From positions 62,001 to 126,000 of the forward strand of contig CAJXKF010000004.1 of the NCBI GenBank assembly GCA_913055695.1: DNA of 64,000 bases. Reading direction: 5' to 3'. Positions within the stretch are counted from its first letter, which is position 1; each line of letters starts with the position of its first letter. The notes under the pieces were generated by a model. The model had not been told where the DNA came from, searched no databases, and was given only the letters and a program-made list of their open reading frames with translations. This document shows, piece after piece, positions 1 to 64,000 of the stretch. Source of the DNA: an uncultured Methylophaga sp. Its GTDB lineage: Bacteria; Pseudomonadota; Gammaproteobacteria; Nitrosococcales; Methylophagaceae. A program made the translations under genes and the position numbers.

Positions 1-1340
1 TCAGCTTTGATATTGCTGTAATCAATCACGATTTCACGCCGCTTATCATTCAGGCGCAGACCGCTGGCGCTTCTGATCACTCTGGCCTGATTGGCCTGTG
101 CCGGGAGCCGGTCTGGCCAGGTTAAGCGATAGGCATAACGATATTTATGGCCTTTTCTCAAGGTGTCGGCCGGACGCCAGTAGGCAACGATATTATCGTT
201 GGTCTCATTGTCAGACGGGATCTCGACAAGTTGTAACTGCCCTTTGCCCCAGTCGCCCAGCGGTTTGACCCAGAGAGAAGGACGTTTGTGATACATCGCC
301 TCCAGATCCTGATAATGCTGGAACTGACGATGACGCTGAATCAGACCGAAGCCTTTTGGACTTTCATCAATAAAAGCGCTGATTTGTAAGGCGTCGGGAT
401 TGGTCAGGGGGCGCCAGAGTCTTTCTCCATTGCCTCTGACAACAGCAAGGCCTTCCGAGTCGTGCACAGCAGGACGGTAATCCGGTTTATCCGCGGGCTG
501 CATTTCCCCGTGCATATACATCGATGTCAGTGGGGCGATGCCGACATGTTCAAGATCCCGGCGGGGAAACAGGATGACATTGACATCCATTCTGGTGGGA
601 TCATCGGGGTAAATTCCAAAACGATAGGCTCCGGTGACGCCGGGGCTGTCGAGTAAGGCATGCACGACGATGGCTTTCTGCGCCTTGCCCGGCCGTTCTA
701 CCCAGAAGCGCCTGAATATCGGGTGTTCCTCGCCTTGTGATTCCGCCACATCGATGGCGAGACCTCGGGCAGAAAGACCGTATTGCTGGTCTTTTGACAC
801 CGCACGAAAATAACTTGCCCCCTGAAAGACCAGAAATTCATCTTTGTAATCCGGATTGTTGAGGGGGAAATGCAGACGTATACCCGCATATTTACCGATA
901 TCGGCAAGTATCCTGGTCATGGATTCACGCGGCACACTGAAAGATTCTTCAGTGAGCCCCACAGGATAAGCCATGCCGTCCTCGACGATATCGACATCAA
1001 TCAGGTGTTGATAAAGATACCCCGGCGCAAACAACTGAATCGAGAACAGGGTCGGACTGTCTCCCCAGATGGCAGCCCGTTGCTGGAAGTTGATTTTCCG
1101 ATACTCGGAATAACTGAGACTGGTGAGCGATTCAGGTGCTTTGTCCGGGGCTACAAAGGCTTTCTCCGATAAGGCTTTGGCAAGCTCGATCACAGTCTGA
1201 TGGGAGAATGGCGTGCCGGTTTGGGTATCCGTCAACCGCGGCTTGGCATGACACAGGGACAGACCCAATAGCTGCAACAGGCCTGTCGTGAATAAAGCTG
1301 CGATGATGTATCTGAAGGATGGTTGCCTGGTGTTGAACAT
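1..1340 (-). CDS. opgG: Glucan biosynthesis protein G, N-terminal part (runs off window)
   Basis: Periplasmic protein needed for making osmoregulated periplasmic glucans; the family is thought to add or shape the branches of the beta-glucan backbone. Reading leftward from an ATG at 1340 the frame stays open to base 1 (about 446 codons; the E. coli protein has 511), so the C-terminus lies outside the window. A hydrophobic signal peptide covers roughly residues 7-28 and ends near CHAK. Family segments are clear, including NGERLWRPLTNP, FGLIQRHRQFQHYQDLEA, GDWGKGQLQLVEIP and NDNIVAYWRP. There is no Tat twin-arginine signal, which favours OpgG over OpgD. By the usual gene order opgH should follow to the left, but that is not visible here. 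Confidence 0.93.
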   Translation of the reverse strand, partial: MFNTRQPSFRYIIAALFTTGLLQLLGLSLCHAKPRLTDTQTGTPFSHQTVIELAKALSEKAFVAPDKAPESLTSLSYSEYRKINFQQRAAIWGDSPTLFSIQLFAPGYLYQHLIDVDIVEDGMAYPVGLTEESFSVPRESMTRILADIGKYAGIRLHFPLNNPDYKDEFLVFQGASYFRAVSKDQQYGLSARGLAIDVAESQGEEHPIFRRFWVERPGKAQKAIVVHALLDSPGVTGAYRFGIYPDDPTRMDVNVILFPRRDLEHVGIAPLTSMYMHGEMQPADKPDYRPAVHDSEGLAVVRGNGERLWRPLTNPDALQISAFIDESPKGFGLIQRHRQFQHYQDLEAMYHKRPSLWVKPLGDWGKGQLQLVEIPSDNETNDNIVAYWRPADTLRKGHKYRYAYRLTWPDRLPAQANQARVIRSASGLRLNDKRREIVIDYSNIKA

Positions 1341-1658
1341 GAACACGTAGTTCAAGCCTCCCTGATTGGAATGAGAGTCAATCTGCCATCCTGGCGTCTC
1401 ATGACTGTAGAGAGCGGGACTAATATTTCATATCAGTAAAACATCATCAATCCGGAACAGCATGAATATCGGATTATTGTGATGTAGCCAGCATTAAAAC
1501 CCCGAGATCGCTGGGTTTTCTGACGATAGAGGCGTCAATATCGACGTCGAATCAGACGCTGAGTATGATGAAAAATTCAGAATATTCGCAACCCCTGATC
1601 ATAGGGGGGAGGCGGCGGAGGAAGCAGCCATCAGAGGCTGGGGCTGCTGCCTCAATGA
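1341..1658. other. Gene-free stretch between opgG and the DUF711 gene
   Basis: 318 bases with no convincing gene on either strand. It must hold the opgG promoter (minus strand). It contains a short AT-rich inverted repeat, AAAACCC at 1496-1502 and GGGTTTT at 1513-1519, and a longer GC-rich hairpin listed separately at 1618-1653. No promoter elements are clear enough to place. Confidence 0.4.
1618..1653 (-). terminator. Hairpin just after the DUF711 gene
   Basis: Arms 1618-1629 and 1642-1653 pair over 12 bases with one mismatch, around a 12-base loop, starting five bases beyond the stop codon of the minus-strand gene ending at 1659. There is no T-run after the stem in the direction of transcription, so it may be a 3'-end stabilising hairpin rather than an intrinsic terminator. 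Confidence 0.45.
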
Positions 1659-3032
1659 TTAGTTGACCAGGCTTTGTATTGGCGCGGGAATACGGCCACC
1701 CAAGCGGACGAAACGGTTTTCCTGGTTGCCCATGTTTACTGCCATCACCGGGCCTTCTCCCAGCAGACCCCCAAATACCACATGATCGCCGGCTTGTTTG
1801 CCTGGTGCCGGTATCAGCCGGGCTGCGGTCGTTTTCTTGTTAATGACTCCGATCGCCATCTCATCAGCAATAATCGCTGACAGCATCTCTGCCGAGGTGT
1901 CACCGGGCAGTGCGATCATATCAAGACCGACTGAGCAGACCGCGGTCATGGCCTCCAGTTTTTCCAGTGCCAGCGTGCCTTCAGCTGCAGAGCGTGCAAT
2001 GGTGAGATCTTCACACACCGGAATAAAGGCGCCGCTCAGGCCGCCGACATGGGAACTGGCGAAGGCGCCGCCTTTTTTAACGGCATCATTGAGCATGGCC
2101 AGAAATGCCGTACTGCCCGGGGCACCAATCGCTGGCAGGCCGATGGCTTCGAAGATTTCACCGACACTGTCGTTTTCATTCGGTGTCGGTGCCAGCGACA
2201 GATCGACAATACCGAAGGGTAAACCGAGGATCTGCGCAACTTCACGACCCACCAGTTCGCCGGCACGGGTAAGACGGGCTGCAGTCTGTTTAATCACATC
2301 GGCAGCACGGCTCAGATCCAGATTGTCTTCTTCGGCCATGGCCCGCTCCAGTGCTGCTTTCACTACACCGGGACCGCTGACACCGACGCTGACCACGGCA
2401 TCAGCTTCACCGATACCCAGGTAAGCACCGGCCATAAAAGGCACATCCTGCGGAATATTGGCAAAGACCACCAGTTTTGCCGCAGCGAGGCCATCATCTT
2501 CGGCAGTCAATTCTGCAGCCTGTTTAATGATTACGCCCATTCTTTTGATGGCATCCATATTGAGGCCGGCACGGGTACTGGCGACATTGACCGAGGAGCA
2601 GACCCGCTGGCTTTCGGTTAAAGCCTGAGGAATGGCATCGATCAGGGCTGTGTCACCATGGCTCATGCCTTTTTCCACCAGCGCACTGAAACCACCGACA
2701 AAATCGACACCGAGTTCAATGGCGGCTTTATCCAGCGTCAGTGCGATTTCGACCATCTGATCAGCATTAAACGGTGCGCCAACCACGCCTATCGGACTGA
2801 CCGAAATACGTTTATTGGCGACTTCAATGCCGTAGCGGCGTTCAATACGGTTGCAGGTAGCGACCAATTGACCTGCGGTGCGGGTGATTTTGTCGTAGAT
2901 CTTGCGTTTAAATGTCCCGATATCGTGACTGACACAGTCCGTTAAATTGATACCGACGGTGACGGTACGCAGGTCCAGGTTTTCCTCACGGACCATTTGC
3001 AGGGTGGAAATAATCTCTTTTGGCGTAAGCAT
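1659..3032 (-). CDS. DUF711 / UPF0210 family protein (PFL family)
   Basis: Member of the DUF711 (UPF0210, 'PFL family') proteins, 457 residues, the usual family size. The name reflects a structural link to the pyruvate formate-lyase fold; no enzyme activity is established for the family. It begins MLTPKEIISTLQMV, and contains the family-typical runs VTVGINLTDC, ISVSPIGVVGAPF and GLPAIGAPGSTAFLAM near the C-terminal half. In many genomes the gene is directly paired with an upstream ACT-domain gene, and the same pair is present here with a 23-base gap to the GcvR-like gene at 3056. Co-transcription with it, and a regulatory or amino-acid-related role, are inferences from that pairing. Confidence 0.9.
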   Translation of the reverse strand: MLTPKEIISTLQMVREENLDLRTVTVGINLTDCVSHDIGTFKRKIYDKITRTAGQLVATCNRIERRYGIEVANKRISVSPIGVVGAPFNADQMVEIALTLDKAAIELGVDFVGGFSALVEKGMSHGDTALIDAIPQALTESQRVCSSVNVASTRAGLNMDAIKRMGVIIKQAAELTAEDDGLAAAKLVVFANIPQDVPFMAGAYLGIGEADAVVSVGVSGPGVVKAALERAMAEEDNLDLSRAADVIKQTAARLTRAGELVGREVAQILGLPFGIVDLSLAPTPNENDSVGEIFEAIGLPAIGAPGSTAFLAMLNDAVKKGGAFASSHVGGLSGAFIPVCEDLTIARSAAEGTLALEKLEAMTAVCSVGLDMIALPGDTSAEMLSAIIADEMAIGVINKKTTAARLIPAPGKQAGDHVVFGGLLGEGPVMAVNMGNQENRFVRLGGRIPAPIQSLVN

Positions 3033-3055
3033 GCTGAGTCCTGGTTTAACGGCGG

Positions 3056-3622
3056 TTAGTTGAGAATATTGCTGACAGATTCGAAAATCTTGCGATGCTG
3101 AACATTGATTTCCAGTTCCAGACGAGCAGCAATGGCATCCAAAGCATCCCGCAGATCATTCATTAACGCAGCCCGGGGCACGTCGACTTCAAACACCATG
3201 AGGTTATCCATCGGGTTTTTGCCACCTTTGAAGATAGCCTGAATATTGGTGATGTTGACACCATGCCTGAATAATTCGCCGGCGATTTCAGCTACCAGCC
3301 CCTGACGGTCGGGACCAATTGCCGTGACGATATAAGGCTGGGTTTCCGGCTTATTCTGATGCCAGTCAGAAGGCCCGGCCTGCCAGGGATGAACACGGAT
3401 ATACAGGTTCATGCCCTGAGTCTGCTGCTGCAGGGACAGCTGTAAATTTTCAGCACTGTCATCATCAGCCAGATTCGCCATCAGTAAGGCACCGAATACA
3501 TTATCCAGCAGGGTCTGGCTCAGATTCTCGATATTGCCGTTATGCTGCTGAATCACGCTCGCCACCCTGGCCATAATGCCGGGCTGGTCGCTACCCAGAA
3601 CAGAAATTAAAACTTTATTCAT
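3056..3622 (-). CDS. ACT-domain protein, GcvR-like
   Basis: About 188 residues made of two ACT domains: residues about 1-75 (MNKVLISVLGSDQPGIMARV) and about 95-180 (YIVTAIGPDRQGLVAEIAGEL). ACT domains bind amino acids, and in GcvR the tandem arrangement acts as an accessory repressor of glycine cleavage genes. The frame is open back to a TTG at 3649, but the ATG at 3622 starts exactly at the conserved ACT beta-strand and has GGA about ten bases upstream, so it is the better start. It lies 23 bases before the DUF711 gene in the same direction, a common pairing. A GcvR function is not proved, since the partner gcvA is not in the window. Confidence 0.82.
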   Translation of the reverse strand: MNKVLISVLGSDQPGIMARVASVIQQHNGNIENLSQTLLDNVFGALLMANLADDDSAENLQLSLQQQTQGMNLYIRVHPWQAGPSDWHQNKPETQPYIVTAIGPDRQGLVAEIAGELFRHGVNITNIQAIFKGGKNPMDNLMVFEVDVPRAALMNDLRDALDAIAARLELEINVQHRKIFESVSNILN

Positions 3623-3693
3623 TGTGATATTCCAGAACTCAGAGCTCAATTAATCAGGCAGTAGCGGTGAATGAACGGCGCTCTACAGGCAGT

Positions 3694-3852
3694 TCAGCGT
3701 TTGGCAATAATCCAGACGGCATGGACGATGCCCGGGATGTAACCCAGCAGCGTCAGCAGAATATTGAGCCAGAAAGCCCCTCCCAGCCCGACTTGCAGAA
3801 ACACACCGAGCGGTGGCAACAAGATAGCAATAAGAACACGGATAAAATCCAT
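3694..3852 (-). CDS. Pmp3/YqaE-family small membrane protein
   Basis: A 52-residue protein, MDFIRVLIAILLPPLGVFLQ at its start, then GLGGAFWLNILLTLLGYIPG and a short basic end (AKR). These are the hallmarks of the Pmp3/YqaE family: two transmembrane helices with a PPLGVFLQ turn and the GYIPGIVHA motif. Family members affect membrane potential or stress tolerance. The ATG at 3852 has a good ribosome site (AAGGGAG about seven bases upstream). It lies between the ACT-domain gene and the DUF4112 gene, all on the minus strand. An overlapping plus-strand frame at 3667-3924 is a shadow of this gene. Confidence 0.88.
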   Translation of the reverse strand: MDFIRVLIAILLPPLGVFLQVGLGGAFWLNILLTLLGYIPGIVHAVWIIAKR

Positions 3853-3874
3853 CAGAATCTCCCTTTGAGTTATC

Positions 3875-4333
3875 TTAGTAGGCTTGGATACGTGACCATA
3901 ACAGACCGATCAGCCAGCCTGTAAACATCACGATCAGAACCAGAACAATCACCATAACGAAAATAAACAGCGTATTTTCGAGCACAGACCGGCGCTTGGT
4001 TTGTTGAGGTGACTGTTCATAATGGGCCAGCAATTCACTGTTTTTCTGATTGGCTTTCCAGACAAAATCAAACAAATCGCCGACCAGTGGCAGGCTGCCG
4101 AGACCGGTATCAATCAACACATTAATCACCATTCTCAACAACACCGAACGCGGTAGCCCGAGTTGATTGGCTTTGATGACAATCAGCGATGCCAACAGGC
4201 CGCTGAGAAAATCGCCCAGCCCCGGAATGAGACCGATAAAGCCATCGAGTCCAATACGGTAGCCGCCCGGTAGCGGAATACTGTTATCCAGTAACCAGCT
4301 CAGTTTTTCATGAAAACGTCTTCTTTTCGTCAT
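3875..4333 (-). CDS. DUF4112 membrane protein
   Basis: 152 residues with the DUF4112 pattern: an N-terminal amphipathic part with IPLPGGYRIGLDGFIGLIPG, a first hydrophobic segment (about residues 35-55), the region INVLIDTGLGSLPLVGDLFD, and a C-terminal membrane helix (about residues 122-146). Function of the family is unknown. Its ATG overlaps the end of rluD by four bases (4330-4333), so the two are very probably co-transcribed and translationally coupled. Confidence 0.88.
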   Translation of the reverse strand: MTKRRRFHEKLSWLLDNSIPLPGGYRIGLDGFIGLIPGLGDFLSGLLASLIVIKANQLGLPRSVLLRMVINVLIDTGLGSLPLVGDLFDFVWKANQKNSELLAHYEQSPQQTKRRSVLENTLFIFVMVIVLVLIVMFTGWLIGLLWSRIQAY

Positions 4334-5295
4334 TCCTCTTCCCGTGCAGCATCTTCTGCCAGCTCGGCCAGGATCTGCTGCATATCTTGCGGTAAGTCCA
4401 CCTGCCAGCTGACTTCTTCACCGGTAGATGGATGTTTGAAGCCTAACACACCGGCATGTAAAGCCTGGCGACGAAAGCCCTGAACCGATTCACGGCATTT
4501 TTCCGACATGCCTTTGGGGATCTTGAAACGGCCGCCATAGACCGGATCGCCGAGTAAAGGGTGGCGAATATGCGCCATATGTACCCGGATCTGGTGGGTA
4601 CGTCCGGTTTCCAGTTTGCAGCGTATATAGGTATGGGCGCGGAAACGTTGCTCGACCCGGTAATGGGTTACGGCTGGCTTGCCACCCTGGCTGATAGCCA
4701 TACGTTTTCGATCGATATGATGGCGACCGATGGGCTCATCCACGGTACCGCCAGCGGTCATGACGCCGACGGCAATCGCCTGATATTCCCTTATCACGGT
4801 GCGCGCCTGCAACTGCGACACCAGCGAGTTATGAGCCTGCAGGGTTTTTGCCACCATCAGTAAACCGGTGGTGGCTTTGTCGATGCGATGCACGATGCCG
4901 GCACGGGGAATATTGGCCAGTTGCGGTGCATGGGCGAGCAGGGCATTAACCAGCGTGCCCTGCTGATTTCCGGCGCCAGGATGGACTACCATGCCCGCCG
5001 GTTTGTTGAGAATAATGACATCGTCATCTTCGTAGACAATATCCAGTGAGATAGCTTCAGCCTGCCAGCTGTCGTCCTGTTTTTCCAGAATGGTCTTGAT
5101 AATGACCTGCTCACCGCCGGAGACGCTGTCGCGAGGACGAAGCTGATTGTCATCGACACTGACATCACCGGCTTTGATCCACTTTGTCAGCTGACCGCGG
5201 GAGAACTCGGGAAACATTCTGGCGAGGGCCTGATCCAGGCGCATGCCATTGAGTTCTTCGGGGATAACATCATCAAGTTGAATTTTTTCTGACAT
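4330..5295 (-). CDS. rluD: 23S rRNA pseudouridine synthase RluD
   Basis: Makes the pseudouridines at positions 1911, 1915 and 1917 of helix 69 in 23S rRNA. The 321-residue protein has an N-terminal S4 RNA-binding domain (about residues 5-70, RLDQALARMFPEFSRGQLTK) and an RluA-type catalytic domain with the catalytic-aspartate motif GIVHRIDKATTGLL and later LETGRTHQIRVHMAH. The frame is open to a TTG at 5337; the ATG at 5295 (MSEKIQLDDVIPEE) best fits the family N-terminus, although neither it nor the intermediate ATG at 5316 has a strong ribosome site. The neighbour often linked to rluD, bamD, is not next to it; the cytochrome at 5381 is divergent. Confidence 0.95.
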   Translation of the reverse strand: MSEKIQLDDVIPEELNGMRLDQALARMFPEFSRGQLTKWIKAGDVSVDDNQLRPRDSVSGGEQVIIKTILEKQDDSWQAEAISLDIVYEDDDVIILNKPAGMVVHPGAGNQQGTLVNALLAHAPQLANIPRAGIVHRIDKATTGLLMVAKTLQAHNSLVSQLQARTVIREYQAIAVGVMTAGGTVDEPIGRHHIDRKRMAISQGGKPAVTHYRVEQRFRAHTYIRCKLETGRTHQIRVHMAHIRHPLLGDPVYGGRFKIPKGMSEKCRESVQGFRRQALHAGVLGFKHPSTGEEVSWQVDLPQDMQQILAELAEDAAREEE

Positions 5296-5380
5296 AGTTG
5301 AAGGGCAAGCAGCCATTAGCAGGTGATTAAATCGCAATTATAACGTAGGCTAAGCTTAGAGTTTTAATTAGGAGAGCAGG

Positions 5381-5677
5381 ATGTCGTTTTCCCGGCTGGC
5401 ACTGGCTTCATTTTTACTGCTTGGCTGTATCAATCTGCAGGCGGAAGGACGCAATGCCGCACTGCTGGCATCGAGCTGCGCTGCCTGTCACGGCACTAAG
5501 GGCCACAGTGTCGGCGGCACACCCAGTTTGGCCGGTCTGGACCGGCTCTATTTCATTGAACAGATGCGGCTGTTTCAAACAGGTGAGCGACCTGCCACGG
5601 TCATGATGCAACATGCCCTTGGTTACAGCGAAGAAGAAATTCGTTTAATGGCAGATTATTTCGCTGCGCAGAAATAA
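5381..5677 (+). CDS. Periplasmic monoheme cytochrome c, FccA-like
   Basis: 98-residue exported cytochrome. An N-terminal signal peptide (about residues 1-21) is followed by one heme site, Cys33-Ala-Ala-Cys36-His37. The motifs GTPSLAGLDRLYFIEQM, GERPATVM (Met75 or Met76 is the likely sixth iron ligand) and GYSEEEIRLMADYFAAQK match monoheme cytochrome subunits that pair with flavocytochrome c sulfide dehydrogenase flavoproteins. LLLGC near residue 16 could also be read as a lipobox, but cleavage near Ala21 looks at least as good. No flavoprotein gene is adjacent; the FccB gene lies 24 kb away at 29533. Ribosome site AGGAGAG lies upstream of the ATG. Assigning it as the FccA partner is inference. 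Confidence 0.8.
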   Translation: MSFSRLALASFLLLGCINLQAEGRNAALLASSCAACHGTKGHSVGGTPSLAGLDRLYFIEQMRLFQTGERPATVMMQHALGYSEEEIRLMADYFAAQK

Positions 5678-5825
5678 GCTTAACAGCAGATTTCAGGATG
5701 AGGCTGTGGTGATGAAATCCGCTTTATCCTGAACTGTAGCGGACCATTCAAGTAGCCACACTGGCTGTAAAAAGCATGCCGATATTCAATGTCATTTATC
5801 TGCGTCCTCTGTAGATAAAAGGATC

Positions 5826-6644
5826 TCAGCGAGGCTGGCACTGCTTACAGTAGTATGTCGCCCGCTGGGCCTGACGGATGCAGATAATCGGTTGTGCACA
5901 GTGCAGACAGGGCTGATCCTGACGTCCGTAAACATGCAGCTCCTGGGTGAAATAGCCGGGGTTGCCATCACTTTTACGAAAGTCACGCAGCGTGGTGCCG
6001 CCAGCCAGTAAGGCTTTCTCCAACACCAGCTTGATGGCCTCCACCAGTTTCTGCATTTTGGCTTTACTGATTTTGCTCGCCGCCCTGGCTGGGTGAATAC
6101 CGGCCAGAAACAAAGCTTCATTGGCATAGATATTACCGACCCCGACCACGATTTCGCCGTTCATAATGAAGCTTTTGATATTGCTGCTGCGGCCTCTGGC
6201 GCGCTGGTAAAGATAATCGCCGTCAAATTCATCAGACAAGGGTTCCGGTCCCAGATGGTTTATCAGGGGATGTTGATCGGTATTGTCCTCAGACCAGAGC
6301 ACGGCGCCGAAACGTCTCGGATCGGTAAAGCGCAATACTTTGCCGTTACTGAAATAGATGTCGACATGATCATGTTTGGCGATGTTGGCGTCGTTATCGA
6401 GAATCCGGAGCCGGCCGGACATACCCAGATGAATTATCAATGTACCGCTGTCGCATTGCAGTAGCAGATATTTGGCCCGACGTGAGACCTGATGCACCTT
6501 TTGTTGTTTTACCAGGCTTTCCAGACCGTCTGGCACCGGCCAGCGCAGGCCACGATGACGCACCGTCATTTTGTTGATGGTCTCACCCTCGACAAAGGGC
6601 TGGATACCACGGCGTGTGGTTTCAACTTCGGGTAATTCAGGCAT
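5826..6644 (-). CDS. mutM: Formamidopyrimidine-DNA glycosylase
   Basis: Base-excision repair enzyme that removes 8-oxoguanine and ring-opened purines. 272 residues, normal length. The N-terminus MPELPEVETTRRGI supplies the catalytic Pro2 and Glu3; the middle has NHLGPEPLSDEFD and the helix-two-turn-helix segment VGVGNIYANEALF; the C-terminus is an intact zinc finger, CLHC then CKQC sixteen residues later. The gene begins three bases after the stop of the DUF4340 gene, so it looks like the last gene of the ABC-exporter operon running from 10574 to 5826. Confidence 0.97.
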   Translation of the reverse strand: MPELPEVETTRRGIQPFVEGETINKMTVRHRGLRWPVPDGLESLVKQQKVHQVSRRAKYLLLQCDSGTLIIHLGMSGRLRILDNDANIAKHDHVDIYFSNGKVLRFTDPRRFGAVLWSEDNTDQHPLINHLGPEPLSDEFDGDYLYQRARGRSSNIKSFIMNGEIVVGVGNIYANEALFLAGIHPARAASKISKAKMQKLVEAIKLVLEKALLAGGTTLRDFRKSDGNPGYFTQELHVYGRQDQPCLHCAQPIICIRQAQRATYYCKQCQPR

Positions 6645-6647
6645 GCG

Positions 6648-7535
6648 CTATTGTGTCGCTGGAGTAGGCAGTAACTGGCTTTGCATCGCCAGCGGGAAAT
6701 CATATTGCAGACGCAGGGCAGGATTAATCAGTTGCAGCGTCTGTCCGCTTTGACGCATCAACAGTTGAATCGGTTGTGCCTTACCAGCAAGCCAGAGCTC
6801 GATTTGCGGCTCTGCCAGGTTGCGGTGCTGTGCGTCATCCAGATAGCGTACCTGCATGGCATAGGCGTGCTGCCAGCTATCAGCCAGGGCCTTCATCGTA
6901 TCAGCGCTGAATTGACTATTATCGCTGTGCCATTGACCGTCCTGCAGTGAAAAACTGACTTTGCTGTCCTTAGCTGCTGATAGTGGCACGGTCAGTCGGG
7001 TCAGCTGGCTGTTTTCAGGAATCAGTCGGTTATCAACAAAACTGCCGGCAGAGGCGGTCAGAAGCGGCGTGACATCATCCTGTACCAGGAAAATCATGCC
7101 CTGATGCAGCACATATCGGTTCTCGCTGATGGATTCGACGCCGCCAAAAGCAAACCGCTCATTGTTCATGCTAAGGATAACGTCCGGTTGGCCGAGCCCG
7201 AACTGATTGAGCGCTGCCTGATCCATCGGCTGAAATTTGCCATGGACAGGGGCTTTGAGCAGGCTTAGCAGCAGGTTGATGCGAGTGGGATTGGCGCGGG
7301 CATTAAACGGTTCAGTCAGCACCCATTGGTTTTGTTGGCGCTCAAGCCGCAGATTGACCTTGCCATCGCGTTCTATCTGAATCAACTCGACCACTTCGGT
7401 GGCTAGTGTAGACAGTGTGGGCGATTGCTGCGGGGCAGGTTGTTCGCGCTGCGACAGCCATAGCAAAGCAATGACAATTGCCAGTAAAACCAGATTGGTC
7501 AGATAGCTGCTTTTCATCGGCGTCGTCTCCGCCAC
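6648..7535 (-). CDS. DUF4340 protein of a Gld-type ABC system
   Basis: 295 residues: one N-terminal membrane anchor (about residues 8-24, YLTNLVLLAIVIALLWLS) and a long, probably periplasmic, beta-rich part with the DUF4340 pattern (VVELIQIERDGKVNLRLERQ, WVLTEPFNARAN, LNQFGLGQPDVILSMNN). DUF4340 genes regularly follow a GldG-like gene in bacterial ABC clusters of this kind. The start overlaps the end of the GldG-like gene by 22 bases and the stop is three bases before mutM. The transported substrate is unknown. Confidence 0.85.
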   Translation of the reverse strand: MAETTPMKSSYLTNLVLLAIVIALLWLSQREQPAPQQSPTLSTLATEVVELIQIERDGKVNLRLERQQNQWVLTEPFNARANPTRINLLLSLLKAPVHGKFQPMDQAALNQFGLGQPDVILSMNNERFAFGGVESISENRYVLHQGMIFLVQDDVTPLLTASAGSFVDNRLIPENSQLTRLTVPLSAAKDSKVSFSLQDGQWHSDNSQFSADTMKALADSWQHAYAMQVRYLDDAQHRNLAEPQIELWLAGKAQPIQLLMRQSGQTLQLINPALRLQYDFPLAMQSQLLPTPATQ

Positions 7536-8887
7536 CAGATACCCAGGCCGGTTGCCAGTAACACTAATGGTATCACCAGCAGGAAGCCGAAACCGATAAT
7601 TATTGTCTGGGTCCGGCTTAATTCAAGCTGGGTGCCGACACTGGTTTTTACCGGAATCTCGATCAGCTTGTCATCAGCTGCCAGCCAGTTGGCCAGCGCC
7701 ATCGCCAGATCCAGGTTGGCAGCATTGCCGATATAGGCATTAGTGGCAAAATCGCTGTCACCAATGACCGCTATCCGCTGTTGTTTTTCGCCACCGGCCA
7801 ACTGACGGCTAAGTATATATCCCATAGTCAACGGTCCAGATACATCAGCACCGGCATCATAAGCTTGCGAACTCAGATTACTCTGATTGATGGGGGTTGT
7901 TTCCACCCAGGCACCGGGCTGGCTGCTCAGCAGATTGAGTATGTTCCACTCCTGATTCTGCTTGAGCTGTTCCGTTTTTTGAATGGCAACAGCATCGGCA
8001 AGCAGGGAAACGCTGGCAACAGCCTGCCCAATCGGATGATTGGCGTAGTCACTGATGAGTACAAAACGTGGATCTTCAAGGCCCAGGCTGACGGAGGTCG
8101 GATCCAGGACCGTGCCGGGAATAAACTCAATTCCCAGCATTTCACTCAGCGCCGACAATGACTGACTGGGTTCCGGATCGCTTAGCCACAGCAGGTTGCC
8201 TCCGTTCTTGAGGTAATCTTTGACCAGTTCGACTTCGCCTGGCAGCCAGTCCTGAGTCGGACTGGCGATAACCAGGGCAGCGGTGTTGGCGGGTATCTGC
8301 GGCGTATTGACCAGATTCTGTGCCTGTAATTTAAATCCCTGATTTTCCAGCTGCCGGGCCCAGGTGACGAAACTGAAATTATTTTTTTCAAACAGGCTGC
8401 GCTCGCCGTGCCCTTCGATAAATACCAGCCACTGCTGTTGCTGACGTGACACGCTGATCAGCGCATTGGTCAGCGACTGCTCGGATAAATCCAGCACGTG
8501 TTGCGACTGTTCGCCGCGGCTGACCACCATCTCGCCCTGCTGCTGGATATTCATTTCCCGCACCAGGTCCGGCGAAAAATTCGGGTCGACATAACTCACT
8601 TCGAGCTTGTCCGTGTGCCGCTGATAACGTTTGATCAAATCGACCACGGCTCGGCGATATTCATATTCGGGGCTGACAAAAACCTGAATCCGGATTGGCT
8701 CCTGCAGACCGTTGAGTAGCTGCAGGCTGCTATCGGACAGGGTATGGCGGGCATTGGCTGTCCAGTCGAATTGCCGGTTGTGATCAATAGAAAATGTAGC
8801 CAGCAAAATAATCACAGTGATCAGCAACAGATAGAACAGGACCTGTTGCAGACGGAATAAGCGTTGTGTGCGTCGGGTGATTTTCAT
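7514..8887 (-). CDS. GldG-like ABC transporter auxiliary component
   Basis: 457 residues of the GldG / ABC-type uncharacterised transport family. One transmembrane helix near residues 14-30, a large extracytoplasmic region with the GldG-like part (RIQVFVSPEYEYRRAVVDLIKRYQ, VSYVDPNFSPDLVREMNIQQ, VFIEGHGERSLF) and a C-terminal helix (about residues 430-450) followed by a basic tail WWRRRRR. In gliding Bacteroidetes the homologous GldA-GldF-GldG set is an ABC transporter required for motility; in proteobacteria the role is not known. It lies 12 bases from the permease gene and overlaps the DUF4340 gene. Confidence 0.85.
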   Translation of the reverse strand: MKITRRTQRLFRLQQVLFYLLLITVIILLATFSIDHNRQFDWTANARHTLSDSSLQLLNGLQEPIRIQVFVSPEYEYRRAVVDLIKRYQRHTDKLEVSYVDPNFSPDLVREMNIQQQGEMVVSRGEQSQHVLDLSEQSLTNALISVSRQQQQWLVFIEGHGERSLFEKNNFSFVTWARQLENQGFKLQAQNLVNTPQIPANTAALVIASPTQDWLPGEVELVKDYLKNGGNLLWLSDPEPSQSLSALSEMLGIEFIPGTVLDPTSVSLGLEDPRFVLISDYANHPIGQAVASVSLLADAVAIQKTEQLKQNQEWNILNLLSSQPGAWVETTPINQSNLSSQAYDAGADVSGPLTMGYILSRQLAGGEKQQRIAVIGDSDFATNAYIGNAANLDLAMALANWLAADDKLIEIPVKTSVGTQLELSRTQTIIIGFGFLLVIPLVLLATGLGIWWRRRRR

Positions 8888-8899
8888 AATCAGTTTGCG

Positions 8900-9643
8900 T
8901 TAGTCCAGTCTTTCTCTGTCCAGCCGTCGAACGGTCAGCAGAATAAATGTCACGATGATAATCAGGTAAAAGCTCAGGTCCTGGGTATTGATCTGGCCGC
9001 GTGTCATCGGCTCGAAATGATTCAGTAATGACAACCAGCTCAGTACCGAAAAACCGGTGTTACTGTTACCGGCCCAGTCGATAATCCACAGCAGGAACAA
9101 CAGAGCAAAGCTGCTGACTGCAGCAATGGTGGGCTGGCGGGTCAGCGACGACATATAAATGCCGATCGCCGTAAAGCTGGCAATCAGCAATATCAGTCCC
9201 AGCATGCCGGCACTGAGCTGATACCAGTCCAGGCTGGTGCCGATACTGAGCGACAGCGGCATCAGCAAGGTCAGCAGCGCTATCAGCAGAAAAAAGGCGA
9301 GATTACCGAGGTACTTTCCCAGCACAATCTGGGTCATGCTTAACGGTGCCGAAGACAGTAGCGGCAGGGTGTCATTACGCCGCTCTTCCGCGATGCTGCG
9401 CATCGTTAACAGCGGCGTAATCAACAGGATAATGATCGCGGCATTACTGAGTAGCGGCATGGCAACCATCTCGGTAACGCCGGGAGCACCGGGGATGGCG
9501 GAAATACGCGCCTGAATGCTGCTGAAATAGTCGATATGACTCAGAAACAGATACGCTAGTAACACTTGCGTGAGAGCCAGCATAATCCAGGCCAGAGGCG
9601 ATAAAAACAGACGATGCAGTTCGTTACGGGCGATATTAAACAT
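8900..9643 (-). CDS. ABC-2 type permease, GldF-like
   Basis: 247-residue inner-membrane permease with six predicted transmembrane helices (about residues 14-33, 60-80, 105-130, 140-163, 172-192 and 220-240). The cytoplasmic loop RSIAEERRNDTLPLLSSAPLSMTQIVLGKY is the usual coupling segment of ABC-2 permeases of the GldF/Nos type. Its start overlaps the ATPase gene by eight bases, and it is followed by the GldG-like gene, so all are one operon. Substrate not identifiable from sequence. Confidence 0.88.
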   Translation of the reverse strand: MFNIARNELHRLFLSPLAWIMLALTQVLLAYLFLSHIDYFSSIQARISAIPGAPGVTEMVAMPLLSNAAIIILLITPLLTMRSIAEERRNDTLPLLSSAPLSMTQIVLGKYLGNLAFFLLIALLTLLMPLSLSIGTSLDWYQLSAGMLGLILLIASFTAIGIYMSSLTRQPTIAAVSSFALLFLLWIIDWAGNSNTGFSVLSWLSLLNHFEPMTRGQINTQDLSFYLIIIVTFILLTVRRLDRERLD

Positions 9644-10574
9644 CAGCTTCTTCTTTCTGAATGATCTTCATAAACACTTCTTCCAGAGAGCGTTGCTCGG
9701 GCATCAGTGTTGTCAGTCGCCAGTTGTCACTGACTGCCCGGCTGAGCAGGGCCTGGGTCGGATTCTTGTCGGGCAGATAATGCAGTCGGTGGCGCTGCAG
9801 ATTAATCGTCTCCACTGCAGTGACGCCATCAATCTGCTTGAGGAAATCAGCTGCCAGGGGCTGTTGAAACTCAACCAGCAGAGTGTGGGCCTGCATCTGT
9901 AAACCGAGTTCATCAATCGTATCGTTAAACAGTAACTGGCCCTGAGAAATGATCTGTACCCTGTCACACAACATCTGTACTTCCGGCAGGATATGGGTTG
10001 AGAGAATGACACTGTGCTCATCGGCAATATCACGGATTAACTGGCGTATTTCGCGGATCTGAATCGGGTCGAGCCCGGAGGTCGGCTCATCCAGAATGAC
10101 CACCGAAGGGGAGTGGATGATGGCCTGGGCAATGCCGACCCGTTGCTGAAAGCCTTTGGACAGATTGCCAATCAGGCGCTGTGCTACTTCTGTCAGGCCA
10201 CAGCGGCCCATTGCGGTCTCAACCGCGGTATGATGACATCGGCCATCGATCTGGTTCAGACGGGCGCAGAAGCGCAGAAACTCACGGACAGTCAGTTCCT
10301 TATACAAGGGTGGGGTTTCCGGCAGATAACCGATATGGGCTTTGGCCTGACTGGGTTTATCCAGCAGATCAATGCCATTGACCCGGATTTCACCGTGGTC
10401 CGGTGCCAGATTACCGGTCAGCATGCGCATGGTGGTGGATTTACCGGCACCGTTAGGGCCGAGAAAACCGACCACTTCACCCTGGCTGACACTGAAGCTG
10501 ACATCATCGACAGCCGCATGCCCCCCAAAATAGCGTGATAGTTGTGAAGCTTCCAGCAGTACTGTATTTGTCAT
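9636..10574 (-). CDS. ABC transporter ATP-binding protein, GldA-like
   Basis: About 312 residues. Walker A GPNGAGKSTTMRML, Q-loop around YLPETPPLYKELT, signature LSKGFQQRVGIAQAI, Walker B VVILDEPTSGLD and switch histidine STHILPEV are all intact. The C-terminal domain (about residues 220-310) is the extra part common to GldA/CcmA-type ATPases. Two starts are possible: ATG at 10580 and ATG at 10574 (MTNTVLLEASQLSRYFGG); the second is preferred because it begins just before the ABC core. First gene of the five-gene operon that ends with mutM. Confidence 0.9.
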   Translation of the reverse strand: MTNTVLLEASQLSRYFGGHAAVDDVSFSVSQGEVVGFLGPNGAGKSTTMRMLTGNLAPDHGEIRVNGIDLLDKPSQAKAHIGYLPETPPLYKELTVREFLRFCARLNQIDGRCHHTAVETAMGRCGLTEVAQRLIGNLSKGFQQRVGIAQAIIHSPSVVILDEPTSGLDPIQIREIRQLIRDIADEHSVILSTHILPEVQMLCDRVQIISQGQLLFNDTIDELGLQMQAHTLLVEFQQPLAADFLKQIDGVTAVETINLQRHRLHYLPDKNPTQALLSRAVSDNWRLTTLMPEQRSLEEVFMKIIQKEEADV

Positions 10575-11108
10575 ATACAAAGTCAGATAATTTTATTTGT
10601 CTGCACCCCGATGGCGGGCGCTCTATTGGGTTCACTGCATCAGCGCTCAGCCATACCGGAGCATGTGTCGCCATTACCGATGGATAAGGTCCCGTACATT
10701 TTGGCGCGAATCAGTCAGGAGTCAAGTAACTGTTCGGGTTTATTGTGGCTCCATTCAACAGCACGGGATGAGCCATCCGGTTATCACGTTCTCAACAGCT
10801 GTTTTTAACCGGGCAGAGACGGCTGTCATTAGAGCGTTGCAACCCAGGTAGTTTATCGTGGGGGACAGTGTTTTGCTGCTAAGTCGATCACTCTGTTACG
10901 ACCGCGATGAAGGCGCTGTTCTTTGACCAGTGGTCGAAATGCAAGCCTGCACAGACTCACATATTTAAAAAAGCGGTGCCGGACAAGAATCATTTGCGCA
11001 AGGACCACGCATCAGGTTGATGTGTTGCTGACATCCCGGGCTGACAATGCATCTCCTCAGTGTTGCTGATGATTGAGGGAAAAGAACTGGCATAGCCACT
11101 GCCAGACA
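10575..11108. other. Gene-free stretch upstream of the ABC operon
   Basis: 534 bases without a gene I can support. Short frames exist on both strands (plus 10597-10851; minus 10965-11153) but neither resembles a known family, and the minus one starts inside a transcription terminator. A minus-strand frame ending near 10853 includes GRNRVIDLAAK, reminiscent of the end of a GGDEF domain, but the match is too short to call. The ABC-operon promoter should lie at the left end of this stretch. Confidence 0.35.
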
Positions 11109-11137
11109 CAAAAAAACCCGCAACAGCGGGCTTTTTC
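11109..11137. terminator. Bidirectional intrinsic terminator after rpmG
   Basis: Stem CCCGC (11117-11121) and GCGGG (11126-11130) with a four-base loop, flanked by a run of A on the left and T on the right, so a U-run follows the hairpin in either direction. On the minus strand it lies 24 bases after the rpmG stop codon and ends the rpmB-rpmG transcript. Confidence 0.85.
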
Positions 11138-11160
11138 GATAAGCAGTGTTCAAGTGGTGT

Positions 11161-11316
11161 TTACTTGATTTTTGCTTCTTTATACATCACATGCTTGCGA
11201 ACAACGGGATCAAACTTTTTGATCTCCATTTTTTCAGGCATGGTGCGTTTGTTTTTGTCGGTGGTATAGAAGTGACCAGTACCAGCAGACGAAACGAGTC
11301 TGATTTTATCACGCAT
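11161..11316 (-). CDS. rpmG: 50S ribosomal protein L33
   Basis: 51-residue protein, [20 protein letters not shown] at its start and [19 protein letters not shown] at its end, matching bacterial L33 over its full length. This version has no cysteine pairs, so it is the zinc-free form. The ATG at 11316 has GGAGAT upstream. Gene order rpmB then rpmG, ten bases apart, is the normal arrangement. A terminator follows directly. Confidence 0.97.
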
Positions 11317-11326
11317 GTCTTATCTC

Positions 11327-11563
11327 CTAGATTTTTTCGCCGCGAGCGCGCATTTCGTCCAGAACAACATCGATGCCTTTTTTATCGATGATGCGCAGAC
11401 CATGGTTGCTGACACGCAGTTTTACCCAGCGATTTTCAGACTCAACCCAGAAACGGTGAGATTGAAGGTTGGGTAAAAAACGACGTTTTGTTTTGTTGTG
11501 AGCGTGCGAAACGTTGTTGCCGCTCATTGGGCGTTTGCCCGTTACCTGACATACTCTGGCCAT
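11327..11563 (-). CDS. rpmB: 50S ribosomal protein L28
   Basis: 78 residues beginning [20 protein letters not shown], with [17 protein letters not shown] and the end [12 protein letters not shown]; a full-length match to proteobacterial L28. Start ATG at 11563 has AGGAGCAG upstream. First gene of the rpmB-rpmG operon; its promoter should lie in the 114 bases up to the next gene, where the minus strand has an extended -10-like TGGTATAAA around 11647-11655, without a good -35. Confidence 0.97.
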
Positions 11564-11677
11564 TTTAGAACCTGCTCCTGATGAACTTTACTCTTCGCAG
11601 GGTTCCAAACAAGGCCCCTGCCTGCATCTATTAAAGCCGGACTTTATACCATATAAGCTTTTAGATGTGTAGTGAAT

Positions 11678-12193
11678 TTATGATTGTACCGGTGTAAGTC
11701 CCATCATGGCGAGTCTGTCTTCCAGCAGCTCCATATCCAGGACGCCGATTTTGCGCATCACAATCTCGCCCTCTGGCGAAATCAGGAAATGGGTCGGGGT
11801 GACGCGCACGTTATCAAAGGCAGCACTGATTTCACCGCTTTCATCCCAGGTGATGAGATAAGGCAGACCTTTCTGCTCACGCATCGCCTTGATGTGCTCA
11901 GGATAGTCATGCGGCATGGCTACGCTGATCATGGCGAGCCCCTTGTCAGCATATTCCTCGTGCAGGGCGATGAGCTCCGGCATTTCCTTGATGCAACCGG
12001 GGCAGTCGGTGGCCCAGAAAATCATTAGGATCGGCTGGCCTTTGTAGTCAGTGAGCTGATGCTGCCCCCCGTCGATATCGCTGAAGCTGATTTCAGGCAT
12101 GGGCTGTCCTGAAGTCGGCAGCAGGGTGTAGGTCATCAGGCCGGCCACGCCAGCCATCACAACTATAAGCAGATTTCTGATTGCAGGTTTCAT
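11678..12193 (-). CDS. Membrane-anchored thioredoxin-like (TlpA/ResA-type) protein
   Basis: 171 residues: an N-terminal hydrophobic signal or anchor (about residues 7-25) followed by an AhpC/TSA-Redoxin type thioredoxin fold. The active site is ATDCPGCIKEMPEL (CxxC with Pro-Gly between), then the cis-proline region VRVTPTHFLISPEGEI. Proteins of this type reduce disulfides in periplasmic proteins, often during cytochrome c assembly. Its ATG overlaps the stop of the acetolactate synthase gene by four bases, so the two are co-transcribed; the reason for the pairing is not evident. No cytochrome c maturation genes are nearby. Confidence 0.85.
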   Translation of the reverse strand: MKPAIRNLLIVVMAGVAGLMTYTLLPTSGQPMPEISFSDIDGGQHQLTDYKGQPILMIFWATDCPGCIKEMPELIALHEEYADKGLAMISVAMPHDYPEHIKAMREQKGLPYLITWDESGEISAAFDNVRVTPTHFLISPEGEIVMRKIGVLDMELLEDRLAMMGLTPVQS

Positions 12194-13821
12194 GTTGTTA
12201 AAGTCAGTTGTCCAAGCGTTTCTGTCAGTTTGAGATTTTCCCGGTAATCAACCGGACAATCAATCACGGTAACCGTGTCGCGTTCCAGCGCTTCCTGCAG
12301 CACCGGCATCAGCTGTTCGGTCTTCTCGACTCTGACACCGACCGCACCGAAAGATTGCGCATACTGCACAAAATCCGGGTTGGTGAATTCGACATGGCTG
12401 GTACGGCCGAATTCGTTTTTCTGCTTCCATTCAATCAGTCCGTAACTGGCGTCGTTCCAGATCAGGATCACAATCGGAATATGCAGCCGCATCGCTGTCT
12501 CGATTTCCTGTGAGTTCATCATAAAGCCGGCATCACCGGTGACTGCGACGACTTTCCTGTCAGGATAAGCGAGCTTGGCAGCAATGGCACCGGGAACGGC
12601 GATGCCCATGCTGGCAAAGCCGTTGGAGATAATGCAGGTGTTGGGATACTCACAACGGAACATGCGTGACATCCACATCTTGTGGGCACCGACATCACAG
12701 ATGACAATATCTTCCAGATCCATGGCGGTGCGCAGATCCCAGATGATCTTCTGCGGCTTGACTGGAAACTCGGTATCGTCGCGGTGCAGATTCATTTCTT
12801 CAATCAGGCTGTCACGCAGGATCCGCAGCGCCTTGCCTTCATGCGGGGTGGTGAGTGCCGCCAGCCGGTTCAGACTGTGACGCAGATTACCGACGATGCC
12901 CAACACCACACTGTAATGCGCATCGACCTCGGCATGGGTGCTGTCGATATGAATGATGGTGCGATCCCGTGACGGATGCCACAGATAGGGATGGTATTCG
13001 ACCATGTCATAGCCGACGCAGATAATCACATCGGCACTGGCAAAGCCGCAGTTGGCGTAGTCATTGGACTGCAGACCGACGCTGCCCAGTGCCATCGGAT
13101 GGCGGAAGGGGATGACACCTTTGGCCATGAAGGTGTTGGCTACCGGAATTCGCAGCTTCTCGGCAAACTCGGCCAGTTCTTCACTGGCATTGGCCCGCAC
13201 CACGCCATTACCGGCGAGGATGATGGGGTTCTTGGCATTGGAAATAATTTCCGCAGCGCGCTCGATATGTTCGGTAGCCGGTTCCGGCGGCGTCGCGTGT
13301 TTGACCCGCAGTGGTAAATCATCGATTTCCATTTCGGCGATGTTTTCCGGAAACTCGATAAAGCAGGCACCGGTTTTTTCTGTCTGGGCGACCTTGAAGG
13401 CTTTACGCACAATCTCGGGAATGACTTCCGGACTGACAATACGGGTCGCGTACTTGGTAATCGGCCGGAACATCGCTTCCAGATCCAGTACCTGGTGCGA
13501 TTCCTTATGCAACCGGCGGGTAGAGGCCTGACCAGCCACTGCAATCAAGGGTGCATGATCCATATTGGCATCAGCGACACCGGTAATCAGGTTGGTTGCT
13601 CCCGGTCCCAATGTGGCAATGCAGACCCCGGCGCGACCAGTGAGCCTGCCGTAGACATCAGCCATAAAAGCAGCGCCCTGCTCGTGGCGCGTTGTGACAA
13701 AGCGAATCGAGGAGTCGAGCAGGGCATCCATCACATCCAGGTTTTCTTCACCGGGGATACCGAACAGATACTCAACCCCTTCGTTTTCCAGCGCTTTGAT
13801 AAACAGTTCTGCGGCTTTCAT
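12190..13821 (-). CDS. Acetolactate synthase, large-subunit family (ThDP enzyme)
   Basis: 543 residues with the three domains of thiamine-diphosphate enzymes. The catalytic glutamate lies in VTTRHEQGAAFMADVYGRLTG, the middle domain is about residues 190-320, and the ThDP/Mg motif is VAVTGDAGFMMNSQEIETAM with the following WND. These features fit acetolactate synthase (2 pyruvate to 2-acetolactate and CO2). There is no ilvN/ilvH small-subunit gene beside it, and no alsD decarboxylase; this speaks for a stand-alone AlsS-like or paralogous enzyme rather than the main branched-chain amino acid enzyme. Related ThDP enzymes (for example oxalyl-CoA or glyoxylate enzymes) cannot be fully excluded. 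Confidence 0.85.
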   Translation of the reverse strand: MKAAELFIKALENEGVEYLFGIPGEENLDVMDALLDSSIRFVTTRHEQGAAFMADVYGRLTGRAGVCIATLGPGATNLITGVADANMDHAPLIAVAGQASTRRLHKESHQVLDLEAMFRPITKYATRIVSPEVIPEIVRKAFKVAQTEKTGACFIEFPENIAEMEIDDLPLRVKHATPPEPATEHIERAAEIISNAKNPIILAGNGVVRANASEELAEFAEKLRIPVANTFMAKGVIPFRHPMALGSVGLQSNDYANCGFASADVIICVGYDMVEYHPYLWHPSRDRTIIHIDSTHAEVDAHYSVVLGIVGNLRHSLNRLAALTTPHEGKALRILRDSLIEEMNLHRDDTEFPVKPQKIIWDLRTAMDLEDIVICDVGAHKMWMSRMFRCEYPNTCIISNGFASMGIAVPGAIAAKLAYPDRKVVAVTGDAGFMMNSQEIETAMRLHIPIVILIWNDASYGLIEWKQKNEFGRTSHVEFTNPDFVQYAQSFGAVGVRVEKTEQLMPVLQEALERDTVTVIDCPVDYRENLKLTETLGQLTLTT

Positions 13822-13908
13822 GCAGCGGCTTCCTTTTTACCGATTTCGATCGTGCTGCAAGGATAGCAGATTGGCTTATGTCTGGTTTTTGCTTAGGTAT
13901 AAATGATG

Positions 13909-14130
13909 AACCACAGAGGCACAGAGAGCACAGAGTTAATTAAGATAATCATCCGCAGATTACGCTGATTTTCACAGATTAATAAAACAGACTATAAAAA
14001 GCCTGTTGAGCAAATAAGCTTAGTTTTCGGCCTCGCGGCACTTGCTTACGTTGTTCTCGTAATATCTGTGTAAATCCGTGCAATCTGCGGATAGCTTCAA
14101 AACCTCTGTGTGCTCTGTGCCTCTGTGGTT
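13909..14130. repeat. MITE-like inverted repeat with ACCACAGAGGCACAGAG ends
   Basis: An imperfect inverted repeat. The outer arms (13909-13937 and 14101-14130) share 18 identical bases starting AACCACAGAGGCACAGAG, then diverge slightly. Inner arms (13951-13980 and 14061-14092) pair again, beginning ATCCGCAGATT. About 80 bases lie in the middle. The sequence family is familiar from intergenic regions of many proteobacterial and environmental genomes, where frames through it are often misannotated as proteins containing NHRGTEHTE. No target-site duplication is obvious. Together with bases 13822-13908, this fills the gap between gatA and the acetolactate synthase gene, where no gene was found. 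Confidence 0.75.
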
Positions 14131-14147
14131 GTTGATCGTCCAGACAC

Positions 14148-14170
14148 AAAAAAGGGGCCGAAGCCCCTTT
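14148..14170 (-). terminator. Intrinsic terminator of gatCA
   Basis: On the minus strand: stem AAAGGGGC / GCCCCTTT (14163-14170 and 14151-14158) around the tetraloop TTCG, followed by a U-run (A-run at 14148-14153 on the plus strand). It lies 12 bases after the gatA stop. Confidence 0.88.
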
Positions 14171-14182
14171 GAATGTATACGT

Positions 14183-15637
14183 CTATTTGAACGCGTCCGG
14201 CATACGGGTGTGCCAGTCAGTTTCCTGCTGATACTGGTGAGCGACATTCAGCAGGCGGGCTTCATCGAAATAGTTACCGATGATTTGCAGCCCCACCGGC
14301 ATGCCGTTCACAAAACCGGCCGGAATCGAGATACCGGGCAGGCCCGCCAGGTTGACGTTAATGGTGTAAATATCTTCCATATACATCGCAACCGGATCAT
14401 CGGTTTTCTCACCGAAGCGGAAAGCAGGGGTCGGCGCCGAAGGCCCCATGATGACATCGACTTCTTCATAGGCTTTGAGGAAGTCATCCCGGATCAGACG
14501 ACGACATTGCTGCGCCTTCAGATAATAGGCGTCGTAGTAGCCAGCCGACAGGGCATAGGTGCCGATCATGATGCGGCGCTTGACCTCTTCACCGAAGCCT
14601 TCACCGCGTGAGCGGGTGTAAAGATCCATCAGATCTTTCGGATCTTCAGCGCGGTGACCGAAACGCACGCCGTCCATGCGTGACAGGTTGGATGAACACT
14701 CTGCCGGTGCGACCACATAATAGGTTGGTACAGCCAGGTGGGTGTTGGGCAGGGTGATTTCTTTGAGTTTGGCACCCATCGCCTCATATTGCTTGATTGC
14801 AGTTTCGACAACTTCAGCCACCTGTGGATCCAGACCTTCGCCGAAATATTCCTTGGGCAGACCAATGGTCAGGCCTTCCAGAGAATCATTCAGGGTCGCG
14901 GTATAGTCGGGCACATCACGATCCACACTGGTGGAATCGCGCGGGTCGAAACCGGACATGATATTCATCAGCCAGGCGGCATCTTCGGCGCTGTTGGCCA
15001 TCGGGCCTGCCTGATCCAGGCTGGAGGCAAAGGCAATCATGCCATAACGCGAAATGCGGCCATAGGTCGGTTTCAGACCGGTCAGGTTACACAATGATGA
15101 AGGCTGACGAATCGAGCCGCCGGTGTCGGTACCGGTCGCGACCGGTGCCAGACGCGCAGCCATCGCGGCAGCCGAACCGCCGGAGGAACCGCCGGGCACA
15201 CAGCCGGTATCCCAGGGATTTTTCACCGGGCCGTAAAAGCTGGTTTCATTGGATGACCCCATTGCAAATTCATCCATATTGGTTTTGCCTAGTGTCACCA
15301 TACCGGCCGCATCGGTTTTTTCCACCACGGTGGCGTCATAGGGAGCGATGAACTTGTCCAGCATTTTGGATGCACAGCTGGTGCGAACGCCTTTGGTGCA
15401 GAAAATATCTTTGTGTGCGAGGGGTATGCCGGTCAGCGGGCCGCCTTTTTTGTCGGCCAGCAGTTTGTCCGCAGCTTTGGCCTGTTCCAGTGCCCGGTCT
15501 TCGGTCACGGTGATGAAGGCATTCAGATCGCCGTTGTATTGCCTGATGCGATCCAGATAATGCTGAGTCAGTTCAACACTGCTGATGTCACCCGTCTGCA
15601 GGGCTGTCGAGAGTTCTGATAGAGATTTGTTATGCAT
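14183..15637 (-). CDS. gatA: Glu-tRNA(Gln) amidotransferase subunit A
   Basis: Amidase subunit of GatCAB, which frees ammonia from glutamine to convert misacylated Glu-tRNA(Gln) (and Asp-tRNA(Asn)) to the correct form. 484 residues, full length. The amidase signature [21 protein letters not shown] and the Ser-cisSer-Lys triad environment ([25 protein letters not shown]) are intact. Begins 15 bases after gatC in the same operon. The expected third gene gatB does not follow: a terminator and a repeat element come next, so gatB must be elsewhere. Confidence 0.96.
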
Positions 15638-15652
15638 GGATGAGCCTGTGCC

Positions 15653-15940
15653 TTATTCGATAACTTTGGGAACCAGATAAACACCGTCTTCGGTTTTAGG
15701 AGCGATAGCCTGGAAGGCTTCACGTTGATCGATTTCGGTCACCTCATCGGGACGCAGGCGCTGATGGGCATCCAGCGGGTGAGCCATCGGCTGAATGCCG
15801 CTGGTGTCTACCGCGCTCATTTGCTCGACCAGATTAAGGATGTTGTTCAGACCCTGAGCGTAGTGAGGGATGTCTTCTTCCTCAATAGAAAGCCGCGCCA
15901 GATGCGCAATTTTTTCTACATCGTGTTTATCTAAACTCAT
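15653..15940 (-). CDS. gatC: Glu-tRNA(Gln) amidotransferase subunit C
   Basis: 95-residue small subunit that holds GatA and GatB together. It starts [20 protein letters not shown] and ends with YLVPKVIE, both typical. The frame extends to a TTG at 15952, but the ATG at 15940 fits the family and has GGAACTG eight bases upstream. Promoter should lie in the 121 bases shared with divergent mreB. Confidence 0.95.
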
Positions 15941-15971
15941 CGACAGTTCCAAATGTTAATTGCTTCAATAA

Positions 15972-17108
<1,137 letters not shown>

Positions 17109-17128
17109 TCTCTGAGAATCGTTAGATT

Positions 17129-17168
17129 AAGACCTTTGCAAATGCGTTTTATTTGCGAAGGTCTTTTA
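17129..17168 (+). terminator. Strong hairpin with U-rich tail between mreB and mreC
   Basis: Arms 17129-17143 and 17151-17165 pair over 15 bases with one internal mismatch and a short loop, followed by TTTTAGTTTT. It looks like an intrinsic terminator or attenuator that would make mreB much more abundant than mreCD. Its 3' end is only about 20 bases before the proposed mreC start. Confidence 0.8.
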
Positions 17169-17184
17169 GTTTTGGACGCTAGCC

Positions 17185-18192
17185 ATTAAACCCTTATTTA
17201 CCAATACACCGTCGTTAAATACCCGGATGATGCTGGCTTTGCTGGCGTCACTGGCCTTGTTTTTTCTCGACTCGCGTCTCGATTATTTCAAACCGGTCCG
17301 TTCGGCCTTATCCACGCTGGTTTATCCGATACAGGCAACCGCCTCTTTGCCCACCAATTTTGCCGACTGGATGGGTGACTTTTTTCAGGATCGTGAACAA
17401 CTGCAAGAACAGATCACGGTGATGAGCGCCACCAACAAACTGCAGAGTATCCGCTTACAGAAAATGCAGGCGCTTGAGCGTGAGAATATGCGCCTGCGCG
17501 AACTGTTGGGTTCTTCGTTCCGCCTGCAGGAACGGGTGCAGGTTGCAGAACTGCTGACTGTAGATCTGGACCCGTTTTCACAGCAGGTCATCATCGACAA
17601 AGGCAACAACTACGGTGTTTATGTCGGCCAGCCGGTGCTGGATGCCCACGGCGTGATGGGGCAGGTCACCGAGACCTCGCACTTATCCAGCCGCGTTGTT
17701 CTGCTGACGGACCCGAGTCACAGCATTCCGGTGCAAATCAATCGCAACGGCCTTCGCGCTGTTGTGACCGGCCGGGGGCTGGGAGAGGAATTACAGATGG
17801 ATTTTCTGCCGCATAATGCCGATGTCAGAAAAGGCGATCTGCTGGTGACTTCCGGGCTTGGTGGCCGCTTCCCGGTCGGTTATCCCGTTGGCAAAGTGGT
17901 TTCGGTCGATTTTCCACAGGGTAAAGCTTTTGCCGATATCAAAGTTGAGCCTGCCGCCAACCTGTCTACCAGTCGTGAAGTCATGCTGGTGTTACCGGGG
18001 GAAAAAATTCATACCGAGCCGTTACTGGCACCGACACCTGCTGCGTCAGAGGCGCAGGCAACAGCTGAGCCCACGGTACCTGCCATGTCAGCGGAACAGG
18101 AAACGGTTACGCCAGCAGCCTCTTCGGCAGAAACCACTGTGACAGCACCCCAAACTCAGACAGAGGAGGCGGCAGATGGCGACAAGCGCTGA
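17185..18192 (+). CDS. mreC: Rod-shape-determining protein MreC (apparent ATT start)
   Basis: Bitopic inner-membrane protein of the elongation complex: short cytoplasmic end, one transmembrane helix (about residues 15-31), coiled coil (about residues 65-110), then a beta-rich periplasmic domain (VIDKGNNYGVYVGQPVLDAHGVMGQV, TSGLGGRFPVGYPVGKV). The tail after about residue 275 is rich in Ala, Thr, Pro and Glu and probably unstructured. The first ATG is at 17227, but codons from ATT at 17185 read I-KPLFTNTPSLNTR-MM, which aligns from residue 1 with the usual gammaproteobacterial MKPxFxxxPSLxxR start. No ATG, GTG or TTG lies in frame between an upstream TAG and 17227, so ATT is the likely start; 17227 is the conservative alternative. 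Confidence 0.9.
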   Translation: MKPLFTNTPSLNTRMMLALLASLALFFLDSRLDYFKPVRSALSTLVYPIQATASLPTNFADWMGDFFQDREQLQEQITVMSATNKLQSIRLQKMQALERENMRLRELLGSSFRLQERVQVAELLTVDLDPFSQQVIIDKGNNYGVYVGQPVLDAHGVMGQVTETSHLSSRVVLLTDPSHSIPVQINRNGLRAVVTGRGLGEELQMDFLPHNADVRKGDLLVTSGLGGRFPVGYPVGKVVSVDFPQGKAFADIKVEPAANLSTSREVMLVLPGEKIHTEPLLAPTPAASEAQATAEPTVPAMSAEQETVTPAASSAETTVTAPQTQTEEAADGDKR

Positions 18193-18655
18193 ATCCAGAA
18201 ACGGTTTTGTGATCGTGATTACTGTGATCATCGCGATGTTGTTAATGCTGGCCCCTTTGCCTGATTTTGCCCGTTATTTCCGTCCTGAATGGGTGGTCAT
18301 GACCCTGATTTACTGGGCCATGGCCTTGCCGCACCGGGTCAGTATCGGTGTCGGCTGGCTGACCGGTCTACTGATGGATGCGATGATGGGCACGACCCTG
18401 GGCATCATGGCGTTCAGCTATGCACTCGCGGTCTATCTGATTGCGCGTTTCCACCTACAGTTGCGACAGTATCCCCTGTGGCAGCAGGCACTGACGATAT
18501 TTTCAGTGGTACTCTTGGTACATCTTATCGCCATCATTGCAGCTGGGCCGGAGATAGACTGGATTATCTGGATGCCAGTCCTCACCAGTACCCTCATGTG
18601 GCCAATCATGTACGCGGTGCTGCGCAAGATCCGTCGCACTTTCCAGGTGAGCTGA
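18176..18655 (+). CDS. mreD: Rod-shape-determining protein MreD
   Basis: Small inner-membrane partner of MreC. 159 residues, almost all hydrophobic, with five to six transmembrane helices and the family stretch FRPEWVVMTLIYWAMALPHR then GVGWLTGLLMDAMMGTTLG. Overlaps the end of mreC by 17 bases and is followed six bases later by mrdA, so mreC, mreD and mrdA are one transcription unit. Confidence 0.95.
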   Translation: MATSAESRNGFVIVITVIIAMLLMLAPLPDFARYFRPEWVVMTLIYWAMALPHRVSIGVGWLTGLLMDAMMGTTLGIMAFSYALAVYLIARFHLQLRQYPLWQQALTIFSVVLLVHLIAIIAAGPEIDWIIWMPVLTSTLMWPIMYAVLRKIRRTFQVS

Positions 18656-18661
18656 TTACTT

Positions 18662-20530
18662 ATGTCCTCACGCTTCACGCTGAAAGACCATTTCCGTGAA
18701 AGTCGTTTGATTAACGGCCGGTTGCTGGTGGCGGCACTGATTTCCATTCTGGTATTCAGCGTGGTCATTGTACGACTGGTTTATCTGCAGGTGTTCGAAT
18801 ACGAACACTATGATTCATTATCCAATCGCAACCGTGTCGATATTGAGCCGCTGCCGCCACAGCGAGGCCTGATATATGATCGTAACGGTGTGCTGATAGC
18901 CGAAAATATCCCCACCTTCAGCCTGGAAATGGTGCCGGAAAAAGTTGATGATGTGGAAGCAACGTTGAAAGAGCTGTCTAAGCTGTTGGCGCTGACAGAG
19001 GAGGACATCGCCGACTTTCAGGATCGTCTCAAGCGGCACCGGCGATTCCAGCAGGTGGTGATTCGACAGCGACTGACTGAAGCAGAAGTTGCCCGTTTTT
19101 CTGCCAACCGGTACCGGTTTCCCGGTGTCGATATCCAGGGGCGGCTGATTCGCCATTACCCGCAGGGCAATCTGTTTGCCCATGCGGTGGGTTATGTAGG
19201 CCGGATTAACGAGCGTGAACTGCAAAGCATCGATCAGCAGGACTACAAAGGGACTTTGCAGATTGGCAAGACCGGGGTGGAGAAGGAATATGAAGATATT
19301 CTCCATGGAGAAGTGGGCTACCGGCAGGTCGAAACCAATGTGCAGGGACGTATTGTGCGCGAGCTGATGTCGGTCTCGTCACGTTCCGGTGATGATCTGT
19401 TTCTCAATCTCGATATCAACCTCCAGCGCGTCGCCAGTGAATCGCTGACCGACTTCAATGGCTCGATTGTTGCCATGGATCCGCGTACCGGAGGCGTGCT
19501 GGCGCTGGTTAGTAAACCGGACTTTGATCCCAACCTGTTTGTGTCCGGTATCAGCAGTAAAGACTATGCCGAACTCAGGGACTCTCCTGATCGTCCGCTC
19601 TATGACCGCGCGCTTCGCGGCAGTTACCCGCCGGGTTCTACCCTTAAGCCTTTTGTCGCTCTGGCCGGACTGGAACTCGGCGTGGTCACTGAGCATTCAA
19701 AAACCTATTGCCCCGGATGGTACACCTTGCCCGGCCATGATCATCGTTACCGCTGCTGGAAACATTATGGCCATGGCATGATGGATATGAATGATGCAGT
19801 CGCCCAATCCTGCGACGTTTATTTCTACGATCTGGCGCATACCCTCGGCATTGACCGCCTGCATCAGTTCCTTGATCTGTTCGGCTTTGGCCACGAAACC
19901 GGTGTCGACATTCCCAGCGAGAGTAGCGGTCTGTCTCCATCCAGAGAATGGAAACGTGCCAGCCGCAATCAGGCCTGGTTCCCGGGGGAAACCCTGATTT
20001 CCGGTATCGGTCAGGGCTTTAACCAGACCACACCGATCCAACTGGCGCATGCCACTTCAACGCTTGCCATGCGTGGTGTCATGCAGGAACCTCAGGTCGT
20101 GCGCGCCAGTCGTAAAGCAGGACAAAACGAGATGGAACTGCGTGGCAATGAGCGCGTCAACAGCCTGCCGATGCAGGACAGCCAGCACTGGGAGGCGGTG
20201 GTAGACTCGATGGTTGAGGTCATTCACGGCGAGCGGGGGACGGCGAGACACGTTGGCGAAGGCATGCCATTCAAGGTGGCTGGCAAAACAGGTACGGCCC
20301 AGGTTTTCGGCATAGCTCAGGATGAGAAATATGACGCGGAAACCTTAGCGGAAAAACTGCATGATCATGCTTTGTTTATCGCTTTCGCTCCTGCCGACAA
20401 GCCCGAGTTTGTCGTCGCGGTGGTAGTCGAAAACGGTGGCAGCGGCAGTAAAACCGCTGCACCGATTGCACGAAAAATGATAATTGAACATTTCGGATTG
20501 GAATTGGATGAACCACAGCCTGCTCAGTGA
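18662..20530 (+). CDS. mrdA: Penicillin-binding protein 2 (peptidoglycan transpeptidase)
   Basis: Transpeptidase that crosslinks peptidoglycan during elongation, with RodA as glycosyltransferase partner. 622 residues: an N-terminal membrane helix (about residues 20-43), the non-catalytic pedestal domain (about residues 60-240), and the transpeptidase domain with Ser326-Thr-Leu-Lys329, the SCD box in QSCDVYFYDLA, and KTGTAQV. All catalytic motifs are intact. Start ATG at 18662 follows mreD by six bases; the end overlaps rodA. Confidence 0.97.
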   Translation: MSSRFTLKDHFRESRLINGRLLVAALISILVFSVVIVRLVYLQVFEYEHYDSLSNRNRVDIEPLPPQRGLIYDRNGVLIAENIPTFSLEMVPEKVDDVEATLKELSKLLALTEEDIADFQDRLKRHRRFQQVVIRQRLTEAEVARFSANRYRFPGVDIQGRLIRHYPQGNLFAHAVGYVGRINERELQSIDQQDYKGTLQIGKTGVEKEYEDILHGEVGYRQVETNVQGRIVRELMSVSSRSGDDLFLNLDINLQRVASESLTDFNGSIVAMDPRTGGVLALVSKPDFDPNLFVSGISSKDYAELRDSPDRPLYDRALRGSYPPGSTLKPFVALAGLELGVVTEHSKTYCPGWYTLPGHDHRYRCWKHYGHGMMDMNDAVAQSCDVYFYDLAHTLGIDRLHQFLDLFGFGHETGVDIPSESSGLSPSREWKRASRNQAWFPGETLISGIGQGFNQTTPIQLAHATSTLAMRGVMQEPQVVRASRKAGQNEMELRGNERVNSLPMQDSQHWEAVVDSMVEVIHGERGTARHVGEGMPFKVAGKTGTAQVFGIAQDEKYDAETLAEKLHDHALFIAFAPADKPEFVVAVVVENGGSGSKTAAPIARKMIIEHFGLELDEPQPAQ

Positions 20531-21641
20531 CAGACCTCAGCGACAATCCTGGCAACCGGGCAGGTTGCTGCAGCTGTTGCATCTGGACGCTCCTCTGCTA
20601 TTGGGGCTGGTGTTGTTGCTTGGTGTGGGATTGATGATGCTCTACAGCGCCGGCGGACAGGACACTGGCCTTATCATCCGTCAGCTGATCAGACTGGGCG
20701 TGGCCATGGGCGCGATGCTGGTTGTAGCACAGATTCATCCGGACAGAATGCGTGACAGCGCTTACTGGCTTTATGCTTTTGGCCTGATATTACTGGTGAC
20801 GGTATTGTTGTTCGGTGACGAAGGCAAGGGCGCCCAACGCTGGCTTGATCTTGGTTTGGTTCGTTTTCAGCCGTCTGAAATTATCAAATTGGCTGTCCCG
20901 ATTCTGATAGCTGCCTTTCTTGCGGAGCGAGCTCTTCCGGTGTCGGCATTACGCATGATTTTGAGTCTGGTTCTGATTGGTTTGCCAGCCTTCCTGATTG
21001 CCAAGCAACCGGATCTCGGTACAGCCATACTCATCGCAAGTTCAGGTTTGATAGTTTTATTTCTGGCTGGCATCAGCTGGAAAATTATTATCGGTTTTTT
21101 GGGTGCCTGTGCTGCCGGAGCTCCGATATTGTGGTACTTCATGCATGACTATCAAAGGCGGCGGGTATTGACCTTTCTTAATCCGGAAAATGACCCGCTG
21201 GGAGCCGGTTACCACATTATTCAGTCCAAGATTGCGATCGGTTCCGGTGGCACATTCGGACAGGGCTGGTTACAGGGGACTCAATCCCACCTGGAGTTTC
21301 TGCCTGAGCGTTCAACTGACTTCATATTTGCCGTGATTGCTGAAGAGTTCGGTCTCGCCGGCGCAGCCCTGCTGTTATGCCTTTATCTGTTGATAGCTGG
21401 TCGAGGTCTGTTTATCGCAAGTCAGGCGCAAAGCAGTTTCTCGCGCCTGCTGGCGGGCAGTATTTCGATTACCTTTCTGGTTTATGTGTTTGTTAATGTC
21501 GGTATGGTTACCGGCTTGTTACCTGTGGTCGGGGTGCCCCTGCCGCTGGTGAGCTACGGTGGCACCTCGATGGTGACCTTGCTCGCCGGCTTCGGTATCC
21601 TGATGTCTATTCATACTCACCGAAGGATGATGTCGCCGTGA
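20508..21641 (+). CDS. rodA: Peptidoglycan glycosyltransferase RodA (SEDS family)
   Basis: SEDS-family polymerase of lipid II acting with PBP2. 377 residues from the ATG at 20508; ten transmembrane helices. The family motifs KGAQRWLDLGLVRFQPSEIIKLA and the region GWLQGTQSHLEFLPERSTDFIFAVIAEEFG are clear, as is the end GVPLPLVSYGGTSMVTLLAGFGI. The frame extends to a TTG at 20484, but the ATG (MNHSLLSDRP) is more natural. Overlaps mrdA by 23 bases and mltB by four, so translation is probably coupled. Confidence 0.96.
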   Translation: MNHSLLSDRPQRQSWQPGRLLQLLHLDAPLLLGLVLLLGVGLMMLYSAGGQDTGLIIRQLIRLGVAMGAMLVVAQIHPDRMRDSAYWLYAFGLILLVTVLLFGDEGKGAQRWLDLGLVRFQPSEIIKLAVPILIAAFLAERALPVSALRMILSLVLIGLPAFLIAKQPDLGTAILIASSGLIVLFLAGISWKIIIGFLGACAAGAPILWYFMHDYQRRRVLTFLNPENDPLGAGYHIIQSKIAIGSGGTFGQGWLQGTQSHLEFLPERSTDFIFAVIAEEFGLAGAALLLCLYLLIAGRGLFIASQAQSSFSRLLAGSISITFLVYVFVNVGMVTGLLPVVGVPLPLVSYGGTSMVTLLAGFGILMSIHTHRRMMSP

Positions 21642-22615
21642 AACAGTTTGTGTTCAGTAGTGCCTTGTTGTGTCTGACTTCTCTGCCTGTTCTGGCTAAT
21701 CCGGACTTACCGGATTTGCAGCAGTTTATTGACAAAATGGTGACTGAACACGGGTTCAACGAGGCAGAACTGGAACAGGTTTTTGCCGAGGTGGAAGTCA
21801 AAGACAGCATCCTCAAGGCGATTTCCAGACCGGCAGAAAAGAGCAAGCCCTGGTACGAGTACCGAGATATCTTCCTGACCGGTTCGCGTATTGCCGGCGG
21901 TGTCGAGTTCTGGCAGCAGCATAAGGAAGCACTGGCCGAGGCTGAGCAGCAATATGGGGTGCCGGCTGAGATCATCGTTGCTATTCTTGGGGTGGAAACG
22001 CGTTATGGTGGCAATGTCGGTGGTTACCGGGTTATTGATGCTTTATCGACTCTCGCCTTCCGTTATCCGCCACGCAGTCCGTTTTTTACCAGTGAGCTGG
22101 AGAACTTTCTGATCCTGACCCGTGAAGAACAGATGTCTCAGCTGGAGCCGGTCGGTTCCTATGCCGGGGCGATGGGACTGGGACAGTTTATGCCCAGCAG
22201 CTACCGGGCCTATGCGGTGGACTTTGACGATGACGGCCACCGGGATATCTGGACCAACCCGACCGATGCGATAGGCAGTATTGCCAATTACCTTGCCTTG
22301 CATGGCTGGGTGCCGGGAGAGAGCATTGTGCACCGCACAGAACTTGATAAACCTTTGCCGGATGGAATTAACGGCACTGATCTCAAACCCGCCTACAGTC
22401 GTGAACAGCTGGCTGCTGCCGGTTTCTCACTGGCTCAGTTGCCTGCCGGCGATGATCCGCTGTCGGTGATTGCCCTGACTCAACCTGATGGCGAGGAATA
22501 CTGGCTGGGCCGGCAGAACTTTTATGCCATCACCCGCTATAACCACAGCCGTATGTATGCCATGGCGGTGGTGCAACTGGCGGAGGCCATCCGACAACAA
22601 TTTGGTGAGTTGTAA
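21638..22615 (+). CDS. mltB: Membrane-bound lytic murein transglycosylase B
   Basis: Cuts the MurNAc-GlcNAc bond of peptidoglycan, leaving 1,6-anhydro ends. 325 residues. Signal peptide about residues 1-20 (ends VLA-N); no lipobox cysteine, unlike E. coli MltB, so it is probably soluble periplasmic. The catalytic glutamate is Glu120 in ILGVETRYGGNVGGY, followed by SYAGAMGLGQFMPSSYRAYAVD and the FDDDGHRDIW region of the SltB family. Overlaps rodA by four bases and rlpA by one. Confidence 0.94.
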   Translation: MKQFVFSSALLCLTSLPVLANPDLPDLQQFIDKMVTEHGFNEAELEQVFAEVEVKDSILKAISRPAEKSKPWYEYRDIFLTGSRIAGGVEFWQQHKEALAEAEQQYGVPAEIIVAILGVETRYGGNVGGYRVIDALSTLAFRYPPRSPFFTSELENFLILTREEQMSQLEPVGSYAGAMGLGQFMPSSYRAYAVDFDDDGHRDIWTNPTDAIGSIANYLALHGWVPGESIVHRTELDKPLPDGINGTDLKPAYSREQLAAAGFSLAQLPAGDDPLSVIALTQPDGEEYWLGRQNFYAITRYNHSRMYAMAVVQLAEAIRQQFGEL

Positions 22616-23433
22616 TGCGTTTTTCAGTTTACTGTCGGAGAGCATCACTGGCACTGGCCTACCTGCTGCTAATTTCCTGCGGCAGCGTGTCTGAAAAAGA
22701 CGGCGCGCCGGGCCGGGTGCCTGATATCAGTCAGATACCTGATGCTGTTCCCAAATATGAGCCGCGAAGTAAATATGGCAACCCGGCTCAGTATGAAGTC
22801 TTCGGTAAAAGTTACTACACGCTGACCAGTGCAGAGGGTTACCGCGAGAAGGGCATCGCCTCCTGGTATGGCACCAAGTTTCATGGCCGCCGCACTTCCA
22901 GCGGTGAAATTTATGACATGTACGAGATGACAGCGGCGCACAAAACTTTGCCGCTGCCCAGTTATGTCGAAGTCACCAATCTTGAGAATGGCCGCAAGGT
23001 GATTGTGAAGGTTAATGATCGCGGACCATTTCACGACAACCGGCTGATTGATTTATCATATAGCGCTGCGACCAAACTGGGCATCGTTTCGAAAGGCACG
23101 GGTCTGGTGGAAGTGCGGGCGATTACACCGGGCAGTGCCCCTAAAACACTGACCTCAAAAGTGGATCGGGGATTCGAGCCGGTAAAGCCGGCGAGCTCAG
23201 CCGCGATGTTTCTGCAAGTCGGGGCATTTAGCACCCGCAATCGCGCTGAGCAGGTCAAAATCCGCTTGGAGCAGGATATCGCGGACAGCGTCACCATTAT
23301 GCCGGTGAGCGGTGTCCAGGGTACCCTGTATCGGGTCAGAGTCGGACCACTGGCCAGCGTGGCCTATGGCGATGATCTGGCGGCCAGACTGGTCGGACTC
23401 GGCTTTCGCGACAGCCATATAGTCGTCGATTAA
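22615..23433 (+). CDS. rlpA: Septal ring lytic transglycosylase RlpA
   Basis: 272-residue lipoprotein: signal with the lipobox LLISC (Cys at about residue 22), a double-psi beta-barrel domain (about residues 80-170; EKGIASWYGTKFHGRRTSSG, AAHKTLPLPSYVEVTNLENG, VKVNDRGPFHDNRLIDLS) and a C-terminal SPOR domain (about residues 195-272; FLQVGAFSTRNRAEQVKIRLE) that binds denuded glycan strands. The pairing with mltB and dacA in this order is usual for gammaproteobacteria. Starts at the last base of mltB. Confidence 0.95.
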   Translation: MRFSVYCRRASLALAYLLLISCGSVSEKDGAPGRVPDISQIPDAVPKYEPRSKYGNPAQYEVFGKSYYTLTSAEGYREKGIASWYGTKFHGRRTSSGEIYDMYEMTAAHKTLPLPSYVEVTNLENGRKVIVKVNDRGPFHDNRLIDLSYSAATKLGIVSKGTGLVEVRAITPGSAPKTLTSKVDRGFEPVKPASSAAMFLQVGAFSTRNRAEQVKIRLEQDIADSVTIMPVSGVQGTLYRVRVGPLASVAYGDDLAARLVGLGFRDSHIVVD

Positions 23434-23457
23434 ATCTATTTTTCCTGAGAGTTCATC

Positions 23458-24606
23458 ATGCTGAAAAACACGAAAGTTGTTTTATTTTTTCTGTTTCTGA
23501 CTGCTTTTGTATCGGTGCAGGCTGGCGTAATTACGCCCAAGCCTTCGGCCCCCGCGATCGCTGCCAAATCTCATATTCTGATTGATTACAACAGTGGCAA
23601 AGTGCTGGCCGCGGAGAACCCGGACGAAAAACTGCCACCGGCCAGTATCACCAAACTGATGACTTCTTATGTGGTGTCGCATGAATTGCACGCCGGTAAT
23701 ATTTCGCTGGATGACGAAGTGCTGATCAGTGAAAAAGCCTGGCGCATGATAGGCTCCCGCAGCTTTATCAAAGTGAATACCAAAGTCTCTGTAGAGGCAT
23801 TGTTGCGCGGCATGATCGTACAGTCCGGTAATGATGCCGCCGTCGCGCTGGCTGAACACATCGCTGGCAGTGAAGAAGTGTTCGCTCAGATGATGAATCA
23901 GTATGCGCAGCAACTCGGCATGTATAACACCAACTATGTCAATGCCACCGGTCTGCCTGATCCTGATCACTACACTACAGCGCGCGATATCGCGACCTTG
24001 TCTGCGGCACTGATTCGTGACTTCCCGGAACACTACGAGTGGTATGCCGAAAAGGAATTCACTTATAACGACATCACGCAGCACAACCGCAACAAACTGT
24101 TGTGGCGGGATAACAGTGTTGATGGTCTGAAAACCGGTCACACCGAAGAAGCCGGCTATTGCCTGGCCGCCTCAGCCAAACGGGGAGATATGCGACTGAT
24201 CACGGTAGTGCTCGGTACCCGCAGTGAAAATGCACGGGCTCAGGAAACCCAGAAACTGCTGAACTACGGTTTCCGTTTCTTTGAAACCCATCAGTTGTAT
24301 CAGGCCAATACCAGTATCACCGACACCAAGGTATGGAAAGGTGCCCAGGAAACGCTGGCACTGGGGCTGGCTCAGGACCTGTCAGTGACTGTGCCACGCG
24401 GCCAGTATGATGAGCTGGCGGCCAGCACCAATATTCAGCAACCGGTGATTGCGCCTGTCGAGGCCGGCACCCAACTGGGTGAAGTCGAAATCCGCCTCGG
24501 TGAAGAAGTCGTCGCCAAACAACCGCTGGTGGCACTCAATGCTGTTGAAGAGGGCAGCTGGTGGCGCCGTCTGATTGACCATATTCTGCTGTGGATCTGG
24601 GGCTAG
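23458..24606 (+). CDS. dacA: D-alanyl-D-alanine carboxypeptidase (PBP5/6 family)
   Basis: Removes the terminal D-Ala from peptidoglycan stem peptides. 382 residues: signal peptide about residues 1-22, peptidase S11 domain with Ser63-Ile-Thr-Lys66, SGNDAAVALAEHIAG and KTGHTEEAGYCLAASA, then the PBP5 C-terminal beta domain (about residues 280-365) and an amphipathic membrane-binding end (WWRRLIDHILLWIWG). All active-site motifs intact. ATG at 23458 comes 25 bases after rlpA. Confidence 0.97.
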   Translation: MLKNTKVVLFFLFLTAFVSVQAGVITPKPSAPAIAAKSHILIDYNSGKVLAAENPDEKLPPASITKLMTSYVVSHELHAGNISLDDEVLISEKAWRMIGSRSFIKVNTKVSVEALLRGMIVQSGNDAAVALAEHIAGSEEVFAQMMNQYAQQLGMYNTNYVNATGLPDPDHYTTARDIATLSAALIRDFPEHYEWYAEKEFTYNDITQHNRNKLLWRDNSVDGLKTGHTEEAGYCLAASAKRGDMRLITVVLGTRSENARAQETQKLLNYGFRFFETHQLYQANTSITDTKVWKGAQETLALGLAQDLSVTVPRGQYDELAASTNIQQPVIAPVEAGTQLGEVEIRLGEEVVAKQPLVALNAVEEGSWWRRLIDHILLWIWG

Positions 24607-24609
24607 ACT

Positions 24610-25458
24610 GTGAGAACCGTATTTTTAAACGGCGAGTACCTGCCCGCCGACCAGGCGCATGTTTCTGTGCTCGATCGTGGTTTTTTGCTGGGTGACGGTG
24701 TTTATGAAGTCATTCCGGTTTATCAGGGCCTGCCATTCTGTCTGAATGAGCATTTACAGCGTCTTCAACGCAGCCTGGATGGGGTTCGCATGGCTAACCC
24801 CTACAATATCGAACAGTGGAGCGAGATTATCGCCCGTTTGGTTCATGACAATGACGGCGACAATCAGGCGGTGTACCTGCAGGTCACGCGCGGCGTTGCA
24901 CCGCGTGATCATGTGTTCCCGGAAGGGGTGGAACCGACCGCCTTTGTCATGACCAACCCGATCAAACCACTGCCGGCCTGGTACAAAGAGGATGGTATCA
25001 AGGCCATTACGGTCAAGGATATTCGCTGGGCGCAGTGCGATATCAAGGCAATTACCCTGTTACCCAACAGCCTGTTGAGGCAGCAGGCTCAGGATGTCGG
25101 CGCCCAGGAAGCCATTCTGATTCGCGACGGTTATATGACTGAAGGTTCGGCCAGTAACAGTTACGCAGTACTGGACGGGGTGATTCATACCGCGCCCAAG
25201 GACGAGAAAGTCCTGCCCGGTATCACCCGCGATGTGGTTCTGGAACTGGCCCGGACAGCCGCTATTTCGTATCGAGAAGAGGCAGTCTCTGCCGAGCAGT
25301 TGAAACAGGCGGACGAAATCTGGATCAGCAGTTCCACCCGCGAGTTGTTGCCTGTGACGACGCTGGATGATGCGCCGGTCGGTACTGGCAAGCCTGGTCC
25401 TGTCTGGCAGCAGCTTGACGCGCTTTACCAGCGTTACAAAACGGAGGGCAGCGTATGA
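24610..25458 (+). CDS. dat: D-amino acid aminotransferase (fold-type IV PLP enzyme)
   Basis: Class IV aminotransferase of 282 residues, starting at a GTG three bases after dacA. MRTVFLNGEYLPADQAHVSV and LDRGFLLGDGVYEVIPVYQG are typical of D-alanine aminotransferases; the PLP lysine lies in DIRWAQCDIKAITLLPNSLL, and EGSASNSYAVLDGVIHTAP binds cofactor phosphate. It probably supplies D-glutamate or D-alanine; the position directly behind dacA suggests a link to peptidoglycan precursors or D-Ala recycling (inference). A branched-chain or ADC-lyase role is less likely but shares the fold. Overlaps ybeD by four bases. Confidence 0.9.
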   Translation: MRTVFLNGEYLPADQAHVSVLDRGFLLGDGVYEVIPVYQGLPFCLNEHLQRLQRSLDGVRMANPYNIEQWSEIIARLVHDNDGDNQAVYLQVTRGVAPRDHVFPEGVEPTAFVMTNPIKPLPAWYKEDGIKAITVKDIRWAQCDIKAITLLPNSLLRQQAQDVGAQEAILIRDGYMTEGSASNSYAVLDGVIHTAPKDEKVLPGITRDVVLELARTAAISYREEAVSAEQLKQADEIWISSSTRELLPVTTLDDAPVGTGKPGPVWQQLDALYQRYKTEGSV

Positions 25459-25733
25459 GCGAACAGGATAAACAACAGGAAACCCTGCTCGAATTTCCCT
25501 GTGACTTTGCGATTAAAGCCATGGGCGAAACCAGTGATGATCTGGACCAGATTGTCGTTGAAATCATCCGCCGCCATGTAGAAGATATTTCTGAAGGCGC
25601 TGTCAGTAGTCGTCAGAGTTCCGGCGGTAAGTTCACTTCGATTACGGTCACCATCCGCGCGACCAGCAAGCCGCAGCTTGATGCGATTTATCAGGACCTG
25701 ACCAGTCATCATCGCATCAAATACGTACTCTGA
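25455..25733 (+). CDS. ybeD: YbeD / DUF493 family protein
   Basis: 92 residues of the DUF493 family (small ferredoxin-like fold, possibly a regulatory ligand-binding domain). Features: LLEFPCDFAIKAMGETSDD, SRQSSGGKFTSITVTIRATS, DLTSHHRIKYVL. In E. coli the gene also lies between dacA and lipB, as here. Its start overlaps dat by four bases, and its stop overlaps the lipB start by one. Function unknown. Confidence 0.93.
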   Translation: MSEQDKQQETLLEFPCDFAIKAMGETSDDLDQIVVEIIRRHVEDISEGAVSSRQSSGGKFTSITVTIRATSKPQLDAIYQDLTSHHRIKYVL

Positions 25734-26347
25734 TGATCATTAAAGATCTGGGACTTGTCGACTACCACCCGGTGGTCGACAGGATGCGTGAATTCACACT
25801 GACCCGTGAAGCCGACACCGAGGACGAACTCTGGCTGCTGGAACACCAGCCGGTGTTCACCCAAGGTGCCAATGGTCGGGCCGAGCATGTGCTTGATTTG
25901 CATGATATTCCGCTGGTCGAAACCGACCGCGGTGGTCAGGTCACCTACCATGGACCGGGGCAATTGATCGCCTATCCCTTAATAGATTTGCGTCGACATA
26001 AGGCGGGTGTCAGAGAGATGGTCAGCCGCCTGGAACAGACCGTCATCAGCATGCTGGCTGACTTAGATATTGACGCTTATGCCAGAAAAGATGCGCCCGG
26101 GGTTTATGTGGATGAGCGCAAGATTGCCTCTTTGGGTTTACGGGTCAAACGCGGCGCCTGTTATCATGGTGTCAGTTTCAATATTGCGATGGACCTGACG
26201 CCATTCAGTTATATCAATCCCTGTGGCCAGGCCGGCATGGAAGTGATTGACCTGACAACACTCGGCATAGAACTCGATATGGCAGACGCCAAACAACAAT
26301 TCATTGCTGCATTCAGCAAGCAGATGCAGACAGGTATCAATACATGA
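25733..26347 (+). CDS. lipB: Octanoyl transferase LipB
   Basis: Transfers octanoate from octanoyl-ACP to lipoyl domains. 204 residues with the BPL_LplA_LipB motif [20 protein letters not shown], then [20 protein letters not shown] containing the conserved lysine, and the catalytic cysteine in [16 protein letters not shown]. Starts at the last base of ybeD and overlaps lipA by four bases. Confidence 0.97.
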
Positions 26348-27300
26348 CAGACACAGCAGAGGGTAGACGCGACGTTCGTGAGCTCAAGGGCGAATCGAAG
26401 GTTTCCCGTATTCCCATCAAGATTGAACCCAGCCAGCCCAAGCGCAAGCCGGAGTGGATCCGGGCCAAGTCGCATGGCGACCCGCGGGTGCAGCACATCA
26501 AAGACATGCTGCGTGAACACCAGCTGCACACGGTCTGTGAGGAAGCTGCCTGTCCCAATCTGGGAGAATGTTTTTCCCATGGCACGGCGACGTTTCTCAT
26601 CATGGGTAATATCTGCACCCGCCGCTGTCCGTTCTGTGATGTCGCACATGGCCGTCCTGATCCGCTGGATCAGAATGAGCCGGCGCATCTGGCCAAAACC
26701 ATTGCCGCGATGCAGCTCAAACACGTGGTGATAACGTCAGTCGATCGAGATGATCTGCGTGACGGCGGGGCCGATCACTTCGTTAAATGCATTAATGAAG
26801 TCCGCCGGCAGTCACCACAGACCAACATTGAAACGCTGGTGCCGGATTTTCGCGGCCGCATGGATGTGGCGCTGGAGATTCTGACCCAGAGTCCGCCGAA
26901 TATTTTCAACCATAACCTGGAGACGGTGCCACGTTTATACAAGGCAGCGCGGCCTGGATCCGATTATCAATGGTCACTGGATTTGATTCGTCGTTTTCAA
27001 GACATGCATCCGCAGGTGCCCACCAAATCCGGGCTGATGCTGGGGCTTGGCGAAACCATAGAAGAAGTTAAACAGGTCATGCAGGATTTACGTGATCATG
27101 GCTGTCGGATGCTGACTCTGGGCCAGTATCTGCAACCCAGCCGTCATCACCTGCCGGTCGACCGTTTTGTGACGCCTGCCGAGTTTGATGAACTGGGCGA
27201 GTTGGGTAAGGCAATGGGCTTTGATCATGTGGCCAGTGGACCCATGGTGAGGTCTTCCTATCATGCCGATTTGCAGGCGCAGGGTAAGAAAGTCAGTTAA
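26344..27300 (+). CDS. lipA: Lipoyl synthase LipA
   Basis: Radical SAM enzyme that inserts two sulfurs into the octanoyl chain. 318 residues. The auxiliary [4Fe-4S] cluster site is [12 protein letters not shown], the radical SAM site is CTRRCPFC, and the C-terminal RSSYHAD segment supplies the conserved serine ligand. Full length and intact. Last gene of the long envelope-lipoate run; its stop overlaps by eight bases the tail of the decayed LysR fragment on the other strand. Confidence 0.97.
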
Positions 27301-27580
27301 AGCCCTCTCGCCCAGCAAAAATTAATTGCTGAAATGCCATGGCCGCCGGCGAAATTGGTCGATCATGGCAACGCAAGCATTTTAATTCCCGGCTTAATCT
27401 CATCTCAGTGGGCATGATGACTTGAGCCAGGTCGCCGGATTGTATCCCTTCCTCCACGAGCACATAAGGCAAGATTGCGACACCAAGGCCAGAACGAAGC
27501 ATTCTGACGATAGCCTCATTACTGCCCACTTCAATACTTCTGGCTGGTTTAATGTCGAACAGGCTCAGAATAAGCGTTTG
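27293..27580 (-). pseudogene. C-terminal fragment of a LysR-family regulator
   Basis: About 95 codons on the minus strand that read like the end of a LysR substrate-binding domain: DIKPARSIEVGSNEAIVRML, SGLGVAILPYVLVEEGIQSG, then RPISPAAMAFQQLI. The DNA-binding helix-turn-helix and the first half of the effector domain are missing. A TGA in frame at 27581-27583 closes the frame upstream, and no matching sequence continues clearly beyond it. It lies back to back with a YeiH-type transporter remnant, the same divergent arrangement as yeiE/yeiH in E. coli. Confidence 0.72.
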
Positions 27581-27672
27581 TCATCTCATGCGTCATTGAG
27601 CCTGATTCCCGCATTAACCAGGGGACGGACTGAAATGAACTGAAATCCACTTTTTGCTGAGACGAGGATCAG

Positions 27673-27982
27673 ATGATCCCCTGGCCACGGCTTTGTTCAA
27701 ACTGCATCCTAGTCAACAACATCACCGAGCCGTGGTTTGCGGTTTTATTTGTGGTCGCAACCGGCGTGAATTCTTTAGCCGTACTGCCTGAGGCCATTGT
27801 GAATTTATTGATTGCGGCGGATACTCTATTTCTGACGGTTGGCAATGGCGGCATTGGGTCTCAGAACACATATCTGTGCCTTGCGTCAGGCTGGAATCCG
27901 GCCATTGCTACTGGCATTTGTTTTGTTCATGTTACTGACCATTGGCGGTTATATACTCAACCTGAGCCTCACCACTTCGTGA
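27673..27982 (+). pseudogene. C-terminal remnant of a YeiH/UPF0324 transporter, frameshifted
   Basis: The frame from 27673 gives EPWFAVLFVVATGVNSLAVL and LIAADTLFLTV, typical of the last part of YeiH-type (UPF0324) membrane proteins. Near 27840 the homology moves to the next frame, which reads MAALGLRTHICALRQAG, then LLLAFVLFMLLTIGGYILNL and stops at 27980-27982. One extra base around 27838-27843 explains this (LTV then AMAALGL once corrected). The first two thirds of the protein are absent. The original frame closes at 27987 with an unrelated tail, so no working product is expected. Confidence 0.72.
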
Positions 27983-28039
27983 GCTGATGGTGAATAAACA
28001 ATTTGCAGAAGCTGTTGCTCTGTCTTCAAGGAGAAGTCT

Positions 28040-29023
28040 ATGTGGTCAATCAAGCCTTTAATGTTTACCTGCCTGTTTGTGTTATCAGTCACTGCAGCTC
28101 AGGCAGATGAGCCGCCGGTCGAACAAAGGCTGGTTGATACCTTTTCAGAACTGGCTGGCGGCCCTCATCCGGGCTATCGGGTGAACCATGCAAAAGGCAT
28201 AGTTGTGCAAGGTTTTTTTGATCCTGACCAACAAGCCCGACAAGTCTCTTATGCCCCCCATCTGCAGGATGCGCGCAGTGAGGTGATTGTGCGTTTTTCA
28301 AATGCGACGGGTGTACCGGATATTAATGATGCCAGCCCGGGCGCTTTCCCCAAGGGGATGGCGATCCGTTTTTTATTAGCCGATGAAGAATATACAGACA
28401 TAGTTGTCTTATCGGTGGATCGCTTCCCGGTCAGTACGCCGGAACAGTTTCTGGCCTTGCTCACCGCTATCAAAAACAGTAAGAACAGCAGCGCAACACC
28501 CTCACCGATCGAACAGTTTCTGGCCCAGACCCCTGCGGCTAAAACGTTTGTTGAGTTGGAAAAGCCAGCACCAGTGGGATTTGCCACGCAAAGCTATCAT
28601 GGTATTAACGCCTTCAAGTTTGAAAATGCGGAAGGTAAACAGCAGTTTGGTCGCTACCTGATTGAGCCTGTTGGCGGCAGTGAATTTCTGACTGAAGAGC
28701 AACGACAAGCTGCTGGCGAAGATTATCTGAAACAGCAGCTGTCGCAGCAATTGCAGCAAGGGCCAGTCAAATTGACGATTTCAGTGCAGCTGGCTGAGGC
28801 GGGCGACAATGTCACTGATCCGACCCAGGTCTGGCCTGCAGAACGCCGGCTGGTCAAACTAGGCACTTTAACCATTGACAGTGTGATGGCGGATGGTGAG
28901 GCCTATGCCAAAGCCAATATGTTTAATCCGCTTGCAGTCCCGGAAGGCATATCGCCATCTGATGACCCGGTTTTATTAGCCAGGCCGGTCGCCTATGCCA
29001 TCAGTTATGGACGACGCCAGTAG
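28040..29023 (+). CDS. Secreted catalase-family peroxidase (SrpA-like)
   Basis: 327 residues with a signal peptide (about residues 1-22, ending AQA-D). It is the short catalase-related type: catalytic His50 in GYRVNHAKGIVVQGFF, then VRFSNATGVPDINDASPGAF and the proximal heme motif Arg315-Pro-Val-Ala-Tyr319. Such minimal periplasmic catalase-like proteins use heme to destroy peroxides, usually as peroxidases more than catalases. Ribosome site AAGGAGA before the ATG at 28040. Stand-alone gene with its own terminator. Activity not proved. Confidence 0.87.
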   Translation: MWSIKPLMFTCLFVLSVTAAQADEPPVEQRLVDTFSELAGGPHPGYRVNHAKGIVVQGFFDPDQQARQVSYAPHLQDARSEVIVRFSNATGVPDINDASPGAFPKGMAIRFLLADEEYTDIVVLSVDRFPVSTPEQFLALLTAIKNSKNSSATPSPIEQFLAQTPAAKTFVELEKPAPVGFATQSYHGINAFKFENAEGKQQFGRYLIEPVGGSEFLTEEQRQAAGEDYLKQQLSQQLQQGPVKLTISVQLAEAGDNVTDPTQVWPAERRLVKLGTLTIDSVMADGEAYAKANMFNPLAVPEGISPSDDPVLLARPVAYAISYGRRQ

Positions 29024-29036
29024 TTTTGGGAACCAA

Positions 29037-29062
29037 TCGGGCACAGCAGTGCCCGAATTTTT
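29037..29062 (+). terminator. Intrinsic terminator after the catalase-family gene
   Basis: Perfect 8-bp stem TCGGGCAC (29037-29044) / GTGCCCGA (29049-29056), loop AGCA, then A followed by a T-run to 29062. Fourteen bases after the stop codon. Confidence 0.88.
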
Positions 29063-29188
29063 ACAAGCAGCGGAAGCCGCAGCGGATTATTGCTGAACAT
29101 GGTGTTCAGATAATCAGCCAAGGCGTTGTTTCTTCGGTTGCTGGATGATGAAGAACTGCAAGCAGATAACAATTGATGGGGGTTAACT

Positions 29189-29461
29189 ATGACCGAACCA
29201 ACTCTAGACTGCGATGTTGTCGATAACCTCGAACTTGCCTGTATGCATCGCTTTGAGCTCGTTGTCACCATGAATGCGGGTGAAACATTTCAGGGCAAGG
29301 CAAAAAATCTCAGCAGCAATGATAAACATCAGGAGTGTCTGATTCTGGAGACGCACGGCGGTGATAAAAGCATTGTTCTGGCCGATGCTAAAAAAGCGAG
29401 GGCACTGACCGACAATGACTATTTCACTGAGCTGGATTTGAATAAAACCGAAGACAGCTGA
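29189..29461 (+). CDS. Rho-binding antiterminator (Rof/YaeO family)
   Basis: 90 residues matching the Rof/YaeO family, Sm-like small proteins that bind Rho and block its termination activity. The core CDVVDNLELACMHRFELVVTM and the glycine-rich GETFQGKAKNLSSNDKHQECL, then LETHGGDKSIVLADAKKARALT, are in the usual order. ATG at 29189 has GGGGGTTAAC upstream. Single gene between the catalase-like gene and fccB. Confidence 0.85.
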   Translation: MTEPTLDCDVVDNLELACMHRFELVVTMNAGETFQGKAKNLSSNDKHQECLILETHGGDKSIVLADAKKARALTDNDYFTELDLNKTEDS

Positions 29462-29532
29462 GCAATTGAATGTCGATTCAGGCTAGGATAGTGGGTATAA
29501 CCTAGAATTCGGACTGAAAAGAGGAGGGAATC

Positions 29533-30804
29533 ATGGCCATTAACCGACGTAGACTGATACAAACGGCGGCCGCAGCCAGCTCGCTGGCTTTATTCCCTCA
29601 GCTTAAGCTCGCTGCCAAAACGGGCAACAACCGGCAGCGGGTGGTGGTGGTTGGTGGCGGCTTTGCCGGCGCCACGGCTGCCAAATACCTGAAGCTATGG
29701 GCACCTGATCTTGATGTGGTCATGGTCGAGAAAAACAGCCGTTTTGTGTCCTGTCCACAGAGCAATATGGTACTGAGTGGTAATCGGACTTTACAGCAAC
29801 TCACCTATGATTATCAGGCCTTAGCTTCCCAACACCAGATCAGAACAATACAGGCTACAGTCACGGCAATCGATACCGATAAGGCTGCCATCACACTCGA
29901 GGATGGCAGTGAGATTGCTTATGACCGGCTGATAGTAGCACCGGGTGTAGATTTTATTTATGACACACTGCCGATGCTGACCGCCGAAATCGTCAATAAC
30001 AAAATACCGCATGCCTGGAAAGCGGGCCCGCAGACTCAACTGCTGTTCAAGCAGCTCAAAGCCATGCCGCAGGGCGGCAAAGTGGTGATGACGGTGCCCG
30101 CTGCCCCATTCCGTTGTCCGCCCGGACCCTATGAACGCGCCTGCCAGATTGCTTTGTTTCTGAAACAGCACAATCCGACAGGCAAATTGATCATTCTTGA
30201 TGCCAACGGCGACATCGTTTCCAAAAAAGCCCTGTTTCAGAATGCCTGGGAGAATAATTACCCGGGCTTGATTGACTATTATCCCAGCAATGCCATCGAA
30301 TCGGTTGATGTCGAGAGCCTGACGGTGGAAAGCCTGTTTGATAGTTTTAAAGCCGATGTGCTCAATGTGATTCCACCGCAGAAAGCCGGCAAGGTGGCTG
30401 AAACGGCCGGGGTTATCAATGTCGACCGGCGCTGGTGTGAAGTGGACTTTCGTAGCTATGAATCAACAGCCGTAGCCGGAGTGCATGTGATTGGCGATGC
30501 GGTGGCTTCAAATATGCCCAAGTCCGGTCATATCGCCAATTCACAGGCCAAGGTTTGTGCGGCCGCGGTGATTGCCTTACTCAAACAGCAGCCGCTGGAA
30601 ATGAGTCCTAAATTCAGCAATACCTGTTACAGCTTTGTTGATGGCGAAAGGGCGGGTCATGTCGCTGCGGTATTTGCTTATGATGAGAGTGAAGGGCAGA
30701 TGACTGCCATGCCGGGCGGTGGTGCGACCTCGATTGCGACTGAAATGGAAGGCCGTTTTGCCAGAGCCTGGGCACAGAATATCTGGTCCGATATTCTGCG
30801 ATAA
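29533..30804 (+). CDS. fccB: Flavocytochrome c sulfide dehydrogenase, flavoprotein subunit
   Basis: Periplasmic FAD enzyme oxidising sulfide to sulfur/polysulfide and passing electrons to cytochrome c. 423 residues. N-terminal Tat signal NRRRLIQTAAAASSLALF; FAD-binding VVVVGGGFAGATAAKYL; Cys74 in FVSCPQSNMVL is at the position of the cysteine that binds FAD covalently in this family. FRCPPGPYERACQIALF supplies further conserved cysteines, and the C-terminal FCSD domain (NTCYSFVDGERAGHVAAVFA) is complete. Ribosome site GAGGAGGG. No cytochrome subunit gene is adjacent; the likely partner is the cytochrome at 5381. Confidence 0.92.
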   Translation: MAINRRRLIQTAAAASSLALFPQLKLAAKTGNNRQRVVVVGGGFAGATAAKYLKLWAPDLDVVMVEKNSRFVSCPQSNMVLSGNRTLQQLTYDYQALASQHQIRTIQATVTAIDTDKAAITLEDGSEIAYDRLIVAPGVDFIYDTLPMLTAEIVNNKIPHAWKAGPQTQLLFKQLKAMPQGGKVVMTVPAAPFRCPPGPYERACQIALFLKQHNPTGKLIILDANGDIVSKKALFQNAWENNYPGLIDYYPSNAIESVDVESLTVESLFDSFKADVLNVIPPQKAGKVAETAGVINVDRRWCEVDFRSYESTAVAGVHVIGDAVASNMPKSGHIANSQAKVCAAAVIALLKQQPLEMSPKFSNTCYSFVDGERAGHVAAVFAYDESEGQMTAMPGGGATSIATEMEGRFARAWAQNIWSDILR

Positions 30805-31048
30805 AAGCTGGCGAATCAAGCGCTAACCATATCCGGGGTGTGACGGCAGGATCAATGCAGTATAATGCCAGCTTTTCTGGTGCGCTTTTTAATGTGATAT
30901 CGAAGCGCGGCGCGGCTCTGGCAACCATGAAATGCAGACAGACTCATCTCAGTCCGGATCTCGCCCTGTTAAGGGATACCCCGATATCACATCCTGTTTC
31001 AAATAAGCGTTCCAAATCTCCGCCATCAAGTTATTTATGAGGTTGTAG

Positions 31049-32209
31049 ATGAGTGATTTTTTACCCGGCCTGGAAGGTGTCCCCGCAACTAAGTCCGCCA
31101 TTTCTTACATTGATGGTGAGAAAGGCATACTGAGTTATCGCGGCTACCCGCTGGAAACCCTGGCAGAAAACAGCAGCTTTGAAGAATCCACCCTGTTGTT
31201 GCTCAATGGCGAACTGCCAACTCAGAAAGCACTCGACGACTTCAAACAGGAACTGCGGCAAAACTACCGCATCAAGTATCACATCCGTGAAATGATGCGT
31301 CACTTCCCGCACGACGGCCATCCGATGGATATGCTGCAGACTGCGGTATCCAGCCTCGGCATGTTCTATCCGGGTACCGAATGTCTGACCGGCGCTGATA
31401 GCTGCGAAGATCTGGATTACGTGCGCAATATGACGGTCAATATTATTGCGCAGATGTCACCGCTGGTCGCGATGTGGGAGCATATCCGCTACGGCTGGGA
31501 CCCGATTCAGCCACGCTCTGATATGTCGGTCGCCGAAAACCTGCTTTATATGTTTACCGGTAAAGAACCGGATCCGCTGATGGCCAAAATCATGGACGTA
31601 TGCCTGATTCTGCACGCGGAACATACCCTGAATGCTTCCACCTTCGCCGCACTGGTCGCCGGTTCGACCCTGGCTTCTCCCTACAGCGTCATCTCTGCAG
31701 CAATTGGTACCTTGTCCGGTCCATTGCATGGCGGTGCCAACCAGCGGGTTGTCGGCATGCTGCAGGAAATCGGTTCGCCCGATAAGGTCGAAGCCTGGGT
31801 TGATGCCAAGCTGAAGAATAAAGAAGTCATCTGGGGCATGGGGCATCGTGAATACAAGGTCAAAGACCCGCGCGCCACCATCCTCCACAAACTGGTGGAA
31901 AAACTGGTGGCTGAACGTGGCGGTGCGCTGGACGACATGTTCGACACCGCCCTGAAACTGGAAGAAGTCTGCGCCGACAGGCTCGGTCACAAAGGCGTTT
32001 ATCCGAATGTCGACTTCTATTCCGGCATTCTCTATTCAGAAATGGGCATTCCTGAAGATCAGTTCACCGCGCTGTTTGCTGTCGCCCGCAGTGCCGGCTG
32101 GCTGGCGCACTGGCGTGAGCAGATTGCCAACAACCGTATTTATCGTCCGACTCAGATTTATGTCGGTAGTGAAATGCGTGAATACGTGCCGATGAACAAA
32201 CGCGGTTAA
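31049..32209 (+). CDS. gltA: Citrate synthase
   Basis: Condenses oxaloacetate and acetyl-CoA. 386 residues, the shorter type seen also in methylcitrate-synthase-like enzymes. Motifs: YRGYPLETLAENSSFEE near the start, catalytic-histidine region LHAEHTLNASTFAALVAGST, GPLHGGANQRVVGML, and MGHREYKVKDPRA with the conserved His. There are no prp genes nearby, so a TCA-cycle role is favoured over methylcitrate synthesis. ATG at 31049 with GAGGTTGTAG upstream. Followed by its own terminator. The 244 bases upstream hold no gene I can support and should contain the promoter. Confidence 0.94.
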   Translation: MSDFLPGLEGVPATKSAISYIDGEKGILSYRGYPLETLAENSSFEESTLLLLNGELPTQKALDDFKQELRQNYRIKYHIREMMRHFPHDGHPMDMLQTAVSSLGMFYPGTECLTGADSCEDLDYVRNMTVNIIAQMSPLVAMWEHIRYGWDPIQPRSDMSVAENLLYMFTGKEPDPLMAKIMDVCLILHAEHTLNASTFAALVAGSTLASPYSVISAAIGTLSGPLHGGANQRVVGMLQEIGSPDKVEAWVDAKLKNKEVIWGMGHREYKVKDPRATILHKLVEKLVAERGGALDDMFDTALKLEEVCADRLGHKGVYPNVDFYSGILYSEMGIPEDQFTALFAVARSAGWLAHWREQIANNRIYRPTQIYVGSEMREYVPMNKRG

Positions 32210-32229
32210 TGACATTGAGTTGACCGCAG

Positions 32230-32260
32230 GCCCTCTTTCCATCAGGGAGAGGGCTTTTTT
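32230..32260 (+). terminator. Intrinsic terminator of gltA
   Basis: Stem GCCCTCT (32230-32236) / AGAGGGC (32248-32254), 11-base loop, T-run 32255-32260. It lies between the convergent gltA and epmB genes and has a U-run only in the gltA direction. Confidence 0.88.
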
Positions 32261-32275
32261 GTACCTGCTGCAAGT

Positions 32276-33289
32276 TCAGCGGATAACTGTCTTGCTCGCT
32301 TCTCCCTGAATTTCCCGAACCAGTCTCGGTACCAGATAACCCGGCAGCTGTTTTCTGATCATATCCATAAGTTCAATCGCTGTGGCTTCCGCGACATCAA
32401 AATGATGCGCGCCGGCGACTTTATCTAAAACATGCAGGTAATAAGGCATGACATTGACGTCGTTCAGGCGCTCGCTGAGAGTCACCAGGGCAGCAGCTGA
32501 GTCATTAATGCCTTTGAGTAATACCGCCTGATTCAGCAGCTGACATCCGGCCTGCTGCAATCTGAACAGCGCAAGCCCGGCTTCATCATCAATCTCATTG
32601 GCATGATTGGCATGGATAACCATCACGACTTTAAGTTTGCAGCCTGCAATCCAGTCGAGCAGACGCTTATCAATACGCGCCGGTAACACGACCGGCAGCC
32701 GGGTATGAATCCGCAGACGTTTGAGATGCGGAATCTGTTCCAGTTCAGATACGAGTCCGGCCAGCTTATCATCGCTGAGAGACAGTGGATCGCCGCCGCT
32801 CAGGATGACTTCATTGATGCTGCGGTCTGCTTTTAACTCTGCCAGCGTATGCGCCAGCTGACTGGCAAGCGGGTTACTGTCAGCGTAGGGAAAATGGCGG
32901 CGGAAACAATAACGGCAGTGAATCGCGCAGGCGCCGGTGGTGACCAGCAGGGCGCGACCCTGATATTTCTGCAGGATACCGGGGGAGGTCACCGCGAACT
33001 GATCGCCGACCGGGTCACTGCTGTAGCCTTCAATATCAAAACTTTCATCAATCAGCGGGAAGACCTGTTTTAACAGCGGATCCTGCCTGTCACCGTAGCG
33101 CATCTTGTGGATATAACTCTGCGGCACCCGCAGCGGGAACTGGCGGATTTTTTCCCTGTCGATAGCGGTCAGCGCCCCGCTCAGACCCAGCTGAGCCAGT
33201 AATTCATCGGCGTCAGTGACAGCATTAGCCAGTAAGGATTGCCAGCTTTGTTTTGTCTTTACGGGCGGGGATTGCGGTATCATAGTCAC
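32276..33289 (-). CDS. epmB: EF-P beta-lysylation protein EpmB (lysine 2,3-aminomutase-like)
   Basis: Radical SAM enzyme that converts (S)-alpha-lysine to (R)-beta-lysine for attachment to EF-P. 337 residues; radical SAM cysteines Cys121, Cys125 and Cys128 in [26 protein letters not shown] and [11 protein letters not shown] are typical of the KamA/EpmB family. Divergent from efp with only 45 bases between the two coding regions, so their promoters must overlap each other or the coding starts. Works with EpmA at 33904. Confidence 0.95.
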
Positions 33290-33334
33290 TTTTATTCTCA
33301 GGCAGGCGAAGATCGTCCCCTAAAAGAGGTCAAG

Positions 33335-33904
33335 ATGGCAAGCTATAGTACAAATGAATTCAAATCGGGTCTCAAATTCATGCTGGATGGCGACCCATGC
33401 AGCATTATCGAAAATGAGTTCGTTAAACCGGGTAAAGGTCAGGCCTTTAACCGCGTTAAATTCCGTAACCTGAAAACCGGCCGCGTCAATGAACGCACAT
33501 TCAAATCCGGTGATACGGTTGAAGGTGCGGATGTCATCGAAATCGATCTGGAATATTCCTACAATGACGGTGAATTCTGGCACTTTATGGACCCGAACAC
33601 CTTCGAGCAATACGCTGCTGACGAAAACGCGATTGCTGAATCCAAAGACTGGCTGAAAGAACAATATACCTACACCGTGACCCTGTGGAACGGCTCGCCG
33701 CTGCTGGTTTCACCGCCTAACTTCGTGAACCTGGCTGTGGTTGAGACTGATCCGGGTGTACGTGGCGACACCTCAAGCGGCGGTGGTAAACCAGCGACGC
33801 TGGAAACCGGTGCAGTGGTCCGGGTACCGCTGTTTATCGAAATCGGTGAAGTGCTGAAAGTCGACACACGCACATCCACTTACGTTGAACGCGCCAAGGA
33901 TTAA
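33335..33904 (+). CDS. efp: Elongation factor P
   Basis: Binds the ribosome next to the P-site tRNA and rescues stalls at proline runs. 189 residues from the ATG at 33335 ([20 protein letters not shown]), with AAAAGAGGT about nine bases upstream; the frame extends to 33239, inside the epmB upstream region, but that extension has no family match. Lys34 in [11 protein letters not shown] is the site modified with beta-lysine by EpmA/EpmB. All three domains present. Its stop overlaps the epmA start by one base. Confidence 0.98.
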
Positions 33905-34884
33905 TGTCAGGAAAAGACTGGCAACCCTCAGCAACGATAGAGACGTTAAAGCGGCGGGCTCAGCTTCTGGCTGATGTCCGCCGTTTTTTTGCAGAGCGTG
34001 AAGTCATGGAAGTCGACACGCCAGTGCTGTCACAGGCGGCGCCCACGGCGACCTATCTAGACAGTTTCAAAACCTATTACCAGCCGCCCGGCAGTCAAGC
34101 TCTGCCATATTATCTGCAAACTTCGCCCGAGTTCGCGATGAAACGGCTGCTGGCTGCTGGTAGCGGCGATATTTACCAAATTGCCAGGGTGTTTCGTAAC
34201 GGCGAATCAGGCCGTCTGCATAATCCCGAGTTCACCATGCTGGAATGGTATCGTCCGGCGCTGGATTATTACGGGCTGATGCAGGAAGTCGATGATCTGC
34301 TGCAACAGCTGGCATCACTGCCTGCCGCTGTCAAAATGCCGTATCATCTGGCATTTCAGCAGTATCTGCAGATCGATATTGAGCAGGCGGATACAGCGAT
34401 GCTCAGGCAGACTGCATTGACGGCTATCAGTCACTTGCCGGCTGACTGGCAGACAGACTATAACGGCTGGCTGGAAATGCTGATGAGCGAGCTGATTGAA
34501 CCTGAACTCAGTCAACTCGGCAGGCCCGTGATTATTTATGATTTCCCGGCCTCGCAGGCTCAACTGGCAAAAGTTTATACAAATTCAGAAGGCATCAGCG
34601 TGTCAGCCCGCTTCGAGGTCTATGCCGGTGGCCTGGAACTGGCTAACGGTTATGATGAATGCCTCGACGCCGCTGAACTGCGCAGTCGTTTTGAAGCTGA
34701 TAACCGGCACCGTATCGAGCAGGATAAGCCCCCCATGCCGATCGATGAACGCCTGCTCGCTGCAATTGAACAAGGTCTGCCACCCTGTAGCGGGGTGGCG
34801 CTGGGACTGGACCGCTTGTTGCTGTTGATGGCTGACAAAACGGCACTGAAAAATGTCCTGAGCTTTGGTTTTGAACACAGTTAG
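33904..34884 (+). CDS. epmA: EF-P lysyltransferase EpmA (GenX/PoxA)
   Basis: Class II lysyl-tRNA synthetase paralogue lacking the tRNA anticodon domain; attaches (R)-beta-lysine to Lys34 of EF-P. 326 residues. Motif 1 REVMEVDTPVLSQAAPTATYLDSF, motif 2 FRNGESGRLHNPEFTMLEWYR and motif 3 GVALGLDRLLLLMADK are intact. TAATG overlap with efp indicates translational coupling. Confidence 0.96.
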   Translation: MSGKDWQPSATIETLKRRAQLLADVRRFFAEREVMEVDTPVLSQAAPTATYLDSFKTYYQPPGSQALPYYLQTSPEFAMKRLLAAGSGDIYQIARVFRNGESGRLHNPEFTMLEWYRPALDYYGLMQEVDDLLQQLASLPAAVKMPYHLAFQQYLQIDIEQADTAMLRQTALTAISHLPADWQTDYNGWLEMLMSELIEPELSQLGRPVIIYDFPASQAQLAKVYTNSEGISVSARFEVYAGGLELANGYDECLDAAELRSRFEADNRHRIEQDKPPMPIDERLLAAIEQGLPPCSGVALGLDRLLLLMADKTALKNVLSFGFEHS

Positions 34885-34958
34885 GTCATAATCCTGTGAA
34901 GTCGGTCACGGAATGACTTGTTCGCCAGGGAAGTGCTTGTCTACAAGGATCCTGCAAG

Positions 34959-35897
34959 ATGGAACAGCATTCAAAGTCTGTCGAACCTGATAACGACGTT
35001 TACAAAACCCTGCTGGAATCAACCCGCGCTATTCCCTGGAAAATCGACTGGAAGACCATGCAGTTCGCCTATATCGGGCCGCAGATTGAAGCCCTGCTGG
35101 GCTGGGCTCCCTCAAGCTGGGTTTCGGTCAATGACTGGGCTGAGCGCATGCATCCTGATGATCAGAAATGGGTGGTGGATTTCTGTGTCGCCCAATCCCA
35201 ATCCGGCACCGATCATGAAGCTGATTACCGTGCGCTCACCAAAGACGGTGATTATGTCTGGATCCGTGATGTGGTGCATGTGGCGCGGGATGAAAACGGA
35301 GAGGTCGAGGCGCTGATAGGTTTCATGTTTGATATCAGTGAACGTAAGGAAACCGAACAGAAGCTGCTGGATTTGCAGAAAGAACTGGAAGAGCTCTCAT
35401 TCAAAGACGGTCTGACAGGTGTCTCCAACCGGCGCATGCTGGACTCGGTGCTGGAACAGGAATGGATTCGCGCCCGGCGCGATCAACAGCCCCTGTCGCT
35501 GCTACTTATCGATATCGATTTTTTCAAGCAGTACAACGATTATTACGGTCATATGCAGGGCGACGACTGTCTGATCAAGGTCGCACAGCTGCTGTCAGAA
35601 GCCGCCACCCGCTCACGGGACTTTTTTGCCCGTTTCGGCGGTGAAGAGTTTGTCATGGTGATGCCTGAGACCGATCATGAAGCAGCGCAGAAAATTGCCG
35701 AACGTTGTCAGCAAATTATCTTTAAGCAGCAGATCCCGCACGCGCAGTCGGAAGTCTCTCAGATTCTGACTATCAGTATCGGCAGCGGAACGATTGTGCC
35801 GTCGCACAAGGATGAATTAAGAGATTTTGTGGACCGTATTGACCAGGCTCTTTACCAGGCCAAGCAGGCAGGACGTAACCGGATTCAGGCTGCTTGA
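34959..35897 (+). CDS. PAS-GGDEF diguanylate cyclase
   Basis: 312 residues, no membrane segment: a PAS_3-type sensor domain (about residues 25-130; LLGWAPSSWVSVNDWAERMHPDD, YRALTKDGDYVWIRDVVHV), a linker helix, then a GGDEF domain (about residues 145-312) with the active-site GGEEF in RFGGEEFVMVMPETD, so cyclic-di-GMP synthesis is expected. The inhibitory RxxD site is not obvious in front of it. The ATG at 34959 has AAGGA ten bases upstream. The ligand of the PAS domain cannot be told. Confidence 0.9.
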   Translation: MEQHSKSVEPDNDVYKTLLESTRAIPWKIDWKTMQFAYIGPQIEALLGWAPSSWVSVNDWAERMHPDDQKWVVDFCVAQSQSGTDHEADYRALTKDGDYVWIRDVVHVARDENGEVEALIGFMFDISERKETEQKLLDLQKELEELSFKDGLTGVSNRRMLDSVLEQEWIRARRDQQPLSLLLIDIDFFKQYNDYYGHMQGDDCLIKVAQLLSEAATRSRDFFARFGGEEFVMVMPETDHEAAQKIAERCQQIIFKQQIPHAQSEVSQILTISIGSGTIVPSHKDELRDFVDRIDQALYQAKQAGRNRIQAA

Positions 35898-35905
35898 TCT
35901 GACTG

Positions 35906-36814
35906 ATGTCCATTAATGCTTTTCAACTGGCGCGTTTCAGCGCTGTTTTTGTTATTCTGGCCGCCTTATTCTGGGGGCTGTCAGGTGGCGTAGCGGCATT
36001 ACTGATGGCTTTCGGCTGGGATGCGCTGGTGGTGTCATTCTATCGCGGGGCCATCGGACTGATATTGGTGCTGGGCTGGCTGGCACTGCGCCCTCAGCGC
36101 AGCGGCTTAGGCCAGTGGCGGCTGTGGTTCTGGTCAGCCATTGCCGGCGCCGGGGTGGCCGGTAATTTTTCTTTTTATTTCCTCAGCATCAATGAAGGCA
36201 GTGTGGCGGTGGCTGCTACCCTGATGTATTGTGCGCCGGTATTTGTCTATCTGGTGTCTTTTGTCTGCAGACTTGAAACACCGAATCTGACGAAGTGGGC
36301 AGCGATGCTGGTGGTCATGATAGGTGTCGTGCTGCTGACCGGCATTTATGCGCAGGATGCGGGCTTTACCAGCAGACTCGGTATCACGGCCGGTCTGTTA
36401 TCCGGTTTATCCTATGCCGTATTTATCTTCGGCTTTAAATATGCCGCGCCTCATGGCAGTCCTCAGGCGATTCTTTCTATTGCGCTGGCGGTGCTGGTGT
36501 TGATTCTGATCGGTCTGGTAGATATTGAACAGGCGCTGGCAGTGCCGGGCTCATCCAGCTGGCCTTTATTTGCCGTTCTGGGCATTTTCGGTGGTGGCGT
36601 ATCCTTCATTCTCTATATTGTGGGCCTGAAGCATACGCTACCCTCGGTGGCGGCAGTGGTGGCGATGGTAGAACCGGTCACTGCATCCTTGTTCGGCGTC
36701 ATTGTCTTAAATCAGGGACTTACCGGCATCCAAATCATTGGTATGACCCTGATTCTGGTGACCGTGACGCTGTTGAGTATTTATTCCGGCCGTCGGCGAA
36801 CAAACGGAAATTAA
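35906..36814 (+). CDS. EamA/DMT-superfamily transporter
   Basis: 302-residue inner-membrane protein with ten predicted helices in two EamA repeats (about residues 10-145 and 160-297). Typical signals: AALFWGLSGGVAALLMAF at the start, SVAVAATLMYCAPVFVYLVS closing the first repeat, and VAAVVAMVEPVTASLFGVIVL in the second. Drug/metabolite transporter; substrate unknown. Eight bases after the diguanylate cyclase gene, so possibly co-transcribed. Confidence 0.88.
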   Translation: MSINAFQLARFSAVFVILAALFWGLSGGVAALLMAFGWDALVVSFYRGAIGLILVLGWLALRPQRSGLGQWRLWFWSAIAGAGVAGNFSFYFLSINEGSVAVAATLMYCAPVFVYLVSFVCRLETPNLTKWAAMLVVMIGVVLLTGIYAQDAGFTSRLGITAGLLSGLSYAVFIFGFKYAAPHGSPQAILSIALAVLVLILIGLVDIEQALAVPGSSSWPLFAVLGIFGGGVSFILYIVGLKHTLPSVAAVVAMVEPVTASLFGVIVLNQGLTGIQIIGMTLILVTVTLLSIYSGRRRTNGN

Positions 36815-36883
36815 TACTTTTTGCGGACCTGCTGATTAAGGGGCCGGTTTGTTGTCGCAGCGGCTGTCCGCCATAATAGTCTT

Positions 36884-37372
36884 ATGACACCTGATTATTC
36901 CCTGACGATGAAACTCTCTTTGACTGAGACCACGGCAAGCCATTACGCGGCGCTGTCATCCTGGATTACCGATGCCAAGTCCTGTGTTCACTGGGCCGGG
37001 CCCGACTTCGGCTTTCCTTTTTCTGCTGAGGCCTTGCCCAGGCTGCTGCAAATGGATGACAGCGAAAGCTATTCGCTTACCGATGCGGATGCTGCCCTGA
37101 TGGGCTTCGGTCAATTCTGGCCGCGTGATGCGGACACCGTTCATCTGGGACGGGTCATCATCAATCCTTTGTATCGCGGCCAGGGCTTGGGCAAAGCTTT
37201 GATTCAGCTCTTGATTATTGAAGCGACGGAACGTCATCAGCCGGATACCATCACGCTTAACGTGCTAAGAGATAATCCGCGAGCGCTGTTTTTGTATCAG
37301 AAAATGGGCTTTGTGCCTTTTGAGGAACACTCCACCGAGGATATGGTGTTTATGACTCTGAGCAGGGCCTGA
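36884..37372 (+). CDS. GNAT-family N-acetyltransferase
   Basis: 162 residues with the acetyl-CoA binding loop of the GNAT fold, LGRVIINPLYRGQGLGKALIQLL (R/Q-x-x-G-x-G/A), followed by ITLNVLRDNPRALFLYQKMGFVPFEE, the usual C-terminal RimI-like stretch. The acceptor substrate cannot be told. A second ATG at 36908 (MKLSLTET) is also a possible start. The 69 bases upstream may hold its own promoter. Confidence 0.85.
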   Translation: MTPDYSLTMKLSLTETTASHYAALSSWITDAKSCVHWAGPDFGFPFSAEALPRLLQMDDSESYSLTDADAALMGFGQFWPRDADTVHLGRVIINPLYRGQGLGKALIQLLIIEATERHQPDTITLNVLRDNPRALFLYQKMGFVPFEEHSTEDMVFMTLSRA

Positions 37373-37484
37373 TTGTTAATCAGAGGGCTCAAAGCGCTTA
37401 TACACAATCGGTCGCATCCTGATTATTCCCGTAGTAGTGTAGAGTCATAGCATACTGACAAAGACAACTCGTTGGAGCTAAGAC

Positions 37485-38222
37485 ATGACGCTGACGCCAC
37501 TTTCGAGTCTGACTGTTGTCCTGTTGTTGATGGCTTTGATGAGTCCGCTGCAGGCACAGGATAATTTCAAGCAACAGCGACAGGCACTCGTCAAAGAAAT
37601 CGCCACAGATCTTCGCAGTAGCGATGCTATCCTCGATGCATCTGAACTGGACCCCAGGGTGCTGGACGCATTGAGGTCTGTGCCCCGCCATCAATTTGTG
37701 CCGGATAAACACAAACATCAGTCGTATCGAAACCGACCTCTGCCCATTGGTTACGGCCAGACCATCTCGCAGCCTGTCATTGTCGCACTGATGACCAATC
37801 TGCTTGAGTTGAAAGCATCGGATAAAGTGCTGGAAATCGGCACCGGCTCCGGTTACCAGGCGGCGGTGCTGGCAGAACTGGTTGATAAGGTCTACAGCAT
37901 TGAAATCGTGCCGGAACTGGCTGAGAGAGCTGCGGAGGATCTCAAACGCACAGGCTATGACAAGGTCATTACCCGCCACGGTGATGGTTATTATGGTTGG
38001 GAAGAGCAGGCGCCGTTTGATGCGATTATTGTGACTGCCGCCGCTGATCATATTCCTCCGCGACTGCTGAAGCAGTTAAAACCGGGTGGTCGCATGGTGA
38101 TTCCGGTTGGCAGCCGCTTTATGGTGCAGCATCTGGTGCTGGTCAAAAAAACACAAGACAGCGATATTCTCACTGAACAGTTATTGCCAGTGAAGTTTGT
38201 ACCCCTGACCGGCGACCATTGA
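37485..38222 (+). CDS. Protein-L-isoaspartate O-methyltransferase family, with signal peptide
   Basis: 245 residues. The methyltransferase part (about residues 40-240) is clearly the Pcm family: RHQFVPDKHKHQSYRNRPLPIGYGQTISQP, then the SAM motif VLEIGTGSGYQAAVLAEL and FDAIIVTAAADHIPPRLLKQL. Unusually the N-terminus is a hydrophobic export signal (LTVVLLLMALMSPLQAQDN, cleavage near residue 24), so it may act in the periplasm, where SAM is not expected to be available. ATG at 37485 is preceded by GTTGGAG. Seven bases before the next gene, a membrane protein with its own SAM-like domain; the two are probably one operon. Confidence 0.88.
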   Translation: MTLTPLSSLTVVLLLMALMSPLQAQDNFKQQRQALVKEIATDLRSSDAILDASELDPRVLDALRSVPRHQFVPDKHKHQSYRNRPLPIGYGQTISQPVIVALMTNLLELKASDKVLEIGTGSGYQAAVLAELVDKVYSIEIVPELAERAAEDLKRTGYDKVITRHGDGYYGWEEQAPFDAIIVTAAADHIPPRLLKQLKPGGRMVIPVGSRFMVQHLVLVKKTQDSDILTEQLLPVKFVPLTGDH

Positions 38223-38229
38223 TTGTTGT

Positions 38230-40686
38230 ATGCATCCCGGTGCCGGCTATCTGCTGACCATTGGCCTTGTCTCAGGTGCGACGCTTGCTTATGAAGTGCT
38301 GTTGCTGCGCCTGTTTTCGCTGATCCAGTGGCATCATTTCGCATTTATGGTCATCAGTCTGGCGTTACTGGGCTATGGCGTGAGCGGGGTGTTTCTGGCC
38401 CTCATGCGACAGGGCGTCAGCCGTTATTTTCCGGCGGTGATCATGAGCAATCTGTTGCTGCTGGCGCTATCGATGCCGCTGTGTTTTATGCTGGCACAGA
38501 CGCTGCCTTTCAATCCTGCCGAATTATTATGGGACCCCTGGCAACTGCTTTACTGGCTGGCGGTGTATCTGATCCTCGCCGTGCCTTTCTTTTTCGCGGC
38601 CAATTTTATCGGCCTGTCTCTGTATCAGTTCCGACGGGGTATTCCAACGCTTTACGCCTCAGATTTGCTGGGCGCAGCGCTGGGCAGTGTCGGCATTATT
38701 GCCTTATTGTTTGTCATTGATGTCGGGCAGATTCTGCTGATTTTACCTGTTCTGGTATTAGTGGCCGGCTTATTGCTGCTCACACAATCATCAATCTGGT
38801 CCGGCAGGCAAAAACAGGCCTGGCTCACGGCGATTCTTGTGGCAGGGGCCGCGCTGTTATTGCTGTTACCTGCATCGCTACAACTCAATATTTCCAGTTA
38901 TAAAAGCCAGAGCCAGATGCTGACATTGCCGGAAACCCGGGTACTGCAGCGTGAGTCCAGTCCGCTCGGTGTGTTGACTGTGGTGGAATCAAAACAGGTG
39001 CCGCCGCGTTATGCGCCGGGACTCAGCATCGTCAGCAATGCCGAATTGCCCGAACAACTGGCGGTGTTCACTGATGCCGATGCAATGAGCGCTATTACCG
39101 CATTCAATGGCGATTTCAAAGCGCTCCGGTTTCTGGGCCAGACCAGTTCGGCTTTGCCTTATCAGTTAAAGCCGATGGAACAGGTACTGGTCCTCGGTGC
39201 CGGACCCGGCAGTGATGTGCTGCAGGCCCTGCTGCATGGCGCCACACATATCGATGCGGTGGAAGAAAATCCGCAGATGATAAAACTGATCCAGAACGAT
39301 TACGCCGATTTTGCCGGTGATCTCTATGCTTTGCCACAAGTGCAGGTACATCAATCCGAAGCCCGCGCTTTCGCCAGCGAGACAGACAGGCAATACGATT
39401 TGATTACGATGTCCTTTCAGAGCGCGGCAGGCGCTTCCGGCGGGCTGTATTCGATGACTGAGAATTATCTTTTCACGGTCGAGTCGCTACAGGAATATCT
39501 GCAGCATCTTAAGCCCGGCGGTTACATCAGCATTACACAGCAGACCACCCTGCCACCCAGAGTAATGCCCAAATTGCTGGCAACGGTATCGGCAGCGCTG
39601 GCCTCGCAGAAACTGACACCTTCACAGAGTGTGCTATTGATAAGAAGCTGGCAGACCACAACCCTGGTAGTAAAAAACGGGCCGGTCAGCAAGCAGGAAA
39701 TCCGCCAGCTTAAACAGTTCAGCGGAAAATATAATTTTGATCTCGCTTATTACCCGGGCATCACAGAACAAGAAGCCAACCGGTTTCATCAGCTCAAACT
39801 GCCGTATTTCTATGAGGCTGCGACGGCACTGCTGTCATCAGACAAAGCGCAGTTTATAGCTGACTACAAATTCAATATCGAGGCTGCGACGGACAACAAG
39901 CCGTATTTTTCCCAGTTTTTTAAATGGGAAACCTTGCCTGAGATTATGTCGCTGCTGGATACCGGCAGTATTTTCCTGCTGGAAAGCGGTTATCTGCTTT
40001 TAATAGCGGCACTGCTACAGGCATTGGTGGCGAGCTTCATCTTACTGCTGCTGCCTTTGTGGTTGTGGCGACGCAGACGCAAAGATCGTGAACAGGCGCA
40101 GCCACTGCATAAACGGGTGCTGGCTTACTTTTTTGCGCTGGGGCTGGCATTTTTATTTATTGAAATCGCCTTTATTCAGAAATTTGTGCTGATTCTGCAT
40201 CATCCGGTCTATGCAGTAACCACGGTGATAGCCGGTTTTCTGCTGGCAGCCGGTGCCGGCAGTTTCCTGTCTGGCAGGCTTAAAAAGCGGTCACCGCGTC
40301 ATCAGGTGCTGGCGGCAGTGGTGCTGATGACGGCACTGAGCGCAGTGTATATCAGCAGCTATGGCGCCATATCGGGGTTTTTACTGGCCCAGTCGGATTT
40401 TCTGCGCTATCTGCTTGCTGTCCTGATGATTATGCCGCTGGGGTTCTGCATGGGCATCCCGTTCCCTGCAGCCATGAGCGTGCTGGGACGGGTGCATGAT
40501 GAAATGATTCCCTGGGCCTGGGGTATTAATGGCTTCGCTTCGGTCATGAGTCCGATCCTGGCTACCCTGATAGCGATGGAATTCGGTTTCCGGGTGCTGA
40601 TTACCGTGGCGCTGCTTTTGTATTTGCTGGCGGTATGCTTATTTCCTGCCGATTCGTCTACCCCCTTTGCCCGAAAACCAGGCTGA
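38230..40686 (+). CDS. Membrane protein with central spermidine-synthase-like domain
   Basis: 818 residues. About seven hydrophobic helices (residues 7-215) come first, then a soluble Rossmann domain of the spermine/spermidine synthase kind (about residues 230-565; VLVLGAGPGSDVLQALLHGATHIDAVEENPQM, then GLYSMTENYLFTVESLQEYLQHLKPGGYISITQQ), then about six more helices (residues 585-818). Such fused membrane aminopropyltransferase-like proteins are common but poorly understood; true polyamine synthesis is not shown. It starts seven bases after the secreted Pcm-like gene. Membrane segments were judged by eye. Confidence 0.85.
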   Translation: MHPGAGYLLTIGLVSGATLAYEVLLLRLFSLIQWHHFAFMVISLALLGYGVSGVFLALMRQGVSRYFPAVIMSNLLLLALSMPLCFMLAQTLPFNPAELLWDPWQLLYWLAVYLILAVPFFFAANFIGLSLYQFRRGIPTLYASDLLGAALGSVGIIALLFVIDVGQILLILPVLVLVAGLLLLTQSSIWSGRQKQAWLTAILVAGAALLLLLPASLQLNISSYKSQSQMLTLPETRVLQRESSPLGVLTVVESKQVPPRYAPGLSIVSNAELPEQLAVFTDADAMSAITAFNGDFKALRFLGQTSSALPYQLKPMEQVLVLGAGPGSDVLQALLHGATHIDAVEENPQMIKLIQNDYADFAGDLYALPQVQVHQSEARAFASETDRQYDLITMSFQSAAGASGGLYSMTENYLFTVESLQEYLQHLKPGGYISITQQTTLPPRVMPKLLATVSAALASQKLTPSQSVLLIRSWQTTTLVVKNGPVSKQEIRQLKQFSGKYNFDLAYYPGITEQEANRFHQLKLPYFYEAATALLSSDKAQFIADYKFNIEAATDNKPYFSQFFKWETLPEIMSLLDTGSIFLLESGYLLLIAALLQALVASFILLLLPLWLWRRRRKDREQAQPLHKRVLAYFFALGLAFLFIEIAFIQKFVLILHHPVYAVTTVIAGFLLAAGAGSFLSGRLKKRSPRHQVLAAVVLMTALSAVYISSYGAISGFLLAQSDFLRYLLAVLMIMPLGFCMGIPFPAAMSVLGRVHDEMIPWAWGINGFASVMSPILATLIAMEFGFRVLITVALLLYLLAVCLFPADSSTPFARKPG

Positions 40687-40759
40687 ACGTTTATGCCTGT
40701 TGTGGAGACTTACTAGTAACAGCGTGTTCAACAATCATTTGCAGAAAAGGAGTCAAGCT

Positions 40760-41230
40760 ATGGCTAAACAGCTCGCCCCTTATCCGGAAAAACTGGCCCG
40801 TTGCATGGTCAATTACCAGTATCTGGAAGAAGGACTGAGGTTCTGTCTGTATCGCTGCCAGACTTTTATTCAGCTGCGGATTTCATCCAGTCTGACTTAT
40901 GAAGTGCCACTGAAAACCATTGATGAAGCCGCTTTGCCCAGACTGATTGAACTGTTCAAACCCTTCAGCCGCAATGAGTCGCTAATTCAGAAGTTGCGAC
41001 TGGTGAATAACTACCGGGATTCGCTGGCCCATGAAGGCAATCTGATTCAGACCGGTGAACAGACGCCGGAAAATGAAAAAGCACTGGAAGCGTTTCTGCT
41101 GGCAGCGGAAGAGTCAGCAGCGATGCTCAAGGAAGAGTCAATTTATATTGATGAGCAACTCAAAAGCGAATATCAGCGCCTCAAACAGGAAAAGGCCCTG
41201 CCCGAAACCGATATCATTCCGCCGTTGTGA
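40760..41230 (+). CDS. Small helical protein with HEPN-like RxxxxH motif
   Basis: 156 residues from the ATG at 40760, which has AAAAGGAGT upstream; the frame extends left to 40667 inside the previous gene but without ribosome site. I do not recognise a named family. It looks all-helical and soluble. LRLVNNYRDSLAHEGNLI contains Arg86-x4-His91, the spacing of the HEPN ribonuclease/nucleotide-binding motif, at the start of a late helix. There is no nucleotidyltransferase (MNT) antitoxin gene next to it. It ends before a bidirectional terminator. A HEPN assignment is a suggestion, not proved. Confidence 0.6.
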   Translation: MAKQLAPYPEKLARCMVNYQYLEEGLRFCLYRCQTFIQLRISSSLTYEVPLKTIDEAALPRLIELFKPFSRNESLIQKLRLVNNYRDSLAHEGNLIQTGEQTPENEKALEAFLLAAEESAAMLKEESIYIDEQLKSEYQRLKQEKALPETDIIPPL

Positions 41231-41243
41231 GTGCTGCGGCTTT

Positions 41244-41262
41244 GCCCGCCTGATGGGCGGGC
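41244..41262. terminator. Bidirectional hairpin between convergent genes
   Basis: Perfect stem GCCCGCC (41244-41250) / GGCGGGC (41256-41262) with a five-base loop, followed on the plus strand by GTTTGCTTTT. It sits between the HEPN-like gene and the TRAP dctM gene, which converge here. The short tail makes it a moderate terminator on the plus strand. Confidence 0.7.
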
Positions 41263-41270
41263 GTTTGCTT

Positions 41271-42578
41271 TTAGTTCTGCATCAGCCCCGGCAGCCACAG
41301 GCTGATTTGGGGGAAAGCAATCATCAAAGCAAGCACCGTCAGCTGCAGCACCACAAACGGCACAATGCCTTTGTAGATTGATTGCAACTTCAGACTGGGC
41401 GGTGCACTGGCCTTGAGATAGAACAGGGAAAAACCAAACGGCGGTGTCAGGAAGGAGGTTTGCAGATTGAGGGCGATAAGCAGCGCGAACCAGAGCGGAT
41501 CCAGGCCCATATGCACCGCTACCGGCGCAATCACAGGCACCACGATAAAGCAGATTTCGATAAAGTCGAGAAAGAAACCAAGCAGAAAAATCAGCAGCAT
41601 GCTCAGGATCAGGAAGGTCCATTTACCGCCGGGCAGACCACTGAAAATATCCAGGATCAACTTATCCCCGCCCATGCCGACGAACACCAGGCCGAAGGCC
41701 GTCGCGCCGATGAAGATGATGAACACCATACTGGTCAGCCGTGTGGTTTTCTGCATCGCTTCACGAAGATTGTCGAGCTTCATGCGCTTATGCAGCGCCG
41801 CCAGGATCATCGCGCCAAGCGCACCGACGGCTGCTGACTCGGTCGGCGAGGCGACACCGAAAAAGATAGACCCCAGTACGGCAAGAATCAGAAACAGCGG
41901 TGGTAACAGACTTTTAATCACGGCCACAGCCAGACCGGTATCAAATTCTTCATTATTGTTCATGGCCGGCGCCAGATCCGGTTTGCGCCAGGCTATCCAG
42001 ACGATATAGAGAATATAACCACCGATAAGCAAAGCACCGGGAATCGTGGCCGCAATAAACAGTTCGCCCACCGGCACGCCGATGACATCGCCCAGCAGGA
42101 TCAGAATGATACTGGGCGGGATAATCTGCCCGAGAGTACCGGAGGCAGCAATGGTACCGCTTGCCAGAGACGGGGCATAACCGCGTTTAAGCATGACCGG
42201 CAGGGCAATTACTGCCATGGTGACCACGGAAGCGCCTACCACGCCAGTGGTGGCGGCAAGCAGGGCACCAACAACAACGACGGAAATCGCCAGGCCGCCG
42301 CGAACCTTACCGAACAGTCTGCCCATGGTATCGAGCAGTTCTTCGGCAATCCCGGATTTTTCCAGCAGTACCCCCATAAACACGAACAGCGGCACTGCCA
42401 GCAGCGTGAAATTGGTCATGATGCCCCAGATGCGGAGCGGCAGCAGATTGAAGAAATCCATGCCCAGGAAGATGCTGCCGAAGGCGAGCGCAATAGCGCC
42501 CAGCGTGAAAGCCACCGGATAACCTGCCAGTAACAGCAGGAACAGCACGGCGAACATGGAGAGAGCCCAGTATTCCAT
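41271..42578 (-). CDS. dctM: TRAP transporter large permease (DctM)
   Basis: 435 residues, about 12 helices, of the DctM subunit family that couples sodium entry to organic acid uptake. Typical signals: LLAVPLFVFMGVLLEKSGIAEELLDTM, ATTGVVGASVVTMAVIALPVMLKRGYAPSLASGTIAASGTLGQIIPPSI, LNLQTSFLTPPFGFSLFYLKA. Its start overlaps the small subunit gene by one base. No DctP binding protein gene is in the surroundings; substrate unknown. Confidence 0.93.
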   Translation of the reverse strand: MEYWALSMFAVLFLLLLAGYPVAFTLGAIALAFGSIFLGMDFFNLLPLRIWGIMTNFTLLAVPLFVFMGVLLEKSGIAEELLDTMGRLFGKVRGGLAISVVVVGALLAATTGVVGASVVTMAVIALPVMLKRGYAPSLASGTIAASGTLGQIIPPSIILILLGDVIGVPVGELFIAATIPGALLIGGYILYIVWIAWRKPDLAPAMNNNEEFDTGLAVAVIKSLLPPLFLILAVLGSIFFGVASPTESAAVGALGAMILAALHKRMKLDNLREAMQKTTRLTSMVFIIFIGATAFGLVFVGMGGDKLILDIFSGLPGGKWTFLILSMLLIFLLGFFLDFIEICFIVVPVIAPVAVHMGLDPLWFALLIALNLQTSFLTPPFGFSLFYLKASAPPSLKLQSIYKGIVPFVVLQLTVLALMIAFPQISLWLPGLMQN

Positions 42579-43102
42579 CAGCGGCTCTCCTTGGGACGTA
42601 AAACCTGAATTTGTTTCAGCAGTTCAGCCAAGCCCTGCAGCATCAGCATGATAAAAGCGACCAGAATCGCGCCTTTAAGAACAAAACGGTAGGGCAGGCC
42701 GCCCGGGTCGGGCGAGCCTTCCTTGTAGTAAAAAGCATTTTCGACAAAGGGCCAGGTAGTGAACAGAATCAGAAAGCAGAAAGGAAACAGGAACAGACAA
42801 GTCCCCACAATACTGATCCAGGCGCGTCCACGATCAGAGACAAAACGGCTCTGGTAGAAAATATCCACCCGTACATGGTCATCATGCTTCAGCGTATAGG
42901 CGCCGCCGAGCAGAAACATCAGGGCAAACAGGTGCCATTCCAGTTCCTGCAGCGCCACCGAGCCCTGCTGGAACAAATAACGCATTGCCACGTCATAACA
43001 AATCAGTAACACCATGCCCAGCACCAGCCAGGACACGGCTTTACCGGAGGACTCGGTGAATTTGTCTATGCCTGCGATCAGGCACGCCGCCGATGATTTC
43101 AT
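42578..43102 (-). CDS. dctQ: TRAP transporter small permease (DctQ)
   Basis: 174 residues with four helices and the DctQ pattern VSWLVLGMVLLICYDVAMRYLF, VALQELEWHLFALMFLLGGAYTLKHDDHVRVD. This is the mannitol/chloroaromatic-type small subunit that pairs with DctM. It precedes dctM with a one-base overlap. The gene to the left on the other strand is divergent, and no dctP lies upstream, so this is an orphan QM pair. Confidence 0.92.
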   Translation of the reverse strand: MKSSAACLIAGIDKFTESSGKAVSWLVLGMVLLICYDVAMRYLFQQGSVALQELEWHLFALMFLLGGAYTLKHDDHVRVDIFYQSRFVSDRGRAWISIVGTCLFLFPFCFLILFTTWPFVENAFYYKEGSPDPGGLPYRFVLKGAILVAFIMLMLQGLAELLKQIQVLRPKESR

Positions 43103-43212
43103 TTCAAATTCATTAATCTTGATTACAATCGGCTAAGTGTCCCACAATCCGGCTTCAAGCTCTAGGGCCAGTGAAGTGGTAAAGTAAGGTCAGGACTACA
43201 TGGAGAAAAGCT

Positions 43213-43596
43213 ATGGATAACGAAACCGTCAAGAAAAACGTCAGCAATAAAAATCATTGGTTGCGGATTCTCTACATGATTCTGTTTGCTGTGATTCTCT
43301 ACCTGGTGATGATGCTGGTCACAGTGGTGGTCATTGTTCAGTTATTATTTGCCCTGTTCACTGGCAAACCCAATGATGATATCGGTGATTTTGCTGATGA
43401 TCTGTCTAAATATGTTTACCGGATCGTGGCATTTCTGACCTATACCGATGATCGTCGGCCTTTCCCGTTTGATAACTGGGAGCAGGAAGAGAACAACCCC
43501 GATGACGAGGACGATGATTATTCACAGTCCGTGGAAAACATGGGGGATGCCGGCCAGCCCGGTGGCGATCGGCGCAACGACCCCAATCAGAAATAA
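43213..43596 (+). CDS. DUF4389 membrane protein
   Basis: 127 residues: one long hydrophobic region (about residues 17-50; ILYMILFAVILYLVMMLVTV), then the DUF4389 signature FADDLSKYVYRIVAFLTYTDDRRPFPF and an acidic tail (PDDEDDDYSQSVENM). Function unknown. ATG at 43213 has GGAGAAAAGCT upstream. It lies 29 bases before yaaA, same strand. Confidence 0.87.
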   Translation: MDNETVKKNVSNKNHWLRILYMILFAVILYLVMMLVTVVVIVQLLFALFTGKPNDDIGDFADDLSKYVYRIVAFLTYTDDRRPFPFDNWEQEENNPDDEDDDYSQSVENMGDAGQPGGDRRNDPNQK

Positions 43597-43624
43597 ACAG
43601 AAAACAGAAGGATAGAAACGAACC

Positions 43625-44392
43625 ATGTTGATGGTGATTTCACCCGCAAAGACGCTGGATTTTGACACTGCGCCTGTCATCAAAGAGACGAGTCAGCCCC
43701 GCTTTCTGGATGACTCGGCCAAGCTTATCGACAGGCTGAGAAAAATGAGCACGGCGGATATTGCTAGTCTGATGAAACTCAGTGACAAACTCGCCGGGCT
43801 CAATGTCGCCCGTTATGAATCCTGGCAGACGCCATTCAATCTGGATAATGCCAAGCAGGCTGTGCTGGCTTTTAAAGGTGATGTTTATACCGGGCTTGAT
43901 GCCGAGACCATGGATAAGGCCGGGTTTGACTATGCACAACAGCATCTTCGTATTCTGTCAGGCTTGTACGGGGTGCTGAAACCGCTGGATCTGATTCAGC
44001 CATACCGGCTGGAAATGGGAACCAAACTTGATAATCCTGCCGGCAAAGATCTGTATGCCTTCTGGGGCAAAAAACTGCGGGAGTCATTGCAGCAGGAACA
44101 AGGTCTCAAAGACGGTGTGCTGATCAATCTTGCTTCCAATGAATATTTCAAAGCGGTAGAGGCCAAACAATTGGATGCCCGTATTATCACACCGGTATTC
44201 AAAGACTGGAAAAACGGCCAGTACAAGATGATTAGCTTCTATGCCAAGAAAGCCCGTGGACTCATGAGCCGTTACATCATTGACAACAAATTATCCGACC
44301 CTGAAGCTATCAAACAATTTGATTATGATGGATATCGGTTCAGTGAAGAGATGTCAAACGGCGATGACTGGGTGTTTATCCGCGACCACTAA
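43625..44392 (+). CDS. yaaA: Peroxide stress protein YaaA (DUF328)
   Basis: 255 residues. YaaA lowers free iron under hydrogen peroxide stress and has a DNA-binding fold. Full-length match: [22 protein letters not shown] at the start, [54 protein letters not shown] in the middle, and [30 protein letters not shown] near the end. It stands alone between DUF4389 and a diguanylate cyclase; OxyR-type control cannot be read here. Confidence 0.95.
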
Positions 44393-44411
44393 CGATTAAT
44401 GAACGAGGCCT

Positions 44412-45836
44412 ATGTTTTCAGGGACGAAACAATGGATACCAAAACTACTTCTGACCATGATCCTGCTGGCCACGGTTTTTCCCGTTCTGGGCGCGAAAGA
44501 GCGTCTGAGATTGAGCAAAGCAGAACAACAATGGCTGGATAACAGGGAAGTCATCCGTCTCTGCAGCGATCCTGACTGGATGCCATATGAGGGTATTGGT
44601 GAAGCCGGTCAGCATATGGGCATCATGTCTGACTTCCATCAGCTCTGGGCGCAAATGATCGGTAAGCCGCTTGAGCTTCAGCCAACTGAGAGCTGGGAGC
44701 AGTCTCTGCAGTTCATGCAGGAAAAAAAATGTGACGTCTTGTCCAGCGCTCAGGATGTACCCAGCCGGCGATATTACCTGAGCGTAACCCGGCCATTTAT
44801 CAATTACCCTTTTGCCATAGCGACCCAGCCCGACCAGCAATTCATTATTAATCTACTGCCGTTGATGGATAAAACCTTTGCCATGATCAAAGGCTATGCT
44901 GCAGTCGAGCTTATTCGAGAGCAATATCCCGGGATCAGTCTGATGCTGGTGGATTCGGCCCGAGCAGGCCTTAAGCTGGTGGAGAAGGGGCATGTCTACG
45001 GCTTTATCGATACGGTGCCCAGCATTAACTATCAGACACTGAGGCACGGCATTTCCCATATCAAGATCAGCGGTGTACTGGAACAGCATTATGCGATGTC
45101 AGTCGGGGTGCGGCGTGATTTACCATTGCTGCTATCCATTTATAACAAGGCCATCGCCGAAACCCGGGAAGTCGAGCGGCAGCGCATTCTCAATAACTGG
45201 TTATCACTGGAACTTGACTACAAGATTAATATGACGCTGGTCTGGCAGGTGCTGGCCGGCCTGCTGTTGTTGTCCGGCCTGTTTTTCTATCACTACTGGA
45301 CAGTGAGACGTGCCAATCGCCAGTTACAAAAAGCCAATCGGCAGCTGGAATATGTTTCCCAGCGGGATCATCTGACCGCTATGCCTAACCGGCTGTGTCT
45401 GCATCAGGCTTTCGAGGCCGAGCTGGAACGTTATCATCGTTACGGACATGGATTTTCAATGCTGATGATGGATATCGATCATTTCAAACGCGTTAATGAT
45501 CGCTTTGGCCACGTTGTCGGTGATGAAATTCTGAAAAGAATGGCTGATTCACTGACACAAAACGTTCGAGGCAGCGATATTGCCGGCCGCTGGGGTGGTG
45601 AGGAGTTTGTGATTATGTGCCCGGAAACCGATTTGGATGGTGCCTGGACGCTGGCTGAGCAATTGCGCATGCTGATTGGTCAGGCAGACTTCGGAATTGA
45701 TAGCATGACTATCACAGCCAGCTTTGGCGTCACCGATTTCCGGGATGATGAAATGATAGAAGACTGTATCAAGCGCGCGGACCAGGCCCTTTATCGTGCC
45801 AAGCACAGTGGGCGTAATAAGACCGTCAGTTTTTAA
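44412..45836 (+). CDS. Periplasmic-binding-domain diguanylate cyclase
   Basis: 474 residues. Signal or first membrane helix about residues 10-27; a bacterial extracellular solute-binding (SBP_bac_3-like) sensor domain (about residues 35-265; VIRLCSDPDWMPYEGIGEAGQHMGIMSDF is its usual beginning); one transmembrane helix (about residues 275-297); a short coiled coil; then a GGDEF domain (about residues 310-474) with RWGGEEFVIMCPETD. The sensor probably binds an amino acid or similar small ligand outside and controls c-di-GMP synthesis inside. Twenty bases after yaaA. Confidence 0.9.
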   Translation: MFSGTKQWIPKLLLTMILLATVFPVLGAKERLRLSKAEQQWLDNREVIRLCSDPDWMPYEGIGEAGQHMGIMSDFHQLWAQMIGKPLELQPTESWEQSLQFMQEKKCDVLSSAQDVPSRRYYLSVTRPFINYPFAIATQPDQQFIINLLPLMDKTFAMIKGYAAVELIREQYPGISLMLVDSARAGLKLVEKGHVYGFIDTVPSINYQTLRHGISHIKISGVLEQHYAMSVGVRRDLPLLLSIYNKAIAETREVERQRILNNWLSLELDYKINMTLVWQVLAGLLLLSGLFFYHYWTVRRANRQLQKANRQLEYVSQRDHLTAMPNRLCLHQAFEAELERYHRYGHGFSMLMMDIDHFKRVNDRFGHVVGDEILKRMADSLTQNVRGSDIAGRWGGEEFVIMCPETDLDGAWTLAEQLRMLIGQADFGIDSMTITASFGVTDFRDDEMIEDCIKRADQALYRAKHSGRNKTVSF

Positions 45837-45841
45837 GCGCA

Positions 45842-46351
45842 ATGAAACGTCTGTTTTTTGCTTTATGGCCGGATGATAAGACCCGGGCTGAAATTGATGC
45901 GTTAAATCGGTCAATCGCTGAACCCGGACGCAAACTGGTACCTGAGAACCTGCACATCACCCTGGTGTTTCTGGGCAATGTTGATGATGATATTGCTGAA
46001 GCCGTTCAGCGCGATGCTGCCAATATCAGAGGCAGCCCGATAAGCCTGCAGTTTGATGAACTCGACTTCTGGCGGCGACCCAGGGTGTTGTGCCTGAGTT
46101 GTCAGCGGCAACCGAAAAATCTTTATGCGCTGGTCAACGCCCTAACTGCTATGATTGAAAATTACCCTGTGCGACTCGATAAGCGTCATTTCCGCGCTCA
46201 TATCACCCTGGCCCGTAAAGCGCAGCAACGCCCGTCAATAAGCTTTCGTCCGATTCATGTCGATGCTGATCACTTTGCTCTGGTGGAATCGGTATCGACG
46301 GAGCGGGGCGTCAAATACCACGTGCTGAACAAATGGCCCTTAAAGGCGTGA
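45842..46351 (+). CDS. thpR: RNA 2',3'-cyclic phosphodiesterase (LigT/ThpR)
   Basis: 169 residues of the 2H phosphoesterase superfamily. The two catalytic H-x-T motifs are present: NLHITLVFLG at about residue 39 and HFRAHITLARKA at about residue 119. The start MKRLFFALWPDDKTRAEI is typical. Hydrolyses 2',3'-cyclic phosphate ends of RNA; often called 2'-5' RNA ligase in older annotations. Five bases after the diguanylate cyclase stop. Convergent with the TetR gene, whose stop directly abuts it. Confidence 0.93.
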   Translation: MKRLFFALWPDDKTRAEIDALNRSIAEPGRKLVPENLHITLVFLGNVDDDIAEAVQRDAANIRGSPISLQFDELDFWRRPRVLCLSCQRQPKNLYALVNALTAMIENYPVRLDKRHFRAHITLARKAQQRPSISFRPIHVDADHFALVESVSTERGVKYHVLNKWPLKA

Positions 46352-47002
46352 TTACACCTTGTGTTTAAAAATAGCGGGCTCGGCTTCCCAGGTCGGCGAG
46401 GTACTGAACCAGTATTCCTGTTTTACACCGAGTAAGCGGTAGAGGCCTTCCGGCAGATCTTTCTTGATGGTGCTGATATCCGGCTGTACATAGGCATAGC
46501 TCATCACGCCGTGAATGTAGTGATAGACCAGTCTTGCCTGTTGCTCCATATCACCGGTGCGTTCCAAGTAGCCACCGGCATCGAGTGCTTTTATCAAGGC
46601 ATGATTATAGGTGATGGCCATTTGCGACAGGTTTTTCAGCGCTTCCAGCACTTTCACATCATCGGTGCCGATCTGCGCGCCGGCATTGAAGAACGGGCAT
46701 CCACGAACGGTATCGTCACTGAGTTTGGAGCGGAACAGGAACTGGATCAGATTTTCCAGCTGTTCCAGCGGGCTGTTGACAGGAGAGAAGATGGTATCGA
46801 GGTCTTTCTTGATGACTTGCCAGTAATAGGCAGTGGCTTCGCAGAACAAACTGGCTTTGGACTCAAAGTGGTGATAGAACGCACCCTTGGTGACGCCCGC
46901 CTGTTTACAGATCTCATTGACGCCGACCACGCTGTAATTGCTTTGCCAGATCAGCGCCAGTGCTGTCTCCAGCAATTTTTCTTTGGTTTCTACAACAGAC
47001 AT
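46352..47002 (-). CDS. TetR-family transcriptional regulator
   Basis: 216 residues: N-terminal helix-turn-helix (about residues 8-55; ETALALIWQSNYSVVGVNEICKQAGVTKGAFYHHFESK) and a ligand-binding helical domain. Divergent from the RND efflux genes with a 304-base intergenic region that carries two similar ACCGACCRGTAT sites, one 21 bases before its own start. It is therefore very probably the local repressor of itself and of the pump. The inducer is unknown. Confidence 0.92.
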   Translation of the reverse strand: MSVVETKEKLLETALALIWQSNYSVVGVNEICKQAGVTKGAFYHHFESKASLFCEATAYYWQVIKKDLDTIFSPVNSPLEQLENLIQFLFRSKLSDDTVRGCPFFNAGAQIGTDDVKVLEALKNLSQMAITYNHALIKALDAGGYLERTGDMEQQARLVYHYIHGVMSYAYVQPDISTIKKDLPEGLYRLLGVKQEYWFSTSPTWEAEPAIFKHKV

Positions 47003-47022
47003 CGTGTTCGCTACATTAAAAT

Positions 47023-47038
47023 TTACCGACCAGTATAA
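47023..47038. promoter_or_regulatory. Probable TetR operator near the regulator gene
   Basis: TTACCGACCAGTATAA shares ACCGACCRGTAT with the perfect palindrome at 47211-47226. It lies 21 bases before the regulator start codon, fitting autorepression. This copy is less symmetric. Confidence 0.5.
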
Positions 47039-47210
47039 ATACCATACGGTTTGTGTGACAAGGAAAATGTCATCGCTTTGTCATTTCATTTTGCGCATAA
47101 ATGAATTGCCTGAAGTAAGCGGAGTAGATGATAGGTTTTATTTTAAATCAATAAGATAGTGTTGTTTCCGGCTGGCGTTAACCGCTTCGCTCAGCGTCTG
47201 ACTTGACTGG

Positions 47211-47226
47211 CATACCGACCGGTATG
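47211..47226. promoter_or_regulatory. Palindromic TetR operator upstream of the RND genes
   Basis: CATACCGACCGGTATG is a perfect palindrome of two 7-base arms around a 2-base centre, about 80 bases before the adaptor start. A hairpin-like repeat CATTCCG/CGGAATG (47243-47249 and 47253-47259) follows. The palindrome resembles operators of AcrR-type regulators. Besides these sites, the 304-base interval holds no gene I can support. Confidence 0.6.
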
Positions 47227-47306
47227 TAAGCTTTCGCTTCTGCATTCCGCTGCGGAATGATTTCAAGGAAGGTCAGCGCTGTCGAGACGACAGCGGGAGA
47301 AAACGC

Positions 47307-48491
47307 ATGTCAAACACAACATCCAAACGTCAGTCACGTGGCTGGTTCAAGCTGAGCCTGCTGCTGGTGATGTCTGCAGCTGCAGCTGCCGTTTATTTCA
47401 ACAGCGCCAGCAGCGAACAGACTGAGCAGGCGCCAGCTGCTGCCGCACCACCACCGCCGGTGGCTGAATTTATCACGGTAGCCCGGCAGGAAGTCCGTAT
47501 CTGGACCGGTTTTTCCGGTCGTCTCAGTGCTGTCGATATGGCTGAAATCAAACCACTGGTAGGTGGCGAACTGCAGCAGGTTCTGTTTGAAGATGCGCAG
47601 CAGGTGGAAAAAGGTGATTTGCTGTTTGTGATTGACCCGCGCCCCTATCAGGCTGCCGTCAAGCGCGCAGAGGCTCAGCTGACATCGGCCCGTTCCCGCG
47701 CCAAACTGGCCAAAGATGAGCTGGAGCGCAGCGAACAGCTGGTGAAAAAGAAACTGGTATCGGAAAGCGTCTTTGATGCCGCCAAAAATGAGTTTCAGGT
47801 AGCAACAGCAGCAATTGAAGAGGCCAGCAGTGCACTGGCAGAGGCCAAACTGGATTTAGATTACTGTTATATCCGTGCGCCGTTTGCGGGGCAGGTCAGC
47901 CGTGCTGAACTCACCGTCGGCAACATTGTAGAGTCGTCACCTAATGCACCGGTGCTGACGACGCTGGTGGCTAACGACAAGCTCTATGCCGAATTCGATA
48001 TCGATGAACAAACCTATCTGAGAACTATTCGTCGCGGCAAGGGTGATGCGGCCATGCCGGTGGAAATGACCCTGGCAGCAGATAACAGCGTGACTTATCA
48101 GGGGCAGATTCACTCCTTTGATAATCGACTGGATGTCAGCAGTGGTACGATTCGCGCCAGAGCCATTTTCGAGAATACCGATGGTGCCCTGACACCGGGG
48201 ATGTATGCCAATGTCCGCCTGGGAACGGCGCAGCCACAATCGGTGATGCTGATTCCGGAACGGGCGGTCGGTACCAATCAGGACAAGAAGTTCGTCTATG
48301 TCATCAATGAAAACGACGAAGTGAGCTATCACGAGGTGACGCTCGGTGCCCATCATGAAGGCAATCGGATTGTGCTGTCCGGTCTGCAAACGGGTGATCG
48401 CGTCGTTGTGAACGGTCTGTCGCATATTCGCCCCAACAGCAAGGTCACTGCCAAACCCGCCGAGACTCAGCAAGTCGCCGCGACTGAATAA
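47307..48491 (+). CDS. RND efflux periplasmic adaptor (membrane fusion protein)
   Basis: 394 residues: N-terminal signal or anchor (about residues 14-32), lipoyl-like and coiled-coil hairpin (about residues 60-200; LSAVDMAEIKPLVGGELQQVLFEDAQQVEKGDLLFVIDPRPYQAAVKRAEAQL), then beta-barrel and membrane-proximal domains (GALTPGMYANVRLG, GLQTGDRVVVNGLSHIRPNSKV). No lipobox Cys. Links the inner-membrane pump to an outer-membrane channel. Ribosome site GGGAG. Forty bases before the pump gene. Confidence 0.93.
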   Translation: MSNTTSKRQSRGWFKLSLLLVMSAAAAAVYFNSASSEQTEQAPAAAAPPPPVAEFITVARQEVRIWTGFSGRLSAVDMAEIKPLVGGELQQVLFEDAQQVEKGDLLFVIDPRPYQAAVKRAEAQLTSARSRAKLAKDELERSEQLVKKKLVSESVFDAAKNEFQVATAAIEEASSALAEAKLDLDYCYIRAPFAGQVSRAELTVGNIVESSPNAPVLTTLVANDKLYAEFDIDEQTYLRTIRRGKGDAAMPVEMTLAADNSVTYQGQIHSFDNRLDVSSGTIRARAIFENTDGALTPGMYANVRLGTAQPQSVMLIPERAVGTNQDKKFVYVINENDEVSYHEVTLGAHHEGNRIVLSGLQTGDRVVVNGLSHIRPNSKVTAKPAETQQVAATE

Positions 48492-48530
48492 GCGCCGCCG
48501 AGCCTGTAGCTTTCTGAACGAAGGAACGCG

Positions 48531-51500
48531 ATGAATATTTCCAAGTTTTTTGTGGACCGCCCGATCTTTGCCGGCGTACTGTCTACACTGATTTTTATTG
48601 CTGGTCTCATTTCGATGTTCCAGCTGCCTATCTCGGAATATCCCGAGGTGGCACCGCCGTCAGTGGTGGTTAACGCCTCATTCCCGGGTGCCAACCCCAA
48701 AGTGATTGCCGAGACCGTGGCACGGCCGCTGGAAGAGCAGCTGAGCGGTGTCGAGAATATGCTTTATATGTTCTCGCAGGCGACCTCGGACGGCCGCATG
48801 ACACTGACGGTGACCTTCAAAATCGGCACCGACCCGGATCTGGCCCAGCAGATGGTACAGAACCGGGTGACACAGGCCACACCGCGGCTGCCGGAAGTGA
48901 CCCGCCAACTGGGGGTGACCGTGGTCAAAAGCTCCCCTGATCTCACCATGGTGGTGCATTTGATTTCGCCGGACAAACGTTACGACGAGCTTTATTTGCG
49001 TAACTATGCGCTGATGCATGTGAAAGACGAACTCGCCAAAGTGGAAGGCGTCGGTAATGTGCGCCTGTTTGGTTCCGGTGACTATGCGATGCGGATCTGG
49101 CTCAATCCGGAAAAAGTCGCTGAACGCGGTCTGACTGCCAGTGATGTCGTCAATGCCATTCGTGAACAGAACGTGCAGGTTGCTGCCGGTCTGATTGGCG
49201 GCGCGCCGATGGACGAGGCGGTGGCAGTGCAATTGCCGATCAATGCCAAGGGTCGCCTGGAAACGCCAGAAGAATTCGAGGAAATCATCATCCGTGCCGG
49301 CGATGCGGGGCAGATCACCCGGCTTAAGGATGTTGCCCGGGTCGAACTGGAAGCCTCCGAGCACAGCCTGAATTCGATGCTGAATAATCAGCCGGCGGTG
49401 GCGATTCCTATCTTCCAGTCGCCCGGTGCCAACGCGATTCAGATTTCCGATAATGTACGCGCCACCATGGCCGACCTGAAGCAACGCTTCCCGGAAGGCA
49501 TCGATTACGAAGTGGTCTATGACCCGACGGTCTTCGTTAAAGAGTCGATTCGTGCGGTGATTAAAACGCTGCTGGAAGCGCTGCTGCTGGTCGTTATCGT
49601 GGTGGTGGTGTTCCTGCAGACCTGGCGCGCCTCGCTGATTCCGCTGCTGGCGGTACCGGTGTCGATTATCGGTACTTTTGCGGTGATGCACCTGTTCGGT
49701 TTCTCGATTAATACACTATCGCTGTTCGGCCTGGTGCTGGCGATAGGTATCGTGGTCGATGATGCCATCGTCGTGGTGGAAAATGTTGAACGTAATATCG
49801 AATCCGGACTGTCACCACTGGAAGCCAGTTATCAGGCGATGCGTGAGGTCAGTGGACCGATTATTGCGATTTCGCTGACCCTGGTGGCGGTGTTTGTGCC
49901 GATTGCTTTTGTCAGCGGTCTGACCGGTCAGTTCTATCAGCAGTTTGCGATGACCATTGCCATCTCCACCGTGATTTCGGCAGTCAACTCGCTGACCCTG
50001 AGTCCGGCATTATCGGCCCTTTTACTGCGTGGTCATGATGCGCCTAAGGATCGTCTGACCAAAGTGATGGACTTTCTCTTCGGCTGGTTCTTCAACTGGT
50101 TCAACCGCAGCTTCAAACGGGCCTCACATGGTTATTCCAACTCGGTGGCCGGTCTGCTCAGACATAAATCCATTTCGGTGGTGATTTACGCCATTCTGCT
50201 GGGTTTTACCGTCTATGGTCTGAATGCCCTGCCGAAAGGCTTTGTACCGGCGCAGGACAAACAGTATCTCATCAGTTTCGCCCAATTGCCGGACGGTGCC
50301 TCTCTGGCGCGCACCGAAGAAGTCATTCGTGAAATGGGCCGGATTGCGCTGGAAGAACCGGGTGTCGCCAATGCCGTCCAGTTCCCGGGCCTGTCGGTGA
50401 ATGGTTTTACCAACAGTCCCAGCGCCGGTATTGTGTTTGTGCCACTGGATTCTTTTGATGAGCGGACTGATCCGAGTCTGTCAGCGGGGGCCATTGCCGG
50501 TCGTTTGCAGGCCAAGTTCGCGCAGATAGAAGAGGCCTTTATTGCCATCTTCCCGCCACCACCGGTGCGTGGTCTGGGCACGACTGGCGGCTTCAAGCTG
50601 CAGATAGAGGACAGGGCTGATCTGGGCTATGAAAAACTGGCTGAAGCGGTAGATCAGACGCTGCAAAAAGCCTGGCAGAGCCCGGCGCTGACCAGCGTTT
50701 ATTCCAATTATGAAATCAATGTACCGCAGCTTTATGCCGATCTGGATCGCACCAAGGCCAAGCAGCTGGGACTGAACGTCAAGGAAATCTTCGACACCAT
50801 GCAGATTTACCTGGGCTCGCTGTATATCAATGATTTCAACCAGTTTGGTCGCACCTATCAGGTGATAGCGCAGGCCGATGCGCCATACCGTAACAGCCCC
50901 GACGATGCGCTGAATCTCAAGGTGCGTAATACCCAGGGTGAAATGGTGCCGCTCGGCAGTGTGATTGAAATGCAGGAAAGTTATGGCCCTGAGAGTGCCG
51001 CCCATTACAACGGTTATCTTGCTGCTGATCTTAACGGTAATGCCGCACCTGGTTATTCCAGCGGTCAGGCGCAGGATGCGATCAGTAAAATTCTGGAAGA
51101 GACTTTGCCGCCGGGTATGGTATTCGAGTGGACCGATCTGACCTATCAGCAAGTCTTGAGCGGTAACACAGCGATGTATATCTTCCCACTGTGTTTGTTG
51201 CTGGTGTTCCTGGTGCTGGCGGCACAATACGAGAGTCTGATACTGCCGCTGGTGGTGATTACCATCGTGCCACTGTCGATTCTGGCAGCGGTATTCGGGG
51301 TCTGGGTCACTGACGGGGACAGTAATATCTTTACCCAGATCAGTTTCTTCGTGCTGGCGGGGCTGGCGAGTAAGAATGCCATCCTGATAGTCGAGTTCGC
51401 CCGCGAGCTGGAAATCAACGGCATGCAGACCGTCAAAGCAGCGATTAAAGCCAGCCGCATGCGTCTGCGTCCGATTCTGATGACCTCATTTGCCTTCATT

Positions 51501-51689
51501 ATGGGCGTAGTACCGATGGTGCTGTCGACCGGTGCCGGCTCAGAAATGCGTAACGATATCGGTATTACCGTATTTTCCGGCATGCTCGGGGTGACCTTCT
51601 TCGGTCTGTTCTTCACGCCGATATTCTACGTGCTGCTACGTAAACTCGAAGGCAATCGCCGCTACCACAGCCATGTGGTCATGCAATAA
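48531..51689 (+). CDS. RND multidrug efflux permease (HAE1 family)
   Basis: 1052 residues with the standard two-fold plan of 12 helices and two large periplasmic loops. The start MNISKFFVDRPIFAGVLSTL and SEYPEVAPPSVVVNASFPGA put it in the HAE1/MexF-OqxB-like branch; the proton-relay aspartates lie in AIGIVVDDAIVVVENVER. Probably pumps drugs, dyes or detergents with proton import. No outer-membrane TolC-like gene follows: the next gene is on the other strand, eight bases away. ATG at 48531 has GAAGGAACG upstream. Confidence 0.96.
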   Translation: MNISKFFVDRPIFAGVLSTLIFIAGLISMFQLPISEYPEVAPPSVVVNASFPGANPKVIAETVARPLEEQLSGVENMLYMFSQATSDGRMTLTVTFKIGTDPDLAQQMVQNRVTQATPRLPEVTRQLGVTVVKSSPDLTMVVHLISPDKRYDELYLRNYALMHVKDELAKVEGVGNVRLFGSGDYAMRIWLNPEKVAERGLTASDVVNAIREQNVQVAAGLIGGAPMDEAVAVQLPINAKGRLETPEEFEEIIIRAGDAGQITRLKDVARVELEASEHSLNSMLNNQPAVAIPIFQSPGANAIQISDNVRATMADLKQRFPEGIDYEVVYDPTVFVKESIRAVIKTLLEALLLVVIVVVVFLQTWRASLIPLLAVPVSIIGTFAVMHLFGFSINTLSLFGLVLAIGIVVDDAIVVVENVERNIESGLSPLEASYQAMREVSGPIIAISLTLVAVFVPIAFVSGLTGQFYQQFAMTIAISTVISAVNSLTLSPALSALLLRGHDAPKDRLTKVMDFLFGWFFNWFNRSFKRASHGYSNSVAGLLRHKSISVVIYAILLGFTVYGLNALPKGFVPAQDKQYLISFAQLPDGASLARTEEVIREMGRIALEEPGVANAVQFPGLSVNGFTNSPSAGIVFVPLDSFDERTDPSLSAGAIAGRLQAKFAQIEEAFIAIFPPPPVRGLGTTGGFKLQIEDRADLGYEKLAEAVDQTLQKAWQSPALTSVYSNYEINVPQLYADLDRTKAKQLGLNVKEIFDTMQIYLGSLYINDFNQFGRTYQVIAQADAPYRNSPDDALNLKVRNTQGEMVPLGSVIEMQESYGPESAAHYNGYLAADLNGNAAPGYSSGQAQDAISKILEETLPPGMVFEWTDLTYQQVLSGNTAMYIFPLCLLLVFLVLAAQYESLILPLVVITIVPLSILAAVFGVWVTDGDSNIFTQISFFVLAGLASKNAILIVEFARELEINGMQTVKAAIKASRMRLRPILMTSFAFIMGVVPMVLSTGAGSEMRNDIGITVFSGMLGVTFFGLFFTPIFYVLLRKLEGNRRYHSHVVMQ

Positions 51690-51696
51690 AAATGCG

Positions 51697-52992
51697 TCAG
51701 CGGCGGGCGGTCAGAGTACGACCGCTCGCCGTTGATAACAACAGCGCACCGCTTGAGTCAAAATCCAGCCGCTCCACTTCACTCAACAGATTAAGAAAGC
51801 GCTGTTCCTGTTTCATCAATGCCGGTGCACAGCTTTTGCGGGTTGCGATAGGATCGGCAATATCGAGCTGTTCGTTGAACTCATAAGCGGTGGTGTACTG
51901 GTTGCAGCTGGCATGACCGTGAAGACGTCCTTCGCTGTCAAACTGCAGAGTGACCCGGGTGAAGTCTATCAGCCCCTGACCACCGATATCTTCCACGATC
52001 CATTCCTTGCCTGTGAGCAAAGTATAGCTGTCACCGCCGCAGCCGCTGAGATGCAGATCACCGTAATGTAGTTCCACATGCTGGGGGTAGGGCCGGCCCG
52101 TCATGCTATCCTGGCAAAGACTGTTCAACACATTCACTTTCAGCAACGGCACATTGGTTTCCGAGTGCAGTACAAAACCGCTCTGTGTGAGATTCAGTTC
52201 CGGATAAGGCATGATCAGATGCTGTTGGCCGTAATTCCAGTCCAGCACTACTTCATCGACATTGGCCGACAGGGTCCAGCCCGGTTCATTGCCATGCGCT
52301 CGAAAAGGGAATAAAGCCAGCACATCCTCGCTGACGCGGGCGCAGGTCGGCCACTCAAACTCAGCCATTGACAGCATGGCTTCATTGCCTTTGTTCCAGA
52401 AGACGATTTTACCGTCAGCAGACTGGTATCTGGCGCCTGAAGCAGAGGCCACGTTTTGCAGATGATAAACATCATCCTGGAGATGCAGTTGTGCTTTCTG
52501 ATTCTGTTCAAGCAGTTTGATGGTTTTTTTCCCACAGAGGAAAAGCTGGGGTTTGCGGGTCTCCATCGGCATCACAGGCTCAAGGGGCGTTTTCCCAAGC
52601 CTGGTTTCTTCAGTGGCACGGTTAATGGAATACAGCCTGCTGCTAGTCCAGCGGCGGCCTTCAGCATTCTGATAAATAATTCTTAAAACGTAGCTGGTGC
52701 CAATCTGCAATTGATCACGGTATACCCGCAGTTTGAAGGGGACGGGTTGCTGCGGTTTCTCCAGCGCTGTTTTTTTCTCGACAATTACCGCATTGCCGTT
52801 GGGCAGCGCCGACAGGTTTTCCAGCCGCAACGTCAGGCTGCTACCGCTTTTGCCGTTGACTTTGCCCTGGATATCAATCTCACCGCTAATCACAAGGGCC
52901 TGCTGATTTGAGCTATCAGACGCTGTCTGATCGCAGGCAGTTACAGCCAGCAACAGACACAAACTTATTATCAAACAGCTTAAGCGGTGCAT
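51697..52992 (-). CDS. Multidomain lipoprotein: YbaY-like, MliC-like and META domains
   Basis: 431 residues with a lipobox LLAVTAC (Cys at about residue 20). Segments in order: a YbaY-like domain (about residues 30-125; ISGEIDIQGKVNGKSGSSLTLRLENL), a MliC lysozyme-inhibitor-like part (about residues 150-215; LFLCGKKTIKLLE, ARYQSADGKIVFWNKGNEAML), a COG3650-type part (FRAHGNEPGWTLSANVDEVVLDW), and a META/HslJ domain (about residues 325-430; TGKEWIVEDIGGQGLIDFTRVTLQFDSEGRLHGHASCNQYTTAYE). Role unknown; probably an envelope-stress or inhibitor lipoprotein. Convergent with the RND pump. Confidence 0.82.
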   Translation of the reverse strand: MHRLSCLIISLCLLLAVTACDQTASDSSNQQALVISGEIDIQGKVNGKSGSSLTLRLENLSALPNGNAVIVEKKTALEKPQQPVPFKLRVYRDQLQIGTSYVLRIIYQNAEGRRWTSSRLYSINRATEETRLGKTPLEPVMPMETRKPQLFLCGKKTIKLLEQNQKAQLHLQDDVYHLQNVASASGARYQSADGKIVFWNKGNEAMLSMAEFEWPTCARVSEDVLALFPFRAHGNEPGWTLSANVDEVVLDWNYGQQHLIMPYPELNLTQSGFVLHSETNVPLLKVNVLNSLCQDSMTGRPYPQHVELHYGDLHLSGCGGDSYTLLTGKEWIVEDIGGQGLIDFTRVTLQFDSEGRLHGHASCNQYTTAYEFNEQLDIADPIATRKSCAPALMKQEQRFLNLLSEVERLDFDSSGALLLSTASGRTLTARR

Positions 52993-53087
52993 GAGGCATC
53001 ATCCTGATAAGAATTTCAGTTTGATGATAGCGCGAATAACTTACCGGCTGACACTAAGCAGCTCACGAAACCGCTTTATTTCGGGTG

Positions 53088-54962
53088 CTAGACCTTGAAC
53101 TGGCTGATCAATCTCTGCAGATCTGCGGCCAGCCTCGCCAGGCTATGGCTGGTTTCAGTGGTTTGTGAGGTGCTGTCAGCATTTTCTTCAGCGACCTGGG
53201 CAATATGGCTGATATTACGGTTGATATCTTCAGCCACCGCGCTTTGCTCTTCGGCTGCGCTGGCGATATGGGTATTCATGTCCAGAATCGATCTGACTTT
53301 TTCAGCAATGATATCCAGCGACTCACCGGCTTCTTCCACCTGAGACACCGTCGATTCCACCTGTTCCTTACCACTCAGCATCACTTCAACACAGTGGTTG
53401 GCACCGCTTTGCAGACGTTCAATAATAGTTTTGATTTCTTCTGTTGACTGCTGACTGCGTTGGGCCAGGGTCCGGACTTCATCAGCAACCACAGCAAAAC
53501 CGCGGCCGGATTCACCGGCACGGGCGGCTTCAATCGCAGCATTGAGTGCCAGCAGATTGGTCTGTTCGGCGATTTCCTGGATCACGGTCAGCACGGTGCC
53601 GATGTTATCGCTTTCCAGCTGCAGGTTTTTGATAGCTTCTGCATTGTTGCTGCTCTGGAGCGCCAGCTGTTTGATACCGGCGACGGTTTTCTGAACGACT
53701 ATCTTGCCTTTGACGGTTTCTTCATCAGAAGTCTTGGAAGCATTCGCAGCCTGAGCAGCATAACGAGCGACTTCCTGTACCGTTGCAGTCATCTCGTTCA
53801 TTGCCGTGGCTACCTGTTCACTGCTGCTTTGCTGGTTGATGACCCCTTCACGACTCTGCTGAGAGACCACCGCCAGTTGTTCAGCCGCCGCGCTGACGGT
53901 TTGTGCCGAAGCCAGCACATTTTCAATCAATTTCTGGAAAGCGCCGGTCATGCCATTAAAAGACTGCGCCATTGCGGCAATTTCATCCTTGCCATCAACC
54001 GGCACGCGAATACTGAGGTTTTTAGTGTCGGCAACTTCATGCATGGTGTCTGACAACTGCTGCAGAGGCTGGATAATACTGCGGCTGATGGCCATGATGA
54101 GCCAGATGATGGCGATGCCCAGTACAATAGAAATCGCCAGAATCCAGAGTTCATAGCGCTGAATGGTTGCCGGGACGGAAGTCTTCATCAGCGTATCGAG
54201 CTGGTTCAATGCTTCCTGACTCTGGTGAATGATAGTCCGCATTTCTCCCAATAGGCCGCTGTCATTATCCAGTCCTTTCTTCTGATAGCCCTCGACCAGG
54301 GCCAGAAAATCACGCTGGTAATGATCCAGCAGCGTGTTGATTTCAGCCTGGGTGGCGGCAGGCAGGAAGCTGTCATTCAGTGCCGCTTTGAAGCTCTGTA
54401 CCTGATCATTGAATCGGGACACATATTTCATATCAAGCCGCAGCATGAAATCTTTCTCATGGCGTCTGAGCATTAGCATGTGTTTAAGCAGGGTATCTTC
54501 ATCGAAGCTGTTGAGTTTTTCTTCTATGTTATGCACTGACGCTCGCAATGCGCCATACAGTCCATCAGTCGGTGTCAGGCCGATTTCTTTCTGCAAGGCA
54601 TAAATATCGCCGAACACGATGGCGTAATCGCTGACATAGAAGCCCAGATCTTCGGCCGGAGTGCTGTCCAGCCCCTGTTTTTCCATCTCAATAACCATCT
54701 GATCAATTCGGCTTATCAGTGACGCCTGGGTTTGTTGAAAACCGCTGATGTATTCGGGGTCCAGTCTTGCCAGAAAATCTTTTTCATGGCGTCTCAGCGT
54801 CAACATTTCCACTTCCGCCTGCTGGGCTTCTATTGCCAGTGATTCCAACTGCACCACTTTGCGCATGGCGAAGTGTTCCAGGCCGAGAATGGTCAGCATT
54901 GTCAGGGCCACCAGAATGGCGACGAGGATGAGTTTCTTTTTGACGGTCAGCTGGCTGAGCAT
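53088..54962 (-). CDS. Methyl-accepting chemotaxis protein with HBM-type sensor
   Basis: 624 residues: first helix about residues 8-28, an extracytoplasmic all-helical sensor (about residues 30-270), second helix about residues 272-294, HAMP (about residues 295-347), then the signalling domain with the hairpin tip EQTNLLALNAAIEAARAGESGRGFAVVADEVRTLAQRS. The sensor contains the octapeptide LRRHEKDF twice (residues 56-63 and 165-172), as expected for the two four-helix modules of the HBM (McpS-like) domain that binds organic acids or amines. No other chemotaxis gene is near. The C-terminus ends SQFKV with no CheR pentapeptide. Confidence 0.92.
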   Translation of the reverse strand: MLSQLTVKKKLILVAILVALTMLTILGLEHFAMRKVVQLESLAIEAQQAEVEMLTLRRHEKDFLARLDPEYISGFQQTQASLISRIDQMVIEMEKQGLDSTPAEDLGFYVSDYAIVFGDIYALQKEIGLTPTDGLYGALRASVHNIEEKLNSFDEDTLLKHMLMLRRHEKDFMLRLDMKYVSRFNDQVQSFKAALNDSFLPAATQAEINTLLDHYQRDFLALVEGYQKKGLDNDSGLLGEMRTIIHQSQEALNQLDTLMKTSVPATIQRYELWILAISIVLGIAIIWLIMAISRSIIQPLQQLSDTMHEVADTKNLSIRVPVDGKDEIAAMAQSFNGMTGAFQKLIENVLASAQTVSAAAEQLAVVSQQSREGVINQQSSSEQVATAMNEMTATVQEVARYAAQAANASKTSDEETVKGKIVVQKTVAGIKQLALQSSNNAEAIKNLQLESDNIGTVLTVIQEIAEQTNLLALNAAIEAARAGESGRGFAVVADEVRTLAQRSQQSTEEIKTIIERLQSGANHCVEVMLSGKEQVESTVSQVEEAGESLDIIAEKVRSILDMNTHIASAAEEQSAVAEDINRNISHIAQVAEENADSTSQTTETSHSLARLAADLQRLISQFKV

Positions 54963-55060
54963 GAGGTGATCCCTTATTAACTGTTTTTGCCGGGCAAATA
55001 ATGAATACTGATTATGTCGGCCTCAAAGCGGTTTTCATTAATCGCTTTATTGCCTTGTTG

Positions 55061-55957
55061 TCAGCCGTTTGACTGAAGTCGGGCAGGGACTTTTTCCAGT
55101 TGCCAATGCTCAGCAGCCCACAGCCAGATTTCAGCAAGCGGGAATTCAGCAAGATCATCCGGTGGGTTGAGACCGAGAAATGCCAGTGCCTGCGTCAAGC
55201 TGTCGGCTGCATTTTCAATGCTGAGAGCCTCGGCCCGGGTTTGTTTGCTCAGTTTGTCTCCGGCGGCATTGGTCGCGAGGGGAATATGGGCATAAACAGG
55301 CGAAGGCAACTGCAGACAGTATTGCAGCAGAATCTGGCGACTGGTCGAATTAAGCAAGTCCGCGCCGCGCACAACGTGGCTGATGTTCTGTTCGGCATCA
55401 TCGACCACAACTGCTAACTGGTAAGCGAACTGACCGTCGGCGCGTTTCAATACAAAGTCGCCGATATCCCGCTGCATACAGTGATCAAAGTCGCCCTGGA
55501 TGCGATCATGGAAAATCAGGTGGGCGGCGTCGGTTTTAAGGCGCCAGGCAATGGTGTCACGTTCTCGACTGAGTCCGTTACGGCAAAGGCCGGGGTAAAC
55601 CGGGCCTTCGATCCCGGCATGGGCGATATCGGCGACTTCACGCCTGCTGCAATTACAGCGGTAGACTTTATCGGCGGCAATCAATTGTTCCAGCGTGGCC
55701 TGATAGGCTTCATGGCGCTGACTTTGATAGATGATTTCACCATCCCATTCAAAACCATAGGCTTCCAGGATGCGCAGAATATCATCAGCAGCGCCTGGCA
55801 TTTCCCGCGGTTTATCCAGATCTTCCATGCGTATCAACCAGCGCCCCTGATGGGCTCTGGCATCAAGAAAACTGGCCACAGCGGCCACCAGAGAACCGAA
55901 ATGTAATGGACCTGTGGGAGAGGGGGCGTAGCGACCGATGTAATCTGTTGGGCTCAT
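55061..55957 (-). CDS. gluQ: Glutamyl-Q tRNA(Asp) synthetase
   Basis: Truncated GluRS paralogue that attaches glutamate to queuosine at position 34 of tRNA(Asp). 298 residues; the HIGH-like motif is in GRYAPSPTGPLHFGSLVAA, the zinc-binding region in YRCNCSRREVADIAHAGIEGPVYPGLCR, and the KMSKS-like motif is KLSKQ. No anticodon-binding domain, as expected. The usual neighbour dksA is not present. Overlaps the next minus-strand gene by four bases. Confidence 0.95.
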   Translation of the reverse strand: MSPTDYIGRYAPSPTGPLHFGSLVAAVASFLDARAHQGRWLIRMEDLDKPREMPGAADDILRILEAYGFEWDGEIIYQSQRHEAYQATLEQLIAADKVYRCNCSRREVADIAHAGIEGPVYPGLCRNGLSRERDTIAWRLKTDAAHLIFHDRIQGDFDHCMQRDIGDFVLKRADGQFAYQLAVVVDDAEQNISHVVRGADLLNSTSRQILLQYCLQLPSPVYAHIPLATNAAGDKLSKQTRAEALSIENAADSLTQALAFLGLNPPDDLAEFPLAEIWLWAAEHWQLEKVPARLQSNG

Positions 55958-57732
55958 GACTGATGTGAGTGAGGCTGAGATTTGGCGCGGTTTTCTGGTT
56001 TATCGTCAGCGTTATCGGCATCGCTCTGGTAGCTCAGGCAGCGGTTGCCGCCTGCCTGCTTGGCACGGTAAAGCGCCTGATCTGCCTGACGGAAAGCGGT
56101 TTGCTCGGAGAGCGCTTTATCGCTGCTGTAAAGGATACTGATTCCGGCACTCAGACTGGTCGAAAATGAGCCGACGCCTATCTGAAACCGCTGCTCGTGA
56201 AACACCCTACGAAGCCGGTCGATTTTATGCAGGGCTTTGTTTTCGTTGCCGGCCTGAAACAGGATCAGAAATTCATCCCCGCCCTGGCGAATACAGACAT
56301 CCTCACTGCGAGAGAGGTTTTGCATCAGGGAAGCCAGGCTTTTAATGACTTCATCACCGACTTCATGACCATAGCGATCATTGATTTGCTTGAAATCATC
56401 CAGATCCAGCAGCGCCATAAATACCGGCTTGCCATTATGAATAAAAGCGTTGTACAGCGAGTTGATGGCTTCCGGCATCAGCCGGCGGTTACCCAGCCCG
56501 GTCAGGGGATCCTGATGCACCAGCTGCAGGACTTGCTCATGATCCCGCTCCCAGTGCCTGACTTTGTCACCCAGTGCCATCAACAGCATGATTGCTTCCA
56601 CAATCGCACCCAGCTGGGCATAGAGCAGGGAGTTCATCCCCCAGGGCAAAATAGAGCTTGTCGCCGCGGTCACGCTCAGCGCCAGGCCACAGCCATAAAC
56701 CAGCCAGGCCAGGCCGTACCAGCGGGCATAGACCAGCCCCTGCAGATAGGCTTTGAGGCCCAGCAGACTCAGTGATACCAGGCTGACAATGCTGAACATG
56801 GCTAAATACAGCACCACTTCGTAGACACCCGCGAAGCGCAGAGCAATGCCAGCCAGGAATAAAAATGGCAGCCACTTAAGCAGCTTGTCCAGCCGCGGGA
56901 ACTGTATCCGGGTCATGAGAAACTGGCGCGAAAACAGTATTGCAGTCGTGGCGACCAGCAGATACAGGATGTGGAAGCCTTCGTTGTGCCAGAACACCGA
57001 GGCCGGCCACAAAAACTGATAGGCAAACCCGTTCAGCAAGGCCCACATCAGCGTGCTGCTGACCAGAAAAGCGGTATATAACAGGTACAGCCACTGTCTG
57101 AGCAGCACCGCCCCGAGGAAGGAAATTGCAATAAGCAGCAGCATGGCACCGTAAAACAGGCCATAGAGAAAATATTCTTTGTGCTGCGCCTGACTGAAAA
57201 TGACAGCATCACTGAGTTCAAAATCCAGAGTCATACTGTCGGCTTTGGCGAAATACAGCTTGAGGTAGACCTGTGTCATGCCACCGGCAGCTGTGATGTG
57301 AGTAAAAGCGAGCGTGCGGTAGGGGAGTAGCCGGTCAGTGAAGCTTTGCCGGTCGGAAAGCTGAATCTGCTGAGGCTCGGTGCCGTTGTCCTTCAAAAAT
57401 ACGTCAATATGATCAAGGTAGGCGGTTTTGTGGGCGAGAACCCAGTCAACCGCCTGATCGGATGAATTTTTGAGGGTAAAGCGGAGCCAGAATGCCTGAT
57501 CCGAAATGCCCTGATTGATATCGGCATCAGTGAGCGGTTTGAACTCATCTTTCGGCAAAGCCGCCAGCGAGATGTCCTGTGCGGTGACCAGATACTGGGC
57601 GGGCTCGCGGATAAGCTGCCGTTCAAGCTGTTTGATTTCTATCAGTGGCGCTGCGCTGTTATCAGCATGAACAAGTTGGCTGAGGCTCAGTAAAATGAGT
57701 AAAAAGAGAAATTCAAATTGTCGCAGCGGCAT
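55954..57732 (-). CDS. 7TMR-DISM diguanylate cyclase
   Basis: 592 residues. Signal peptide about residues 1-23, a 7TMR-DISM extracellular domain (about residues 30-170; QAFWLRFTLKNSSDQAVDWVL), seven transmembrane helices (about residues 180-385), and a GGDEF domain (about residues 400-565) with RQGGDEFLILFQ, so an active cyclase is expected. The basic, His/Ser-rich tail (KSQPHSHQS) is short. Overlaps gluQ by four bases. Confidence 0.92.
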   Translation of the reverse strand: MPLRQFEFLFLLILLSLSQLVHADNSAAPLIEIKQLERQLIREPAQYLVTAQDISLAALPKDEFKPLTDADINQGISDQAFWLRFTLKNSSDQAVDWVLAHKTAYLDHIDVFLKDNGTEPQQIQLSDRQSFTDRLLPYRTLAFTHITAAGGMTQVYLKLYFAKADSMTLDFELSDAVIFSQAQHKEYFLYGLFYGAMLLLIAISFLGAVLLRQWLYLLYTAFLVSSTLMWALLNGFAYQFLWPASVFWHNEGFHILYLLVATTAILFSRQFLMTRIQFPRLDKLLKWLPFLFLAGIALRFAGVYEVVLYLAMFSIVSLVSLSLLGLKAYLQGLVYARWYGLAWLVYGCGLALSVTAATSSILPWGMNSLLYAQLGAIVEAIMLLMALGDKVRHWERDHEQVLQLVHQDPLTGLGNRRLMPEAINSLYNAFIHNGKPVFMALLDLDDFKQINDRYGHEVGDEVIKSLASLMQNLSRSEDVCIRQGGDEFLILFQAGNENKALHKIDRLRRVFHEQRFQIGVGSFSTSLSAGISILYSSDKALSEQTAFRQADQALYRAKQAGGNRCLSYQSDADNADDKPENRAKSQPHSHQS

Positions 57733-57787
57733 GACTCAGGTCTTATTGTTTTTTGACAAGGCGCAGAGTCACAGCGAGCCTTTGTTA

Positions 57788-58579
57788 TCAGAACGCACTT
57801 TTGACCACACCTCCATCAACTCGGACCGCGGCGCCGGTGGTCGCCGATGCCAGGGGACTCACAAGATAGCAGACTATCGAAGCGACTTCATCTGTGCTGG
57901 CAAAGCGTTTGATGAGTGACGTCGGGCGGACATTCTCGAAAAAATCCGCTTCAAACTGTTCCAGTGTCTGTCCCTGTTGCTGCGCCATATCCTCGACAAA
58001 ATCGGCGACACCGCGTGAGCGGGTCGGGCCGGGCAGCACACTGTTAACGGTGATGCCGGTACCGGCGACATCCTCCGCGATGCCCCGCGCCACCGAAATC
58101 TGTGCCGACTTGGTCATGCCGTAATGAATCATTTCTGCCGGGATCTGAATGCCACTCTCACTGGAGATGAAAATAATACGTCCCCAGTTTTTCTGTTTCA
58201 TGACAGGCAAATAGAGTCGGGCCAGTCGCACACCACTGAGCACATTGACTTCAAAAAAACGCCGCCAGTCACTGTCGCTGATGTCTTCAAACGGGGCCGG
58301 CTCGAAGATGCCCATATTATTGACCAGAATTTCAACATCGGGGTACTGCGCATACAGTCTTTCGGCCACTTCGGCGATGGCGATATCGCCGGCAAAGCCG
58401 AACAGGCGGCCGGTGGCATCGGTGGTCAGTGAGGCCACCGCTTCATCCACTGATTCCTGGCTGCGGCCGTTAATAATGACATCGGCGCCTTCCGTTGCCA
58501 GCGTTTTGGCGATGGCATAACCAATACCGGCGGTGCTGCCGGTGACCAATGCCAGCTTACCTGTAAGCTGTAAATCCAT
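57788..58579 (-). CDS. Short-chain dehydrogenase/reductase
   Basis: 263 residues of the classical SDR family. NAD(P)-binding TGSTAGIGYAIAKTLATEGADV, the NNMGIF beta-strand, catalytic Ser in IIFISSESGIQI and Tyr-x-x-x-Lys in HYGMTKS, and the C-terminal PLASATTGAAVRVDGG are complete. Closest in style to 3-oxoacyl-ACP reductase or glucose dehydrogenase-like SDRs; substrate not predictable. No fatty-acid genes nearby. Stand-alone minus-strand gene. Confidence 0.9.
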   Translation of the reverse strand: MDLQLTGKLALVTGSTAGIGYAIAKTLATEGADVIINGRSQESVDEAVASLTTDATGRLFGFAGDIAIAEVAERLYAQYPDVEILVNNMGIFEPAPFEDISDSDWRRFFEVNVLSGVRLARLYLPVMKQKNWGRIIFISSESGIQIPAEMIHYGMTKSAQISVARGIAEDVAGTGITVNSVLPGPTRSRGVADFVEDMAQQQGQTLEQFEADFFENVRPTSLIKRFASTDEVASIVCYLVSPLASATTGAAVRVDGGVVKSAF

Positions 58580-58630
58580 AATGCCTCCTGCGGATAAATC
58601 TGGAATTGAAATATGGACCGAGTTTAACCT

Positions 58631-58906
58631 TCAATGTTGCCAGTGACTTTCCGGTAATCGTTTCAAATGAATATAGGAAAACAGACGCAGCAGCGGTCGG
58701 ATAAAGAACTGGACGCTGCCGATGATAAAAAACCATTTGGCCAGGGTTTCCTGTGATGGCCAGAGAAACAGAATACTGCCGGCCAGAAACCACAAGGCCA
58801 CCATGAAGTCATTGAGGATACTGAGCACTTCATAACGTCGGCGAATGATCAGTTGTTTGTGACCGAGCGTGAATGTAAGCGGGTTATCGATTTTTTGTTC
58901 AGTCAA
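58631..58906 (-). CDS. YrhK-like membrane protein
   Basis: 91 residues: LGHKQLIIRRRYEVLSILNDFM, a first hydrophobic helix (about residues 33-50; VALWFLAGSILFLWPS), then a second (about 55-75) with WFFIIGSVQFFIRPLLRLFSYIHL. This matches the YrhK-like family of two-helix proteins of unknown function. The ATG at 58906 has GAGGGAGCC upstream. The 252 bases between this gene and the DUF1232 gene hold only short frames without support. Confidence 0.8.
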   Translation of the reverse strand: MTEQKIDNPLTFTLGHKQLIIRRRYEVLSILNDFMVALWFLAGSILFLWPSQETLAKWFFIIGSVQFFIRPLLRLFSYIHLKRLPESHWQH

Positions 58907-59158
58907 TGATGGCTCCCTCGTATATTGTCCCCGTAGTTTGTTGAGTCAGTTATGGCCTCCAGACCATCAGCTTGAATGAAAAGTCAGGCAGGCAAACCAA
59001 GACCCACATCCGCATAAACCATAGCAGAGCGACATAAACAATGCCGTGATGTGAGCTGACCAGTAAATCATATCGCCAATATCTGGCATATTCATCACCA
59101 GCTTTGCTGATTTGCTCGCAAACTGGTGACAAGTCGCATCAAAAAGAGTTTTGAATAA

Positions 59159-59533
59159 TCAGATAAACAGCCAGTACATCAGGAAAGTCGCCAAGCTGAC
59201 CCAGATTAAAACAACGACAAAACTCATCCATTGGAAGCGGGGCAGTGCAGCGCGATCCTCCGCTTGTTGCAGACTGCGCTGCCATACGTCATCAGGTACG
59301 CTGCGAATCACCAGCCAGCAGCCCAGCGGCAATAAAATGAGATCATCAAGATAACCGATCACCGGAATAAAATCGGGAATCAGGTCGATGGGGCTGACTG
59401 CATAAGCCACCACCAATAAAGCCAGCCAGCGGGTCAGCATCGGTGTTTGCGGATCGCGGGAAACCAGATAAATGGCGGTGAGTTGTTGTTTAAGCGTGTT
59501 CGCCCAGCTTGATAATCGCTGTCTCAGCGTCAT
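59159..59533 (-). CDS. YkvA-like DUF1232 membrane protein
   Basis: 124 residues. The DUF1232 core PMLTRWLALLVVAYAVSPIDLIPDFIPVIGYLDDLILLPLG is a clear match (the YAVSPIDLIPDFIPV stretch is diagnostic). An amphipathic N-terminus and a C-terminal membrane helix (about residues 100-122) flank it. Family function unknown. Eleven bases after the endonuclease-like gene, so likely one operon. Confidence 0.9.
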   Translation of the reverse strand: MTLRQRLSSWANTLKQQLTAIYLVSRDPQTPMLTRWLALLVVAYAVSPIDLIPDFIPVIGYLDDLILLPLGCWLVIRSVPDDVWQRSLQQAEDRAALPRFQWMSFVVVLIWVSLATFLMYWLFI

Positions 59534-59544
59534 AAAACGTCTGT

Positions 59545-60297
59545 TCAGAACTCAAACGACGCCACTAAGGGGGCGTGATCGGAAAGACGGTTCCAGGATG
59601 AATGCGGCGGCCGTTCACAGAGGGTCGGTTCCATGCCCCGGTAATAAATCCGGTCCATTTTCAGCACCGGCATCCATGAAGGCCAGGTACGGGCATAGCG
59701 ATTATGCAGGGTGCGATAGGCTTCTTTCAGCTCCAGATGCTGCGACAGTCTTTTCTCGGCCTGACCGGCCCAGTCATTAAAATCCCCGGCCACAATCAGC
59801 GGCGCATCATGCGGTACGTGTTCTTCGATACGCTCGCACAAGGTCACGAACTGACGCCGTCTTTCCATGCCAATCAGGCCCAGGTGAATGCAGATAATAT
59901 GCAACACCTCATCATGCCAGGGCAGTTTGATTTCACCGTGCAACAGGCTGCGACTGGCCCAGGTGAAGGGCGACACATTGATATTTTCCCAGTTATCCAG
60001 CGGGTACTTGCTTAAGATCGCATTGCCGTGATGACCAACGCTGTAAACGGCATTTTTGGCATAGGCGTAATGCGGCCACACGTCCTGCGCCAGAAATTCG
60101 AAATGGGGCTCACTGGGCCACTGATGATGGATTAAGCCATGCTGGCTGTGTTCGCCCTGAATTTCCTGCAACAGCATGATGTCGGCGTTGGTTTCGACCA
60201 GCGCATCTCGAATGGGGTGCAGGGTGAACTGTCGGTTGCCTGTGTTAAAACCCTTATGCAGGTTGTAGGTCAGGATGCGAAGCTCGTTTTTCGACAT
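59545..60297 (-). CDS. Endonuclease/exonuclease/phosphatase family protein
   Basis: 250 residues of the DNase I-like EEP fold. Metal and catalytic motifs: RILTYNLHKGFN, IMLLQEIQGEHSQHG, HIICIHLGLIG, LIVAGDFNDWAG and the final LSDHAPLVASFEF. No signal peptide, so probably cytosolic; the substrate could be DNA, phospholipid or a sugar phosphate. The YafD-like family often carries the same motifs. Divergent from htpG with a 178-base interval. Confidence 0.88.
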   Translation of the reverse strand: MSKNELRILTYNLHKGFNTGNRQFTLHPIRDALVETNADIMLLQEIQGEHSQHGLIHHQWPSEPHFEFLAQDVWPHYAYAKNAVYSVGHHGNAILSKYPLDNWENINVSPFTWASRSLLHGEIKLPWHDEVLHIICIHLGLIGMERRRQFVTLCERIEEHVPHDAPLIVAGDFNDWAGQAEKRLSQHLELKEAYRTLHNRYARTWPSWMPVLKMDRIYYRGMEPTLCERPPHSSWNRLSDHAPLVASFEF

Positions 60298-60402
60298 GTA
60301 GAAAACAGTCCGGTGGTGGCGCTTGAAGTATCCTTATTGATACCTGTCTATTATGGTGGTCATGTGACAAAAATCCAAGTTTGCTGAAATTTGAATGGAT
60401 GT

Positions 60403-60431
60403 CTTGATTTTGTGATCCGCCGTCCCCATTT
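60403..60431 (+). promoter_or_regulatory. Sigma-32-like heat-shock promoter of htpG
   Basis: CTTGATT at 60403-60409 and CCCCATTT at 60424-60431 with a 14-base spacer match the heat-shock sigma-32 consensus (CTTGAAA, 13-15 bases, CCCCATNT) with two mismatches in the -35. It ends 44 bases before the htpG start, consistent with known regulation of htpG. Confidence 0.7.
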
Positions 60432-60475
60432 GCTGTGCATATCCTAACCAACAGCCAGATGGAGGCATTATTTCA

Positions 60476-62383
60476 ATGGGCGTTGATGCACATAAGGAAA
60501 CCATGGGTTTCCAGACTGAAGTTAAACAGTTACTGAACCTGATGATCCACTCCTTGTACTCCAACAAGGAGATATTTCTGCGTGAGTTAATCTCTAACGC
60601 GGCCGATGCAGCCGATAAGCTGCGCTTTCAGGCCCTGTCGGATGATGCTTTGTATGAAGATGATGCGGACCTGAAAATCCGGGTTGATTTTGATGCCGAT
60701 GCGCGCACTGTTACCATCAGTGATAACGGTATCGGTATGAACCGGGAAGAAGTTATCGACAATATCGGCACCATTGCCCGCAGTGGCACCCGTAAATTCT
60801 TCGACAGTCTGACCGGTGACGAATCCAAGGATTCACAGCTCATTGGTCAGTTCGGTGTCGGTTTCTATTCCGCCTTTATCGTCGCTGACAAAGTCACGCT
60901 GAAAACCCGTCGTGCCGGTGTCGGTGCTGAACATGGCGTGCAATGGGAATCGGCTGGTGAAGGGGAGTTCACCATCGAAACCATCGAAAAAGCGGATCGC
61001 GGTACCGAAATTACCCTGCATCTGCGTGAAGGCGAAGACGAATTCCTCAATGGCTGGCGTCTGCGCAACATCATCAGCAAATACTCCGACCACATCAATC
61101 TGCCTATCGTCATGAAAAAAGAGGCGATGCCTAACGAAGATGGCGAGATTGATGAAGCCGACCAGGGTGAAGAGACCGTCAACAAGGCGACCGCCCTGTG
61201 GACCCTGTCCAAGAACGATATTTCCGACGAGGAATACAAAGAGTTTTACAAACAGATTGCCCATGACTTCCAGGATCCGATGACCTGGACCCACAACAAA
61301 GTCGAAGGCAATATCGAATACACTTCGCTGCTCTACATCCCGTCCAAGGCACCGTTTGATCTGTGGGATCGCGACCGCATGCACGGTATCAAGCTTTATG
61401 TGAAGCGTGTCTTTATCATGGAAGACAGCGAACAGCTGATGCCGCGTTACCTGCGCTTTATTCGCGGTGTCATCGATACCAACGATCTGCCGCTGAACGT
61501 GTCGCGTGAAATCCTGCAAAGCAGCAAAACCATCGACACCATCCGTGCCGCTTCAGTGAAAAAAGTACTGAGCGAACTCAGCAAGATGGCGAGCAACGAG
61601 CCTGAACAATATGCGGAATTCTGGAAAGAGTTCGGTCAGGTCATCAAGGAAGGGCCGGGTGAAGACTTTGCCAACAAGGAAACCCTGGCCAAGCTGCTGC
61701 GTTTTGCCACCACCGAGTCAGGCAGTGCCGAGCAGACCGTGTCGCTGGAAGACTATGTCGGTCGCATGAAAGACAAGCAGGACAAGATTTATTACATCAC
61801 TGCCGAAAACTACGCCGCGGCGAAAAACAGCCCGCACCTGGAAGTCTTCCGCAAGAAAGGCATCGAAGTGTTGCTGCTCACCGATCGCGTCGATGAGTGG
61901 CTGGTCAACTCTTTGACCGAGTTTGACGGCAAGCATATGCAGTCTGTCGCCAAGGGCGATCTGGATCTGGGCGAGCTGGAAGACGAGGAAGAGAAAAAAG
62001 CGCACGAGGAAACCGACAAGAACTTCGAAGACCTGGTAGAAAAGGTCAAGAAAAACCTCGATGACAAGGTCAAGGATGTGCGCATCACCCATCGCCTGAC
62101 CGACTCACCGGCCTGTCTGGTTGCCGATCATTACGACATGAGTCAGAACCTGGAGCGTATGCTGAAAGCGGCCGGTCAGCAGGTTGCCGGCAGCAAGCCC
62201 ATCCTGGAACTGAATCCGGATCATCCGATGGTCGTTAAATTGAAAGACGAATCGGATGAGTCACGCTTTAGTGACTGGACCGCGATTATTTTCGATCAGG
62301 CGCTTCTGGCAGAAGGCGGCCAGCTGGAAGATCCGGCCACTTACGTCAAACGCATCAACGAGATTCTGCTCAAGATTGCTTAG
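60476..62383 (+). CDS. htpG: Molecular chaperone HtpG (Hsp90)
   Basis: 635 residues, full-length. The GHKL ATPase domain has [38 protein letters not shown] and [15 protein letters not shown]; the middle domain has the catalytic arginine region [14 protein letters not shown]; the C-terminus dimerises. The ATG at 60476 has GGAGG ten bases upstream. A second in-frame ATG at 60503 ([11 protein letters not shown]) would also fit, but the first has the better ribosome site. Heat-shock promoter upstream; strong terminator downstream. Confidence 0.98.
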
Positions 62384-62409
62384 TACTCGGACCCTGATGC
62401 GATAGAATG

Positions 62410-62437
62410 GGCCGGACAGCGATGTCCGGCCTTTTTT
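62410..62437 (+). terminator. Intrinsic terminator of htpG
   Basis: Perfect 9-bp stem GGCCGGACA (62410-62418) / TGTCCGGCC (62423-62431), loop of four, followed by six T. It lies inside the open-frame extension upstream of hslO and so argues for the later hslO start. Confidence 0.92.
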
Positions 62438-62472
62438 GTTTTATTCAGCCTCACCAGCAAAGGTGTTTCAAC

Positions 62473-63360
62473 GTGAAGTCAGATTGTTTACAACGTTTTC
62501 TTTTTGATAATGCGGCTATCCGCGGCGAATGGGTCAACCTGCAGGAAACCTGGCAGGAAGTGCTCAACCGTCGTGACTACCCCGCTCCGATTCGTCGCGT
62601 ATTGGGTGAGATGATGGGCGCGGCTGCCTTACTGACTTCCACGGTCAAAATCAAAGGTCGGCTGGTACTGCAGATTCGGTCAGAAGGCCCAGTCAGTCTG
62701 CTGATGGTGGAATGCACCAGTGCCAATACCCTGCGCGCTTTTGCTCAGTGGGAGGGCGAAGTCGATGACAGCCAGGGGCTCAGCGATCTGACGGGTGAAG
62801 GCACGCTGGCGATTACCATTGAAGTCGAAGGCGCAAAGCAGCCCTACCAGGGCGTGGTCAGTGTGCAGGGCAACACCATTGCCGACACGTTGGAAACCTA
62901 TTTCGCTCATTCCGAGCAGCTTGCCACCAAAATCTGGCTCTATGCCAATGATCACAACGTGGCCGGCCTGTTTCTGCAGCAACTGCCGAGTGAAGAAGCC
63001 GACAAGGAAAAAGCGGAAGAGGATTGGTCACGCATCAGCCAGCTGGCTTCCACGGTGACTGACGAAGAACTGCTGACGCTGGAAATGGAAACCCTGCTGC
63101 ACCGTCTGTTTCATGAAGAAGAAGTGCGCGTATTCGACCCGGCCACCCTGAGTTTTGCCTGTACCTGTTCGCGTGAACGGGTATCCGAGACCATCAGCAT
63201 GCTGGGCCAGGAAGAGGCAGAAGACATCATTGATGCCGAAGGCGGGATTGAAGTCGCCTGTGAGTTCTGTAATGAACATTATCATTTCGATAAGGTCGAT
63301 GTAGCTGAAATCTTCAGTGATGCGGTGTCACCGGGTAGCGACCCGGATACCCTGCACTGA
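62473..63360 (+). CDS. hslO: Redox-regulated chaperone Hsp33
   Basis: Holding chaperone switched on by oxidative unfolding. 295 residues from a GTG start at 62473 (MKSDCLQRFLFDNAAIRGEW), with AAAGGTG upstream; the frame extends to 62407 but that region contains the htpG terminator. The zinc switch motif is complete: CTCSRER near residue 237 and CEFCNEHYHF near 270. The acidic tail is usual. Placement next to htpG groups two stress chaperones. Confidence 0.95.
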   Translation: MKSDCLQRFLFDNAAIRGEWVNLQETWQEVLNRRDYPAPIRRVLGEMMGAAALLTSTVKIKGRLVLQIRSEGPVSLLMVECTSANTLRAFAQWEGEVDDSQGLSDLTGEGTLAITIEVEGAKQPYQGVVSVQGNTIADTLETYFAHSEQLATKIWLYANDHNVAGLFLQQLPSEEADKEKAEEDWSRISQLASTVTDEELLTLEMETLLHRLFHEEEVRVFDPATLSFACTCSRERVSETISMLGQEEAEDIIDAEGGIEVACEFCNEHYHFDKVDVAEIFSDAVSPGSDPDTLH

Positions 63361-63420
63361 TTGTCAGTGAGAGCAAAAAGTTTTAGTTTGAGTGTTTCTG
63401 TCTGAGAGCCGGGAATCTTT

Positions 63421-64000
63421 ATGGCGCATGTTGTCATCATAGGCGCGAGCACGGGCGGTCTGCCTGCCGCCTACGAACTGAAGGAAGCTTTGGGTAATAA
63501 CCACCGAATCACGGTGGTCTCGAATACCCCGATCTTTCATTTTGTTCCCAGTAATCCCTGGGTGGCGGTCGGCTGGCGTAAACGTCATCACATCAGTTTT
63601 GAACTCGCGCCGGCGCTGCATCATAAAGGTATCGATTTTTACGACAGTGGCGTCAGTGAAATTGAAGCCCAGTACAACCGTCTGACGCTCGCCGATGGCA
63701 GCCATCTGACTTATGATTATCTGGTGGTCGCCACCGGTCCCAAACTCGCTTTTGATGAAATCGAAGGTTTTGGCCCCAAGGGCTTTACCGAATCTATCTG
63801 CACCGTCGATCACGCCGAGGATGCCTTTGATAGCTGGCGCCAGTTTGTTAAAGACCCGGGTCCTATCGTGGTGGGCGCGGTACAGGGTGCGTCCTGCTTT
63901 GGTCCTGCCTATGAGTTTGCGATGATCATGAACCGTGCGCTTCGAAAAGCCAGAGTCCGTGACCGGGTGCCGATCACCTTTGTCACTCCCGAACCCTACA
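63421..64000 (+). CDS. Sulfide:quinone oxidoreductase-like FAD protein, N-terminal part (runs off window)
   Basis: 193 codons to the window edge. N-terminal dinucleotide motif MAHVVIIGASTGGLPAAYEL (GASTGG instead of the usual GAGTGG), PIFHFVPSNPWVAVGWRKR, then VVATGPKLAFDEIEGFG and a cysteine in VQGASCFGPAYEFA at the place where SQRs carry the first active cysteine. These fit the SQR family, membrane-associated enzymes that oxidise sulfide and reduce quinone. The C-terminal half, with the second cysteine and membrane-binding helices, is beyond the window, so the subtype cannot be set. Not clearly in an operon with hslO (60-base gap). Confidence 0.78.
   Translation, partial: MAHVVIIGASTGGLPAAYELKEALGNNHRITVVSNTPIFHFVPSNPWVAVGWRKRHHISFELAPALHHKGIDFYDSGVSEIEAQYNRLTLADGSHLTYDYLVVATGPKLAFDEIEGFGPKGFTESICTVDHAEDAFDSWRQFVKDPGPIVVGAVQGASCFGPAYEFAMIMNRALRKARVRDRVPITFVTPEPY

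Follow-up and report, generated by a model that had tools for sequence, protein, structure and literature searches.

A conserved AUU codon as the probable start of mreC in Methylophaga, and AUH start codons of mreC across the Gammaproteobacteria

Start codons of the AUU, AUC and AUA type are usually regarded as a curiosity of a few genes. Two described systems are close to the case presented here. The gene infC is known for its AUU or AUC start; both infC and sigR are repressed by IF3, which makes initiation complexes on rare start codons less stable (PMC5472188). The extensive ribosome-binding site of sigR may offset its poor start codon (PMC5472188). For E. coli infC mutants with altered fidelity, noncanonical starts are reported to gain 3- to 15-fold in expression (PMC5472188). 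Below, we compare these systems with mreC, a cell-shape gene, for which we write AUH for a start codon that reads ATT, ATC or ATA in the DNA.

The window, meaning the whole stretch of 64,000 nucleotides that was analysed, contains a frame that runs from an ATT codon (17185..17187, + strand) to a stop ending at 18192, a length of 335 codons. The 335-residue product (17185..18192, +, stop included) matches the MreC models TIGR00219 (213.5 bits, cut-off 92.75, alignment from residue 5) and PF04085 (153.8 bits, cut-off 28). Positions 17167-17187 read TAG TTT TGG ACG CTA GCC ATT, so that an in-frame stop (TAG, 17167..17169, +) precedes the ATT. The codons AAA CCC TTA TTT ACC AAT ACA CCG TCG TTA AAT ACC CGG follow, encoding KPLFTNTPSLNTR, and then two ATG codons, the first at 17227. 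The sequence-only reading had placed the start of mreC at ATT 17185, at the head of a conserved N-terminal end, and had noted that no ATG, GTG or TTG lies between the TAG at 17167 and 17227; direct reading of the strand agrees on the latter point.

Comparison with relatives bears out the former. An MreC match was obtained in 52 of the 58 relatives searched; the window's family (f1), which named loci assign to Methylophaga and Methylophagaceae, comprises 34 genomes with a match, its own genome counted, and the start could be read in all of them. At the site of ATT 17185, 27 of these 34 genomes have ATT and 7 have ATC, and in none does the codon read ATG, GTG, TTG or ATA. Named strains such as M. 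sulfidovorans DSM 11578, M. aminisulfidivorans MP and M. muralis are among them. Between the upstream stop and Phe5, ATG, GTG and TTG are absent from 33 of the 34 genomes, the remaining one (L019) having an in-frame ATG 42 nt upstream. On the family DNA tree (34 genomes), the difference between ATT and ATC requires 5 changes; the third base thus moves, though never to G in these 34 genomes. The codons behind the ATT are also conserved. Codon 2 is Lys AAA throughout, and Leu at codon 4, Phe at codon 5 and Arg at codon 14 are invariant in all 34 genomes, all three with synonymous changes. The pN/pS ratio is 0.20 for codons 2-14, 0.36 for codons 15-60 and 0.65 for the in-frame codons just upstream, and the region upstream of 17227 is therefore conserved at the protein level. 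At the level of the sequence, ATT 17185 is confirmed as the conserved start of mreC, and initiation at the AUH codon itself is well supported as an inference. For two genomes of another family of the window's order (L036 and L037, family f2), the alignment puts TAT at codon 1, and an in-frame stop coincides with this codon or closely precedes it. They have neither ATG, GTG or TTG nor an AUH codon at the site, and ATT-GTG at codons 6-7 is a possible start.

We surveyed the class with a profile built from 15 MreC proteins; of 370 genomes sampled evenly across the Gammaproteobacteria, 339 had a match. Starts of mreC were read in 222 genomes from 156 families. The class genomes supplied one or a few starts for each family, and f53, f95 and f159, three families with matches, were left out of this start survey, as was f47 (E 2.8e-5). 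A genome was classed as AUH-only when it had AUH in the aligned position or in a directly adjacent codon and, between the upstream stop and Phe5, no in-frame ATG, GTG or TTG. In 33 genomes outside the family the profile match began after position 5, and these were set aside as having an unrecognisable motif. Taking the first genome of each of the 156 families, 56 were AUH-only and 17 had AUH together with another in-frame canonical codon, while 26 had a canonical start at the site and 20 had one elsewhere; no rule fitted 4, the AUH lay at a contig edge in 1, and the motif was unrecognisable in 32. Among the 188 genomes outside the window's family, the corresponding numbers were 69, 23, 31, 24, 7, 1 and 33. 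The additional canonical codon of the 23 lies far upstream in some and inside the motif in others. The canonical codons at the site (n = 31) are ATG in 26, GTG in 3 and TTG in 2. An AUH start of mreC is not universal in the class, since 31 genomes have a canonical codon at the site and 24 have one elsewhere.

The best 80 of 561 named candidate loci, a selection biased towards the window's relatives, were AUH-only in 66 cases and AUH with another canonical codon in 8; 4 were canonical, 1 canonical elsewhere and 1 cut off. The AUH-only loci of this selection include Methylophaga and Pseudomonas species. The site reads ATC in Pseudomonas delhiensis, P. carbonaria and P. nicosulfuronedens and ATA in P. 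panipatensis. It is ATG in E. coli (MKPIFSRGPSLQIR) and in Aeromonas, and GTG in Acinetobacter baumannii; in Legionella adelaidensis, the annotation starts mreC at a more upstream ATG, where the gene overlaps mreB. In a locus titled Halioglobus sp. (L269), the start column holds GTT behind GGGAGGTGTCCC; a TTG within the motif is the sole canonical codon in frame ahead of Phe5, so that this gene possibly has a GUU start. With one genome per family, ATA was found at codon 1 in 14 of 60 cases against 6.6 expected from the genes' internal Ile codons (simulated P 0.003). This over-use is weak evidence, as it is absent over all 102 AUH-only genomes (16 against 13.3 expected, P 0.25).

A similar routine applied to mreB classed none of 135 evaluable genomes as AUH-only; in 130 of them a canonical codon occupied the conserved start site or lay close to it. 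For mreB the position was allowed to vary by up to 3 codons, a looser rule than for mreC, and 81 of 216 loci were excluded because their start was truncated or badly aligned. The positive control infC was AUH-only in 21 of 30 genomes, a low count in that some of the 9 "canonical" genomes (L318, L328, L329 and L333) owe this class to nothing but a GTG or TTG at codon 7-8 of the aligned stretch. The infC gene of the window's own genome, as read from its sequence, has an ATC start (L051 2010-2008, - strand; G000:C1, about 143972-143970). It stands one codon after the stop of the frame before it, and this infC has no canonical codon to use instead.

Shine-Dalgarno (SD) strength was expressed as the energy of the duplex that the 3' end of 16S rRNA forms with the 20 nt preceding the start. 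The median for AUH-only mreC outside the window's family is −7.1 kcal/mol (n = 69), with 93% at −5 or lower. Median values are −2.8 for canonical mreC starts (n = 31), −3.8 for mreB starts (n = 129) and −2.5 for positions inside mreC (n = 510). SD motifs of at least 4 bases lie 6-9 nt before the AUH codon in 45 of 49 cases. When the assumed start was slid along the frame, the best median (−6.4) fell on the AUH codon itself; two or more codons upstream the values were −1.1 to 0.7, and a smaller dip of −3.0 appeared at +30 nt. For the genomes outside the window's family, this peak is evidence for AUH initiation beyond what the protein alignment provides. The window's family departs from the strong SD that is typical of AUH starts, though not obligatory for them, with a median of −3.3 kcal/mol (n = 33); in the window itself, a weak SD-like GGA (17174..17176, +; within TTTTGGA) is located 8 nt before the ATT.

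The distribution of the two start types was followed on a tree of MreC only (133 rows, quick method, LG+G4), which is poorly resolved, with 11 of 130 inner branches starred. AUH and canonical states interchange about 19-25 times on this tree, and 25 changes compare with a mean of 39.3 after shuffling, none of 500 shuffles being as low. Another 33 changes occur among ATT, ATC and ATA. The AUH state is thus clustered on the tree, where one gain with many losses is indistinguishable from several gains. The AUH start codon of mreC is a widespread and probably old trait of the Gammaproteobacteria and not an oddity of one genome.

The gene lies directly behind mreB, for which we took ATG 16062 as the start (16062..17108, +; the listed ORF begins at GTG 16050, and PF06723 scores 491 bits on 16050-17105). 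An ORF with an ATG start that overlaps the end of mreC (18176..18655, +) is a candidate mreD by position and overlap, on the basis of the order mreB-mreC-mreD annotated in E. coli. Fold prediction places a terminator-like hairpin of 16 pairs with a loop of 5 between mreB and mreC (17129..17165, +), followed by a T-rich tail (17166-17173), and the intergenic region with the first mreC codons has a folding z of −2.94 against shuffled sequences. Most of the family's 34 mreB-mreC intergenic regions, though not all, have a predicted hairpin followed by a T-rich tail; in this comparison, one row (L009) takes in part of mreB. Three genomes (L026, L030 and L034) have changed stem sequences with pairing kept, three others (L029, L032 and L033) have a weak fold of −10.4 to −12.3 kcal/mol, and one (L006) has an intergenic region of 332 nt, unlike other family members. 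In three genomes of the window's genus (L021, L022 and L027), the region measures 124 nt and a longer, different structured stretch replaces the usual single hairpin. A promoter scan gave no promoter-like site between mreB and mreC (2 found in the region against 1.9 expected). The hairpin may act as a partial terminator. E. coli has a GC-rich inverted repeat between mreB and mreC, GGCAGGG...CCCTGCC, without a T-run (L311 2200-2227).

Taken as a whole, we consider it very probable that AUU 17185 starts mreC and that AUH starts of this gene are widespread in the Gammaproteobacteria; as to how they work, a limit set by IF3 that would keep MreC low is the likeliest reading. The AUU would be read as formyl-Met by the initiator tRNA, giving MreC its full cytoplasmic end MKPLFTNTPSLNTR. 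Owing to the codon-anticodon mismatch at the AUH codon, the 30S initiation complex would be prone to rejection by IF3, and MreC synthesis would be slow and dependent on IF3. The strong SD added in most lineages would ensure that initiation still occurs at that single place. In the window's family, where the SD is weak, the hairpin, whose end lies 19 nt upstream of the AUU, may reduce transcription into mreC as well, and MreB would then be in excess over MreC through two independent steps. The dependence on IF3, the low level of MreC and a benefit from it are inferred; both the IF3 link and low MreC are compatible with the ATC start of the genome's own infC and with the terminator-like hairpin. 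The spread of AUH starts across dozens of families suggests that many bacteria deliberately keep MreC sparse.

A different account also takes the AUH codon as the real start, and we regard it as possible, though on balance doubtful. It holds that AUH is one of two interchangeable routes to weak initiation, a strong SD with AUH or a near-absent SD with AUG, and that the level of IF3 has no regulatory role. AUH starts have a strong SD in 66 and a weak SD in 9 cases, whereas canonical starts have a strong SD in 6 and a weak one in 22, and weak initiation itself may be what is kept. The SD at canonical mreC starts is indeed no stronger than at positions within mreC, and the 19-25 changes of state on the tree fit with two exchangeable routes. 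In independent pairs on the starred branches, the association of AUH with a strong SD had the same direction in about 3 of 4 pairs and was not significant (median p 0.25). The two-route account, however, leaves the long persistence of AUH unexplained: ATG is one mutation away, and the 5 changes between ATT and ATC within the 34 genomes never produced it. By sequence, this account and IF3-limited initiation are not separable.

That the true start is the downstream ATG (17227..17229, +; codon 15), or the annotated downstream start elsewhere, with the KPLF motif untranslated, is highly improbable. Such a start has the merit of using standard codons only, and one P. aeruginosa record is annotated in this way. 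Codon 15 is, however, Leu in 8 of the 34 family genomes, and codons 2-14 are under purifying selection; on these grounds we rejected a start at 17227, which, as the sequence-only reading had maintained, would remove a conserved end. In the AUH-only genomes outside the family, the first canonical codon after Phe5 lies at a median of codon 18 (past codon 14 in 66 of 69) and has practically no SD (−1.1 against −7.1 kcal/mol), the AUH site having the stronger SD in 69 of 69. In addition, the MreC of E. coli includes the N-terminal motif. The P. aeruginosa record (CP123788.1, L312; 1131 bp, from a plasmid collection) covers the end of mreB and most of mreC and reads TAG GAG CGG ATC ATC AAA CCG CTA TTC, with the TAG in frame (207-269 region). 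Its mreC is annotated from GTG 267, 48 nt downstream of ATC 219, with SD energies of −2.5 kcal/mol at the GTG and −6.9 at ATC 219. Either of the two tandem ATC codons may be the start. Judged by the alignment, the gene is annotated 48 nt too far downstream, and the annotated protein lacks the conserved N-terminal motif.

Even less credible is an internal Ile1, with translation coming from an unrecognised upstream codon or by frameshift out of another frame. Long open frames upstream of mreC do occur in a few genomes (L058, L066 and L118), but an in-frame stop lies two codons before the ATT or ATC in 24 of the 34 family genomes and close upstream in many others. Moreover, the SD peaks at the AUH codon, and the same column is ATG in other lineages; nearby in-frame stops led us to reject an upstream start for most genomes. 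A sequencing or assembly error in the window's genome has a negligible probability and was rejected, as ATT or ATC is found independently in 34 of 34 family genomes, named strains included.

An open-licence literature search returned no report of an AUH start of mreC, which is not proof of absence. Genes initiated at AUU or AUC are a known kind; mreC as such a gene, the breadth of the trait and its pairing with the SD appear to be new. More tentatively, and with a chance that we put slightly below even, mreC would be a core gene beside infC that has kept an AUH start across much of the class, with the amount of MreC tied to the ratio of IF3 to ribosomes, and the enterobacteria, among other lineages, would have swapped it for ATG with a weak SD. 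If so, the assembly of the cell-elongation machine would be tied to that ratio likewise. The ratio of MreB to MreC may be fixed at the start codon, and an AUH-started mreC offers a testable link between the fidelity of translation initiation and the control of rod shape. Gene callers are liable to trim the conserved cytoplasmic end of MreC in many genomes, as has happened in the one P. aeruginosa record. Further genes of this kind may come to light by screening for Ile codons that are conserved in the first column and preceded by an SD.

When comparing mreC and infC, which is autoregulated by IF3, both genes carry AUH at a conserved site, preceded by an SD, and in the window's genome both are AUH-started (ATC in infC, ATT in mreC). 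Unlike IF3, the product of infC, MreC is no translation factor, so that no feedback on its own synthesis is expected, and mreC of the window's family differs from infC in its weak SD. The likeness to sigR of Streptomyces lies in the combination of a rare start codon with a strong ribosome-binding site and in misannotation in databases (PMC5472188). A further likeness is that one member of an operon pair is kept below its partner, as described for sigR (PMC5472188) and as is proposed here for mreC. Whereas the GTC start of sigR and its repression by IF3 were shown experimentally (PMC5472188), the AUH start of mreC is read here from sequence. The GTC start is also reported for Streptomyces and not for the other actinobacterial genera discussed (PMC5472188), whereas the AUH start of mreC extends over dozens of families. 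A third close counterpart is mreC of E. coli and Aeromonas, the same gene with the same N-terminal motif (KPIF...PSL..R) and, in E. coli, the operon order proposed for the window, but with ATG in the very column where the window has ATT.
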